From: Symbiotaphrina buchneri
Lineage: Eukaryota > Ascomycota > Symbiotaphrinales > Symbiotaphrinaceae
Assembly (NCBI GenBank): GCA_001599915.1
Contig: BCIG01000017.1
Coordinates: 248,001-312,000 of the forward strand
DNA: 64,000 nucleotides
Direction of reading: 5' to 3'
Each line of letters opens with the position of its first letter. The stretch's first letter is position 1. The notes beneath the pieces were generated by a model, which was not told where the DNA came from, ran no database searches, and was given only the letters and a program-made list of their open reading frames with translations. Made by a program: the position numbers and the translations under genes. Below are positions 1 to 64,000 of this stretch, in pieces.

Positions 1-136
1 CGACAATCAACCATGAACCCTCGAGACTCCTTTGAAAACCACGCGCTTTATGCTCGCCACAGCAACACAGTACTATGGCAGCCGCCTGTGCTCGATAATG
101 ATTCGAGCTTTTTTGACTTGGTAAAGCCGTCCGGCA

Positions 137-2595
137 TCATACTGTGATAGTTACTGGTGGTTGTGGATTCGCCTTCGCGCGGCAGTCCTGACAAATCCAC
201 CCAAGTCGAGCCTCCTCAACCCCTACACACGACAAATGATAGCGGCCTACTCTGCAATAGATCTGGGACAATGAACCAGTCAGTAAGAGTGTCAAGCTGG
301 AATCAAAGTTGCAGTCTACTTTGAAGTTTGACTTACTCCACTAGAGCATGTAACGGAAGCATCATCTTGCAAAACATGCTCGCCACAGAGACAAACCTCT
401 TTGGAATGAGGTGAATATAAGCCGTGAGATTGCCGCTTGTGTTGAGCGACTTGGTCGAATTCTTTCTTTTGCGGGTCGATGGAAAGGTCTGCCGCCATCA
501 ACGTTGTTTTTTCCACGACAACTCTTGGCTTTTCTTGCGTATGATAGCCATTCACGTGAGTATTCGACACGTCCTGCATCTCGATGTCCTCGCCGTTCCT
601 GGGTCTTGAGGTCTCGCTGTCATTGTCAACGTCCATCCGATCACCGGGTGCACTGTGGACACCATTTGTATGAGGCACCCTGTTTTCTTCTAGCTCACGT
701 AAAGTCACGGTTTGTTCCCTGACATCATTGACCGAGGGTACTTCTGCTCTTCGATTCACACCTCGGATCATTTCGAGGCACTTTCGGATGTCGAGGACTG
801 AAATCACGCCGTACAAGAGGAGTTTTGAAGCCTTCTTTGTGAATTCATGGAGCATCTGTTCGTCTTGAAGCCAGCTCTTGTTTGCTCTGCAAAACCTTAC
901 CAAGGCTTGTGGTACGTAAACCTGAGCGGCCAGGTTCTCTTCCAGCATGTGCCTATCGAAACGCTTGATGAATTCCTTCTCTGCTATTGAAAGATCCGTA
1001 AAGTCGTCAATGGTTTCCGAGTGCTTCTGTTTGAGCCAAGCCTCATCCACATCATCGTCACTTTCACTCAGCTCTTCGCCCTCCTTCAATGGTCTCTTCG
1101 TGTTCGTACGGAAAAAGGCCTTTCCTGCTGGAGCCGCTGGTACTCGGAATTTCCTTTTACGACGCGGTGGAATTTCTGGTACTGTATCCGCGTCCGCGTG
1201 TAATGACACACTTGGATAAGGCTGTGGTTGGACCTCGCGTTCGAGGGCAGGAGATGTGGCTTTAACCGGCCCCTTCTTCTTGTGCGTTTTGCTAGTGCCG
1301 CCGCTCCAGCGCTGATCTCCTGCCAGATATTCTTGGAGATTGAAAGGCCTCTTTGGCCTCACCCAATCCATCAATTTCCATTCCTTTGATTTGCTGCTCA
1401 GACCAAGTAGACCAGGCTGCTCCTCGGTCGAAGCGCCTACTCTGATGACTATATCATCGTCTACAGTTCTTGACGATCTGCCCTGTCTGTGGACCTTGAA
1501 ATCAAAGAGAGGATGCCCAGTCACCAGATGGAAATGTAGCAGTTCACGAGAGCCAAAGTCACGCCCTCTGCAAAGAGGGCAGAGGAAGCCTGTAGCCTGA
1601 ATCTTCCTTGAGTCTGGCGCGTCGTTGGAAAACCAATTGCCCAGAATGTAGGTCAGACGAACAGGAGTGGCTGATGGGCCTGAATCCGACTCTGGTGGTG
1701 TAGGCAGCCTAGCAGCTGGTCGCTCTGATAGGCTCGAATTGTAGCGTTGTAGCGGGGTGGACAGTCTTGACCATAAGACATCAAGTTTGATGCTGTAGCC
1801 AGTCGGTTCACCATGCGTTTCTCCCACGCGGTTACGAAGATCAAGAGTCAACGTCTTCATGGAATCTGATGGCACGAACGTGGTTTTACCCGATACGTAC
1901 TCTGTGGATGTAGGACATCCAGATTGAACGCCGATGGCCGGAAGCAGCGGCCATGACTGCTTCCCATGGATCGGACTTAAGGAGACGCGAATGAGATATT
2001 CAGATCCCAAAGTGCGTTTCCACCACCCTCCATGGTGGATTGGTACTTTGAGTCGGCGAGCTTTGAAGATGAAGTCTTCATCAAGACTCATTCTAGCCAG
2101 AAACCCGTCCTCCTGGACTCTTGATAAATCCAACTCGCATTCTCGCGAGTCCTGGATTATGGTCCTTTTGTTATTGGATCTCGAGTCCCATATAGTGACT
2201 GAACAGAAACACGGGACTTTGTTACCGGTGGGCTCGAAATCGGGAGGTAGAGCCTGGCCGTCTTTGCGCTGGATGCCCTTGAAGTCAAGCTTGAATGTGG
2301 GCTCTTCAGAATAGTTTTCGTCCAAGATCCCGTCTGCTGTCCACTTGGACCTTTCACTGACCGGGACGCCCAAATTAACACCTTTTTGACGGAGATCACT
2401 AAAATCCGAGTCGCCTACCGGGCTCGGCCCAGTCTGCTTGCGGGTCCGCGCAGAGATGCGCTTATCATGATGAGCAATTACCTTCTTGATGTTCCTCTGT
2501 AGCACTACGCGCTGCCGATGCCGGTCAAGATCCTGGTAGAGCGCACCATTGCCAGTGAAGCGCCTCCGCACTTCTGCGTCGGCTTGGAATGCCAT
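137..2595 (-). CDS. Su(z)12-like VEFS-box protein with C-terminal PHD finger
   Basis: Likely Polycomb (PRC2-type) chromatin subunit. Exon 1 runs 2595-337 from ATG at 2595; the longer frame to 2607 begins with GTG. A 74-nt intron (336-263, GTAAGT..CAG with a TACTGAC branch) leads to exon 2 (262-137, stop TGA at 137-139). Seen: a C2H2-like zinc finger (FLCPLCRGRDF followed by HFHLVTGH) near residues 335-370, and a VEFS-box-like acidic/aromatic segment near residues 530-630 (DDVDEAWLKQKH, FCRANKSWL). Splicing exon 2 on completes a PHD finger: CLCG, TC-x4-C, RYHLSC and WICQDC give the Cys4-His-Cys3 spacing. Zinc finger plus VEFS-box is the Su(z)12 family layout; the terminal PHD finger is an addition to the animal architecture. 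Partner assignment (Ezh2/EED-like proteins) is inference. Length about 796 aa. Confidence 0.85.
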
Positions 2596-4132
2596 GGTCA
2601 ACAGCACACGTGACCTGTACTCCGCTGCCAGTCAGTTACGCCCTAATTCCCACCAACAGCAGCATGATGGGTTCAGATCGGGGGTACTGGAAGAAGCCTA
2701 CCTTTAACGAAGCAGAGTCTCAGTTGTCTTTGATAGAAAGTTCGCAAGTCGCGAGGTAACGCTTGCGCGCCGCGCCTTGACCCACCGATCGCTTAAACAC
2801 GTCGCTGCAGGCTGCTCCGAAGAGAGCTGAACGCTCATCTCCCGCCACGAGGGCTACACCCCGGTGATGGTGATGGTGATGATGAGCGCTGTACGTCCGG
2901 CTGACTGGATTTCACACTGGGACCCTCTTTTCCGTGTCGAGAATGGTGGAAGTGTCTCGCCGCGGACGTCTCGAGAATTCCCCTAAGGCTGAATTGAAGC
3001 AGTCAGACGACGGGGTGCAATGAATTAATCAAAGGAACTCTCGGCGCCGGTCGGGGAAGGATTTGGAGCATCCCAGCTTCGAGTGGACGCGCCTTCGAAA
3101 CTACCAGGAGGCGGAGGTGGGTGCCACACTTGTTGTTATTATGCGAGGCAGACGGGGTCCCACTCCCCACACCAAATGTCCGCACACTCGCATCAAAAAG
3201 ACCACACGATTTCAATGAATTGTGTGAGATGAAATAATCACGTACCGATCAATAGAGAAAGTCGCTGATGGGTGATCGTATACCTCCGCCAATATACACC
3301 CCACCCGTTGATTTCTGGTGTAAGAAGCTTGACGCGTTTATGTAGCACTGCCCTGGCGGCGAGCGGCGAGGATTCCGACTGCAGCGCGCGGCTGAGATGG
3401 CAGACGATGCTGACGATGATGGGTGTTGTGGCGGCGGAGAAGGATGGACGAGTGGAGGAAATAGCTCGAGTGCTTGTTGGTACTGTACTATTCTCTTACC
3501 TTGCCTACCGCCCTTACTACTCCTGCTCGTTTCCCTCTGCCCAGTGCCCATCCGCTTAATTATGAATGGTGGAGTTTTGCCTTCACGAAAATGGCCGCAA
3601 GGACCGCGAACTGATGATGCACGCTGATTGGTGCGCGGCTCTGCCTTGGGATTGTGAAATTGCGCTTAGAGGTGCAGGCTAGCCAGAGACGTCGTTAGCC
3701 CTTGGTGGACGATCCTTGCGGCCTTGCCGTATCGCCGCCTTATCCGCATCCCGACAATACAGTTGAGGCCGGTAAACGAGGGAGGGGACCACATCAACTC
3801 TGCGCCATATTAGCCCAACGCCGCATCTTTTCGAGCTTTAGAACCCGGTTTTGCACTCGGCAGCCCACGAAACCTAAGTGTATGATTTCTGGAGGCCTCA
3901 AACGGAGGTTACGTGAAAGTCACGTGATACATGCTCACGAATGCAAAGCGGAGCATAAGGTACAGTAGCGTACCTACCAAGCTTGGAGGGGAGCTAAAAG
4001 GCTGCAAGCCGGTGCGCATCATCGCAAGCCTCCTTCTCCTTCCGTCGTGCATCATCATCACCCAGGCCAACACCACGCATACTAGCATACTTTGCTGTCG
4101 AGGTCTCCGTCGCTACAGAACAGACTTCGGGT
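2596..4132. promoter_or_regulatory. Divergent intergenic region
   Basis: About 1.5 kb between the divergent VEFS-box and F-box genes, presumably holding both promoters. It contains a short GGTGAT microsatellite at about 2865-2886 and no coding region that I can support; the small open frames here lack homology that I recognise. Confidence 0.4.
2865..2886. repeat. GGTGAT/GAT microsatellite
   Basis: Short run of GGTGAT units in the intergenic region upstream of the VEFS-box gene. No function is evident. Confidence 0.6.
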
Positions 4133-6298
4133 ATGCGCCCTGAAAAGACTTCAGATGCGGCCCAGACTCGACGTCGTGGTGCCCGTCAGCAAATCGACTA
4201 TCGGGAGCCTAGTTCAGATGATAGCTACGAGGAGGAGCACACGGCTGCGCCCTCTTCCAGCGCCACCACTATAGCAAACCGTGCGATACGAAAGACTAAT
4301 AAACCGGATAGCAGCAACCGTGGTACGCCCAAGAAGAAGATGCCCCGCTCCAAAGTTCAACGAACCAGCCGTCCGAACCCTCGCCGACCCGTGAATGCCC
4401 GCAAGCAACGATCGGCACGACAGAGCGCGACCTCGTCTTCCTTTCTGCTTGTCAAAGGCAGCGGCGTCATTCCCCCTTGGCAGACCTTACCCTATCATAT
4501 ATTGCGACAGATCTTCGCCTTCGCGGCCTACCCTCTTCGTGATGATGTTTTTCAACCGCGACCGACCGTCGCTTGGCTCGCGAAAATCGCTCGTCTCTGC
4601 AGGGCTTTCAGCGAACCCGCATTGGCTGTCCTCTATTATGCACCACCTCTTGTTCCTACTTGGAGGGCCCATAGCTTCCTGGACCTACTCTCGAGGTCGA
4701 AGGACGATAACTTGACCAGCAAATATGAGAACAAGGTTCACCGCCTGGAGATGGAAGTAGTTCAGACGCTGGCATATTCGGTGCCAGGTCTGGGTCATTT
4801 CGACCTCTCTGCGCTGATACGACACACTCCCCTGCTACAAGATCTTGAGTTGTATCATATAAATGATCGACCGCCCTATCGAGACAGTGGCAAAACTACT
4901 GGAGCTAAATGGCGGTATCCTGACTCGCTCTTCAAAGCACTGGACGAGATGAAGATACGCCTCAGGTGCTTCCGATGGAACGCAGATATGTCTGGTCCGC
5001 TACAAAAGCCCGAACTGCTGAAGGACATCCATTAGTCCCCTGCGTTTCAGAATCTTCAGACACTAAGTTTTGTGAACTATCAGACTGGCCGAAGGAAAGG
5101 CAAGGACGATCCGTCCCAAACGGAGGAGACCTGGATTGCTGATGCTGTTTCGAATTTACCAAATCTCAAAAGTCTGACCTTTGAGACGTGTTCTATTGTC
5201 AATGACAGGTTTCTGCCTTTGCTACCTCAGAATCTTACAAGTCTTTCGATCATCAATTGTTTTGCTTTGACCTCAGACATCCTACATTCTTTTCTCCTCA
5301 CTCATGGCCACCAGCTTCGCCGGTTGGTTTTGCATCATAATCAATGCCTTAGCCTGTCATTCCTCACAGATCTTGCGTCAGCTTGCCCCAAATTGGAGGA
5401 GCTCAAGATGGACATGAGGTTTTACAGTTCGCAGTTCACATATAACGATTCAGAACCTCGGTTTGATGCGCTTCTCCGTCCCGGGGAGATCCCGACCTGG
5501 CCTTCGACTTTATGTGTGATCGAACTGGAGCAGCTGAGGAAGTGGGACGTTGAGACGGCAGAGACTTTTTTCCAGTCCCTGATTGATTCGGCCAGTGCCC
5601 TGCCCTATCTGAGGAGGCTCGTTTTGAAGGCCATCCTCCGTATTGGCTGGCGAGATCGTGCCGACTTCAGGGAGAAGTGGATTCAAAAGTTGAAGAAAAC
5701 TTTTCTAAGAAAGTCCGAGTTGCCTAACCCTCATTTGGCGACATTGAAAGCATATGAGCATTATAAGCTCTCTTTACGGACAAAGCAGGCAATCTCTATG
5801 CAGACCAACCGTTCAAGTGAGAATGATGGAGATGACCCTGTGAAACGACAGCGCACAGGTTTCGCTCCGAGCGATAATTCCCCTGGGACTCCCTCAGAAG
5901 TGCGGGGCAGTCGGGGTGAAACTGCAGCCAGTCAAGGCGATGTGGAGGCGCCAAAACGCAGAAGTACACGACTTGCGAAACCGGAAAAGAGAGCTTCGTC
6001 CAGCGAGCGGTCTGCGAGGTCTCTGAAGAGAAAGCTTGGCGAGAGTGGGACCGAGTTGCAAGATTCGAGCTATGAGTCGACAGGCGATGAGGTAGGGGTC
6101 GATGAAGATATAGTGGAGCTACCAACATCTAGGAGCCGGGTTCAAGGAATGTGCGAAGTTGTGGATGTACGCATCGACAATCTTAGACCAGCCGAGGCGC
6201 AATTCAATGAGAATGACTTTCTTGATTCAGAGGCCAGTGGAGATGAAGAATGGACGGGAGAAGACGGAACGGCGACAGATGACAGGTATGCATGGTGA
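4133..6298 (+). pseudogene. F-box/leucine-rich-repeat protein, interrupted by an in-frame TAG
   Basis: Single-frame gene from ATG 4133 to TGA 6296-6298, about 721 codons, with one in-frame TAG at 5033-5035 and no frameshift around it. Seen: disordered basic N-terminus (residues 1-110); an F-box-like helix set starting WQTLPYHILRQIFAFA (about residue 120); LRR-like repeats on both sides of the stop (LQDLELYHI, LQTLSFVNY, LPNLKSLTFETC, LRRLVLHHN); and a disordered acidic C-terminus with a basic patch (RRSTRLAKPEKR). Family role: substrate receptor of an SCF ubiquitin ligase, target unknown. The reading runs smoothly through the stop (KDIH, stop, SPAFQNLQTL), so it is either a recent nonsense change, a sequencing error, or programmed readthrough. 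No plausible intron removes it: the only nearby GT..AG pair (4995-5050, 56 nt) breaks the frame. Confidence 0.75.
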
Positions 6299-7324
6299 CG
6301 CCACATCTGATGGCTAAAAACGTTGAAGCTTGGATGGCGGTCTAATGTCTACGGCGTTTGATGGTTCGATTCGTGATGAGACTGCATAGCGAGGCGCAGG
6401 AATACGGGTGATTGAGAAAGCAATGCGGTATCGGGTGGAGCCGTTCGCTGTTCTGTCACAGCCTTCTGAGAATGGATTGCATTGTGCAGGTACTTGTACT
6501 GGGACGGAATACTCGGGCATCCTCAGAAAAGAGCTTATTCGTTGTAAATGTTGAGATGAACGAATGGATATCATTTGTTTCACGCGGCACCGTTGAGCAG
6601 CTTGATTGGAACAAGCAAAGGCATTGGCGCTCTGCTTGGTGGATAATAGATAGCATAAGATATATATCAGATCATAGATCACAGGTCCATCTACTTTGGT
6701 TCTCATTCAAACCGCTGGTGGTACGTTGACGTTACACATGACGCGGATTCCCGCAATGAGATCTTGTGGTAGGTGACACGGCACGGATTATCTCATGGGA
6801 TGGCGATACACAGCCCCGAACCGTATCCCTAAGGTAAGTGTAAGGCTGAGAGCAACACAATCGAGCAATAGGGCCAACATAGCCACAGCAGCTTAGTTTT
6901 TTCGTTGCCGCGTGTCATTGACCGACAGGGAGGATTTTGCCAAAAATGATGACTTTGTAAGGTTTACAGCGATGCTCTTTATTTCCTGACGGCTTGCGCG
7001 ATCGGTGCCTGTTTATGTTTGTTCGTTCATTGGACCCTTGCCGGAGCGTTATGATAACAACACGCCCACGCCCCCCCCACCACCACCACCNCCNCCACCN
7101 CCATCACCGCCATCACCAGCTCCAAGCTCCAACGCTCCGCCCTTTGTGAAATACAACCTCTTTCGCTTCACCGCATCTTCGCCTACCTTATATACGAGGC
7201 CAAAGAATCTGACCCTCCTCCTGCCTCCCTCTAACGACTCCCTCACCCTCGACCGCACAGCGCCTCCCTCACATATTCGTGCCGCTGTCGTCCGCTGGGC
7301 GCCGTGAGCATCCCAGTCCAGCCG
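6299..7324. other. Intergenic region with ambiguous C-rich tract
   Basis: About 1 kb between two same-strand genes. It presumably holds the terminator of the F-box gene and the promoter of the WW-domain gene. A C/CCA-rich tract at about 7063-7105 contains four N bases. No coding region is supported. Confidence 0.4.
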
Positions 7325-8813
7325 ATGTCTGAATCAGCACACGTCGACCAGAAGACCGAAGAACCTGCAATTCAGGAAGGTCCTTCGGAGGCACCACCGC
7401 CTATCCCTCAAGGATGGTAAGACTTCCTTGTGCTCGGCACCTTCCTCCGCCAAACCGTGGGTGCTGACACGTTCATAGGATCGCCCAATGGGATGGCATG
7501 TCCCGCAAATACTACTATGTGCAGATCTCCACCGGCGTATCCCAATGGGATGTTCCAACAGAGGTTGCCCCAAACCTACCATCTCCGCAGGTTACGCCTG
7601 CGCATGATGAAGATCCGTATCCACAGCCTCCGCAAGAGGGAACCCGCAGTGCAAATGGCAACGCTGGGGATTATTCGCAGGATAGGGGCTTGCTAGGCGT
7701 AGGTTGCCGACACCCCAGATACGTCTGAATGGCTTCTGATAGGCATTCCATACAGGACATGGCTACGAATATGCTTCTAGGAAGCCACCACAAGCCGCAG
7801 AAACAGTCATCACCACTCGGCCAGATCGCAGGTTCACTCCTAGGCGGACACAGCTCGAGCACAAGCGGAAAGCCAAGCTCCGGTATGGGCCAGTTGGTCG
7901 GCGGGTTTCTGGGGAGCAATAAACCCCCCAGTCAGCAAGGTGGCTATCAACAACAGTACGGTGGCAGCCAGTCACACAGCGGCCTCGGAGGAAGCCTGGG
8001 CGGCCTGGTTGGTGGGCTTCTCGGTAGTAAACCTTCTTCAGTAAGTGATTGCATGCTTTCAATTATCGGGAGTTTTACTGCTGACAAGGTATTACTTCGA
8101 CGTAGAACCACCAAGGCGGCTATGGCCAGTCCGGTCACTCCTCCAGCGGGTACTCCAGTACCCCACAATCGCAATTCTCTGGCCAGCAACAATCCTTCAG
8201 CCCTCAAAGTGGGCAATATCAACCCCCAGGCCAAGGAGGCTATCACCAAAGCTATCCTGGTACGCCACAATATGGACAACCTCCATCCGCCCAGTACGGC
8301 CAGCATAGTCACTACCAGCAAAATCAACCGAGCCCATCACAATATGGTCAGGGTAACTACAACCAACACGCGCATAACTCTCAAAACTTTCCCCCTCCAC
8401 CACCGCCGTCGCAAGGCCAGTACGGCAGGCCGGGCCAATATCCTCCAACACAACATGGTTATCACCAGGAGTTCCCAGCTGCCCAGGGCCAAGGGCAGAA
8501 CTCCTACCCTCCACCACCAATGGCGTCCCACCCCAGTAACCAGGGGCAGGGAACTCCAACGCAGTACCCTGGTCCACCAGGGTCCGGAGCGTATCCTGGT
8601 CCGCCTGCTGGCGGTCATGGTTATGGGCAGGGTGGGCCGCAGCACTCGGGGCAAAGCGGGTACGGCCAGCAACCAGGCCAGTATTACCCGCCGCCACCTT
8701 CAGGTGCGTATCCCGGGCTGCCTTCAGGCGTGGGCCAAAGCTATGGACAGAATGGCTCGAACCAATATTACCCGCCTCCGCCAACCCAGGGTCAAGGCTG
8801 GCATCATCAATGA
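7325..8813 (+). CDS. WW-domain, Q/G/P/Y-rich low-complexity protein
   Basis: Four exons: 7325-7416, 7479-7698, 7756-8040, 8106-8813, predicting 434 aa with phase kept at each junction. The start is the first ATG in frame. A WW domain sits at residues about 23-58: the first Trp (QGW) spans the first splice junction, the second lies in VSQWDVPTE, with YYYV between. Next comes a stretch with glycine-leucine motifs (GQIAGSLLGG, GQLVGGFLGS, GGLVGGLLGS) at about 110-200. The rest is a Gln/Gly/Pro/Tyr-rich tail with repeated YPPPP, GQGGY and YPGPP units. WW domains bind proline-rich ligands, and this protein carries many such sequences itself, so self-interaction is possible. The GLLG segments resemble those of fungal stress-related WW proteins, but I do not recognise a named orthologue. 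Confidence 0.85.
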
Positions 8814-9073
8814 AGCAGACCTTCTCCTTCGCCATTGCCTGTCCGGCGATGAAAAGCTCTGGATATTTTTTTTACTACAACGGCAGCTTTGGATTTGACT
8901 TTGGGACGGCCGTTTCTCATACACTCGTCACGCACAGATACCACGTCCTTCTTGCGATGTACACTACTGCTTCTCCACATAGCACAGACGTACCCATGAT
9001 ACTGATTCGACAAGCTGCACCTCTATGCTATCAAGCAGACCCGTAATACTATGAACATCCCAATAGCTCTTCC

Positions 9074-9986
9074 TCAACCCCTTCTTCTCGTTGTAGGAGC
9101 ATTTCCTTCTGCTGCAGCGGGAGATGCAGAGCTTCCAGTAGTTTTACCCGCCATCCAGGCCGCCATGTCGAAGTTCTGCAGCGGGTTTGAACCCTGCCCT
9201 GCCACACCCGCCAGTGGTCCTTTTCGCTGCTGTTCTTCGAACTCTGCACGGGTCTCGGGGTCCACTGGAGTGATAGATGAGTTAGTGACAAGGTACTGCA
9301 AGTATCCGTAGCACTGGGCACCATAGGAGGTCCATAGACCGTAATCAAGCAAAGGGGGCGGGCTCGTACTGTTATCCAATAACTTGGGCATGCCAAAGAC
9401 CAGCACCATGCTGACCAAGCCGATCAACACCATGGGATTCTTGAACAAGCTCATCGGGGAGACTGCACGTTCACAATGTTAGCATTCAGCCCGGCACAGG
9501 AAGAGGGCCGGAAAGAGAGAGAGAGATAGAAACAAGGGGAAAGCAAGAGGAAAACGCACAGCCTTGACGAGCCTGGTAGTACTCCTTCGGACCAAGGACC
9601 CTGACCTCGATGGCGCCGTCATCGGCCACAGGTCTCTTCTCGCCCTTGTTGCCCCACTCGTTGCCCCTCCAGGTGCCCCAGGCCTCGATGGCGCCGTCCT
9701 CGCCCACGTCGACCCGCAGCGGCGCCACGGCCACGTCGCGGCTGTGCACGTCCAGCAGGTAGCTGCCCGCCGACACGTTGCGGAAGCTGAACCGGTTCCT
9801 CCGCGACAGCGGCGCGTCGTACGTCGTCCCCAGCGTCTTCAGCGTCGCATGCGTGCTCGGCGGCAGCGTCGACGGGTTGGCGAGCTGTGCTGATGGCGGG
9901 ATCACGAAGCTCAGGCTGGCCGAGAGGGTGAGCGCGGGGAGGAGCAGCACCGCAATTGAGCGGAACAGAAGACCGGCGGAAGGCAT
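9074..9986 (-). CDS. EMC7: ER membrane protein complex subunit 7 (EMC7)
   Basis: Three exons: 9986-9561, 9462-9370 and 9264-9074, with introns of 98 and 105 nt. The first splice restores the family motif FSPMSLFKNPMVL and the second gives LLDNMDPETRAEFEEQQ, both of which are broken without splicing. Seen: signal peptide (residues 1-23, LLLPALTLSAS), a lumenal beta-sandwich domain (about 24-140, with the YLLDV strand typical of the family), one transmembrane helix (NPMVLIGLVSMVLVFGMP) and a cytosolic acidic/polar tail with MDPE. Role: subunit of the EMC insertase, which helps insert multi-pass and tail-anchored proteins into the ER membrane. Length (about 236 aa) fits. It is tail-to-tail with the WW-domain gene. 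Confidence 0.93.
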
Positions 9987-10290
9987 GGCGCCGGTTATGG
10001 GTGTAATGTGGCTGTTGTTTGTTGCTGAATCAAGGTTACGTCTAAGTAATCTTACAAAGAAGCTTGAGGTTGGGGAAGGTAGGCTGCGACTAGCTACTTT
10101 CTAGAAGCTGATCAGTATCATACCGGTAAATATCGCCTATCGCAGTAGGAACATGCACGCCACTCCAACGCAGCGTTGCACCCAATCTTCTCCAAAAGAA
10201 TCGTTATTCAGCTACACCAATATGCTAAGAAGCTGCATTATATCCTGGGAACATGCCAAGAAGCCTTCATTGTATGATATCGCTCGTCTC

Positions 10291-12769
10291 TCACCCTTCT
10301 CCAAACAACCAACCAGCCTCCCTACAGTATCTGGCCTCGCCTTGCCCATTGCCAATCTCACTGGCCCAGCAGACCAGGCCAGAATCCACGATACTTCCCA
10401 ATACGCCTTCCATGGCCCCCAGTACGGCCCATCCAATGGCACCAGCAATCAATCCGACCACGTAGGCATAAAGACTACCTTTGATCCCCGAGCCTTCCAC
10501 GACGAGCATCCGCGCGGTACTGATCCATCCTCCAAATCCAAGTGCCAAGGACATAATGAATCGAGTGGCATGTAGGAGCAGTTTTGCCAGCCGGTAAGGA
10601 AGAAGTGGCGGCGTTCTCTGAGATGAGAATATGCGAGGGTGCAATGTCGTCGCCGGCGACGTGGAGGATAGAGAGGACAGGCTGCTCAGGCTTCGTGCTG
10701 CGGTCGACAGCGGCAGTGAGTGTATGGCGGCATAGGTAAGTGTGAGCGGATTCGTAAGAGCAGCCACCGACGTAGGCAGCAACGAGTAGTTGAAGACGAC
10801 AAGAAATCCCGTCAAGCGGCGAGGGAGTACCATTAACGGCAGCCGGATGAGGAGCGCAAGGAATGTCGAGAAACATGTCGTGCCGAAAAGAGTGGTCGTA
10901 GCATGGCTGAGGGCTGCTTGGACCACCTCTCGTGAGGACGGCGCAGGGACAGTATTTCGATGAAAATACCATTGAGATACAGTAGCAGCAGTGGTTGCCC
11001 GCTGGATCCCTGCGCCCACCGCAAGTGTCCACAGATACACCAGGGTGAAGAATATGCCGACCCACCAGGTACCAAAATCGATGATGAAGAGCGTCCTTCC
11101 CGTGGCGAAATGGCCACCCAGGAAGACCCGTGTGAACATACCCATCCACAACCAAGTCCATGCTATAACACCACCCAAAGTGGCAAATCCCAAAATTAGC
11201 AGTGCTGGATTCGCTGCTAAAATCCGGCATGACCATTCAAGTATTCCAATGGCTTTGCCAAGCGAATGGCGACCGCGATAAACACTATAGGTCCAGAGAA
11301 CTGCCACGATAGCGGGCACGAAAGATAGCCACCGCATCGCCTTGTCTTGAAGGCTACTACCCTGCCATGCGCCTTTGTAACTTGAGATGAACGGGTACAG
11401 AGAAAATGCAGTGAGTATAACAGGTACAGACACCAGAATAAGGCACACCAAAGTGCGGACGAAGGACCGCAACAGTGCTAGCCATAGGAGTGAGACGATT
11501 ACTGCGACAAGGGTATCGACCGCCAAAAGATGGAATGAAGCATGCAACGTGGAATAGATCGTATCACCCAAAGGATGGCCGCGATCCGGAGGAGATGTAT
11601 GCAGGTACACCAGAACGAAAGTTGCGAAGATTGAGGCGAGGCAGATGAGGTAGAGTGAGCCCCAAAAGGGGTCATGACGGGGAGGCTCTGTTGCAGCGTA
11701 CGATATCGTGGGAGGGACCTGCAGTCGTCAGATAGTGGCCAAGTTACACCTTTTCATCCACTCACACTTGAAGTGGTGGAACTCGGCGGCCGAGGCATCG
11801 TGAAAGCCACCTCTGGGTCAGTCTCATAGGGTAAGAACGGGATCCCTTTCGGGAATCGCGAGGTGGTATCGGTAGGCGGCTTCCTAAACTGCTGGAAAGC
11901 AGGCGGTTCCTCGTCTGTCCCCGCAACTAGGTCCTCAGGAGGATGCTGTGATAGAAGATTTGATCAGTAAGAGTTATCCAGATAGCCGCCAATAGCGCAC
12001 TCACTCCTTCGTCTCGATCGAGCTGCTCGACGCTCTCTCCTAGATTCGATCCAAGGCCAACATCGACCAGCCTCTCTTTGCCCTTGCTGCTTTCCGACCG
12101 TGAAGTGTCGTCGATCGTATCTTCGGTCTCCTCTTGCACAGCTCCGACGGCGGCCTTCCTCTCCCGCCCACCAAATTTCCCGCCGCGCCAGCTACTTCTG
12201 ATACCCCGAGTCTTTTCGAATCCATGTCCCTCCGCTGAGCCACCATCATCGGCACCACTTTCGGAAGCTCTGCTACCTTCTTCGTCTCCTTCTGACGATT
12301 CCTCTAAGTGGCTGGAACCGAACTGGCGACGTGATCTTTGCAGAGCATAAAAGTCAGCCACCTCCCGCTGATGTTCTTCCTCGTCATCCTCCTCTCTGAA
12401 CTCATCCGTAGCACTGTAGAAAAGGGGCGCCTGGACATTGGAAACGCGCGAAGCGAACGGGAACTGGGACATTTGTGAGGCGGTGAACTGATAAGGGTTG
12501 CCCAGCGGCGTCCGTTGAAGATAAGAGCGCGAAGGGGGTTGACGGGACATAGCGCCCTGTGGTTGATTTCGCCTCTCTAAAGGGTTCCTCGAGGGCCTCT
12601 CATCGTTCTCTGGTTGACGGAAGGAGAGGCGCGATTGGGATTGGGCCAAGAAACGCGATGCATCTACAGACCATCAGCAACAATGATCGAACGTTGACTA
12701 CCACGGCCGGCTCATGCCAAATACAGCACTGGAAAGAGGAGTCGACGGATACGTACATTCAGAAAACAT
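10291..12769 (-). CDS. Choline-transporter-like (CTL/Pns1) multi-pass membrane protein
   Basis: Four exons: 12769-12757 (13 nt, M-F-S-E plus one base), 12663-12005, 11945-11766, 11718-10291, total 759 aa. The tiny first exon is supported by the resulting N-terminus MFSEYASRFLAQSQSR and by a canonical GTACGT..TAG intron (93 nt); the intron before the last exon is only 47 nt. Residues 1-285 are hydrophilic and disordered (acidic EEDDEEEHQ, Ser-rich). From about residue 295 there are ten or so hydrophobic helices with the CTL pattern, including YSLLPTSVAALTNPLTLTYA. The family (SLC44/PF04515) is at the plasma membrane or organelles; yeast Pns1 has no clear transport role, so a choline substrate is not established. 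The N-terminal extension is longer than that of yeast Pns1. Confidence 0.88.
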
Positions 12770-13917
12770 AGTGGCACCCGCCACCGCTCCAGAGCGAGCA
12801 GCTCAAGTGATCAGGAACGAGTCACAGGTAAGAGGTAGGTACTTCGCTGGTCCGATAACGATAGCTGAAGTAGTAGGCTGACCCCAGAGAAAGCCCTCGA
12901 GAACAAGGCTGCAGCCAAAGCTCCCCGGAGCAATGAGCAGCTGATCAATGACCCAGTGAGGAGGGGAAGGATGTCGGGTTATCAGGAAGATATGGTCGTG
13001 TGTGTGGAAATGACCGTAAGGACGGACGCTCACGAGGATGTCGTAACGAGGTGTGGGTGTGAGTGGTGAATGCGGGCCACAGTGCTTAGGTACCTTTACC
13101 GTACTTTAGGTTGAGCGATAACATGCGGCCAGTGCCTGCCTAGAACCAGGCTGGCCAGCGAGCCAGCTTCAGTTACAGGGCCATAACTAAGCTTGGTGCT
13201 ACAGATGCTTTACTCCAGCCTCGTCAGGCAAGGTACGATAGGAATAAACAAAGGAAAAGGGAGAAGACCCCATGCCGAGCTTTCATCTCAAATTCTTCCT
13301 TTATAAAGTCCTTTCAGGTACGGAGCGAGGGAGCTTCAAAGACCTTAACAATCGGATTAATGGCCGTTGACCGCCAAATCCGCTTGCGGGTTGGCACATC
13401 TCGCGAGGCGGTCAGCCACCCCAGTTGTTTGCCTGCGTGGATCTGGTCAAGGGTACTTCGTACGTCACAAGTACTTCTTATGCTGCAGCCGTACCAATAC
13501 TCTTTACTTACATTTCCAAGAACGACAAGAGAAAGCAAAAAAGCATTATTATTTCTTGATCCTTCACGATCTAGGAACCACGTCTGGCGGGTATCAATGC
13601 GCAGACGATGGGCTGACCGGCGCCTTATTTGCTTTCTACTCTCTGCAGGTGGATGCTTTTCTACGGCACACACAACACAACATACGACGTATATAGGAAG
13701 GGCCTGATCGTCCAATCTTTGGATGCTTGGTGTATGACATTCGAGCAAGGCGAGAAGCTCTCAGTGCTGAACACTGACACATAAGGTCCTGTTCATCTTG
13801 CCGTCAAGGCAAAAGATTATATACCTCGCCGATCCAAGGAATACGACACCTCCCCATCTACTCTTGCTGCTCATCCACACAACATACCGTAGGGCCCACT
13901 CGAGTCGGCAATACAGC
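12770..13917. promoter_or_regulatory. Divergent intergenic region
   Basis: About 1.1 kb between the divergent CTL/Pns1-like gene and the Rab GTPase gene. It contains a GGTACC/ACCTTTACC-type motif at about 13088-13106, like several other intergenic regions here. Short open frames at 13314-13748 look like chance. No gene is supported. Confidence 0.4.
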
Positions 13918-14766
13918 ATGGCCCAATGGGACTACATCGCGAAGCTCGTCTGCCTTGGAGACAGCGGCACTGGCAAGAGCAGTGTATGGGTCCCCGTATG
14001 CATGCGTGTTTTGGGTAGAGTGTACAAGCTAAACATGTTCCTTCTGATACAGTTGACCATCCGCCTTTGCGAAGGCCGCTTCTCCCCGCACCACGACGTC
14101 ACCATCGGCGTCGAGTTTGGCAGCCGCATTGTCCCTGTGGGGCCGCCCGCCTCCAATAACCTCTCCATAAATAACCCTTCATCGCCAGGGGACGCGAATC
14201 CGGAACAGAAGCACATGAAACTATCCCTGTGGGATACCGCAGGGCAAGAGACATACAAATCTATCACCCGGTCATATTTCCGGGGCGCTTCCGGAGCGCT
14301 GTTAGTATTTGACATCACCCGCCGAAGTACCTTTGAATCGGTAGCTAGCTGGTTGCGGGATTTACGGCAAATTGCAGAGGAGGGAATCGTGGTGGTGCTA
14401 GTTGGGAATAAGACAGACCTGGCGCACCCATCGACTGTCACGCCGTCGGATACAGGCGGCCGGGAGAGTGGAGAGCAGGAAAACAGGCGAGCAGTCACGA
14501 AGGAAGAAGCAGAGGAGTGGTGTAAAGCCAACGGAGTGATGCAATACGTCGAGACAAGCGCAAAGAGCGGGGAGGGCGTGGAGAGAGCCTTCCTGGAGGT
14601 GGCTGAGAGAATATACCAGAATATAGAGGCAGGCAAGTATGATCTAAACGATCGAAGATCCGGAGTCAAAGGACCGGGGACCGGAGCTGGCCAGAAGACT
14701 GTTCGTTTGAATGACGCAGCAGCAAGAGGGAAGGCCACGGGTGGCTGGTCAGGGGGTTGCTGTTGA
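13918..14766 (+). CDS. Rab4/Ypt4-like small GTPase
   Basis: Two exons, 13918-13983 and 14053-14766, predicting 259 aa. The ATG at 13918 gives MAQWDYIAKLVCLGDSGTGK; an upstream in-frame extension is unlikely because Rab proteins start just before the first strand. Seen: P-loop GDSGTGKSS, switch I/effector HHDVTIGVEFGSR, switch II WDTAGQETYKSITRSY, NKTD base-recognition motif and ETSAKSG; the C-terminal GGCC is a double-geranylgeranylation signal. Effector-loop residues place it in the Rab2/Rab4/Rab14 branch, best fitting Rab4/Ypt4 (endosomal recycling). Odd: about 20 extra residues (PPASNNLSINNPSSPGD region) lie between the switch I strand and the DTAG strand, and another polar insertion follows NKTD (about residues 165-190). 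Both are in frame without splice signals, so they are probably real loops. Confidence 0.93.
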   Translation: MAQWDYIAKLVCLGDSGTGKSSVWVPVCMRVLGRVYKLNMFLLIQLTIRLCEGRFSPHHDVTIGVEFGSRIVPVGPPASNNLSINNPSSPGDANPEQKHMKLSLWDTAGQETYKSITRSYFRGASGALLVFDITRRSTFESVASWLRDLRQIAEEGIVVVLVGNKTDLAHPSTVTPSDTGGRESGEQENRRAVTKEEAEEWCKANGVMQYVETSAKSGEGVERAFLEVAERIYQNIEAGKYDLNDRRSGVKGPGTGAGQKTVRLNDAAARGKATGGWSGGCC

Positions 14767-15077
14767 TCCTCTGCACTATAGGCCTTGATCTGCTCTACTT
14801 TGGCATCATACATGGAGTTAACGTGTGCACCAACCGGGGGCGGAAGGTCGTCTTATCGAAAGCGTGGGTTTAAATCCTATTTTATTCAGAACCACCAGTC
14901 CGCAATCCCAGATTCGGCTTTCTCTTGTAAGATAATATTACATTACAGAAGAACTGAGGAGGAAGTCGTCATGTCGCATTGACCCCTGAACCGAGTGTCG
15001 ATCTCGGGCACAGCCTTACCATACCAGCTTTTCAGAGCGTAGCGCTGACTAGAAGCCAGCGCATCAAGTCGATTTGC
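14767..15077. other. Short convergent intergenic region
   Basis: About 310 bp between the 3' ends of the Rab GTPase gene and the mannosyltransferase gene. I see nothing in it beyond presumed 3' UTRs. Confidence 0.4.
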
Positions 15078-17583
15078 CTAATCGGTGATGCGCCAGGTAC
15101 TGAACCACTTCAAATGCCTCCATTGCGAACTCGGGCCGACCATACCGAAGCAAATCGGGCTGAAGAGGATAAACAGTCCAATCACCAGAGCATACAATAC
15201 GCTGTAAACAGCCCACTGCATCGTGCGCGAAAGAGGCCTGGTTAGGTGGTCTGTACAGAAGCCAAATGTCAAGATAGCGAAATACAAGGCCGGATAATAG
15301 TGGTGGACATATGTTACGCGGGCCATGGCGACAAATGGCAGATAATGGAGTACCCAGCCGACAACGGGATATAATCCTGAATAATGGATTTGGTCAATAT
15401 CCTGTGGTTTGAGGTCGTCATAGCCTCGCTGCCATCGGATGAGATACCAGGCAAAGAGCAGTCCGAAAATACCGAGACTGGCGGTGGACCCCCAGTATAC
15501 CAGGGGATTACCCAGCAGGAAGTACTTGACGACTAAGATCATGGTCAACGTCAATCAATGACATGAGAGGATCAGGCAGGTGGCCTACTATGGTCATCCC
15601 ATCCACACATCCTCAGGCCCACATGTAGTATCGGCCATTGCCAGAACTTTGAAGCAAGGTCATCCTGTTTATCTGGATCAGGGACCAAGGCGTTATTGGA
15701 AGTCATCATCGCCACGTTAAGGTGGAGGAAGTCCTTGAGAAAGGAAGATTTATAGGAACCCGGGTCGCCGGGAGGTACTGCCGAACTGTCAGTTTAGCGT
15801 CCATACTTCTCTACGGAATGACACGCACGTTTCTCATTCCAGTGACTCTCAACGTTCCAGTGCGTATATACATCTCTTGGATGATTTTCTTTGGTGCATG
15901 TAACCTCAATTTGCTTGAAACCCCACTGCGGAAGGTTCACGTTGCCAGCTCTGAGATAGCAGCCTAGCGTGGTGTGCTTCAGCCGGAATGACGTCGTCAA
16001 GGTACGAATCTTTGACCGATCATTGGAAGCAGCATCGCTGACCACCTCCACAGTCCAATGATCTTTGTCATCTCCGACCGTTGTATTTCCATAACAGGAG
16101 ACTTCATAGTCATTTTTTGTGACTGGAGCAGCGACAGTGTGGGAATGCAGATTCCGTCCAGTTTGCGCATGGATGAGGCGAATAACATCCTTGTCCGCTA
16201 CATACTTCAAGGAACCTTCTGGGTCAAACTCAGGCTGATAGCGGTTCGGATAGAAGAACCAGTCGTTGTTAGCATCCTTGTGGTGATAGCAAGTGACTTG
16301 CTGCTGTGTTGAGCCTTCTGGATACGTTTGCACATGTGAGTGCAATAGACCCCCGCCATACCCCATGTTCTTGATCGTAGCGCGGGAGCCATAGGCGATC
16401 TCGAGAGGGCTGTCTTTGCCGACTTCCGTACCTCTAAGGTTTGCTTGAAACAATGAACTCATCTGAGCATCTCCAGGGCCGCTGTTCTGCAGAACGAGGA
16501 AATGCAGCCAGAAAGAGAACATGTAGACAAGGGTAGGCAAGATGATCAGTCCAATGACGCGTGCCACAATGTGTTGGCCGAACTCGCTCTGGATTCTGTC
16601 AGTGCGGATCGTGACATCCCTCGTTCGCTCTAACATACTTTGGGCATTCTCCAGTCCCCAAATTTGTTCCACAAATCTTCCACCGTATAGAGACCGACTA
16701 GAGCCGTGCAGAAAAGACCAACCCACTTTACGCTGCAAACACAGCCGATTGAGATACCGGTAAGGAATAGCCAGGCCCACCACTCTGGAGAAAAGCTCTC
16801 CCTCTGCAGGCGATGGAATTTGGCCCAGCAGAGGATAGTCGTGAAAGTGAAGAAAAGAAGCATTGAATCCAGAAGGATGAACCTGCTGATTGTGGTATAA
16901 GAATTCTCGAAGAGGACCATCATAGTCACAAACCAGACGGTGGGTCTTCGGAAGTTGAGCTCACGAGCGGTGTAGTACGCGACCGGAACACAGAGCGCCC
17001 CAAAAGCGGAATTAAAGACTCTCATGAAGGTGTAGTTGACGTCCTCAGGATAAGTGTCTCCAGATTTGAACTCGAACGAGCCATTGTAGCCAGCGAGGTA
17101 ACCGGATAAACCGACGAGCATCTTTCCCAGAGGGGGATGCACATCGAAATAGAACTCACGCTTGAGGTAGTGAGAGCCGAATTTGCCAAAGCTATTGCGA
17201 GCCTCCGTCAGCGAGCACTTCCACCATAGAGACGTAACACATACTGAGCTTCATCCCAGGTGACAATGGGAGACAATCCAATCTTCCATGTCCTAGTAAA
17301 GAAAGCTATGATCGTGAATATCAGGGGAGCAATTATAAATTCGTATTCATCAAGAGTCTGGAGCAAGCTGGAAGATTTCTGAGGTTGTAAGGCATGTCAG
17401 TGTCTGGCTCATCGAACATCAGGCCGGAGTCCAATTGCTACACACCTGTTGTAGCTTCTTATCGTCAATCTCCTCTCCCAATTGGACTATAGGCTTCGGG
17501 TCCGCTGTGGCTGGGACATTTCGTCTTCGCAAATCGTGCGCGTCCGGATTAGCTCCGGTCGTGATGCCAGCAGTTGCAGCCAT
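15078..17583 (-). CDS. Protein O-mannosyltransferase, Pmt2 class
   Basis: Six exons: 17583-17446, 17378-17245, 17191-16639, 16588-15829, 15777-15589, 15532-15078, giving 742 aa. Splicing restores the family motifs TWDEAHFGKFGS (catalytic Asp-Glu in the first lumenal loop) and [16 protein letters not shown], each split by an intron. Seen: N-terminal cytosolic stretch, multiple transmembrane helices, [19 protein letters not shown], a central lumenal MIR-repeat region (about residues 320-530, [25 protein letters not shown]), and C-terminal helices with the HYYPALYFA motif. Role: transfers mannose from dolichyl-phosphate mannose to Ser/Thr of secretory proteins in the ER, working as a Pmt1-Pmt2 type heterodimer. 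The [11 protein letters not shown] sequence and overall order favour the Pmt2 subfamily over Pmt1/Pmt4. Confidence 0.95.
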
Positions 17584-18519
17584 CTCGCTCGTGGGAAGAC
17601 GGATTCAAGGCACGCTCGGAACGCTTGTGTTCGAGAAAAACAAGCGGCACTCGTCCACAAAATTTGTTGCCGCTGCAGGAGCGCAGCAGGACAGCCTCTA
17701 GGAGTGACTAAGGGGAACCACAATGGAAGAAGAGGAAATCCCGCTCCAACGAAGAACAGGCGAGGGGCAGGGTGGATGAATTAGTCTCGTCGGCGGTGAA
17801 CTGAGGGGAGGCACTCCCAGCGAGGGATCCGACAACCTCCTGTGATTGTTGCACCTGAATTGCAGAAAATGAATGAAGTCGGAAGAGAAGAATAAATATT
17901 TGACAAACGGGCTGAGCTGGGACGGGGACTGGGATAGGTAGGCAGGGGACAGAGGGAGAGTTCCGTAAAGATGCGTAGCTGGCCTTACGCCTAGCTCCTG
18001 ATTCAACGCGACTGGGGCCCAGCGCCGAGCACTAGGGCACCTTAAAGCCAGGGGGTCGCGAAACACTCGACCACGTGATCTTACACACAGATGTTCGACC
18101 GACCTCTACCATATTTACAGCGAATATGCTCTTCGATGCACAGGCGAATTTTATGACCTCAGAGAGGTATGTAGTTAGGTAAGGTAGGTACAAGTGGAGG
18201 TCCATCGAAAGCTAAGATACCTGAGCGGGTGCCTTAACGACACCATTGACCCCGTTGTCTCCATGCGGCTCGGGCGGCGGGTTGTGAAACTCGGATGGTC
18301 GAAAGGATAGAACATATATATATTTATATATAACATATATGTCGCGTTTTGTCCTCAGAAGACATCTTCTGTCCAATTCCCTGTAGTTGGAAACGCCTTC
18401 TATAAATGTCTCCTGATGCTTTTGTTGACAGCCGAGGTCGGACCTAGTGGGCGACGGCAATTGAAAGTCGTGCTGGTAGGAAAGTTGACCTTGCCGAACT
18501 GAATTAGGTGTGAACATCG
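17584..18519. promoter_or_regulatory. Intergenic region upstream of the Pmt2-like gene
   Basis: About 0.9 kb. The minus-strand sequence upstream of ATG 17583 is presumed promoter/5' UTR; the other end is the 3' flank of the sugar transporter. It contains an ATATAT-rich patch at about 18315-18342 and a GGTAAGGTAGGTA motif at about 18178-18190. No gene is supported. Confidence 0.4.
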
Positions 18520-20424
18520 TTAATCCTCAGCCTGGTCGACCCGGCGATAGCTGCCACCACCGGCAGTGCTGCTGCTGCCACCTCGGGCCCGTGCCGTCAT
18601 CCGCGAAATCCATCCACCGACTCCCTCATTGGCGTCACCATCCTGAGCATACTGTGGCTTGCCATTGTGGATCGAGATATTGGGAGGATCGATGTCCAGA
18701 CCCGGAATAGCAGAATCCTGACGTCGAATATCCAATGACGGAACGGGTGATCCGACACCGCCGACCAACGAAGCGCGCTCAGAACCAGACGGAGTGGGCA
18801 TTGCTGTGGTAGCATCGCCAAAAAGCTGATTCATGTCCTCCAACCGTACACCGGATGTCTCCGGGTATAGGAACCATACTGTGATCTTGGCCTCAGCAAA
18901 TGACCTCGACTTGTGTAAGATTTGCATTGCACTTACCGAGGATGAAACTAACTGCACAGAAGAATGCATGCAGAAGGTAGAGCCTCCATGTGATCCACTC
19001 CTGCAAAACCGGCGTCATCTCTCCAACAAGCCAGTTGAAAGCCCAGTTGGTGGCCGTGCTCAAACTGGCCCCCTTGGCCCGGATGCTGAGTGGCAAAATC
19101 TCTGGCGGGTAAAGCCAGGGGATTGGGCCCCATGAATATCCAAAAGCGGCATTGTAAATCATGACGAAGAGTACGACAAGAGTAGAAGTCAGCCGCACAT
19201 CAATAAAGATAAAGTAGGATATCGCGGATAATGACAAGACCATTGCCACTGCTCCGGAAAGAAGGATAGCCCGCCTGCCCCAGCGATCCACAAGATACCA
19301 TGGAGGGACCGTCGATAGAAGATATGTAATGCCGTTGACTCCGGTCATCAAGATTGCGTCCCGTCCAACCCAGCCAGCTGACTCGAACACCAAGGGTGCA
19401 TAGTAGGAAATAACGTTGATGCCATTGAGCTGGGCAAAAGCTTGCGCGGACATGGCGATGAAAACCCGCTTGTAGTACCGTCTAAACATGTCTGAATAGG
19501 ACCGTTCGCCCTCTTGTCTTTGGAGTAAGACGTTCATTTTTATTTCTCGGTATTCATCCCGAGCTTTTGAGTTGTGGATATCGCCGCCGCCGTATAAATT
19601 GGCAATGACCACGATACCTTCCTCGTCGTGGTCGTTGTCTAGCAACCAGCTGTGCCCTGTCAGTACTCAAGTTTCCTGCAATAAGTAGTATGGGCTTACC
19701 GTGGCGACTCGCAAATGATGAGGCTGCCAAAGCCCAACAGCGCACCCATGACGCACTGCATCAGGAGAGGCACACGCCAGGCATAGTCACTCTGGATGAA
19801 ACTGCAAAAGTAGTCTACCCACACACTCGCCGCATATCCTGAAACGTTGCCCGTGAACTCAATGCAAGCAAGTCGGCCGCGATTGTGTGGAGGCGATATC
19901 TCCGACTGATAGACTGGCACGATGGTTGACAAAGCACCCACACCGAGACCCGCAATGATACGTCCGAGTAGCATCATAGCCATGCCATTGGCAAATGTTT
20001 GCAGCATTCCGCCGATGAAAAAGACAATGGAGCCGTACATGATCGTCCTACGACGACCTATCAAGTCTCCTACTCGTCCAACCGTCAAAGATGATATGAA
20101 AGCTCCAACTTCAAGAATTGCAACCATCGTCCCCACTTGCGCTCTTGTTGGCTGATTAAATTTATCCTTAAAATAAGGGCCTCTGGTAGACGAATAGTTA
20201 GAGAACCGAATTCCTAATCCATTGGGCCGTGAAAACGTACGTGATAATGCCAGACATAACGCCTTGGTCATAACCAAATAAGAAAACTCCTAGGGACACA
20301 AACACACTTGTGAAGTACCTAGCACCATAAAATCAGCTTTCAGGTATTCACAGTGTAATCACAAGACTTACAATAGCGGCTTGCCGGTCAAGCCGTGCAT
20401 CTGAGTAGATGATCCAGGGGCCAT
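18520..20424 (-). CDS. MFS sugar transporter
   Basis: Five exons from ATG 20424: 20424-20372, 20318-20241, 20182-19700, 19649-18937, 18878-18520, giving 561 aa. All phases match. Twelve helices and standard sugar-porter signatures are visible: GYDQGVMSG (TM1), RVGDLIGRRR (loop 2-3), PVYQSEISPPHNRG, QLNGINVISYYAP (TM7), VDRWGRR (loop 8-9), WGPIPWLYPPEILP (TM10) and PETSGVRLEDM after TM12. Role: proton symport or facilitated uptake of a hexose or related sugar; the substrate cannot be read from sequence. The C-terminal tail (about 100 residues) is polar. Odd: the frame stays open far upstream of the chosen ATG (to about 20895) with no other ATG, and encodes a hydrophilic Arg/Ser/Asp-rich stretch ending RHIPRAERILAAI. 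Either a 5' exon is missing from this model or initiation is at 20424. Confidence 0.93.
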
Positions 20425-20895
20425 GATTGCCGCCAGAATTCTCTCAGCTCTTGGAATATGTCGGGGACGGGCGGACGGAATCGGTATATCCTTCTTATCG
20501 ACTCCAGTGTGGTGGACCTCGCTGTCGCCGTGTTCCAACTGGTATCTCACCCGTTTCGGGTGTCGGGCTCGTGGTTTGGCCGACCCGGCGAACGCTTCTG
20601 CGTCGAAGGATTGCTGAAGTCGTATTCGAAGGGGATCCTCCTCGTCCGCAAGCTGCTCCGCTAAGTCGCCAGTATCGCTCCAGAAAGAAAAATCAGAGCT
20701 TCCTGAATCGGGCGAGTGCCGAGAGGAGGACCGCGTGTGGTCCCGCTTCTCGTCGTCCACGGAGCTACGAGAGCCGAGCTGATGAGACGCGCGAGGGGGT
20801 GAGGATAGAGTCCGCAATGGGATATTGGCCGGCCTCCGGGAATTTGTTGGAGGAATTGTGACGGTGTTGATGGGCTGAACCGTAGCAGCCCCCTC
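20425..20895 (-). other. Open frame upstream of the sugar transporter, no ATG
   Basis: About 155 codons in frame with the transporter and free of stops, but without any ATG. Composition (charged, Ser-rich, RHPKRVRYQLEHGD) looks like a real cytosolic N-terminus rather than UTR. A possible acceptor (TTAATCCAG) ends near 20897, but I could not find a convincing upstream exon with a start codon. Confidence 0.4.
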
Positions 20896-20990
20896 CTGGA
20901 TTAAGATAGATAACAGGTGTGTCCGACTGGGTAGAGGTTGAACGTGCCTTCAGTCACCGGGAATGGATTGTCCTGAAATCGGCCGATTAG

Positions 20991-21215
20991 TTGTCCCAAA
21001 GTGCACTACCCTGGGCGCGCAGGAGAACGCGCGTGCCAATCAATGAGCGAGTCCGGTTGCTGAATCAGCTGCACGGCCTGGTGTGGAGTACGCTCAAAAT
21101 CCCGGGGAAAGAAGTGGGAGCAATTATCTATCACGCGTACGCCGAGGGAGACTATCAATTGGCAGATGATGCTGTTCTGGCACGCGACCGCGAAGTCTTT
21201 GCTTGGTTGGACAAG
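20991..21215 (+). CDS. Possible small conserved protein exon
   Basis: Unrecognised. A 75-codon open stretch bounded by a possible acceptor (GATTAG at 20985-20990) and a GTAGGT donor after 21215 encodes a charged, helix-like sequence (INERVRLLNQLHGLVWST, GAIIYHAYAEGDYQLADDAV, REVFAWLDK). A candidate last exon at about 21408-21450 (QQAAPSIPRNLRED then TGA) would close it at about 90 aa. No start codon exon is clear. It lies divergent to the sugar transporter. Evidence is composition and splice-like borders only. Confidence 0.35.
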
Positions 21216-22923
21216 GTAGGTAGAGTAGAGGGAAGGAGAGTTGGTCGAATGGAGCGAGTAAAGCGTCGGGGACCAATATGGGAGAAAAGGGGAAGAGGGG
21301 AGCCTCCATGAAAGAGCATTGATCGGTTGAATCGGTTGATCTGCGTCCTCGGCGATCCATCAAGACTAACCGCGCTGTTACGAAGTCCATTGATGATATT
21401 TCTTCCAGCAGCAAGCTGCACCCAGTATCCCTCGTAATCTTCGTGAGGATTGAAAGCCCAACCACTACTGGCGTAAGACGTCGTTGCGTTTCCAGGGCTA
21501 CTGACATGTGGACAAGAAGTCATTTGGCTTTGCTTTGAAGATTTCGGTCCGGCAACAATGCAGTACAGATGGGTATTGCTTTGATATGGTTATTGAGAGT
21601 TACTACGCTGTGCTGCTGCGCGACAAGGTATTTGTTATTGTAGGATCCCACCATATCGTATCGGATAATGATTGATTACTGTGTCGCATCTTTTCAGCAT
21701 TCTCTGTCTATACATAAGATCTCAGGTAAGAGAGACCGAACTGTCGAGATACAGTAGTAGTTGACCTTGGAATTAAGAGCAACAGCAAGTTCTTCCCCCA
21801 ATAAACCGTTCATAAGGTAAGATTCTCAATGTAAGCCAAGTAAGGTGCGGTCTGAGAGGAGAGGAGTGGAGAGTGATTTAGGCTCACTCTCAACCCACCA
21901 GCCCAACACCAAAAGTAAGAGTGTCGAAAGTGATCTGTACTCTCCGCACCTTACTGTAGGCCATCAATTCCGATGCGACAGGCAATCTGAAACATGATTA
22001 AGCTACTATGTACGACGAGGTACCTAAAGTAAAAATAATATCGTACAGACTGGGGTGCAAGAATTGGTGTGGCCCTACTCCGTACCTTGAGTAAATTATT
22101 ATTAGTCCACGCAGGGCATCATCTTCGCTGCTTCACCAATCATACTGCTGCGCTGCCTGTAATTTCCCCAAGCGTCATTTAGATATTCCGCCTTTGACGA
22201 CCAGCTGTAGCAACCATGTACCTCATAATCTGAATTGAGCCCCATTTGCTTTTGTTTGACCTGATCAGCGGAGGATCCAGTTGTTGCGACCGTGAAGAAA
22301 GGGGAGTCCGATTTCACCACGTAATCGTGCTGTGAATATATTTGGCAAACATCTATCCTCATGATGCGGTCATGACATGCTGGCACCGTCTATCGATCCA
22401 AGTTTTCGGGCTGCCAGTTTTGAAGGGGTGCCGAAAGACCTTACTGGATGGGGCTTGGTTAGCGGTCGCTTCTTAACTGTTTAGCTTAGATTGGGTTAAG
22501 GACGTTAAGGAACTCCGTACCAAAGTGGATGAGGACCTTGCGGTAAGGACAGCCGGGCAAAGCCTGTTTTGACCAAACAAACCGTTTCCCCCCCAAGCTC
22601 AGAAGAAACAGCCAGTCCTCAGCGACTTAGCACTCAGGAGCGAACTTGGTCGTGCGTAAAGAGCGTCATCCAACATTCCTCTTCCTTCATCCTTCCTGGC
22701 AGATCTTCCAAAACTACGCCATATAGACCTGAGCACCTTCACGTCCGCTGCTTGTCTCAGATATCTTCTCTTACACACTCCGCTGCATTATTGGCCAATC
22801 CTTCATCAATCTGATCCTAGCAGCTGCCTCTGGCCTCCTTGGTGGCATTCGGATCTGGCAGGCGAACGAACGAGGCTTCGGGGAAGGCGAGGAAGCGTCC
22901 AGTGATCCAGGCAGCAGGCCACG
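21216..22923. other. Gene-poor region
   Basis: About 1.7 kb. A 95-codon minus-strand frame at 22102-22386 has no recognisable similarity. A pair of 12-bp inverted repeats frames 21839-21955. The sequence just before 22924 is the presumed promoter of the Chs3p-family gene. Confidence 0.35.
21839..21955. repeat. 117-bp segment with 12-bp inverted ends (possible MITE)
   Basis: AGTAAGGTGCGG at 21839-21850 is exactly complementary in inverted order to CCGCACCTTACT at 21944-21955. The interior is purine-biased with short secondary palindromes. No target duplication is obvious, so it is a candidate only. Confidence 0.35.
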
Positions 22924-24196
22924 ATGCCGAATACCGCCTTTGGCAATTTCCATGTATGTCATCTAAGATGGACAGGCTGCAATTGAGCTTCCGTGCGCTG
23001 CTGGATAGAAGTCGGCTTATTGACTTGTTCTGTTACAGGACTTCTGTCGTGATTCCACGCTACCCGTCTGCAATGTGCGTTTCCCTACCACGACCTTCAA
23101 GCTATACTGGGACTTTCACGGGCAGTTGCTTCGAGTCGAACTAACATTGTGTTAGCTTTTCAATGAGTCTCCTACGAAGGGCGGGAATGGCTTTGGAGGA
23201 TGCGCACTGACGGGCATTTCATTGAGCCGGGGGCGGCACCTTGCAAATCTAGGTTCGTACGCTCCGTGGCGCAAATAGGTCATGAAGCCTTGCCTGACAC
23301 GCCCAGGATCCATCATTCTATGTGGAGTTGCAATTGCGGTCTCCCTATACCTGCTATGGAGGTCCAATCGGAAACAAGCTGCTGTTGGCCGGAGGTGCGG
23401 GCACTTCGACGGCACCCTCTTCACGCGCGACTAACTCTTTGTGTAGAGAGATGCAATTGTTTCTGTTGGGGTATATTATCATCGAGATCTGCGAAATCTT
23501 CACCGTCGGAGGATTTCCGTTGGAGAGCAAAGTTCGCATCGTACGGCCCCTCCATGTGCCACACTCCGCGCGTTCTAATGGTCTTTCCAGGGCTTCACCG
23601 GTGCTCATCTTGGTGCAATCGCTGCCACAATCTGGATCCTTATGCTGAATGCTGTCGTTGGGTATCAGCTCCTGGATGACGGTACAATATTGTCAATAGG
23701 CCTCATCGTAGCATCTGCTGCTGCGATCTTCGTTGGTACAGGCTATATCGCACTCGATACAGGATATAGCTGGACCGGGTACTTCGACGGTAGTCTGAAC
23801 GCCCCAAATCGCAATTATGGCCTCTACGTCTTATATCAGCTGGCTCCATTGGTATTTCTTGTCATCTTTTTTCTCCTGGAAACCGTCCTCGTGCTCCGCG
23901 TGCTTGGAGAAAGAAAGCCCATGCGTATGTAGTCTCTGAGAAATGAATCGAGTTCAGCGCGTTGCTCACATAATATAGTCTATCTGGTTGCAGCGGCTCT
24001 GCTCTTCGCCATAGGACAGATATTCCAGTACGTCATCAGCACACATATTTGTCAAGGGACACATGGCAAGATCAACGGCGCTTTGTTCGAAACGTTCTTC
24101 ACACTCCTGTCCGTCATCATGATCTGGGTGTTCTGGTCGAGCATTACAGAAGACGATTGGCCTCAGCCATTAGGTTCCGGAACAGCCTTTGCCTAG
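22924..24196 (+). CDS. Chs3p-family (chitin synthase export chaperone-like) membrane protein
   Basis: Seven exons: 22924-22953, 23039-23074, 23156-23252, 23307-23394, 23447-23540, 23591-23924, 23979-24196, giving 298 aa. The N-terminus reads MPNTAFGNFHDFCRDS followed by TLPVCN, and every junction keeps frame. Seen: about seven hydrophobic helices, a lumenal Cys-containing N-terminal segment, GTGYIALDTGYSW, and the strongly conserved end GTHGKINGALFETFFTLLSV with WSSITEDDWP. This is the PF12271 family, whose best-known member Chs7 lets chitin synthase Chs3 leave the ER. This sequence looks like one of the paralogous groups in filamentous fungi rather than Chs7 itself, so a chitin role is inferred. 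Confidence 0.87.
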
Positions 24197-24866
24197 GCTA
24201 TGTACATCCTGGTATCATCATATTAGGCGTTTGCTATTTCTAATGAAGTCTTACGAGCGGCATGCGTGAGCGCATTTTTACTTGCTTTTTGCTAGGTTTT
24301 ACTTTCCAGGTTGGATGGATCTTCCGGCGAAGGGCCAATACGCGATCCTTCATCATGGGGATTGCAGCAGAGAATACCGGTCACATAGCTCTTGGGTAGA
24401 CATTCGGAGACGAGGGCACATGAATCCCCTATAGGACGAGGAATAGCGAGGCTGGAACGGTGAGAGACAGTATACGTTGAGTAGCCTCACAGCTGCAACT
24501 TAGTAAAATAAAGGTACCCTTAGTTATGGTAGATTAGCTGCCTATCGACAAGCTTTATCAACATAGACATACCCTCCAGGTCATGATATCGTCCAAGTTT
24601 CAGAGCATTCGAGGTGATGGGTCTCAATTCATGTTTGCGCACCGAGTGTACGCCATATCATTGCAGCTGACCTTCAAGCTGACACAGACCGGAGATAGAA
24701 ATCCTTTCCCGCAGAATGTAAAAGTCGATTGTGTGCTCTTGGCGCCGTTTTGAAGCAGATAGAGAGGTAGCTTCGATAACCGATTCAGGTAGGACAGCGA
24801 AGAGCAACTAACAGAGCCTCCCAGCGTTTCTCCTCTGCGCTCCTAGGAGCATGAACTCCGGCCGCC
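24197..24866. other. Intergenic region
   Basis: About 0.67 kb between two same-strand genes, presumed 3' UTR and promoter. I see nothing else in it. Confidence 0.35.
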
Positions 24867-26468
24867 ATGGCAGATTCGGACGGCGAGTACATTGACAACC
24901 GATCCGACGATGATATCGAAGCGCATCAAGTTACGAGAGGGGCTGATGTCGGAACGAGGTCGTCGACAAAACGGGGCGCAGCGCGCTCTCAGGCTGCGCA
25001 ACCAAAAGCGCGATGGGAGGACATCCACAGGAGTTGGGACACCGTATTCGAAGGGGCAGACGGCAGTATAAGCAGTACAGTGGTCGGTCTACTGGAGGCA
25101 GGCAAGAGGAAGAGGTAGGAGAGGCTCAAGACCAGGGAAAGCATCTCGTCATTGGAATCTGGTGGGTTAATATTGGTCTCAGATTATTGAGGGATACAAC
25201 GCCTCTCCAAAGGGGTATTATTCGACATATGATCCTCGTTCTGGACTTGAGTTCAGCTATGGCGGAGAAGGACCTACGACCAACTCGGTATCTGCTCACG
25301 ATACGCTATGCCCAGGAATATGTCACAGAGTTCTTCGAGCAGAATCCCATCTCGCAGCTTGGCATCATCGGGATGAAAGACGGCCTGGCAGTACGCATGA
25401 GCGACATGAGCGGAAATCCGACCGACCATATCTCAGCGATACAGCGTCTGAGAGCTCAGGAACCCAAGGGCCAGCCAAGTTTGCAAAACGCCCTAGACAT
25501 GGCTAGAGCTGCCCTCTTGTATGCCCCGGTCCCCGACGCGCCTTCGTCTTGAGCTTCCGCTGACGATGAAATAGCCATGCTCCCAGCCATGGCACACGGG
25601 AAGTTCTCATCATTTTTGGCGCGCTGCTAAGCTCTGACCCGGGTGATATCCATCAGACAATCAGCGCCCTGGTCGGGGACAAGATACGGGTTGGTATTGT
25701 GGGTTTGGCGGCAGAGGTTGCCATATGCCGTGAACTATGTGTCAAGACTAATTCTGGCGATGACTGTATGTCTTTCAATATGGCACCTGGGCTTCGTAGA
25801 CTGACATGACCATGACAGCGGCATATGGCGTTGCACTTAACGAGCAGCACTGTCGAGATCTACTGATGGAGACCACTACACCTCCAGTAACGCGCTCGCA
25901 GAAGCAAGCTGCGTCGTCTCTGCTCATGATGGGATTTCCTTCGCGGGTAGTTGGAGCCCATGCGTCGCTTTGCGCATGCCATTCGAAGCTTACCAAAGGT
26001 GGATATCTTTGCTCGCGATGCAGCTCCAAGGTGTGCGCCTTGCCCTCGGAATGTCCGGCGTGCGGCCTTACCCTCATTCTCTCCACACATCTTGCTCGGT
26101 CCTACCATCATCTGTTTCCGCTGATGAATTGGGTTGAGGTCTCCTGGCGAGATGCCAAAAAGTCCACCCACTGCTTTGCATGTCAAGCTCGTTTCCCAGC
26201 TGTACCGGACGCTGAAGGTAGGAGAGCCAGGGAAGCACAAGCAAAATCGCAAGGGACGAGCGTCAGCTCTAGATATGCCTGCCCCGCATGTGGCAATCAC
26301 TTCTGTATTGACTGCGATCTTTTCAGCCATGAAGTTGTGCATAATTGCCCGGGGTGCCAATCCACGGCCTTCCATTTGACAAATGGCTCGTTCGTGAATG
26401 GGGACGCGCCGAACCTGCCAGCAGATGGTAACGGTCAGTCTCAGGTCGAGCCCATGGAAGTCGGCTGA
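24867..26468 (+). CDS. SSL1: TFIIH core subunit p44 (Ssl1)
   Basis: Four exons: 24867-25114, 25183-25518, 25575-25765, 25819-26468, giving 474 aa. The 56-nt intron 25519-25574 is essential: without it a TGA interrupts the frame, and with it the conserved RAALFHAPSHGTREVLIIFG is restored. Seen: acidic N-terminus; a von Willebrand A domain (about 95-290: HMILVLDLSSAM, SQLGIIGMKDG, DPGDIHQTISALVGDKIRV); then zinc-binding cysteines (CACHSKL.., CSRCSSKVC.., CPACG at about 320-355); and a C-terminal C4/RING-like region (HCFACQARFP, YACPACGNHFCIDCD, CPGCQ). Role: structural and regulatory partner of the XPD helicase in TFIIH, needed for transcription initiation and nucleotide excision repair. Confidence 0.96.
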
Positions 26469-27328
26469 GGTCGGGTCCATGAAGCCTTAGTTAGGCTGCA
26501 TTATGATCGACGTGCTCAAGCCGGGATTGTTAGCCGTGTTGAGGGGCAACTCTTCGAATGACAACGTCTCGACATAGCCATAGCTCCTGTTTCTGGCTAC
26601 ATGGCCAGCCGTTTGAGCAGGCATGTCTCTTGCAGAGACCCAGACGGGACATAGGCATGCGTCGGGGCCCGGGTTGTTTTGCAATGGGGCGGAGGAGAGG
26701 TTGACTTGGAAGGCTCATAAGTCTCTTGGGAGCTGAGCGGAGCATAAGGGCTAGATACAGGTAGACGATCTGCGACCAAGACAAAGGCTTGTTCGAGCTC
26801 GCATGACCTTCTTTGCGCAGTGTCTCAAGGCGTGCATACAGGCTGTACTATAAGAGTATATACTGTTGGCTATCTTGTAGAACCAGACGCAGCTTCGGTA
26901 AGAGAACTCCATCATTCTCCGTACCTTGGTTTTAACATAGAATCACGATCAAACATGTCAGTGCATTTATTCCCGTTATACTGTACCTGAAAAAGGTACC
27001 TATTTTAATACCGGTAGTTAAGTAGCAGCAGTTCATGCACTTCGGGACCCCCTACCTCACTCGCTCGGTACCTTACCTACCTTAAGGTACGGTAGACCAC
27101 TTATAAAGGCACCTTAGCTTCGTTTGTCAGAACGCGCTTTTCGTGTCCTGGACCCTTTCTAGGCTCGCAGCTCGTCTGGTCTCTGGCTCGCCCATCAACT
27201 TTCCCCTGCCTCACCTCACCCTCCCCTTCGTCCTTGATCCTCCCCATCGTTTTCGCGCACAGCAGCCATTCCTTGCCGCAACAAAATCTTTGACTGTTCC
27301 CTCCATCCAGTCACCGATATTCTGCACT
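26469..27328. promoter_or_regulatory. Intergenic region with ACCTTAC-rich promoter segment
   Basis: About 0.86 kb between SSL1 and CHZ1. The 27040-27115 segment is dense in TACCTTAC/GGTACC-type motifs just upstream of the CHZ1 transcript, followed by a pyrimidine-rich leader. No gene is supported. Confidence 0.4.
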
Positions 27329-27816
27329 ATGAGCGCCCAGAACGGTATCAGCAACTCCCACGACGAGCCGTCCACGGCTACGGCGACCATCGCGGACAAG
27401 GGGAAGGGCAAAGCCGTGGACATGCCTAGCCAGGAGCCCGCTGCGGAGGAAGAAGAGGACAGCTCGGAGGAAGAGGGTGGTGATGCTGCAGTAAGTTTTC
27501 CCCTGGTTCGCTATCGGACCGTCTTCATCGTAGATTCGTCCTCTGACCTCTTCTCTAGGACGTCGATCCAGGTAAACTTTGCATTCTACGGTGGGAACGT
27601 GGCTGAAAGGAAAGCTAACGGATGTACTGTGCAGCGGACGATGATGACGACGACATGGAGGAGATTGAGACCGAGAACATCATCGCTGACGGCAGGCGCA
27701 CCCGCGGCAAAGTCATTGATTTCGCAAAGGCCGCCAATGAGGTTGGTGAAGACTTGGAGGATGACGAAGAAGACGACGAGGACTTCGAGGACGAGGATGA
27801 CGAGATGCATGGATGA
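27329..27816 (+). CDS. CHZ1: Histone H2A.Z-specific chaperone Chz1
   Basis: Three exons: 27329-27490, a 13-nt exon at 27559-27571, and 27635-27816, giving 118 aa. The small exon encodes DVDP and joins in phase on both sides. Seen: Ser/Thr/Ala N-terminus with KGKGKAVD, a first acidic block (EEEEDSSEEE), then ADDDDDDMEEIETENII, the Chz-motif region GRRTRGKVIDFAKAANEVG, and a very acidic tail ending DDEMHG. Role: an intrinsically disordered nuclear chaperone that binds H2A.Z-H2B dimers and delivers them to SWR1. Length and layout match the family. Confidence 0.92.
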
Positions 27817-28400
27817 GTCGACGAGACGCGCCGTCCTACCCTGCGCATATTACGGCTCTATCTGAACGTGGCACGAAGGTCTGACGTCTTTGATGGTTGA
27901 AAGTTGCGTGTCGCGAGGCAGCATCCTCTTATCGAGAGCCTCTCATAGCGTGGTGCATGGACTCATCTTGCACATCAAAAGTATCACATGGCGTTTGGGC
28001 ATTCTGAAAACTTATCACGGCGCCCAGCAGGAGCTTCGTGCGATGAAAGATGAAGACGATCATGGTTAGCATCTTCTACAATAAAGAGTAAAAATGCAAG
28101 CCCGAAGAAGCTTCGAAAAGACATCGAAACCCATTCCTGTGCGTTTAAACGATGTAATTGTTAACCTGATACTTGGCCACGAACGCGTGCAAGCAAGTGT
28201 GGGCCTTTTTCTTGGTGTAATGTGGAAGATGTTGTATCATATGTGCCTTGTTCATGATCGTGAAAGGGGGAATCGCTTGGGGAGAGGCCGTTCGCGCGGC
28301 CCTATGAAGGAAGCGTTCACTGGGCGTTCGCGACCACCTCGCCTCAACAACCTCGCTGCATGTCTCCACAAAGCGTAGAGCAACACCTTCCGCTGTGCTG
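27817..28400. other. Intergenic region
   Basis: About 0.58 kb between CHZ1 and BET1, presumed CHZ1 3' UTR and BET1 promoter. The small open frames look like chance. Confidence 0.35.
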
Positions 28401-29142
28401 ATGTCCTCAAGGTGCGCCCCCGTGCTTGCGGGCTCTCCCTTCTTGTTGAAGCCCCCTTGAATCGGTCCTAACTGAAATGGTCGGTCCTACAGGTTTGGCA
28501 GCTCGTCGCTGCACCAGCGGGACCCGCGGTCTGCGCTGTTCGAGGGCTACACTGGCGACAGGAACCGCACGAGCAGCGTCTCCCCGGCGAGGACCTCTTT
28601 TGGAGGATATGGCGTCAATAGTTCCGGCTCATCGGGCGGCGGCTTCAGACCGGCAACTCCCAACTCCAAGTTCGTGTGGCCTTTTGTGGGGGTGGTGGCC
28701 CCTGATCGCGCAAAGACTCCCTGCTAATCCGCGCCGTGTTCTACCTACAGGGGCCAATACAGCGATGCGGTTCTTTCGGAGCTCGAGAGTCAGAACGATG
28801 AACAGCTGGCTGGGATGAGCGCAAAGGTCAAGATGTTGAAAGATGTGAGTCCATGGTCGCCGTTAAGCCTTGAAGCAGCTCGGCGCGCTCAGAATATAAG
28901 GCCTCTATGAGACTAATACTGGGCACGATGTTTAGATCACCCTAGCTATCGGAGATGAGATCAGAGACTCGTCCGCGCTGGCAGAGAGGATGAACGATTC
29001 CTTCGACAATACCAGAGTTCGGTTACGGGGCACAATGAACAGAATGCTGAGGATGGCGGAGAGGACTGGGGTAGGCTGGAGGGTCTGGCTGGGCTTCTTC
29101 GCCGCCGTTTTCCTGCTCTTCTGGTATGTTTGGTTGTTTTGA
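28401..29142 (+). CDS. BET1: ER-Golgi SNARE Bet1
   Basis: Four exons: 28401-28411 (11 nt: MSS plus two bases), 28493-28669, 28751-28844, 28936-29142, giving 162 aa. The tiny first exon yields MSSRFGSSSLHQRDPRSALF, the expected Bet1 start. Seen: Gly/Ser/Arg linker; a SNARE heptad region (LESQNDEQLAGMSAKVKMLK through RDSSALAERMNDSF) with a central Asp/Gln-type Qc-SNARE layer; and a C-terminal anchor (WRVWLGFFAAVFLLFWYVWLF-type helix, Trp-rich, only a few residues from the stop). Role: Qc-SNARE for vesicle fusion between ER and cis-Golgi with Sed5, Bos1 and Sec22. Confidence 0.94.
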
Positions 29143-29416
29143 AATGGCCGCAACCTGGTCGTGGTTGATGTGATTTGGTCTTTTCGATGGGAAATATGGA
29201 CCGGGAGTTCTGCAACAATCGGCATCGCATCACAGGAGTTCACTCTGGCTTTAGATGTGCCGGATGGTTTGCAATATAATCAATGGATAGTTCTAGACAT
29301 TCGCTCTGTTCGGGAGCTGTTCGGTGAAGCTGGTACGCAGAAGTACACATAACCCGATAATGTCGAGCCACCCCGTGAGACACCGGTCGTGGTACGGTCG
29401 AGACAGAGGCTACTTA

Positions 29417-30323
29417 CTATTGACTGTTTTCCCTCCTTCTAAACAGGCCGGCAGACCTCCCAGCCGCGGGGCTGCTTCCGATCACTGAACTGCCTAGGAC
29501 CACGCTGCTCCCGTCGCTCCTCACCAAACTCGTCCTTGCCCGGCCGTGCCTCGGCCCTGTATCCAAACCGCTCATATCTTCTTCCGGCTCGTCGTCCTCA
29601 CTTGTGTCATCTTCCAGTTCCGTGTCTGTATGTTGGTAACTGCCCGCTTCGGGCACATCGTCGTCCAGGTCTCTCTCAGCGCCTGCCATTTCCACCTCCT
29701 CCGCTTCTCTCAAGCCTTCGTCGGCCTCCTCGCCCACTTCGTCCTCCTCCACGCTGCCGTCGTCGCCGTCATCATCCATGACGTCCTCGGCCTCGGGCAC
29801 CTCGTCATCCAGGTCCCGTTCCACGACGTCGGTCATCGTGTCCATGCCTTCCACGCCCTCTGCCTGCGCCTCGGCTGCAGCTTGCGCCTCTGCCAATGCC
29901 TGCTCACGCGCAGCAACCAGCTCCTGCTCTTCTCGCTCTGCAGCTTCATCCATGGCCGCTTGGTAGGTCTTAGCGACGCCTGGCGGCCGGATCCACCCGG
30001 CACCAAAGCGCCGGACATTGAGCTTGCGCTGCTCGATGGATTGTTCATCTTCCTGTAGCACGGCGAGCGGGGAGCGGAAGGGATTCTGGTGCCGTCGAGA
30101 GTGATGTTGTATGTGAGTATGTTGAGCAGAATGTGAGATCACGGATGGCTGCTGTTGAATATTCGAGGAGGAACTGGCGTCAAGGAGGTTGGACGGTATG
30201 GAAGAGGTATACCATAAGGTATGCGCCTTGCATTGCGGTGTTAGCACAGGACAACAGCCGGGGGAGGGGAGGCTTGTTGTTGATTACATCGTGGAGGTTG
30301 ATCTGCGGCAGCGACGAGATCAT
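29417..30323 (-). CDS. Anaphase-promoting complex subunit Apc15/Mnd2-like
   Basis: Two exons: 30323-30288 (MISSLPQINLHD) and 30226-29417, giving 281 aa; the 61-nt intron (GTAATC..AAG) has a weaker donor, so the first exon is tentative. The longer single frame begins with GTG at 30247 and has no ATG. Seen after splicing: DAHTLWYTSSIPS, then QRKLNVRRFGAGWIRPPGV with AKTYQAAMDEAAEREE, the Apc15p/MND2 signature (about residues 85-125), followed by Ala/Glu-rich and very acidic segments (DDEVPEAEDVMDDDGDD). Role: APC/C subunit that promotes Cdc20/checkpoint-complex turnover, or meiotic inhibition in the yeast Mnd2 case. The acidic tail has an internal near-repeat (ERDLDDEVPEA / ERDLDDDVPEA). Confidence 0.85.
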
Positions 30324-30942
30324 GCCTGTTTCCTCCGAGACTTCGCGATGAGTGTGGGCCGTTCGAAAGAATATATGGGTAACGATTGAGGAGGGTCAAG
30401 GAAGAGAGAGTGTATTTAACATCGTGTCCTGCGAGCCTGCCTCCTGCGGTATACTCCGTAAACAATGGACACCGTGCTTAATCCTGAACGAGTACGGAGG
30501 TACGATAGACTGACTTTCACATGCACACCAATTTTCTACGTAGTATAGGCCCAATCCAACGACCCCTGATCTCGGTCTACCCCTTGAATCCTTCTACTGT
30601 CCACATTTGCACTCATTGTTTGCACCATGAATGCACACCGTAGTTCTCGGAACTTTTCTAGAAATTCAGACCATCTACATGAACGAATGTTTTCCTCAGA
30701 GGTAACGCTGGTATAACTCGCATGCAATGAACGCGGCGCAAGGCTGGCAACGTAAAGAGATACAATCTGATATACAGTGAAAAACATGCCGGCTTCAAAC
30801 AATGCGCGCTCAAACAGACAGAGCGCCACCCGACTACCCGACCTCTCTCACCGAGTAGCAACACCAATGACATGAGAACTGAGACTTTTTGAGAAGGGCA
30901 TCAAGCCCTTTACTTGCTGAAATGCAATCCGCCCAGCCCGCT
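30324..30942. other. Intergenic region between APC15-like and GLT1 genes
   Basis: About 0.6 kb holding the presumed promoter of the APC15-like gene and the 3' flank of GLT1. Short frames at 30536-30873 have no recognisable similarity. Confidence 0.35.
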
Positions 30943-33900
30943 CTAAGCGGACGCGCCAACGGCAATGGGAGCGGCTTCAGTGACATCGAGCAGCTCGTAG
31001 GGAGTTCGACGGACGATGCCGCCCGTGACGGGCAGAGGGGTAGCTTTCATCAGATAGGTGTCCACTTCGCGAGCAGCTTGGCGACCCTCGTTGATACCCC
31101 TAGAGACAGTCAGGAAAGGTTGTTGGTCAGATATTGACGGGAATCGACTTACCAGACGATCAATGACTGCCCGCGGCGACAATCACCCGCCGCGAACACC
31201 CCAGGAACGGACGTGTTATACTGCCCGGGAGGGGTCTTGATGTTCTTCCGGCCATCTTGCTCAATCTTACCAGCCAAAAGGCGATCCTCCGGACCCAAGA
31301 AGCCCATTGAAAGGAGGACCAGCTCCGCTGGGAAGTATTGCTCACTGCCCTCCACTTGCTTCATATCCCAGCCACCGGAGGCCGACTTGGTCCACTCTAC
31401 GCGGACAGTGTTGATGCCTTTTACGTGACCATTGTCATCACCGACGAATTCCTTGGACATAACGCAGTACTCGCGCGGATCCCTTCCCATGTGAGTCTTG
31501 ACTTCGGTGTGTCCGTAGTCAACTCTGTAGATGCGGGGCCACTGAGGCCAGGGGTTATCACGGGCGCGCTCCGGGGGTGGTTGAGGCAAGAGCTCGAAGT
31601 TGATGACGGACTTGGCGCCGTGACGGACAGCGGTTCCAATGCAATCATTGCCGGTGTCACCGCCTCCAATCACGATAACGTTCTTGCCCTTGGCGGAGAT
31701 GTACTCATTGTCAGCCAAACCAGAGTCGAGCAAGGATTTAGTGTTCTTGTGCAGGAATTGCATGGCGAAATGAACGCCTTCCAGGTTCCGGTTGGGAATA
31801 GGAAGATCTCTCGCAACAGTGGCACCTGTGGCGATAACAACCGCGTCATTCTGGGACCTGAGATCGTCCAGGCTGATATTGTCGGGACCAATTGCGCAGC
31901 TGGTCACGAATTTTACGCCCTCCGCAGCCATGAAGTCTACGCGGCGCTGAACCACGTTCTTGTCAAGCTTCATGTTAGGGATGCCGTACATCAAAAGGCC
32001 ACCGACACGATCGGCCCTCTCATACACAGTGACCGAGTGTCCTACTCGGTTGAGCTGGTCAGCAGCTGCAAGTCCAGCGGGACCAGAGCCGATTACGGCG
32101 ACCTTCTTCCCTGTCCGCTCAGGAGGCGGCTTGGGAACAAGCCATCCCATCTCAAAGCCTCGGTCGATGATGGCACACTCGATAGATTTGATACCAACAG
32201 GGTCCTCATTGATGCCAAGTACGCAGGCCCCTTCGCAAGGAGCAGGGCAGACGCGGCCAGTGAACTCAGGGAAGTTGTTCGTCATCAGAAGACGGTTGAG
32301 CGCGTCTTGCCATTGGTTCTGAAAGACCAGCTCGTTCCATTTTGGAATGATGTTGCTGATGGGGCAACCACTGTCCGATTGACAGAATGGCACACCACAG
32401 TCCATGCAACGAGCAGACTGGTATTTGAGTTCGTCCTCATTCAACCGGGACGACAATTCTTGCCAGTCCCTGGTCCTCGTCTTGGGATTCCGGTATTTTT
32501 CAGCACGGCGCTGGTACTTCATGAAACCGCGCGTCTTGTCCAGAACCAGCGTCGATCTCTTCTTCTCTGCCTTTTCATCACCCACTGTCTCTTCAATATC
32601 CATCAGATCCTTTTTCTTCTGAACCTCTTCTTTATGCTGCTGGTTCTTCAGGGAGTCTTCATGAGAGCCCCGCACTGGGTTACCCGGCAAGATCGGCAGA
32701 GGATATTCTGATTTCTTGGCTGCCGCAGCCTTCTCCGCTTCTTCAGCAAGCACACGCTTGTAGTCCGTCGGCAGAACCTTGACGAATCGTGGGAGGGCGC
32801 GATTGAAATCAAGAAGAATGCGGGCTGCAAGCTCCGAGCCCGTATAATGATGATGATCCTCAATGAGGCCCCGCACGAAAGCGATCTCAGTAGGCTCCTC
32901 AATAGCCGACAGTTCAACCATCTCCATGTTGACCTTCGATGGGAAATCTTGCATCATGTCCAAAACATAAGCTATTCCACCAGACATTCCGGCGGCAAAG
33001 TTGCGTCCAGTACCGCCAAGGACCAGTACCCGACCTCCGGTCATATACTCACATCCATGATCGCCAAGGCCTTCAACGACAGCTGTAGCTCCCGAATTGC
33101 GCACAGCGAAGCGCTCTGCAGCCACTCCACGGAAGAAACAGGTTCCGCTTGTAGCACCATACAAGCATACGTTGCCAATGAGCACATTCTCTTCGGCTTT
33201 GAAAACAGCAGTCCTAGGAGGGTAGATGATAAGTCGTCCTCCAGACAAGCCCTTACCGACATAGTCGTTCGCATCACCCTCCAGCTCGAGAGTGACACCC
33301 GGCGCGAGGAAGGCACCAAAAGACTGACCCGCAGAACCGCGGATATTAGCATGAATGGTATCCTGAGGGAGACCAGCTTCACCGTAACGACGACTGATCT
33401 GGTAGGATAACGTAGCCCCAAGAGAGCGGTCAGTGTTGACTATGTCTGTTTCAATCCGCACAGGCAGCCCCTTTTCCAGCGCCAGCTCAGATTCGGCGAT
33501 GAGCTTGTTATCGAGCCGTGTGTGCAACTTGTGGTCCTGTTTGCGGACATTGTAGGTTGCAACTCCCGGGCGTAAAGAGTGTGCCGGGGTGAGGATCAGC
33601 GAGAGGTCAATGTTCTCGGTCTTCTTCGTGCGAAGGTCGTCACGAACGCGCAGAACTTCACAGTGGCCTACCATTTCATTGATAGTGCGGAATCCAAGCT
33701 TGGCCATGATAGCCCGTAGCTCGTTTGACACATAGTAAAAGAAATTGATCACATGCTCTGGCGTGCCGGTGAACTTCTTGCGGAGCTCAGGATCTTGAGT
33801 AGCGATACCCACAGGACAGCTGTTCAAGTGACAATTTTGCACTACCAGGCGATTTTCGAGCTGGAATTGGCCTCCGCTGACTTCAATGGCTCTATATTCC

Positions 33901-36900
33901 CCAGCCGGTGCATCTTGAACCTTGAAAGGGCGTGCATCATGAGTGTAGTAAGACTTCTGAAAGTTCATCTTCTTCCTAGCCAAGAGGAGATGATGTTGGA
34001 ACTTCGCAGAGCCTTTCCCCAGATAGCAGATGTACTGAGGGTTGATTTTGCCATCCGGATCGTTCGGGACAAGAGATTCTCCCATGTCAACACCTGTAAC
34101 CGAAATACCGCAACTGAGAGCCAATTGCTTCAGATCATAGACAATCTTTCTGTGCTCCTCCGTAATTTGCATGAACCGGTAGGTATTGTGCGATTTCACG
34201 TAGCATCCATCACTTTCGATGAGACCAGCAATGACAGCAAGACGCGTATCTTCATCTGCCTGCATATAGACATCGGGAATACCGGCAGCCTTATTCTTGA
34301 AGATTCCAAGCTGCTGCAGACCGGTCCGGACAGGGTTCCACCAGTATGAATCGAGGCTATCGTTTCCCGGACAGGTGATCTGGTAGACATATGTATCTTC
34401 TTTGCAGACGTAGTCATTGAACACGACCTTCCCAGCAGCTGAGCTCAGTCGTTCTCGTAGGACAACAGGACGGGCACCAGCAGGTCTGTTCATGTTCAGC
34501 CGATCGACATATCGTCGGAGCCAGACAGCGTGTTCCCTATCGGCACTTGCAATGGTGGTGTCTGCAGCTGATCCGTCTCCCAGCCAGAGCCCAACAAAAT
34601 AGGGGTCCAGGGGTACGTGTCGCTGCTCGAGAGACAACACAGGAGGATCGAATCTTAGGGGTGCCCGGTAAAGTTTTAGAAGGACGCGTTTGACCTCTGG
34701 GGAGCACAGACGCTCGTACTCTTCCACGGTCATGGTGAACTCGTCCATATCACGGACAATCAGCGGGTCAATGAGATGATGGTGATCGCCAGTCAGGACC
34801 TCGTAGACTTGTCTGGCCTGTGCCTCGTTCTTGAAACGCCTAAAGATCTTCCGGAAACCACCGCACGAACACTCTTTCCTATCGATGGACTTCCGAACAT
34901 GTTCAAACTTACTACCAGTGGCAGTACTCAGACTTATTGACGAAGTATCAAGGAAGACAGAGCTGGGAGGCACATCGCCAGCTATGATAGCATCAATAGA
35001 CGGAGAGACAGGCGGAGAGCTTGGAGGGGCAGGTCCCGGTGGCGAGTTAGGTCTCGTTGGTGGTGAGCTAGGTCTCGTTGGTGGTTTCGCCGGATCTGAC
35101 ATCGAGACGTCTGAGGTAGGTAAGTCTAGATCGATAAAGCGTTGTCCGAGTTGACCGCGGTCAACTTGCATATCGTCAGAATCGAGGCTATCGATTCCCA
35201 TTTCTAGTTCACCGCGGCGGAGTTCCAACACTGATGCTTCCCGTATATGACGATCCATGGCTTCATGCATAGCTTCTCTGACCAGTGTAGGGGATGCCTC
35301 AAGTTCTCGATTAGCTAGAACTTCCAGGTATTTGTTGAACAAGAACGAATAATCATTGCCTCTGTGATAATGTTCGTCCAGGACAGTATCCACATACTCG
35401 TGTAGACGCTCAGGTTCAGGAGGTTCGAATGTATTATCTATTAGATCTTTATAGCAGTACTCGGCCACGAAATCCATATAGAGGCTCGCATTTTCACGAA
35501 CTGTTTCATGGCGATCGCAGCGAGTAAGCCAGGTGACCGTATTCCGGGACAGAGACGGCGTAGTGCCTGTGGCGACCAACGTCAGGTGATGATCGGGCGT
35601 ACACCTAAACGTAGTAGTTTGCCTTGAATCGAAATCCTGATATGAGACCTCTTTCAAGGGCCCGTTGACTGCAGGCAAAGCACCAGTGCAGAGAACGGGG
35701 TTGTTATCCGCATCGTAGAGATAATCCCCAATTTGGACGTCCGCAACCCGTTTTAGTCCTGTCTTGGTACGAACCATGGTATCAGAGGCGAGACACTTGC
35801 GCATCATGATGCAGCCCATGGCGATCAGAGGCGTTGTAGCAAACCCAAACTCTTCGGCTCCAAGTAAACATGCGATGGCAACGTCGCGACCCGTGCGGAG
35901 TTGACCATCAGTCTCCACAGAGACACGACCGCGCAAATCGTTCAAGACGAGTGTTTGATGGGTCTCAGCTAAGCCCAATTCCCAAGGAAGACCAGCATAC
36001 TTGATACCAGTCCATCTGGAGGCACCAGTACCACCGTCATGACCGGATATCAATATATGGTCAGCGCGAGCCTTGGCCACGCCAGAGGCGACAATACCCA
36101 CTCCGGTCTCGGAGACAAGTTTGACCGACACGCGAGCTCGGTGATTGGAGCACTTCAGATCGTAGATCAGCTGTTTCAGATCTTCGATCGAGTAGATATC
36201 GTGATGTGGTGGTGGCGAGATCAGACCGACCCCTGGTGTGGAGTGCCTGGTCCGTGCGATCGGTCCGGAGACTTTGTGGCCAGGCAATTCACCGCCTTCG
36301 CCAGGCTTGGCCCCTTGCGCCATCTTGATCTGGATCTGATCGGAATCGGCAAGGTAATTGGACGTCACTCCAAAGCGAGCAGATGCAACTTGTTTGATCG
36401 CAGACCGCATGGTATCTCCATTCTCCAATCGCAGACTACGTTCCGGATCTTCTCCACCTTCACCAGTGTTGGATTTTCCGCCAAGGCGGTTCATGGCAAC
36501 GGCCAAAGTGGAGTGCGACTCCATCGAGATGGAACCGTAAGACATCGCACCGGTGCAGAAGCGGCGCACGATCTCGGTCCACGGCTCGACCTGATCAATA
36601 GGGACAGGGGTCCTCTCCTCGAAATTGAAATCCAACAAGCCGCGAAGGGTGCAGTTCTTAATCTGTTCATACTCCGCAAGAGAATATGCCTCATATGACT
36701 TATCATTTTTTGTACGAACCGCATCCTGGATGTTTGCCATCGCGACCGGGTCGTTAATATGGGCTTCGCCACCATCACGCCAGTGGTATTCTCCTGATTC
36801 GGCCAGACCCGGAATATCGTTGATCAGACGGGAAGGAAAACCTCTCTCGTGGAGCGAAAAGGCATCTGTAGCGATGAGGTCGAAAGTGAGACCCTTGATA

Positions 36901-39532
36901 CGAGTAGCGGTCCCAGTAAAGCACCTGTCCACTACCGAATCATCCACACCAAGAGCCTCGAATATCTGAGCGCCTTTGTAGCTCTGGAGCGTAGAAATGC
37001 CCATTTTGCTCATGACCTTCAGGATGCCGCCGTCACAGGAATACTTGTAGTTGTTGACAAGCTGCTCATCAGTGAGCTTCTTCCTGATCAGGCCTTCCCT
37101 GTTCATCTTCATGATACATTCCATGGCCAGATACGGACAGATAGCGTCCGCGCCATAACCGACCAGAACACACATGTGGTGCACCTCACGAGCCTCCGCA
37201 GTCTCAACAATCAGCGCGGCAAGAGATCGCCATTTGTTGCGAACCATGTGATGATGGACCAGACCGGTAGCAAGGAGAGAAGACACAGGGACACGGTCTT
37301 TGGAGATGGCACGGTCTGACAGAATCAGAATCTTGTCGTTGGCGTTGATGGCCTCTGTCACAGCGTCGCAGATATTATCAAGAGCCTTCATATAGCCCTG
37401 CAAGCCCTCCGCCTTGGGGAAGGTGATATCAATCATCCTCACCGTCCAATCGCTGTGGACAGCAGTGATGTTCTTCACGGCATTGAATTCCGGAATTGAC
37501 AAGACAGGAGATGGCAACAGCAGCCTGTGGCATTGGGATGAACTCATCTCCAGAAGATTACCTTGTGGACCCACATAGCATTCCAGAGACATCACAATTG
37601 CCTCCCGAATAGGGTCTATCGGAGGATTGGTGACTTGGGCGAAGAGTTGACGGAAATACTCGTAGAGCATGCGGGGTTGTGTTGCAAGGCAAGCAAGTGG
37701 CGCATCATTGCCCATGGAGCCGAGGGCTTCCTTCGAATCCGCGGCCATAGGACCCAAAATCAGGCTAACTTGTTCAAAAGTGTAACCGAAGGCTTTCAAT
37801 AGAGGGTCATCTTGGATGTGCAGATCGTTCAACTTGTAGTCAAGGTCAGTACCCTGCTCTTTCAGCTCATCGAACACAGCTGGAAGAGTGAGCAGCTCTT
37901 TCTGGAGCCACGAACGGAAATCTTGTCTGTTCGCGACGGTGGCCTTCAACTCGGCGTCATCGACGATACGACCAGCAACAGTATCGACCAACAACATCTT
38001 TCCGGGCTGCAATCTGCCCTTCTGAATGACGCGTTCAGGGTCGATCATGATGGTACCGACTTCAGAAGCGCAGATGATTCGGTCGTCATCCGTCACGTAA
38101 TATCGGCATGGACGCAATCCATTGCGGTCGAGATTCGCACCACAATAGCGCCCGTCAGCAAAGGTGAAAAGAGCCGGCCCATCCCATGGTTCCATCAAAC
38201 AAGCTGCCCACTCGTAGAAGGCAGCCTTTGCAGGATCAATGGCAGTGTTGTCTTGCCACGCCTCTGGGACCATCAACATGACTGCCTCCGGCAGGGAGAG
38301 TACACCGTTGATAGTCAACAACTCTAATACGTTATCAAACGCTGCAGAGTCTGAGCCACCGTCTTCCACAATGGGATACAGTAGATCTAGATCACTGCCA
38401 AAATAATCGGATTTCATCAGCCCTTCCCGAGCTCGCATCCAATTCTTGTTTCCACGCAGTGTGTTGATTTCACCTGTAAAATCCATGAGAATGTGGCAGA
38501 ATACTGGAAGACTTTGGAGACCTACCATTGTGAGCAGCCCACCGCAATGGCTGAGCACGGTCCCAACTAGGGAACGTGTTGGTGGAGAACCGGGAGTGGA
38601 CCAGCGCAAAATGTCCCTCGTAATCTACAGACACCAGGTCATGATAATACTCATACACTTGGACAGGAGCCAGCTGTCCTTTGTAGACGATGTTTTTGTT
38701 GGAGAGCGAACAGAGATAGAACCAATTATGGAGCCCGATCATGTGAGTTGCCCGTTTTCGCAGGACATACAGCTGTCTCTCGAAATATTTCTCGTCGAAA
38801 GATTCCGGATCAGTCATCTCCGGAGCATTGCCCATGCCGTAAGCCGACTTGAGCACCACAAAGGGTTGCAGAACCAAGGGTTCTCGCGACAATGCTGCCG
38901 GGCCGAGCAGACTCGAGTCCCTCGGAACCTCTCTCCAGCCAAGCACACGCAGGTCCAGAGAATCGACGATATCTTCGAATATCTTTTGGGATTCCTGCAA
39001 GACCTCCGGGTCAGGCTTGAAGAAAAGATTCCCTGCAGCGTACTGGCCCTGAGGCGGCAACTTGTAGTCACTCTCGCGCTCAAAGTTCTTGATGAAGAAC
39101 TTGTGGGGGATGGAGGTCATCACTCCCGCACCGTCTCCATCTCTTGCATCAGAGCCCACAGCCCCTCTGTGGGTCATGTTGCAAAGCAGATTGCGCGCTG
39201 TCACACGCAGCGTCAGCACCGATGTCCTCTCAATTGGGTTAAAAAGAATCGGATTTACCATCACTTATGATCTTGTGGCTCGCCTTGCCCTTTATATGGC
39301 TGATTGGAAGTCAGCGACGGCACCCAAGGGTGTTAACGGGCTCCAGGGAGACATACGCAGCAAAGCCGACACCGCACGCATCCTTCTCGAGGGTCGGGTC
39401 ATACAGACCCTGCTTCACGGGCAAGGCGCCTGCCCAGGACCCATTGTCAGGAGTGTCGTCGTATTCGTACGGCACGTAAGGTTGTTCTTCCTCGATGTGT
39501 TTTTCGTTGATTTCCTCAAGGATACGACCCAT
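30943..39532 (-). CDS. GLT1: NAD(P)H-dependent glutamate synthase (GOGAT), intein-containing precursor
   Basis: Five exons: 39532-39357, 39299-39265, 39197-38526, 38473-31153, 31099-30943; precursor 2786 aa, and 2132 aa without the 654-residue intein, which matches fungal GltA. Exons 1-3 assemble [17 protein letters not shown], whose Cys53 is the glutaminase N-nucleophile exposed after propeptide removal. Seen in order: class II glutaminase domain; central domain; FMN synthase domain ([32 protein letters not shown], a [3Fe-4S] site); GXGXG domain ([13 protein letters not shown]); then the small-subunit region with CMDCGVPFC iron-sulfur ligands, [13 protein letters not shown] (FAD) and [10 protein letters not shown] (NADPH/NADH). 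Role: makes two glutamates from glutamine and 2-oxoglutarate. The frame stays open about 28 codons above the chosen ATG but contains no other ATG; the start could lie in an unseen exon. Confidence 0.97.
33834..35795 (-). mobile_element. Intein with LAGLIDADG homing endonuclease inside GLT1
   Basis: In-frame insertion of 654 residues between CIMMRK and CHLNSCPVG of glutamate synthase; residues 1188-1841 of the precursor. Splicing blocks: block A begins Cys1 ([13 protein letters not shown]), block B is [12 protein letters not shown] (residues 63-74, T-x-x-H present), block F is [16 protein letters not shown] and block G is LVVQN followed by the +1 Cys. Two LAGLIDADG helices are intact in sequence: [10 protein letters not shown] (399-408) and [11 protein letters not shown] (520-530), each ending in the acidic catalytic residue. 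Between blocks B and C lies a Pro/Ser-rich linker (about 236-268) and a Cys/basic patch ([14 protein letters not shown]). The penultimate residue is Gln rather than the usual His. GLT1 inteins are known in several ascomycetes. Base composition resembles the host gene. Confidence 0.96.
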
Positions 39533-40447
39533 CCTTTGGCGGCGGCCGGCGGGGTTCCTGCGGAGAGAGTGGGACACGACCTCGGGTAGATACCCGACCG
39601 GACGTTGTCTTGATGCTACAGACCCTGCGACAGTGTCTTATGATGTGCTAGAGAAAGGATTTGTATCAGGGGGCCTGGCAAGACGGACGGAGGGTGGATG
39701 GGGGAGAGGGAAGGGAAGAAGGAGAAGAGGAGGGAAGAGGCAATGGTGGTGCTGAGGTAGTGATGGTGGGAATTTTTTTCGCACCACGAGATGGACGCAA
39801 TCGACTGCACGCAGGCAGCTAGGTAATCGGTTGTGGGTGGGGTCAATCCTGCTTACCTACGGTACCTACCAGACTGGCACCACGACTTACCTTAGCCACT
39901 TACCTACCAATATCCGGGGGGTATCTATCTGAGGGAGGCAGTGTACCTTAATGATCGCACAGTTTACGATACTACTGATACCGTAGGATGTTCTGGTTAA
40001 TTGCATGTGGTAAAAGGCTGCTTCGGGGGCAAATGGGGGAAAATAGAGGCTGACGCAGTGGGTGGCCCAGGGCAAAAGGGCACGTCGCTGTGTGTGGTTA
40101 TTTGATTGCTACCAGCAGCAGATTTTGTTATCTGCAGACGCTATCATTATTGTTAAATTTGGTCTAATACATGGTATGATGAAACAAATAATAATGGAGG
40201 CGGCTGTGGAGGGGCAGGAGGTAGGTAAAGGTAAGGTAAGAAAGCCGCGCCCCGACCCTCGGACAAACTGCGAGATTTGCTACTCAGCGATAAGGTCAAG
40301 CCGCTGGACCAATCAATTATAACAATAAGAATGCCATCATAAAGGTTTAGAAGATTCTTATTCTAAATGGAAACTTAACGAAGCTCATTACAATAAACAA
40401 TTAGAAATAAACAAAAATAAAATAGAAGAAGTAGAAAGGAAAATATG

Positions 40448-40525
40448 ATGCATTGCTAAAGTAACACCTGTAATTATTTGTATAATTAAACTAAAGGCTA
40501 ATAAAGAACCAAAATTTCAAAGATA
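40448..40525 (-). pseudogene. cob: Mitochondrial cob (apocytochrome b) fragment
   Basis: The reverse strand reads SYLWNFGSLLAFSLIIQ then ITGVTLAMHH, the conserved first-helix region of cytochrome b. The Trp before Asn is encoded by TGA, so the fragment follows the mitochondrial code and cannot be a nuclear gene. About 26 codons, with no flanking cob sequence. Confidence 0.93.
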
Positions 40526-40534
40526 ACTTATATT

Positions 40535-40606
40535 TGAGCAGTGAGGAATATTGGTCAATAGCCTAACGGCTGAACCAGCAATTTGGAAGAACGAATAGCG
40601 ATAGCT
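40535..40606 (+). pseudogene. rns: Mitochondrial small-subunit rRNA fragment, 5' domain
   Basis: GCAGTGAGGAATATTGGTCA matches the conserved region around E. coli 16S positions 355-375, and continues through CTGAACCAGCAATTTGGAAG. Oriented on the plus strand. Confidence 0.9.
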
Positions 40607-40608
40607 AA

Positions 40609-40706
40609 GGTTTTTCGCGGATCATCGAATTAAATAACATACTTCACTACTGGTTTCAGAAACGGTCTAATGATTTCAGTTTCTGCGTTGCCGCATTACT
40701 CTTGGT
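40609..40706 (-). pseudogene. rns: Mitochondrial small-subunit rRNA fragment, 3' central domain
   Basis: The plus-strand sequence (TTTTTCGCGG, CATCGAATTAAATAACAT, GCCGCATTACTC) is the reverse complement of the conserved region near E. coli 16S 880-980. It therefore lies in opposite orientation to the adjacent 5' rns fragment, which in the mitochondrial gene is hundreds of bases away on the same strand. Confidence 0.9.
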
Positions 40707-43700
40707 GAGTTTCCTTGATTTTCTTGTAGATTTTAAGCAAGAGATCTTTCTGTTTTACGGAGCCGGAAAGCATCAGGTTTGGCAGTCATATTGGGTAAAG
40801 ACTCACGGATCTGCCTCTGCGCCGGTGCGCCGGAGGCTACGAATGGATACCTCTTACCTAGCTCGCTGGATGCTCTGCCTCCTCCAATTAACAATCGTGC
40901 AACTGAACCCTACGGTACCGAACCCCCGGTCCGGCGCCCTGTGCGGGAGCCAAAGCTTTCCGGCGTTTCTTCATGTGTGTGTGGGTGCGGTCATCTTGCA
41001 TGCCACTGCCCACTCATCGACACTCGATTACGAACATAACGTCCGGAGTCTTAAGGTATGTATTAACCTAGTATTCATAAGGTACCATAGCCCAAAGGAC
41101 TTGTACTCGTCGTACCTTCCACTACCTTACCTTGCTTGCCCTTTCCTTCTATGACAGATATATAAGGTAGAGACGCAGTTCAAGTATCTGTCATTTTGTT
41201 CATGGATCGCATCAATGCTAATCAGCCTTGTTCACCTACCTTGGTCGATCATCGATGGAGAAGGTAATAATAACCATCGTCCGGTGAACCGCGCCGTTGC
41301 TACCTTTCGGATGCATGTAGCCTAGGTAGCTTAAAATCTTGAAGTCATTGTTGGCGACCTGCCTGCCTTCGTTAAGGTATTATTAAGAGATGAGTTGGGA
41401 ATAATATGCATGTGTTTTTTTTTTTCATCATTGTTATTATCAATTTTATTCACAAGCCACCTTACTTACTGTCTCGCTATCCGTCTCCCTCTGCATGCTC
41501 GGCGGATGGCAAGAGAAATCGGCAAGAGTGGGCTGCGACTTCGGCCTGAATTCATGACCAGCGAATTTAACGAGACGAGCTGGACCCTGAAAGGCCTCGG
41601 TGCAGCTCTGCCAGACGAGAAGGTCAGGTAATGTGGCCCAAGCTTCTCCAGCTAAAGAGTCTAGCGCGGGGGCTTTTTCTTCGTTGATGCAGAAACTCCA
41701 GGCCCCAACTTGGCGGGATGAATGACTGGAGGTCCCACAGACCCCGACTGGGCCAATAGGAAGGTTCCTATTAGGTAGGCATGGTACAAGAGACTCATGG
41801 CCCGCGTACCTTATGTGAGCCCTCCGATGACCGGCCTGCTCTTCGGGCATTTACGGAACTACATAAGGTAGTCGTCGACAATTCATCGGATCCATCATGG
41901 ATGAGCCCCGGCGGCCGAGAGCCTCGTCCGGGAGGCCAAAACAATCAATCAGGCATTAATTATTGTTACATTCGTGCTCGATATGCCGATGGATAAGGTT
42001 CTCAGTAAAACAAAGCTTCGTATGAGCATGCCTGAGTACCGTACCTTAGGTACTGGTGATAGTACCTAGTGCGATCAGTAGGGAGTGGCCAGGAGGAAGA
42101 AATGACCATTGTATTACCTCTACAGTGGTAGGAAGTCGTAAATCTCTTCATGACTCACGCAGAACCGCGATCCGATACGGACTTGTCACAACTCCTCTCC
42201 GGCTTTTCTTCCCGGAGGTCAGGCTTGTGCTCATTATTGCCTAAGACAGACCACGGGTCGGCATATCGGTGGCCTTTCAATGTATCCCTTCGAGCAACAA
42301 CAGAGACACTATCTCTGATTTCTTCTTCGACCGCTCTTTTGTCGAACGCATTAGTCTTGACCCATTTCGAAGACTGTTGAGTCTTGGTGGAGAATAAATT
42401 ATCGAAACGTAAGGTGGGCTTGGTGATCGTCCTCCCGTGCCTCGAAGAATAAGAACTTTAGCCTTTTACTTTGCTTCTTCGCCATGGTGACTGACTCTCC
42501 TGCAACTTTCCTCTTCAACGCTTCGCGCCTGCTGTTCATCTGCTCTTTCAGCCTTCACATCGCATCCTGGGATCATCCTAGCTGCCGTCACGTAATTTGA
42601 CCCGTAATATCTTTTGCGCTGCTTTCCTGACCTTCGATTCGAATCGGACAATCTCGTTAGGGCGAACTTTGGAAGATTGCTACTATCGCCATTTCTTCAT
42701 TAATGCAAGACGCTACAACCAGCACGGCAACAGCCTAGAGGAGACATTAGGTGGAGCAGAGTCATCACATGGGGGGAGGAATATGGATGAAATGAGCATG
42801 CTACGGCATCTCTGGGATTTCCAAAGAGGATTTCAGACAAAGGCAAGAAACAGCCTTCGCCTATTGATCGATTTCCATACTTAATTAGGAGGACATGGCA
42901 CGACATGGCACGACATACTGACGTCTTTTTAATTTGTTAACAGGCGTAACTGAATATGTAGACCCCCTCCCCGCGTCGCCAAGCATATATTTCACCCTCT
43001 GATTGCCCTATGCCGCCTGGACTGACTTTTTTTCCAACGTTGCGAAGAACCGGAATGTAGTACGCTGCATGGTAATACTGCTCCGGGAGTAGTAATGCTC
43101 CAATCAGTAATGCTATCCGCAGCGCTGCTTGATTGGCTCACGGCCGCATTTCTGGGAGGTCCCTGTCTACCGGTTTGAGTGGACACCTTAATTCTGGTAG
43201 GTACCTCGTCGGCATTTCTCGCAGAGTCAGCTCCAATAAGTCCGGTTCAGACATCGTCTGCTGGCGACAGTTAGAAGTTTGAGATAGTCGGCAACCGTCA
43301 GAAGCCTCCGCCCTCACATCCCTGAAATCGCAAGCTTCCACATGATCTGACTCAAGCAGGAAGACCGTAGCCAGCAAGTAACAGCCTGCTTACTATCGTG
43401 TAGAGGACGCCGATTCACTCGAATAAGATAAATCCAACATTCAATCAGGCGCCTGCGATTGGAGCCTTTAGTCTGTGGGACAACTAATATTTTCCTTGCA
43501 AGCGTTGTTGAACATTGATCGACCCCTGTAGTAGCTAACATTAGAAAAACATGATGGCCTGCAGCATCCGCTGCATATGCAGCCTGTCCTACTGTCGTCC
43601 TTCTCACCCATATGAGAACGAGGATGAGGTAAATAGATCACCATCCGCTGGTGAAGACCGTCATAGTTGCTCTAGCTGTAGAGACCGAGCTCTGCGAAGA

Positions 43701-44158
43701 TCTCATATAGTCTTGATGCCGGGTCCGGTAGGCCATGCGGCATCAATTGAAACAGAGCCACAAAAGCAGCCAAGCGATACGCTTAAGAACGGCGTCTCCG
43801 ACCCTCTCGGAAATTGAGGATAGGCTTCGTCCGAGGCTGTCTGTCTTCGGCTATTCTTGCGATGCCTTACACAGACAATGAAAGTATCATGAATGGCCCT
43901 AGCTGAAGTATAGTGGCACCTCCTCGGTGAAGATCCATAGACGAATCGCTCCAAGCCTTCCCTACCCATAGCACAACAATGGCGTTGTCTTCGACATCCC
44001 ACGTGCAGTGCCATTTCTAGGAGATTAGCTGATACTCCGAACAGGTCACACCATTGGTGCAGGCTCGGCCTAGGCAGCCAGACACCTCGCGGGAAAGGGC
44101 TGCTTGAGAGCTCCACTGCATAGATAAAAACAATACTAAAGCGTCTTGACATCTTGGT

Positions 44159-45457
44159 TCAACCTTTTTGTTCCATTGCTAAATCAGCTAGGTGGACGAC
44201 CCCCGACTTTGATTCTGCGTCGTCTTGATTAAGCGCGGTCTCATTAGTCATTAATCCAGGCATGGCGCTTCCAGTCTCTTGCTGACTGATGTCGTACTCT
44301 TCCTCGACCTCTATTTCGTATCCATCGGTGCGCTCCGTAAGACTCTTGTAGTAATCCTCTAATACTTCAGGCTTCGGTACGATGCGCCACTGAACCCTCC
44401 AGAGAAACTCCAATTCAAGCAAGGCTAATTCTCGCACAGTGACACCACCAACGCGCGCATATGTAGCGTTAGTCCAGAATGAGTCAGATAGTCCTTTCGA
44501 GGCAACTGTAGCCGCAGTAATGAGGAATCGATGGACCGTCAGAGAACTAATGTTGAAAGCAGGATACAGGGCACAAAGCCTGTCAATATAGTACACCATC
44601 GAGAGTAATATGGGAGGGGAAAGAGTAGCGTGCGTGGTCAAACGTTGCAGATAGTCCGGGATCGATATTCCGGGCGGCGCTCTTGAGGCATTGTCAATTA
44701 ATTGCCACTTAGGAGGAGTAGTGTCACCTCAATACGATGCATGATGCTCTCGAATTGTGGAAGAGGTTACGTACCTCGAGTGAAAACGTGTCAGACCACC
44801 ATCCCGCAAGGGTATAACGTCATTCAGCCGGACCAACTCCATTAACATGTTGGATATGAGGACCACCAGATCACGAACATCGCAATTTTCATACTTCACA
44901 GGCATGATTTTGACACCCGGCTTTGCAGGTCGAGCACGTTTGGGAGACGAGTCACTGCGGGGAGAAGGCTCTTCCGCCTGTGGAAGTGACTCGGAACGCT
45001 TCCCCGACATTTTCGGACCAAGGCTTGGCTCAGCTGGGACCGATCTGTGAGATCCAGATGGCGATGATTGGCCTGCTTCGGTTGTGCTTGTTAACGTCTT
45101 CGGTGTCGTTGCTACGGTCGAGCCCGACGGCGAAGCAGGTCTCGGCTTCGTAGAGGTGGCCATTGGTTCCACCATCTCCACCTGCACCGGTGAGTTTGCG
45201 CCGGCATGTAAGACCTTTTTCGACGGCGGCGGTGTCCCAGTGACCGTTAAAGTCTCTAAAGACGAGGACGGCGGAGTCGGGGAGGTCGTCGACGCACCTC
45301 GCCCAGATGTGGTAAATGCAGACAAGCCGGAAGTGTATTTTGAGCCGCGCAACGAGGACTGACGAGGCGCATTAGAGCTGGCGTGCGCCCGGAAAGGATT
45401 CGTCACAGGCGAAGGAATAGGATGTAAGGTAGGGGAGGTGGAAGAAGAGGTCAACAT
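44159..45457 (-). CDS. Pho80/Pcl-type cyclin
   Basis: Two exons: 45457-44775 and 44681-44159 (93-nt intron), giving 401 aa. Splicing yields LTRFHSRAPPGISIPDYLQR, the joined cyclin-box motif. Residues 1-185 are disordered, Ser/Thr/Pro-rich, with many SP/TP sites (PSPRSDSSPKRARP); the Pho80-like cyclin domain is about residues 190-350 (VLISNMLMELVRLND, ATLSPPILLSMVYYIDRLC, HRFLITAATVASKGLSD, YARVGGVTVRELALLELEF). The short tail is acidic. Role: regulatory partner of a Pho85-type kinase; the closest functional class is Pho80/PREG, the negative regulator of phosphate starvation, but Pcl6/7-like roles in glycogen control are also possible. Confidence 0.92.
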
Positions 45458-46336
45458 GCTTCACGATGTCCGGCCCATCGGGACATGGTAAAGACGGTGG
45501 CCTCTGCCAAGGTTGTCCAATGAATAAGGGCAACGCGCCTTCTTAAGGGGAGAAACCTAGGAGAAGCGGAGAAGGACCAAAGTCGCGATGTGGTGGTTGT
45601 CAAGCTGTCGCGGAGGAGGAAGATGTTAATCGAGAGTGTGCAGATGGGACGAAATGACACCCCGACATGGGCGATGAGCACACACGAATACCTTAATGAC
45701 GATACGACGAAATGCTCGCTACGAGGTATTATTCGTACGATAACGGGGCCAAGGTTACCCCACCTTACCTTACCTTACCAGAGCCCAATTGGAAGGAACC
45801 TAAGTCAACCAATTGGAAAGCGCCAGCCAAATTTCAAGCACACAATTCATGGCTTAGGTAAGCTATAGTTACATCAGCCCTGTGAACCACGAACCACATA
45901 AACTGTGCGATAATAAATGATACGAGTACCGGCGATATCAGCTCATCAAAGGTGAGGCAGGGTGTGTGGCATTGATTCCAGTGCACCTTGAGGCATTATA
46001 ATCGCCGTAAGACCGCTGTTACCTGCGCTACCTTACGAAGCACTGCCTCTCGTGCCCTTATCACACGCAAATCGACTGCGTACTTTCCTCCGTGCTTCCT
46101 CGATATAGATACCGATCAAAGGATCCAACAGTTGCATCAATCGTCCGGCGGCCGGACAACTGAGCAGTCAGCAGCCCGCAGTGTTATGACGCGCTCTCGC
46201 CGGTGGTAATCGATCCCCAATCTCACGCTTCCTCCTTTCCGTTCGATCCTTCCTGGCCTGGCCACACCCATCTCTCACGCACGCCTCCGGCGCAGTTCGG
46301 ACTTCCCTTCTTCCTTCCTCCTTGTCCGGCCACACC
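45458..46336. promoter_or_regulatory. Divergent intergenic region
   Basis: About 0.88 kb between the divergent cyclin and Gid5-like genes. It contains a run of CCTTACCTTACCTTACC at about 45760-45779, and a pyrimidine-rich leader before ATG 46337. Confidence 0.45.
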
Positions 46337-49300
46337 ATGACGCGCTTTCACTCATCGCCGATTCTTGGTGAATTGACGAGCCCGTCCTCTTTGACTAGCC
46401 GATTGTCAGCTTTGCGAGCCTTGAAAAATGACATCGTTGGCCATGAGCAGAAGAAGGCTATGTGGCTTGAACTCGGCGTCCTTGCGCCATTGGTGGCCCT
46501 TCTGACATGCCCCGGACTGGACATTAAAGCGCACAATCCCACAGCGGGTGATGTGGACGCCGATGGGTCGGTTCAAGGGAAGAACAAATTGGTGGAGACA
46601 GACATGCAAATGGAGGCCGAGATACGACTGCAGGCTACGATTATACTCGGTAGTTTCGCTCAAGGTGAGTGGGGATTGCTTCGACATTGTCGCAACTCAT
46701 GCCTGGCTCATACAGGTCTAACGATCATCAGGTGGACCCGATTTCGTCTCTGCTCTTATCGCGGCTTCGGTGGTACCGTCACTCCTTTCCACTCTTTCCC
46801 CTTCGGACCAGCGAGAAGTTCAGACCTTGGCGACATTGGAGGTTCTCGACGCCGTTGCTGATGCTTTGATCTTTCAACATCCGGAGCTGCGATCTTCTAC
46901 CCAGCCTCTGGCGGTAGAGCTTTTCTCCAAGGATCACATTTTCCGGCTAGCTCAGGTTCTCCAGCAATCTGTGTCTCCTGTGGTAGATCAGCAGATAGTG
47001 CTGGTTGCTTCGCTCATTGCGAAAACCTGTACGGAGGAGCAACAGCAATCTGACCTGGTGGAAGCCGGGGTCTTAGATGCTTTGGCAGATAGACTGGCGC
47101 ACTTTATCATCCTGAGTGGGTTCGTGTTGCCCGGAGCCTGGGAAGCACACGAGGCATTCGCTGGAGCTCTTCGAAAAATCCCAGCTGGAGCGCCGTTCAC
47201 GCTCGGACCGATCCTCGAAGCCATCGCCGTAATCATACAGCGGTCGAAATTCCGCATTTCTCAGCTTCTTGTGTCGCCATCAATCACGGCGCTTTTGCCC
47301 CTTCCGTCTGATTACGCGAAACTTACAAACTGGTCTTCGTGTCTCATGGGTTCTCAAACATCTAGAAGGGTCGTGTTTAACCCGCTTGATCAGTTGCTTC
47401 CCGACGTACCGAGCCGATCCTTGAGGACACCGTCCTCGCAGTCTTCGGCATTCCCGCATTTTGGCAGTCATGGGTTCTCGTCCAACAGGCAGCATTTTCC
47501 TGCCTTGAGCAGCCTACTGTGGCAGCCCGATCACGATGGCGTCGATGTCCAGGATGGTGGCGAAGAGGAGAGTCCTCTTATACCATGGCTTCTGTTTGTA
47601 GCACGGGCGGAGGCCGGCCACACGCGTCTCATGGCAGCTTGGGTCCTCACTATCGTCTACCGTGCGGCGCCTCCTAACAGACGGCGAGAGCTGTTATTGG
47701 CCTTTTTGCTCATTCCTCTGCTAGTAAAGATGCTGGAAGATGATGTTGATACTGCAAGAGAAATAACAGTACAACACACGCAATCTGTCAGTCGCACTCC
47801 AGGGTGGGGTTTAAAAGAACAGGTTTCCCTTGTTTTGGGAATTCTTGTAAAGGATAGCGTTGAGCTTCAGAAGGCCGCGGTCGATGCTGACGCGGTCAAA
47901 AAATTGTCTTCCTTGCTCAAGAAGGCCTTTGATCCCATCATACAGCCGACAAAGGCGGTGTCACCATGGTCACCCGATCCCGCTGTGTCCTTACAGAAAG
48001 GGTGTCCATCGACCGGGTCGCCGTCCTCTAAGTTCACTTCACTGACGTTATCAAAAATGAGGATGAGGGAAGCGGTACTAAGAGCGATCGCCGCTATCGC
48101 GCCGTTCAAGGAGGATTTTAGGAAGATGATCATTGAGTGTGGCGTGGTACCCTTCATAGTCGATGCGATGAGGCCATTCGAAACGGAACCAAGCGGAACT
48201 GGCGTACAGCTTGAAGGGCGAAATGGTGCGAAGGGTGCACAAAAGACCGACGAAACAGAAGCAACCAAGCCTGGAAAGGTTGGCAATTTTGTTCCTGTGC
48301 TCATCGCAGCATGTGGAGCGGCGCGAGCTCTCGCTCGTTCGGTCAGCGGTCTGAGGACGGAACTAGTAGATGCCGGTGTTGCGACGCCATTGTTCGCGCT
48401 GTTGAAGCACCCGGACATTCAAGTGCAAATAGCAGCTACTGCCGTCATTATAAACCTCGTCCTTGAATTCAGCCCAATGCGAGAGGTACGTTTACGATGA
48501 AGTGTGGATTACTATTTATCAGAAGCTGACACCTTGAAGGCTATAATCAAGGCTGGCGTCTTGAAGATCCTATGTGAGCATGCCCATTCGACGAATGCAG
48601 AACTCCGCCTGAACGCCGTGTGGGCGTTGAAACACTTTGTATACCTCGCAGAAAGGGGTGATAAGATGACCTGTCTCGAAGAACTGGGCCAGGGTTGGCT
48701 AGTGCAAATCATCTGCAATGATGTTGAAGACCCTGTCAATAGCAGTAACAAGGCAACTGCCGACGTGCATGGGCACCTCTCGGGCGGCCTGTCCACTTCA
48801 AATGCGGCAGGCCAGCAGGTCGACATCTTGAACGGTACGAAGGATACGTTGTACTCGGACAAGTTTCACGATGGCCCAGTGGAAGACAACCCAATGACGA
48901 ATACGGAACTTCGGTTCATGGACGACTATCGTATGGATATGTTGCCGATTTCTGAAGCTTCAGAAGGTTCGCGGCCAGGCAGCAGCCTGTCTCGGAGTTC
49001 GGCCACAACACAGGGGCGTCTCGCGGCCATAAAACAAGCGGAGACAGATTCTGTCTTGAAGTCGAGGCAAGAAGATGTGGCAGTCCAAGAGCAAGGGCTC
49101 GACTTTATACGTAACCTCATCTGCGGTAACGGTTATCAAGAGATGATCGACACTCTTTTCAACAGTCTAGGCCAAGACCGTGTTTTTGATATACTCGCTT
49201 CCAAACTCCGCCCGAGGTTGGTCAACGGATACGGTCGGGACAGACGGAGCTCTTCATCTCGTGACCCGGAGACCAGGATCATACAACCACCCACCGAGAT

Positions 49301-49631
49301 CGTAATTGCGGTTGTTCATATCATCATACATATCGCCGCCGGTCATCCGCGACACAAGCAGCTTCTGATCTCGCAGATGGAAATCATGAAGTTGATGCTT
49401 TCTCTCTTCAATCATGCTCACAGGGTGGTGCGGTCCGCGATGGTTTGGGCGGTTATCAATCTTACGTGGGTTGAGGACGACAACGATCGTCCTAATGCAG
49501 AATCTCGCGCACTTGAACTGAAAAATCTAGGAGTGGAGCAATGTTTGAGAGCGTTGGAGCATGACCCGGAATTGGATGTAAGAGAAAGGACTAAAACTGC
49601 GTTGCAGCAGATGAACAATTTGCTTCGTTGA
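46337..49631 (+). CDS. Armadillo-repeat protein, Gid5/Vid28 (ARMC8)-like
   Basis: Three exons: 46337-46664, 46732-48485, 48540-49631, giving 1057 aa. The translation is alpha-helical with repeated armadillo units throughout (LRALKNDIVGHEQKKAMWLE, RLMAAWVLTIVYRA, VQIAATAVIINLVLEF, ELRLNAVWALKHFVY, RSAMVWAVINLTWVED), ending QQMNNLLR. Ser-rich disordered inserts lie at about residues 335-400 and 740-860. The length and the C-terminal repeat set fit Vid28/Gid5, the substrate-receptor-docking ARM subunit of the GID/CTLH ubiquitin ligase that degrades gluconeogenic enzymes on glucose return. The assignment over other large ARM proteins rests on layout and end motif, so symbol is withheld. Confidence 0.8.
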
Positions 49632-50201
49632 CGATGATTGTGTGGAGCGGTCCAGCGGTCCAACTGCATGCAATTTTCCCGCACACGTTGGTCACCAAAG
49701 GAGGCTATTCTTTGTAAATTGGGTTTGGTGGAGCATTGCAGTAAAAAGGGGCGTCTGAAAGGCTTATCAGCGATGGCGAGGGGAAAGAAATGTTCTTTTC
49801 CAAGCATGACCTCGCAGTCCGGAGTCCCGAATCTACGTACATCATATTTTATTGGAGGAGTGCAAGATGCTGCCTCCTACGCGAATGTCTCAAAGATTCA
49901 TAATCTGTACATGTCGGCCTCTTCAGGAACAGGAGTGCTTGATCCGCTAGAACGAGCACCTACCTCAGCTACCCTAAGAACTGACGTTGTTGTCTCGACA
50001 TCTTATGGCTTATCGCTTATCGCCAATCCTTATCGATAGCAACCCTAGGTACCTGACGTAGCTCGCGAGCTCCGTAGCTTCGTACGAAGGTAAGGTACGA
50101 AGGCATTCCAAACATTGATTGCCCCGCAGCTTGCCCTCCTCGTCTTGATTAGTACTGGATTATCACCAACGGCCGTGGTAAATCACTTTCCATAGTTCCC
50201 A
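49632..50201. other. Intergenic region
   Basis: About 0.57 kb between two same-strand genes. A GGTAAGGTACGAAGG motif lies at about 50089-50103 before the kinase gene. Nothing else is seen. Confidence 0.35.
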
Positions 50202-51348
50202 ATGAAGCTCGATTCAGCAATTGCCAAGGCATTGTCGATAGACCCTGCCGCCGCCCGGGTGACATCGCATGGCGGTTCGGGTTTCAGTAGCACGGCAAGA
50301 ATCACTGCCACCATCGATGGGAAAGAGAAGCTGTTCTTCCTAAAGACGTCGCATGGCGAAGCCGCAGCAACGATGTTCGAAGGTGCGCATCAAACACCAT
50401 GCGCCCTTTCAAGCTCTACTAAGACTCTTGTCTGACTTGCCCATTGGATCCAGGCGAACACGAATCTCTAAATGCCATCCATCACGCTGTGCCATCCCTG
50501 TGCCCCGCCAGTCTCGGCCATGGCCCCCTGCTGGACAGGTCCGATGGCCATTTCCTCGTCACAGAGTTCTTGGAGCTGGGCATATCAACAGCCGCATCAC
50601 ACACTGCTTCATCAGTTAAGGGCTCGGGATTATCTTTGGCCGCCAAACTGGCCACACTGCATACTACTCCAGCTCCGGTTCCAGAGGGGTGCGATCGCCC
50701 AATGTTTGGCTTCCCAGTAACCACATGCTGTGGCGATACACCGCAGCCAAATACGTATGAGGAAAGCTGGGCTAAGTTCTTTGCAAGAAATCGGCTCCTT
50801 TTCATCCTGGAAGCAGGAGAGCGAGGCAATGGGAAAGATATCGAGCTACGGAAGCTTGTGCAGCAGACGGCAGAAATTGTAGTGCCCCGTCTCTTGGGAG
50901 ACCATCCTCTGAACTCTGGCAAAGGAATACAGCCCGTCGTGGTCCACGGCGACCTGTGGTCTGGAAATAAGGGTCGTGGGAGGATCGCCGGGCAAGGTGC
51001 CGTAGAGGATGTTATTTTCGATCCCAGTTCATGCTATGCTCATTCTGAGTATGAGCATGGCATCATGAACATGTTCGGAGGCTTTTCAGGAAAAGCTTTC
51101 TGGGACGAGTACCACCAGACCTGTCCCAAGACGGAACCCGTCCATGAGTATGAGGATCGTGTCTCATTGTACGAACTGTAAGGCCGCCCAGCGGAGTGAT
51201 CCAAAGAACAACGGCGTCTGCACGAGATATCCTAACTAGATACAGATACCACCATCTAAATCATTATGCGATTTTTGGTGGCGGCTACAGGTCTGGTGCT
51301 GTGTCCATTATGAAGAAACTCTGGCAGAAGTACGGTGAGGGACATTAA
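50202..51348 (+). CDS. Fructosamine/ketosamine-3-kinase
   Basis: Three exons: 50202-50382, 50454-51177, 51246-51348, giving 335 aa. The last short exon (YHHLNHYAIFGGGYRSGAVS) completes the family C-terminus, which would otherwise be lost at the TAA in the intron. Seen: GGSGFSSTARI nucleotide loop, FFLKTSHGEAAATMFEGEHE (ATP-binding Lys and helix), DGHFLVTEFLELG hinge, catalytic VVHGDLWSGN and the metal-binding region VIFDPSSCYAHSEYE. Role: phosphorylates the C3 hydroxyl of fructosamines (or ribulosamines) on glycated proteins, leading to deglycation; cytosolic. The HGDLWSGN loop and length are as expected, so the enzyme looks active. Confidence 0.93.
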
Positions 51349-53223
51349 CCTGTGCACTTGCGACACCTGATCTTCAGGGGCAAGATGGGATAGCTCGTGC
51401 CGGGATGCGAGAGAGTTTTCGACCACCCATGGCATTCCTCTGATGCAGGCCGGTTGAGACAACCGGTAAAAGACACCACACGAGGTCTTGCAAACGTCGT
51501 ACTGTGGACAAGATGCAGGCCACCTTGTTGATGCTACAAATTTTTGCCGAGGGGATGAATACAGGTGGAATGCAAGGTTGTCCCTCGCAAAGGTGGGTAC
51601 GGGGTAAATCGAGTTTGTTGATGTTGATGTTTGGTGTTGGCGTTGTGTGCTGGTGTGCCTTGCCTGGACCTGTCTGCACGCCCCTCGTCATGCGGATACG
51701 ATTGGTGGACTTGCTATCGCTCCCTAATGCCGGGAAGTCTACGTCCACAAATGTGCTTCGTAACGTGTATGGGTCTAGAGAAAACTGCGTGGAAACCCAC
51801 GTAGTGCATACAGGAAAGATCTACATACATGGTGCTGGTGGATGTTGGGGTGCTAGCCCGCTGAGAGCTTGTTTATTTTCAATCACGATCCCGTGTGATG
51901 CGCAGCAATGTCGCCCAAGGGCTCAGCCTTATCTTCTGTAGGCTTGAGGATATGCCCACTGCTGACATAGCATCCCAGCAAAGGGTCCCAATCTAAGGGG
52001 CTTCGCCCTTCCATGGTGGTGTCTCTGTAAGACCTCAATGACCTGTCGTCTCTTAAGGACGAATATCACACGCGGCTCGGATCAGCAAGTCAATGACGGC
52101 CACATGGTGGATATATATCCTCCCAGCGCCACGTAGGAGCCAGCCAAATCTCTGGTGACATGCAGCGACTTAATCTTACCGTCAGTTCCAATTCGTCTAC
52201 AGCATGCATCTCAACGCGCCGAAGACAAGCTGAGCTGTCAGCTTTGTTCAGCTGAAGCGTGACGGAGTGGGCAGCAACCCGACCCGCCGGCGCAAGACCA
52301 GGAAGTCTTGCTGTTTCTTGTGTCGTCTTGTTCTCGTCAACTCTGAACCTACACGGTCCATAAGCCATCTTCCTCTCTCTCTCTCACACACACAGGCACT
52401 CATCCGCAATCGCTAGGTAACCACCCTTGATTGGACTCCGAGGGGAGATCGGTGAGATTCCCGTCGAGTCCACAGCGGAGCTCCGGTCGTTTACTCGTTA
52501 CGAGCTTCCAACATACGTCTACGATACCCTTACGAGGTAAAGCGCAATCTTTTCAGGTTCAAGTTTGAAGGTACTTCGAGGTACGGTGTACAGTATCCAG
52601 TTACGTTACGGCCGCGGGCGTCGTTCTTCAGTAACTTGGATCTTTACCGTCTTCGGTCATGGCGGCGGGTGCTTGCAGGTGAGTAATTTCTTGGCTGTCT
52701 GTGCAGCGTTTTCTGTGCCTTACCCTGCCTTACCTCCGTACCTTACGTTACCTTACCTGTACCCTTGTCTTTAACTCATGTTCCAGTGTTGCGTCACAGC
52801 TATGGCTGTAAAACGGAACTTCGCACTGCGGGTACATACTACATACGTCCTCCTACACTGTCACCTCCTTCCACTCATGTAGTGAGCACTTACTGCTATC
52901 CTTTCCCTGCCTACCTCGCTACCTTGCATAAGGTATACATACTTCCAGTCAGAGCTCGGACTAGGATCATTATCGTCGCTCAGCCCTGAATTCCTCGTTC
53001 TTTGATCCACAAAATCCCTAATCTTCAACTCTTCTATCCAGCATCTTTCCTGCTTACCAGATTGTGTTCTCTCAGCCATTACACCTCACCTCGTCTGCTC
53101 CCACACGATAAGGGCTGTAGCATACCTCTACTCCCGGCCCATGAGGCCGGCGACAAAGCACTCTCTCGGAACGGAGACGATCCTCGACCATATCCGAATA
53201 CCTCTGTCGCAGAGTCGGCCGTG
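51349..53223. other. Intergenic region upstream of the PFK2 gene
   Basis: About 1.9 kb without a supported gene. It includes a CT/CA dinucleotide run at about 52375-52396 and a dense group of ACCTTAC-type motifs at 52718-52765. The last several hundred bases are probably the long 5' leader/promoter of the PFK2 gene. A minus-strand frame at 51374-51748 shows no similarity that I know. Confidence 0.4.
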
Positions 53224-55633
<2,410 letters not shown>

Positions 55634-56180
55634 TGCCGCTGAGTCATGTGGTCTTCATTCGGTCTTTTATGCATGCTGGAGTTGATTGTATACTATGCCG
55701 TTGATTGGATCTGCTACGGCGTTGCTCCTTCTCCTTTGACGTCCTGTCGGTCTGGGCGATGGAAACAGCATCCTTCTATCATGGAATCTCGCTTCGGAAG
55801 TGGCATGGCGCTCTATACTCTAATACTCGGAGGGTCCTGGGATCTTGCGTGGGGCACGGAAGCATGCGCTCCGGATGCAATGCGATTTAAATGACTTTGA
55901 GATGTCGGGTCTAGGTCTGCGGGCGACCTGTTCGGTTCAAATGACACGAGAGATTATGGAACTTGAACGGCGCTATTTAAGCTTCACCCATGTGCTTCTG
56001 ATCAACCGCGGATCAGATGTGACAACCTTGCCCCTATCTATCCTGCTTGCTCCGCAACTTCTCTCTCAAGGGACTCCTCTACCCGCCCTCGTGGCCTTTG
56101 CAAGTTCGCTCTGGGCTTTGTCGTCCGCGCTGGTGAGGTTTGTCAGTGATGTCGAAGTAAACATATGTTCTGTCCACTCA
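55634..56180. other. Convergent intergenic region
   Basis: About 0.55 kb between the 3' ends of the PFK2 and GST genes. Short frames only; nothing recognised. Confidence 0.35.
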
Positions 56181-57176
56181 CTATCTTTTGTAAATAGGCA
56201 AGTAATGTTCCTTTTCGCTTAAAGTCTCTCTGATACTCTTTCGCTCGCTCATCGCTTTCGACCATTGCCTCCATCGTGTCCAGACGGCCTCATCAACTCC
56301 TCCGTCGCCTTCTGGAGGTATTCCCAAGCCAGATTTGAAATCATCAAATACCCAAAGACGAACGGCCCATGGAGCGAGCACAAAGTCTACCAAAGTAGGC
56401 TCTGAGCCAAGGAAATAGGGGCCCTTTGGTGACATTTCCTTTGTGAACTCCTTTAGCTTGTCCAAGAACTCCTGCCTCACCTGGTCTTCAGCTTTGACGG
56501 ACTGTTCTGGGAATGTTGGATCGGGCTGGAATTGTAGAAACCTGTGGAAAGCGGGGATTATCCTGGACGTGACGAAATCCATCCAGATTTTCATCCGGGC
56601 TTTGGTGTACGGATCAGAAGGGACGAGCTTCGGTCCTTTGTCAGGGTAGGCGTCCTCCAGGAATTCGCAAACGACGTTGCTCTCGTACAAGGGTTTATCA
56701 TCATATTGGAGAGTGGGAACCAGACCCCTGGGGTTTAGGTCTAGAAGCGACTTGGGCTTATGGTACGGGTTTACCTGCTTTCTTAGCATGACGGCTGCCT
56801 TCAGCAATCACCGAGGTCATACTTCGATATATTGATATGGAATCTGTTTCTCTTCCAAGACCGCCCAAACTCTCTGTACTGCGGCAGAAGGGCCGTATTA
56901 GCATCCAAGCCCCAAGTTTCTTCGTCGATAGCTTCCTACCAAAACTGGAAGGGTTAGGGCTCAGCCAGAGTAATATCTGGAGAAACTTACGGGCAAAACC
57001 AGCCTGTATGGATGAGAAAGGAATCAGTGCCTCTGCCAAAACTGAGAATTGCATGGTTCTATTAGAGAAGGTCTACCAGAATATAGCTTGAGGGGGTTTT
57101 CGGCTTGATGCTTCTCCACCAGGCGTTCGGCAGCACCGGTCGCTCTGGGGAAAACGTCGGCATCCGGGTGAGCCAT
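56181..57176 (-). CDS. Omega-class glutathione S-transferase with a 5-nt microexon
   Basis: Five exons: 57176-57077, 57003-56991 (13 nt), 56944-56940 (5 nt, TTTTG), 56878-56823, 56774-56181, giving 255 aa. The two tiny exons together encode the active-site turn: the joined product reads KLYSGWFCPFVQRVWAVLEE, the omega-class CPF motif with its catalytic Cys. Introns around the microexon are 46 and 61 nt with normal GT..AG ends and CTAAC/GCTAAT branch-like sequences. Later motifs fit: NPYHKPKSLLDLNPRGLVP, the GSH-site YESNVVCEFLED, and an all-helical C-terminal domain. Role: thioltransferase/dehydroascorbate reductase or detoxification in the cytosol. Any model lacking the 5-nt exon loses the CPFV motif or the frame. 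Confidence 0.92.
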
Positions 57177-57643
57177 TCTCTTGGCTTTGATCAATTGTCG
57201 TATAACCACTCTGGTGATAATATCTAAGGTGGCAGTAATGATAATAATTATGCACGTCTCCTGTAGTCCCAGCCGCGAAGTGAATGCGGTGCAAAAGGTA
57301 GAAAGGGTAAGGTCCTTGGTACCTGATGCTTACCTCGTACCTTTAAAGAAAGGCGACTGACGCCATCCCCACAGACTGCTGACGCTAAGATAAGGGAGGA
57401 AAAGTTACCTGGCGAGTATCTACTGTACCTTATCTTGTTATCTTATCTTGTTAGAGGCCTGGCTTATTTTTTGCTCGCTTTTTCCCACAACGAATAAGGT
57501 CTTCATCCATCGATCCCATCCTTCGAGATCATATCCTCCGCTCAGTCCCCAACGTGCATTGCCGCGTATACTTCGCGGCCCCTTTTCGTCCCGCAAGTAC
57601 CTTGTGCGCAAGCACCAAGCAAGGACCTTTCCCGTACGATGGG
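57177..57643. promoter_or_regulatory. Divergent intergenic region
   Basis: About 0.47 kb shared by the GST and TAD3 genes, with GGTAAGG/TTACCTCGTACC motifs at about 57307-57342. Confidence 0.4.
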
Positions 57644-58909
57644 ATGACCGATACCGCGCCTCCAGCACAGCTGCTACCCCTGAAGACCAGGCTCGAGACG
57701 AGAGATCAGGTAGCCCTGGGTGAGTCACTTCCTAGCAGATGGCGAACTTGCTGTTAGACTGACATTGCGACGCAGTTGATGTCTATGTTGCGCAGGTCCC
57801 CGCCAAGGCCGCGAATAAGCTTCTCAAGTAAATCCTCCCCTCTCAGCCGGTCAGGGGCTGGCTCTAATTCTTTGCGCAGGATCTTCCGGGTCGCAGTACC
57901 GGATGATGTTGTCGACTTACAGCATCTCCGGCGGCTCTCGAAGCTGGACTTTCTCCCCGCCCATCTGAGGGTTCCGGTATCAGGATCCGATGACAATGAC
58001 GGTGATGGGGCCCGCTCGCTTTTCATGCTTCTTTGCTCAACCGAGAATATGTCGCTATCTCGTCTACGCTGTTTACTCTCCGAGCATGCAGACAGTCTTG
58101 GAGGTGACTTCGGTGCTTCTGTCCAGATTGTTTCGGTTCCTCGTCTGGCACCGACATCTGAAGAGCAAGCCAAACATTGGAGCAAGATGTATTGGCCTAC
58201 GGTGTACAAGCGCACGAATCCCTTTGGTGCTCACCCGTCTATAGTGGACCGTGCCCAGAAGGAGATCGAGCCGCAAGTGCCAGTGTGGATGGCATTAGCC
58301 CGAAGGGTGGCGGGTGAAGCGGCTTCATGTGGAATAGGTGAAGCTGTAGGGACTGTCATCGTGGACAAGGACGCACCCGGTGGGCCGCGCCCTGTTGTCG
58401 TTGCCGCAGATGGCCGGTGGGCGAGCTGCCGAGAACAAGCCAATCCTCTTGCTCATGCGGTGATGCGAGGGATTGGGATGGTGGCCCGACAGCGGATGGA
58501 ACTTGCATCACGGGCGGACGGCTCCGCTACTCTCGCGGCAGATGCCAACCCGAGCCTTGAATCTCGGAGTTTTCTCGACCAGCCAATGACTGCACTCGAG
58601 ACGGAGTATTACAGAGCTAGCCCCCTGACTCCAGGGGGTTATCTATGTCTATATCTAGACATGTATGTCACTCATGAACCTTGTGTTATGTGTTCCATGG
58701 CCATCCTTCACTCGAGGTTTGGAAGGGTCATCTTCGGGGAGAGAATGCCAGGTACAGGCGGTCTCACAGCTGAAGTAGAGGCCGGCGGTCTCGGTTATGG
58801 CATGTTCTGGCGGCATGAGCTCAACTGGAAGTTGTTGGCTTGGGAGTACCGGGAAGTGCGACCGGATGATAGCACTGACGCTGCTGTAACTGCGCATTTC
58901 CATGCGTGA
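57644..58909 (+). CDS. TAD3: tRNA-specific adenosine-34 deaminase subunit Tad3
   Basis: Three exons: 57644-57719, 57776-57827, 57880-58909, giving 385 aa. Seen: N-terminal domain (VDVYVAQVPAKAANKLLK, LQHLRRLSKLDFLPAHL) and C-terminal cytidine-deaminase fold with NPLAHAVMRGI and THEPCVMCSMAILHSRF. The proton-shuttle Glu of active deaminases (HAE) is Val here (HAV), which is the Tad3 hallmark: a zinc-binding but catalytically silent partner of Tad2. Role: the Tad2-Tad3 heterodimer makes inosine at the wobble position of tRNAs; essential. Ends FGYGMFWRHELNWKL-like segment and acidic tail. Confidence 0.95.
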
Positions 58910-58994
58910 CATGGAGATTTCGGCGCAGGCGCAAAGGGCTGGCGTTGGCCCGGTCAGGCGTCGCTGTATACAGTGAATATATCGTTTTACGATC

Positions 58995-59055
58995 ATCGTC
59001 AACATCTTCATCTTCATCTGCATCTTCATCTGCATCTTCATCATCATCAACGTCT
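58995..59055. repeat. CATCTT/CATCATC microsatellite
   Basis: Imperfect CTTCAT/CTGCAT hexamer run ending in CATCATCATCAA, just downstream of TAD3. Confidence 0.7.
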
Positions 59056-59091
59056 ATCGGTCGATTTACCGATTCCCATTTGCCGTTTCTA

Positions 59092-59915
59092 CGGCCTTCA
59101 AAAGTCGCACACCTGATTTGCATGAGCGCCTTCTGGTCTACCTCGGCGCTCTCCTGTTCCTGCGCTGTGATACCGTACCAGTCTAAAGTTCTGGGCGTCG
59201 AAAGGCGCTCACCAGAAATGTATGAGCGCCTTGTGGTCTACCTCGGCGCTCTCCAAAACCTCGCTGCGATAGCCGTACCAGCCTAAAGCTCTGGGCGTCA
59301 TAAGGCGCTCACCAGAAATACGTGAGCGCCTTATGACGCCCAGCCTTTTAAGATTTGGTGTCCTTCAAAAGTCGCCCACCTGATTTGTATGAGCGCCTTT
59401 TGGAGGACATCGTCGCCCATGTTATCTTGGTGGAGAGTCGAAGTCTTCCGCTAAAACCCTTGGCTTCAGAAGGCGCTCACCAGAAATAGGTGAGCGCCTT
59501 TTGGAGGACATCGTTTCTCGTATTATTTGGTGTGCAGATAATGTAGCGAGCTAAAGCTCTGGGCGTCAAAAGGCGCTCACGCTATTTCTATGAGCGCCTT
59601 ATGAAGCCAAGGGCTTTAGCTCTACCTGGCCGACGGTGCTGGATCTATGAGGGCACGGAGTATCGCGATAGCCAAGCTGGGCGTCAAAAGGCGCTCACGT
59701 ATTTCTGGTGAGCGCCTTTTGGAGGACACCGGCGCTCATATCCATCTGGTGGCCGTAGATGTATCGCGCTATAGTTCTGGGCGTCAAAAGGCGCTCACGT
59801 TATTTCTATGAGCGCCTTTTGGAGGACACCAAAGCTTAAAAGACTGGGCGTCATAAGGCGCTACGCCAAAATACGTGAGTGCCTTTTGACGCCCACAGAA
59901 GCTTAAAAGTCTAAT
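59092..59915. repeat. Modular palindromic array: seven 31-bp hairpins, mostly 100-bp period
   Basis: Seven 31-bp palindromes with 9-nt loops start at 59202, 59302, 59470, 59570, 59688, 59788 and 59855. The arms are AAGGCGCTCAC and GTGAGCGCCTT. Right-half copies lie at 59123 and 59390. Distances between successive TGAGCGCC cores are 100, 100, 67, 101, 100, 118, 100 and 67 bp. Spacers are 69 bp (three times), 87, 36 and 137 bp (the last contains a half repeat). Spacer edges are conserved (TTGGAGGACA on one side, CTCTGGGCGTCA on the other) while centres vary. Loops occur in two orientations (CAGAAAT or ATTTCT). Palindromy extends to 22 perfect base pairs at 59291-59312/59322-59343. No coding potential. 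Confidence 0.93.
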
Positions 59916-60770
59916 TGAGATATCGACAGTGGCTGACCATAAACCGCAGCTTACACGCATATCCCTCCTCCAGCAGGAGCTCGCACCTCAACGTGGTGTT
60001 GGAGTCTAGAAACCCATTGCACACTGGGCGAAGCTAAGACGAGCTCACGGTCGATACCGAATGCACCCCCTCAGCCCGGTCCCTCGCCCGAATCGAATCG
60101 AGGGGACGGTCGAATCGATACGACGATATCGACTCCAACGAATCTGATCGTAATGGCCTACGGATCGGAGTCAATTAATCGATGTCATAGAAACAGCTTT
60201 CCACCTGATAGCTCCAGCCAACCGTCAGCTAAGCAAGCGTTGTCTTCAAAACTACCGGCCGCTGATACCAGCCGGTCTCGTATTACGAGAAAATCAAAGG
60301 CGTCATATGATATCATTCTTTTGCGGATTTTCAGACAGTACATGGCCGGTGTTAGGACGTGAGCTATGGATGGCGTAAAGATATAGCTAGTAGCAGCGTA
60401 GACACAGGTAAAGCGTATGCGTCAACGATAACAACTACGAGTCGAGGTCAAGACTGATCGCTGAGCTCTCAGGGTCAGGATCAGAATATGGCTAAATAGC
60501 TAAGTAGAAGCCGTCGAGGCGCTTAGGACACAACCTATTATTGTACCAGCCTTACACCCGGGGCATATATCGAGCTACAGGCCATCCAATCTTGGCCCAA
60601 AAGTGTTAGGGGTGGAGAGATGAAGGTGGCATGGATCTATCCCTCTTTCTCCTCTTTTCGTCATGGCTTGGACTCTGTGATTGTAGGTAAATACGTCTGA
60701 CCGTAATATACTTGAATAGAGGAGTAAGAAGCGAGTGAACATTTATCGGCCGTCCTCAAGGGTGATTCCT
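59916..60770. other. Transition region without genes
   Basis: Roughly balanced composition, no supported gene. A patch rich in TCGA/CGAATC words lies at about 60085-60175. It leads from the palindromic array into A+T-rich DNA. Confidence 0.4.
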
Positions 60771-61234
60771 CTTTTTTAAAAAAATTAGTCCTTAAGAGTC
60801 GCAAGTTCGCAAGTTCGCAACTCATGACTTACGGCCTCTCAGACTTAGAGTTTCAGACTCTCAGGGGTGTTGAAATCAAAAGTTTTTAAACTGAGAAAGT
60901 TACTGAATTTTAACCTACCTGGCACCCGCTTATACAGCCCCTACCAGAATCAGTATAGGAATCAACATCTAGTCAGGAGTCTATGACTTAGGTGCGACCA
61001 GAAGATTTAATTGTCTTTCCTATGAAAGAATAACTGCAAATGACCATTATGACATCCTGGATTGTTTACAGACCTTCTACCGTTCTAAGTTCATGAAGTA
61101 TATCCCCTATATCATGTAGTTAACTGTTAAAGAATAGAAATTATAAAGATGATAATAAGTCTTTGTTTACTATGGTAGAAATCATCAAGATAGATAAAAT
61201 TATCAGGAACACCTTGTACAGACTAATACAATAA

Positions 61235-62110
61235 CAAGCTTGTTATTGGTATAGTATATACCACTGTGAAAAGGTATAATAGCGGAAGGAATACAGCTTG
61301 GAGCGGTGTAAATGTAGAAGCAGGTGTGAATGCTGATTGAATTGCTTACTTTCTACCTGGGGGTTTTACGCCTCTTTTATAGACGTGTGTAGGAGATAAT
61401 TTTTACAGCTGGAATGTTCTAGCATGTTTGGTAATCTTGTTGATTACCAATGTTTTGTAATGCTTACAAATGCTTGGTCATCTGCTGATTACAAAGCATA
61501 TTGAATGTTCTAAAAACTTCCAGGAATTTTTATAGGCTTCTAGAAACTTCTATAGGCTTCCATGGGTTTCCATGGACTTCTGGCTTTTTGCCACGTTCCA
61601 CATTCACGCCCTACCGTGGTTTCTAGAGCTTTCCAGGATAATAGCGCTTATTATCGCTTACTATTTTAACAACCACTAGTTATAAATATATCATACCAGC
61701 ACTAAATATGGTCTGGTATTAACTTTTAGTACCAGTAGTACTTAATCATGAATAATGATACCATATTCTACCAACATTAAATATAGTATGTATCAGATTA
61801 CCAGATTAAAAAGATAAAATAAGAAAAATATCCTATCAAAACTACCATTTTTAAAAAGGGTATATAACTAGTATTTAACAAGTTTTATAATTAAACAAAT
61901 TATATTTGATCCGGTTTAATATACAAGGTAATTTATATTAATATATATTAATATATTTTACTATTTATTAATGTTTATAAATATAAGGTAAGTTAGATAT
62001 AAAAAGGTAAGTTAGTTAGAATACAATTATTTCTTGTGTTTTAGTTAAACTATCATTTTATATCTTTTAACACTTTTAGTTTATTATTCTTCTATAGTTT
62101 TACCATTATA
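61235..62110. repeat. A+T-rich repeat family, copy A (split by a solo LTR)
   Basis: Begins AAGCTTGTTATTGGTATAG, is interrupted at 61265-61671 by an LTR, and resumes with the same sequence order as copies B and C (ATACCAGCACTAAATATGG, TACCATATTCTACCA, TTTATAAATATAAGGTAA). It is the most A+T-rich of the three copies. Confidence 0.8.
61265..61671. mobile_element. Solo LTR of an LTR retrotransposon
   Basis: A 407-bp element starting TGTGAAAAGG and ending ATTTTAACA (TG..CA borders), flanked by the 5-bp direct repeat ACCAC at 61260-61264 and 61672-61676. No internal region is attached. A Ty1/copia-like family is plausible but cannot be decided from an LTR. It sits inside a copy of the A+T-rich repeat, so it is younger than that repeat. 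Confidence 0.88.
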
Positions 62111-62123
62111 GAACCTAAGGTCA

Positions 62124-62715
62124 GGCTTGTCATTGGTATGGTATATACCAGGCTTGTCATTGGTATGGTATATATGACCAAATACGAATATATCTGATAA
62201 CACCAGTGTTAGATATGGTCTGGTATCAACTTTTGGTACCAGTGGTACTTATTCATGATACCATATTCTACCAGTGTTAAATGTGGTATAATACCAGATT
62301 ACCAGATTAAAAAAATAAGATAAAGAAATTTTTTCTTTTGGAAATATCATTTTTAAAGGGATATAGAACTAGAACTTGGTAAGTTCTGTGACTATATTTA
62401 TAGTAACAAGCTATACCTAATTGGGTTTGATGTATAAGGTGGTTTGTATTGGTGTGTATTAACGTGTATTAGTGTGTATTAGTATACATTAATGTGTATT
62501 AGTGTGTATTAGTGTGTATTAGTGTGTATTAGCATGTAGTATTAGCACGTATTAGTTTGTATTAGTATGTTTTACCAATTGTTAGTACTTATAAATACAA
62601 GGTAAGCTAAGTCCAAATAGATGGGTTGGTTGGAATATGATCATATTTTATATTTTCTTAAATTCTAACCAAGTTGTTCTAAGTCCTTTTTACACTTTCA
62701 ACTTGTTGTTACCCT
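62124..62715. repeat. A+T-rich repeat family, copy B
   Basis: Starts with a duplicated lead-in (GGCTTGTCATTGGTATGG at about 62125 and 62153), then follows the same order as copy C: GTGTTAGATATGGTCTGGTA, TACCAGTGGTACTT, a GTGTATTAGT tandem run (about 62446-62540) and TACAAGGTAAGCTA. About 0.6 kb. Confidence 0.85.
62446..62570. repeat. GTGTATTAGT tandem repeat
   Basis: About ten imperfect 10-bp units (GTGTATTAGT and variants) inside copy B; fewer units occur at the same place in copy C (about 63585-63640) and degenerate TTAATATATA units in copy A. Confidence 0.85.
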
Positions 62716-63288
62716 GTAGTTCATAGTTACTGTAAAATCTAAAAGCTAGAAAATGATAATATCTTAACTATTCCTAATTGGATTTTGAAATTTTAAAAAG
62801 GGTATTATTCAACAATAAATTTGTTATATAACAGTATTTTTATTATTTTAAAAGGTTGATTATGTATAGAGATAAAATCAAGTTTTGCTTAAAGTTACTT
62901 ACTAAATGCTTAATCAACTATATAAGTAATACATAATGAATACTTGGTGGTAGTATTTATATTCATAACTAATGGTATCTGGTAGTAGGGGTTTGAACTA
63001 CCATATATAGTCAAGTTTCTTGACAGGTAAGCTTAAAATGTTGAAATACCATACCATACTATAACAACAACAAGCCTGAATACTGGTATAGTATATTTAT
63101 AACTAATGGTATATACTATACTAACAACAAGCCTAAACCTGTTTATTGAGCTTTAACTGTATAATCCTTTCAAAAACAGTAATTTCAAACAGAAAAACTT
63201 ATAACATTATTTGGTTATTAGTAAAACAAAACCAAATTAAAACCCAGTGATTTTTAATTAAAAACTGAAAAACCAAACTACCTTATAA

Positions 63289-63771
63289 ATCAAGCTTGTT
63301 GTTGGTATGGTATATACCACTAAATACAAATATACCACACCAGTGTTAGATATGGTCTAGTATCAACTTTTGGTACCAGTGGTACTTAGTTATGATACCA
63401 TATTCTACCGGCGTTAAATGTGGTATAATACTAGATTACCAGATCAAAAAGATAAGATAAGAAATTTTTTTCTTTTGGAAATGCTATTTTTGGAAGGGGT
63501 ATAGAACTAGAGCTTGGTAAGTTCTGTTAACATATTTGTCAGCATATACTATACCTAATTGGGTTTAGTTTACAAGGTGGCTTGCATTAGTGTACACTAG
63601 TGTATATTAGTGTATATTAGTTTACATTAGTGTGTTTTATTATTTGTTAGTGTTTATAAATACAAGGTAAGCTAGGTTCAAATAGGAAGGTTGGTTGGAA
63701 TATGATCATATTTCATATTTTCTTTGAATTCTAACTGAGCTGTTGTTCTAAGTTCTTTTTGCACTTCTAAC
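63289..63771. repeat. A+T-rich repeat family, copy C
   Basis: Starts AAGCTTGTTGTTGGTATGG and runs through the same landmarks as copy B, ending at an LTR insertion at 63772. Copies B and C are clearly closer to each other than to copy A. Confidence 0.85.
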
Positions 63772-64000
63772 TGTGAAAAGGTATAATAGCACAAGGAATA
63801 CAGCTTGGAGCGGTGTGAATATAGAAGCAGGTGTGAATGCTGATTGAATTGCTTACTATCTACCTGGGGGTTTTACGTCTCTTTTATAGATGTGAATAAG
63901 AGATAATTTTTACAACTGGAATGTTCTAGCATGCTTGGTAATCTTGTTGATTACCAATGCTTTGTAATGCTTACAAATGCTTGGTCATCTGCTGATTACA
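63772..64000. mobile_element. Second LTR copy, cut by the window end
   Basis: The first 229 bp of the same LTR family, same orientation as the solo LTR, starting TGTGAAAAGG directly after CTTCTAAC. The right end lies outside the window, so it may be a solo LTR or the start of a full element. Confidence 0.85.

Follow-up and report, generated by a model that had tools for sequence, protein, structure and literature searches.

A low-copy family of hairpin arrays in the Symbiotaphrina buchneri genome, possibly the remains of an old foldback-like element rearranged at its palindromes

A repeat family of low copy number, unusual and of a generally known kind, is indeed present in the genome of Symbiotaphrina buchneri and carries a clear record of hairpin-centred rearrangement. 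The member analyzed here is an array of short palindromes located in a window of 64,000 nucleotides (positions 248001-312000 of contig C17). Our data suggest, with a probability of about 0.55, that an old, non-autonomous, foldback-like DNA element, now apparently inert and rearranged at its hairpins, survives in three copies, of which this array is one. No function is indicated for it.

The array is composed of nine 37-bp hairpin units at positions 59099-59888 of the window, each consisting of a 13-bp arm, an 11-nt loop and a second 13-bp arm. The units start at 59099, 59199, 59299, 59366, 59467, 59567, 59685, 59785 and 59852, such that the start-to-start distances are 100, 100, 67, 101, 100, 118, 100 and 67 bp. 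An earlier reading of this DNA, made from the sequence only (the sequence-only reading), had given exactly these eight distances and counted seven hairpins; eight distances need nine units, and nine were found with the core pattern GGCGCTCA-N11-TGAGCGCC. With up to three mismatches allowed, this pattern matched nine times in the window, always within 59104-59883 (six perfect matches, two with 2 mismatches and one with 3), whereas 100 shuffles averaged 0.38 matches and never had more than 3. The same reading had assigned every hairpin a length of 31 bp and a 9-nt loop, but 37 bp, as 13 + 11 + 13, fits best, and the core pattern with a loop length of 9 instead of 11 had no matches. A 9-nt loop is feasible only where the loop closes as CAC/GTG, which, judged by eye, is the case in three of the nine units; one of these three folds with a 7-nt loop. 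DNA folding was done for five of the nine units, alone or with their flanks, and unit 3 together with its equal flanks formed a 68-nt hairpin (59283-59350).

We describe the array in its own orientation, which is the minus strand of the window, so that its right end carries the lowest coordinates. Unit 1 (59099-59135), recognized with the hairpin model and the core pattern, has a degenerate left arm and forms the right end of the element. Units 2 (59199-59235), 4 (59366-59402, also with a degenerate left arm), 5 (59467-59503), 6 (59567-59603) and 8 (59785-59821) were delimited by unit alignment and the core pattern, unit 7 (59685-59721) by both of these and folding, unit 3 (59299-59335) by folding and loop comparison, and unit 9 (59852-59888), the left end of the element, by loop comparison. 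Spacer comparison identified a 30-bp spacer at 59336-59365 that is an inverted copy of the one at 59822-59851, as well as an 81-bp spacer (59604-59684) whose relative, at 69% identity, is an 82-bp spacer on C18. The array fades out at 59889-59935 in what appears by eye to be the degenerate beginning of another spacer.

Searches of the 23.4-Mb assembly (82 contigs), a check of the kind put forward along with the sequence-only reading, revealed related copies on contigs C11 and C18 and a remnant on C20. The array had at least 22 matches in the genome, all on C17, C18 and C11 (copy counts from these similarity searches are lower bounds), and the hairpin with perfect core arms occurred at 15 places in 23.4 Mb, all of them at the C11, C17 and C18 loci, as compared to 0 for the reversed control. 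The C11 copy (locus L023) is composed of two arrays, at ~4617-5033 and 5982-6322, around a centre of ~950 bp, and the C18 copy (locus L024) likewise of arrays at ~4242-4935 and 5711-6148 around a centre of ~780 bp. The two centres are related (82.5% identical over the best block) and apparently non-coding, with a longest stop-free stretch of 98 codons. The C17 copy is a single array without a centre. The degenerate remnant on C20 (locus L058, ~1275-1430, its right part judged by eye) has 73 bp in common, at 84% identity, with the left edge of the C18 copy. Further copies were sought with the array itself, the element on C18, the centre from C11, the flanks, short patterns and the C20 remnant, and nothing related to the array turned up beyond C11, C17, C18 and C20. 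The short patterns did match outside the loci at one exact place on C13 and at eleven places with one mismatch; the exact place and four of the eleven were examined, none fits the hairpin model, and these five are taken as chance. The array had no blastn match in plasmids or phages, and one 21-base pattern had no exact match in viral contigs or in bacterial and archaeal genomes. An assembly artefact, for which only the repetitive nature of the DNA speaks, is hardly credible given that the three copies differ in sequence and in their flanks and lie on separate contigs.

The copies differ from one another by ~15-22%, and their corresponding end modules, with correspondence assigned from module order, are 78-86% identical. 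In array orientation, the left end of all three reads hairpin-30-hairpin (the number being the spacer length in bp). The right end of C11 and C18 reads hairpin-30(inverted)-hairpin-63/64-hairpin, and that of C17 is the same plus one extra 63 when the unit at 59199, not the one at 59099, is taken as the last hairpin. The C17 array and the second C18 array, moreover, share two consecutive spacers, the first of 62/63 bp (75% identical) and the second of 81/82 bp (69%). The end modules are inverted copies of each other, and C11 has a 116-nt inverted pair across the element, 75% complementary; the long spacers have one and the same orientation in the two arrays, which makes these arrays direct repeats no less than inverted ones. 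The three copies and the remnant sit at unrelated places with different flanks, as is expected of a foldback element. Their number, a lower bound, falls short of the high copy number expected of a MITE, and the core hairpin, present at three loci only, lacks the genome-wide dispersal expected of BIME or REP sequences. The outer edges of the copies fade into degenerate units, and the exact ends of the element are therefore uncertain. Past the right end, a flank at 58862-59090 that contains a GAT-type microsatellite is common to C17 and C11 and absent from C18; by pairwise alignment it is 82.7% identical to C11 at aligned positions, with 75 gap columns, and by genome search 71%.

Several of these features would also suit a palindromic satellite-like array that arose once, was copied between chromosomes by ectopic duplication or repair, and was never a transposon: the edges fade, the copy number is low, a flank is common to two copies only, the arrays are direct and not purely inverted, and no target-site duplication was found. 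We consider this history possible, but clearly less likely, since all three copies agree in their left-end module string and very nearly in their right-end one, and two have a common centre, as for a unit with ends, and since the gene flanks are unrelated.

A target-site duplication was sought around the copies among exact words of at least 6 nt, the lengths of which did not exceed those in shuffles, and among 8-10-nt words with one mismatch, which were not more frequent than in shuffled sequence. Neither search yielded one; this is weak evidence, since the copies are 15-22% diverged, their ends are uncertain, and a duplication may have decayed. L023 and L024 contain 26 ORFs of at least 100 aa, all outside the elements, and a Pfam scan assigned a transposase domain to none of them. 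The genome has one MULE match, on C18 with 3 in-frame stop codons, and one Helitron match, on C20 with 9 in-frame stop codons, both away from the elements, and no autonomous partner linked to the C11 or C18 copy was found. Since neither a target-site duplication nor a transposase gene next to the C11 or C18 copy was found, we do not claim foldback membership. Of the three origins proposed by the sequence-only reading, a foldback or MITE expansion nevertheless comes closest, with these two negatives, and a count of only three copies and a remnant, set against it.

Spacers provide a second source of information. The three loci contain 26 of them, of which seven are exactly 30 bp, 17 are 58-65 bp and two are 81-82 bp long, and they are related among themselves, strongly for the 30-bp and most long ones and weakly (66-69%) for a few. 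Since its spacers are related, this is not a CRISPR array, and the CRISPR-like appearance noted earlier is superficial; no cas-type domain was present among the ten window ORFs scanned with Pfam. The seven 30-bp spacers occur three times in one orientation and four times in the other, and loops occur in both, which bears out the description of the array as unlike a head-to-tail satellite; with such mixed orientation it is not a simple satellite. Among the 58-65-bp spacers, by contrast, 16 of 17 have their nearest relative in the same orientation, so that the claim of modules in both orientations holds for loops and 30-bp spacers and, for the most part, not for long spacers. Similarly, what had been described as two 67-bp units in inverted copy is true of the 30-bp spacers within them, which are inverted copies at 90% identity, and a spacer edge said to recur inverted does so: CTTGGCTTC at 59459-59467 returns in inverted form at 59603-59611. 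In 15 of the 17 spacers of 58-65 bp, a GAGCGCC-like half arm lies at a distance of exactly 9 nt from the right end; a partner arm for it, as a fossil hairpin would have, was not enriched in the long spacers. A coding array was considered and rejected, as the spacings 67, 100 and 118 are not multiples of three.

The turnover of loops in place is much more rapid than that of the stems and spacers that surround them. Among four module strings of the right end (six comparisons), 93 of 198 loop positions differ (47%), as compared to 35 of 288 in outer arms (12.2%), 32 of 180 in inner arms (17.8%) and 75 of 554 in spacers (13.5%). At the left end, where three comparisons give small numbers, the corresponding counts are 38 of 66 for loops (58%), 4 of 96 for outer arms, 10 of 60 for inner arms and 12 of 88 for spacers. 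(The hairpin at L023:5990-6046, which contains a duplication, was left out of the set of 30 aligned units described below and of the covariation, loop, spacer-divergence (hairpins) and loop-inversion counts.) The loops fall into several classes, and the mean distance of a loop to its nearest relative, out of 11 positions, is 1.27 in direct orientation and 1.63 in reverse complement; for the latter, 500 shuffles averaged 4.83 and never fell below 3.57. With a class threshold that we set at 3 of 13 differences, 24 loop pairs at five corresponding positions comprise 7 that are the same, 2 inversions and 15 of different class, several of which lean to inversion.

The loop of the left-end hairpin (unit 9 in C17) has clearly been inverted in place. 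The C17 and C18 versions of this hairpin differ at 14 of 37 positions, and at only 2 once the central 15-21 nt of one of them is flipped, while the outer arm end TTATG stays where it is; among loop-shuffled controls for this pair, 0 of 2000 gained as much from flipping. A second loop has probably been inverted in place as well. Among the pairs that lean to inversion, the loop of unit 3 (59299) differs from that at C11 6177 at 10 positions directly and 4 when inverted, and from that at C18 4788 at 11 and 5, and it is nearer the inverted than the direct form in all three comparisons with corresponding C11 and C18 loops. Inversion of this kind supports the proposal of the sequence-only reading that the modules are joined at palindromes. 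Two further changes are centred on hairpins: one hairpin in C11 contains a 20-bp duplication (L023:5990-6046), and one in the C20 remnant has collapsed to 17 bp (L058:1340-1356).

The recombinase sites loxP and FRT have 13-bp arms around an asymmetric core, a layout that the 13-11-13 palindromes resemble, and a site-specific inversion system similar to a shufflon, with the palindromes as recombinase sites, would be expected to leave loops and short spacers in both orientations. We regard such a system as highly improbable, however, because a loop that is inverted while its own outer arms keep their markers is not expected from a crossover between two sites, because the cores are of several classes, and because 16 of the 17 long spacers keep the orientation of their nearest relative. 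More probably, a nascent strand stalled in one hairpin may pair with the opposite arm of that hairpin or with a different hairpin, and such strand switching could flip loops, swap loops, flip short spacers, and delete or duplicate sequence at hairpin centres. Strand switching is possible since every arm is nearly the same and palindromic; with arms alike in all units, a strand could re-enter at any hairpin, which would produce exchanged loop classes and edges common to otherwise different spacers. Excerpts from PMC8794818 describe template switching across a hairpin that inverts the loop and leaves the stem in place. Ordinary recombination between inverted repeats leaves the same traces, and here the two are indistinguishable. 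With respect to the foldback-like element, its ancestor would have moved, or been copied, as a unit of ~2 kb, and in the simplest history, with one ancestral element, the C17 copy would have lost its centre and most of one array through deletion between hairpins. As a description of that history, the earlier suggestion of a recombination-active hairpin array is apt.

There is little sign of selection for an RNA or a binding site: no covariation is seen between the arms, and those at the right end are about as diverged as the spacers. Arm pairs were formed in 89.7% of cells, as compared to 89.3% in shuffles, and 2 cells were changed on both sides, as compared to 1.4; this low two-sided change also counts against template switching, which could leave more. 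An array that acts in cis, either as sites for a dimeric protein on the 13-bp arms or as a regulatory or replication element, would be consistent with the 37-bp length of 30 of the 31 full units at the three loci (by a hairpin-model search that allows gaps, the fixed-length unit scan covering 37 bp only), with the uniform 30 bp of all seven short spacers, with the invariance of 12 of the 37 positions across 30 aligned units, and with left-end outer arms that diverge less than spacers, which also counts against a dead element. We nonetheless judge a cis-acting role improbable, given the divergence of corresponding right-end arms, loci that adjoin unrelated genes, and one copy that has no centre.

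Still less likely is a structured non-coding RNA, which was the last of the three origins first proposed, or a role of the array in supplying double-stranded or small RNAs. The hairpins are stable as single-stranded DNA, but palindromic DNA yields such hairpins anyway, and compensatory change is no greater than chance. A weak point in its favour is that five Rfam matches in L023 and L024 are to generic microRNA hairpin families; these and a sixth, to a snoRNA, scored far under the gathering threshold, a level that no match reached in the window or in these two loci.

Repeat-induced point mutation (RIP) leaves a mixed picture. CpA, the RIP context, was never the single commonest transition context in the six array comparisons, and it was the commonest in the centre block (11 of 27). 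Of the array indices, substitution (1.22) and composite (-0.12) speak against RIP, and product (1.10) is above that of the genic part (0.68).

The genes near the three copies are unrelated. The C17 copy is adjoined by an ORF with a deaminase domain, and the C11 copy lies between a chitin synthase and a TRP_N-domain ORF; the C18 copy has a GAS2-domain ORF on its right and, on its left, neighbours without a Pfam match, with DUF2011 and DUF3402 ORFs further out. The chitin synthase is 71-76% identical to the best 120 of 1434 relatives, many of the named ones being lichen-allied Ascomycota known from metagenome-assembled genomes, and among 72 relatives of a window protein none exceeds 48% identity; the fungus therefore probably has no close relative in that database. 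A position at the border with A+T-rich DNA, to which attention had been drawn in C17, is thus not a trait of the family, since ORFs of ordinary genes flank the copies on C11 and C18. To the right of the C17 array, 59965-60975 contains pieces of dispersed repeats with at least 16 other matches in the genome, and 61001-64000 is A+T-rich (27-31% GC), with RIP composites of 0.12 to 0.52 and 10-bp tandem repeats at 62445-62574 and 63585-63633. Elsewhere in the window, a glutamate synthase ORF (31149-38609, minus strand) has matches just under the Pfam cut-offs to LAGLIDADG_3 (E 1.6e-4) and Hom_end (8.6e-4) at residues 1454-1516, between the Glu_synthase and GXGXG domains, and probably contains an intein, as judged from these domain matches; inteins in glutamate synthase occur in other fungi. 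An ORF at 316-2607 (minus strand) encodes a VEFS-box protein, likely a Su(z)12-like subunit of PRC2, and the fungus may therefore have H3K27 methylation.

Short palindromes repeated at intervals are also found in fungal mitochondrial palindromic repeats and in CRISPR arrays. Unlike the former, the array described here lies on large contigs with nuclear genes, and unlike the latter it has spacers that are not unique. In layout, the closest look-alikes are the bacterial interspersed mosaic elements (BIMEs) formed by REP palindromes, which, as presented in excerpts from PMC2817692, similarly have regularly spaced short palindromes, inter-palindrome segments, a mosaic order and an extragenic place. 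REPs, according to the same excerpts, usually exceed 100 copies per genome. Unlike those BIMEs, the family described here resides in a fungal nuclear genome, at three loci and a remnant, and its spacers are related among themselves; the parts of the literature that we covered contained no such array in a fungal nuclear genome. It is doubtful, though conceivable, that this is a eukaryotic nuclear counterpart of BIMEs, a mobile family of recombining palindromes in which hairpin-guided strand switching, perhaps driven by an enzyme, would power spread and diversification, with loops and spacers as exchangeable cassettes.

The inverted loop with a stem kept in place is shared with the template-switch hairpin mutations in the excerpts from PMC8794818. 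Those cases are single hairpins of RNA genes, whereas here whole arrays are involved, loop classes have been exchanged between hairpins, and compensatory changes in the stems are no more than chance. The three copies represent a natural record of how short palindromes behave in a nuclear genome over long times, and offer a compact system in which to test template switching at eukaryotic hairpins.

As they appear in excerpts from PMC3169594 and PMC1952172, foldback elements share with the present family dispersed copies, composite ends made of internal repeats, left- and right-end module strings that are inverted copies of each other, and a centre that here is apparently non-coding. In the same excerpts, Tm1 of root-knot nematodes is a member of the Mutator/Foldback family with an 8-10-bp target-site duplication; here, neither such a duplication nor a linked transposase was found. 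The present family also differs from the foldback elements in those excerpts in that its end repeats are themselves palindromes, its arrays are also direct repeats, and its copy number is very low. Taken as an element, the family would broaden the foldback type to include ends that consist entirely of small palindromes.
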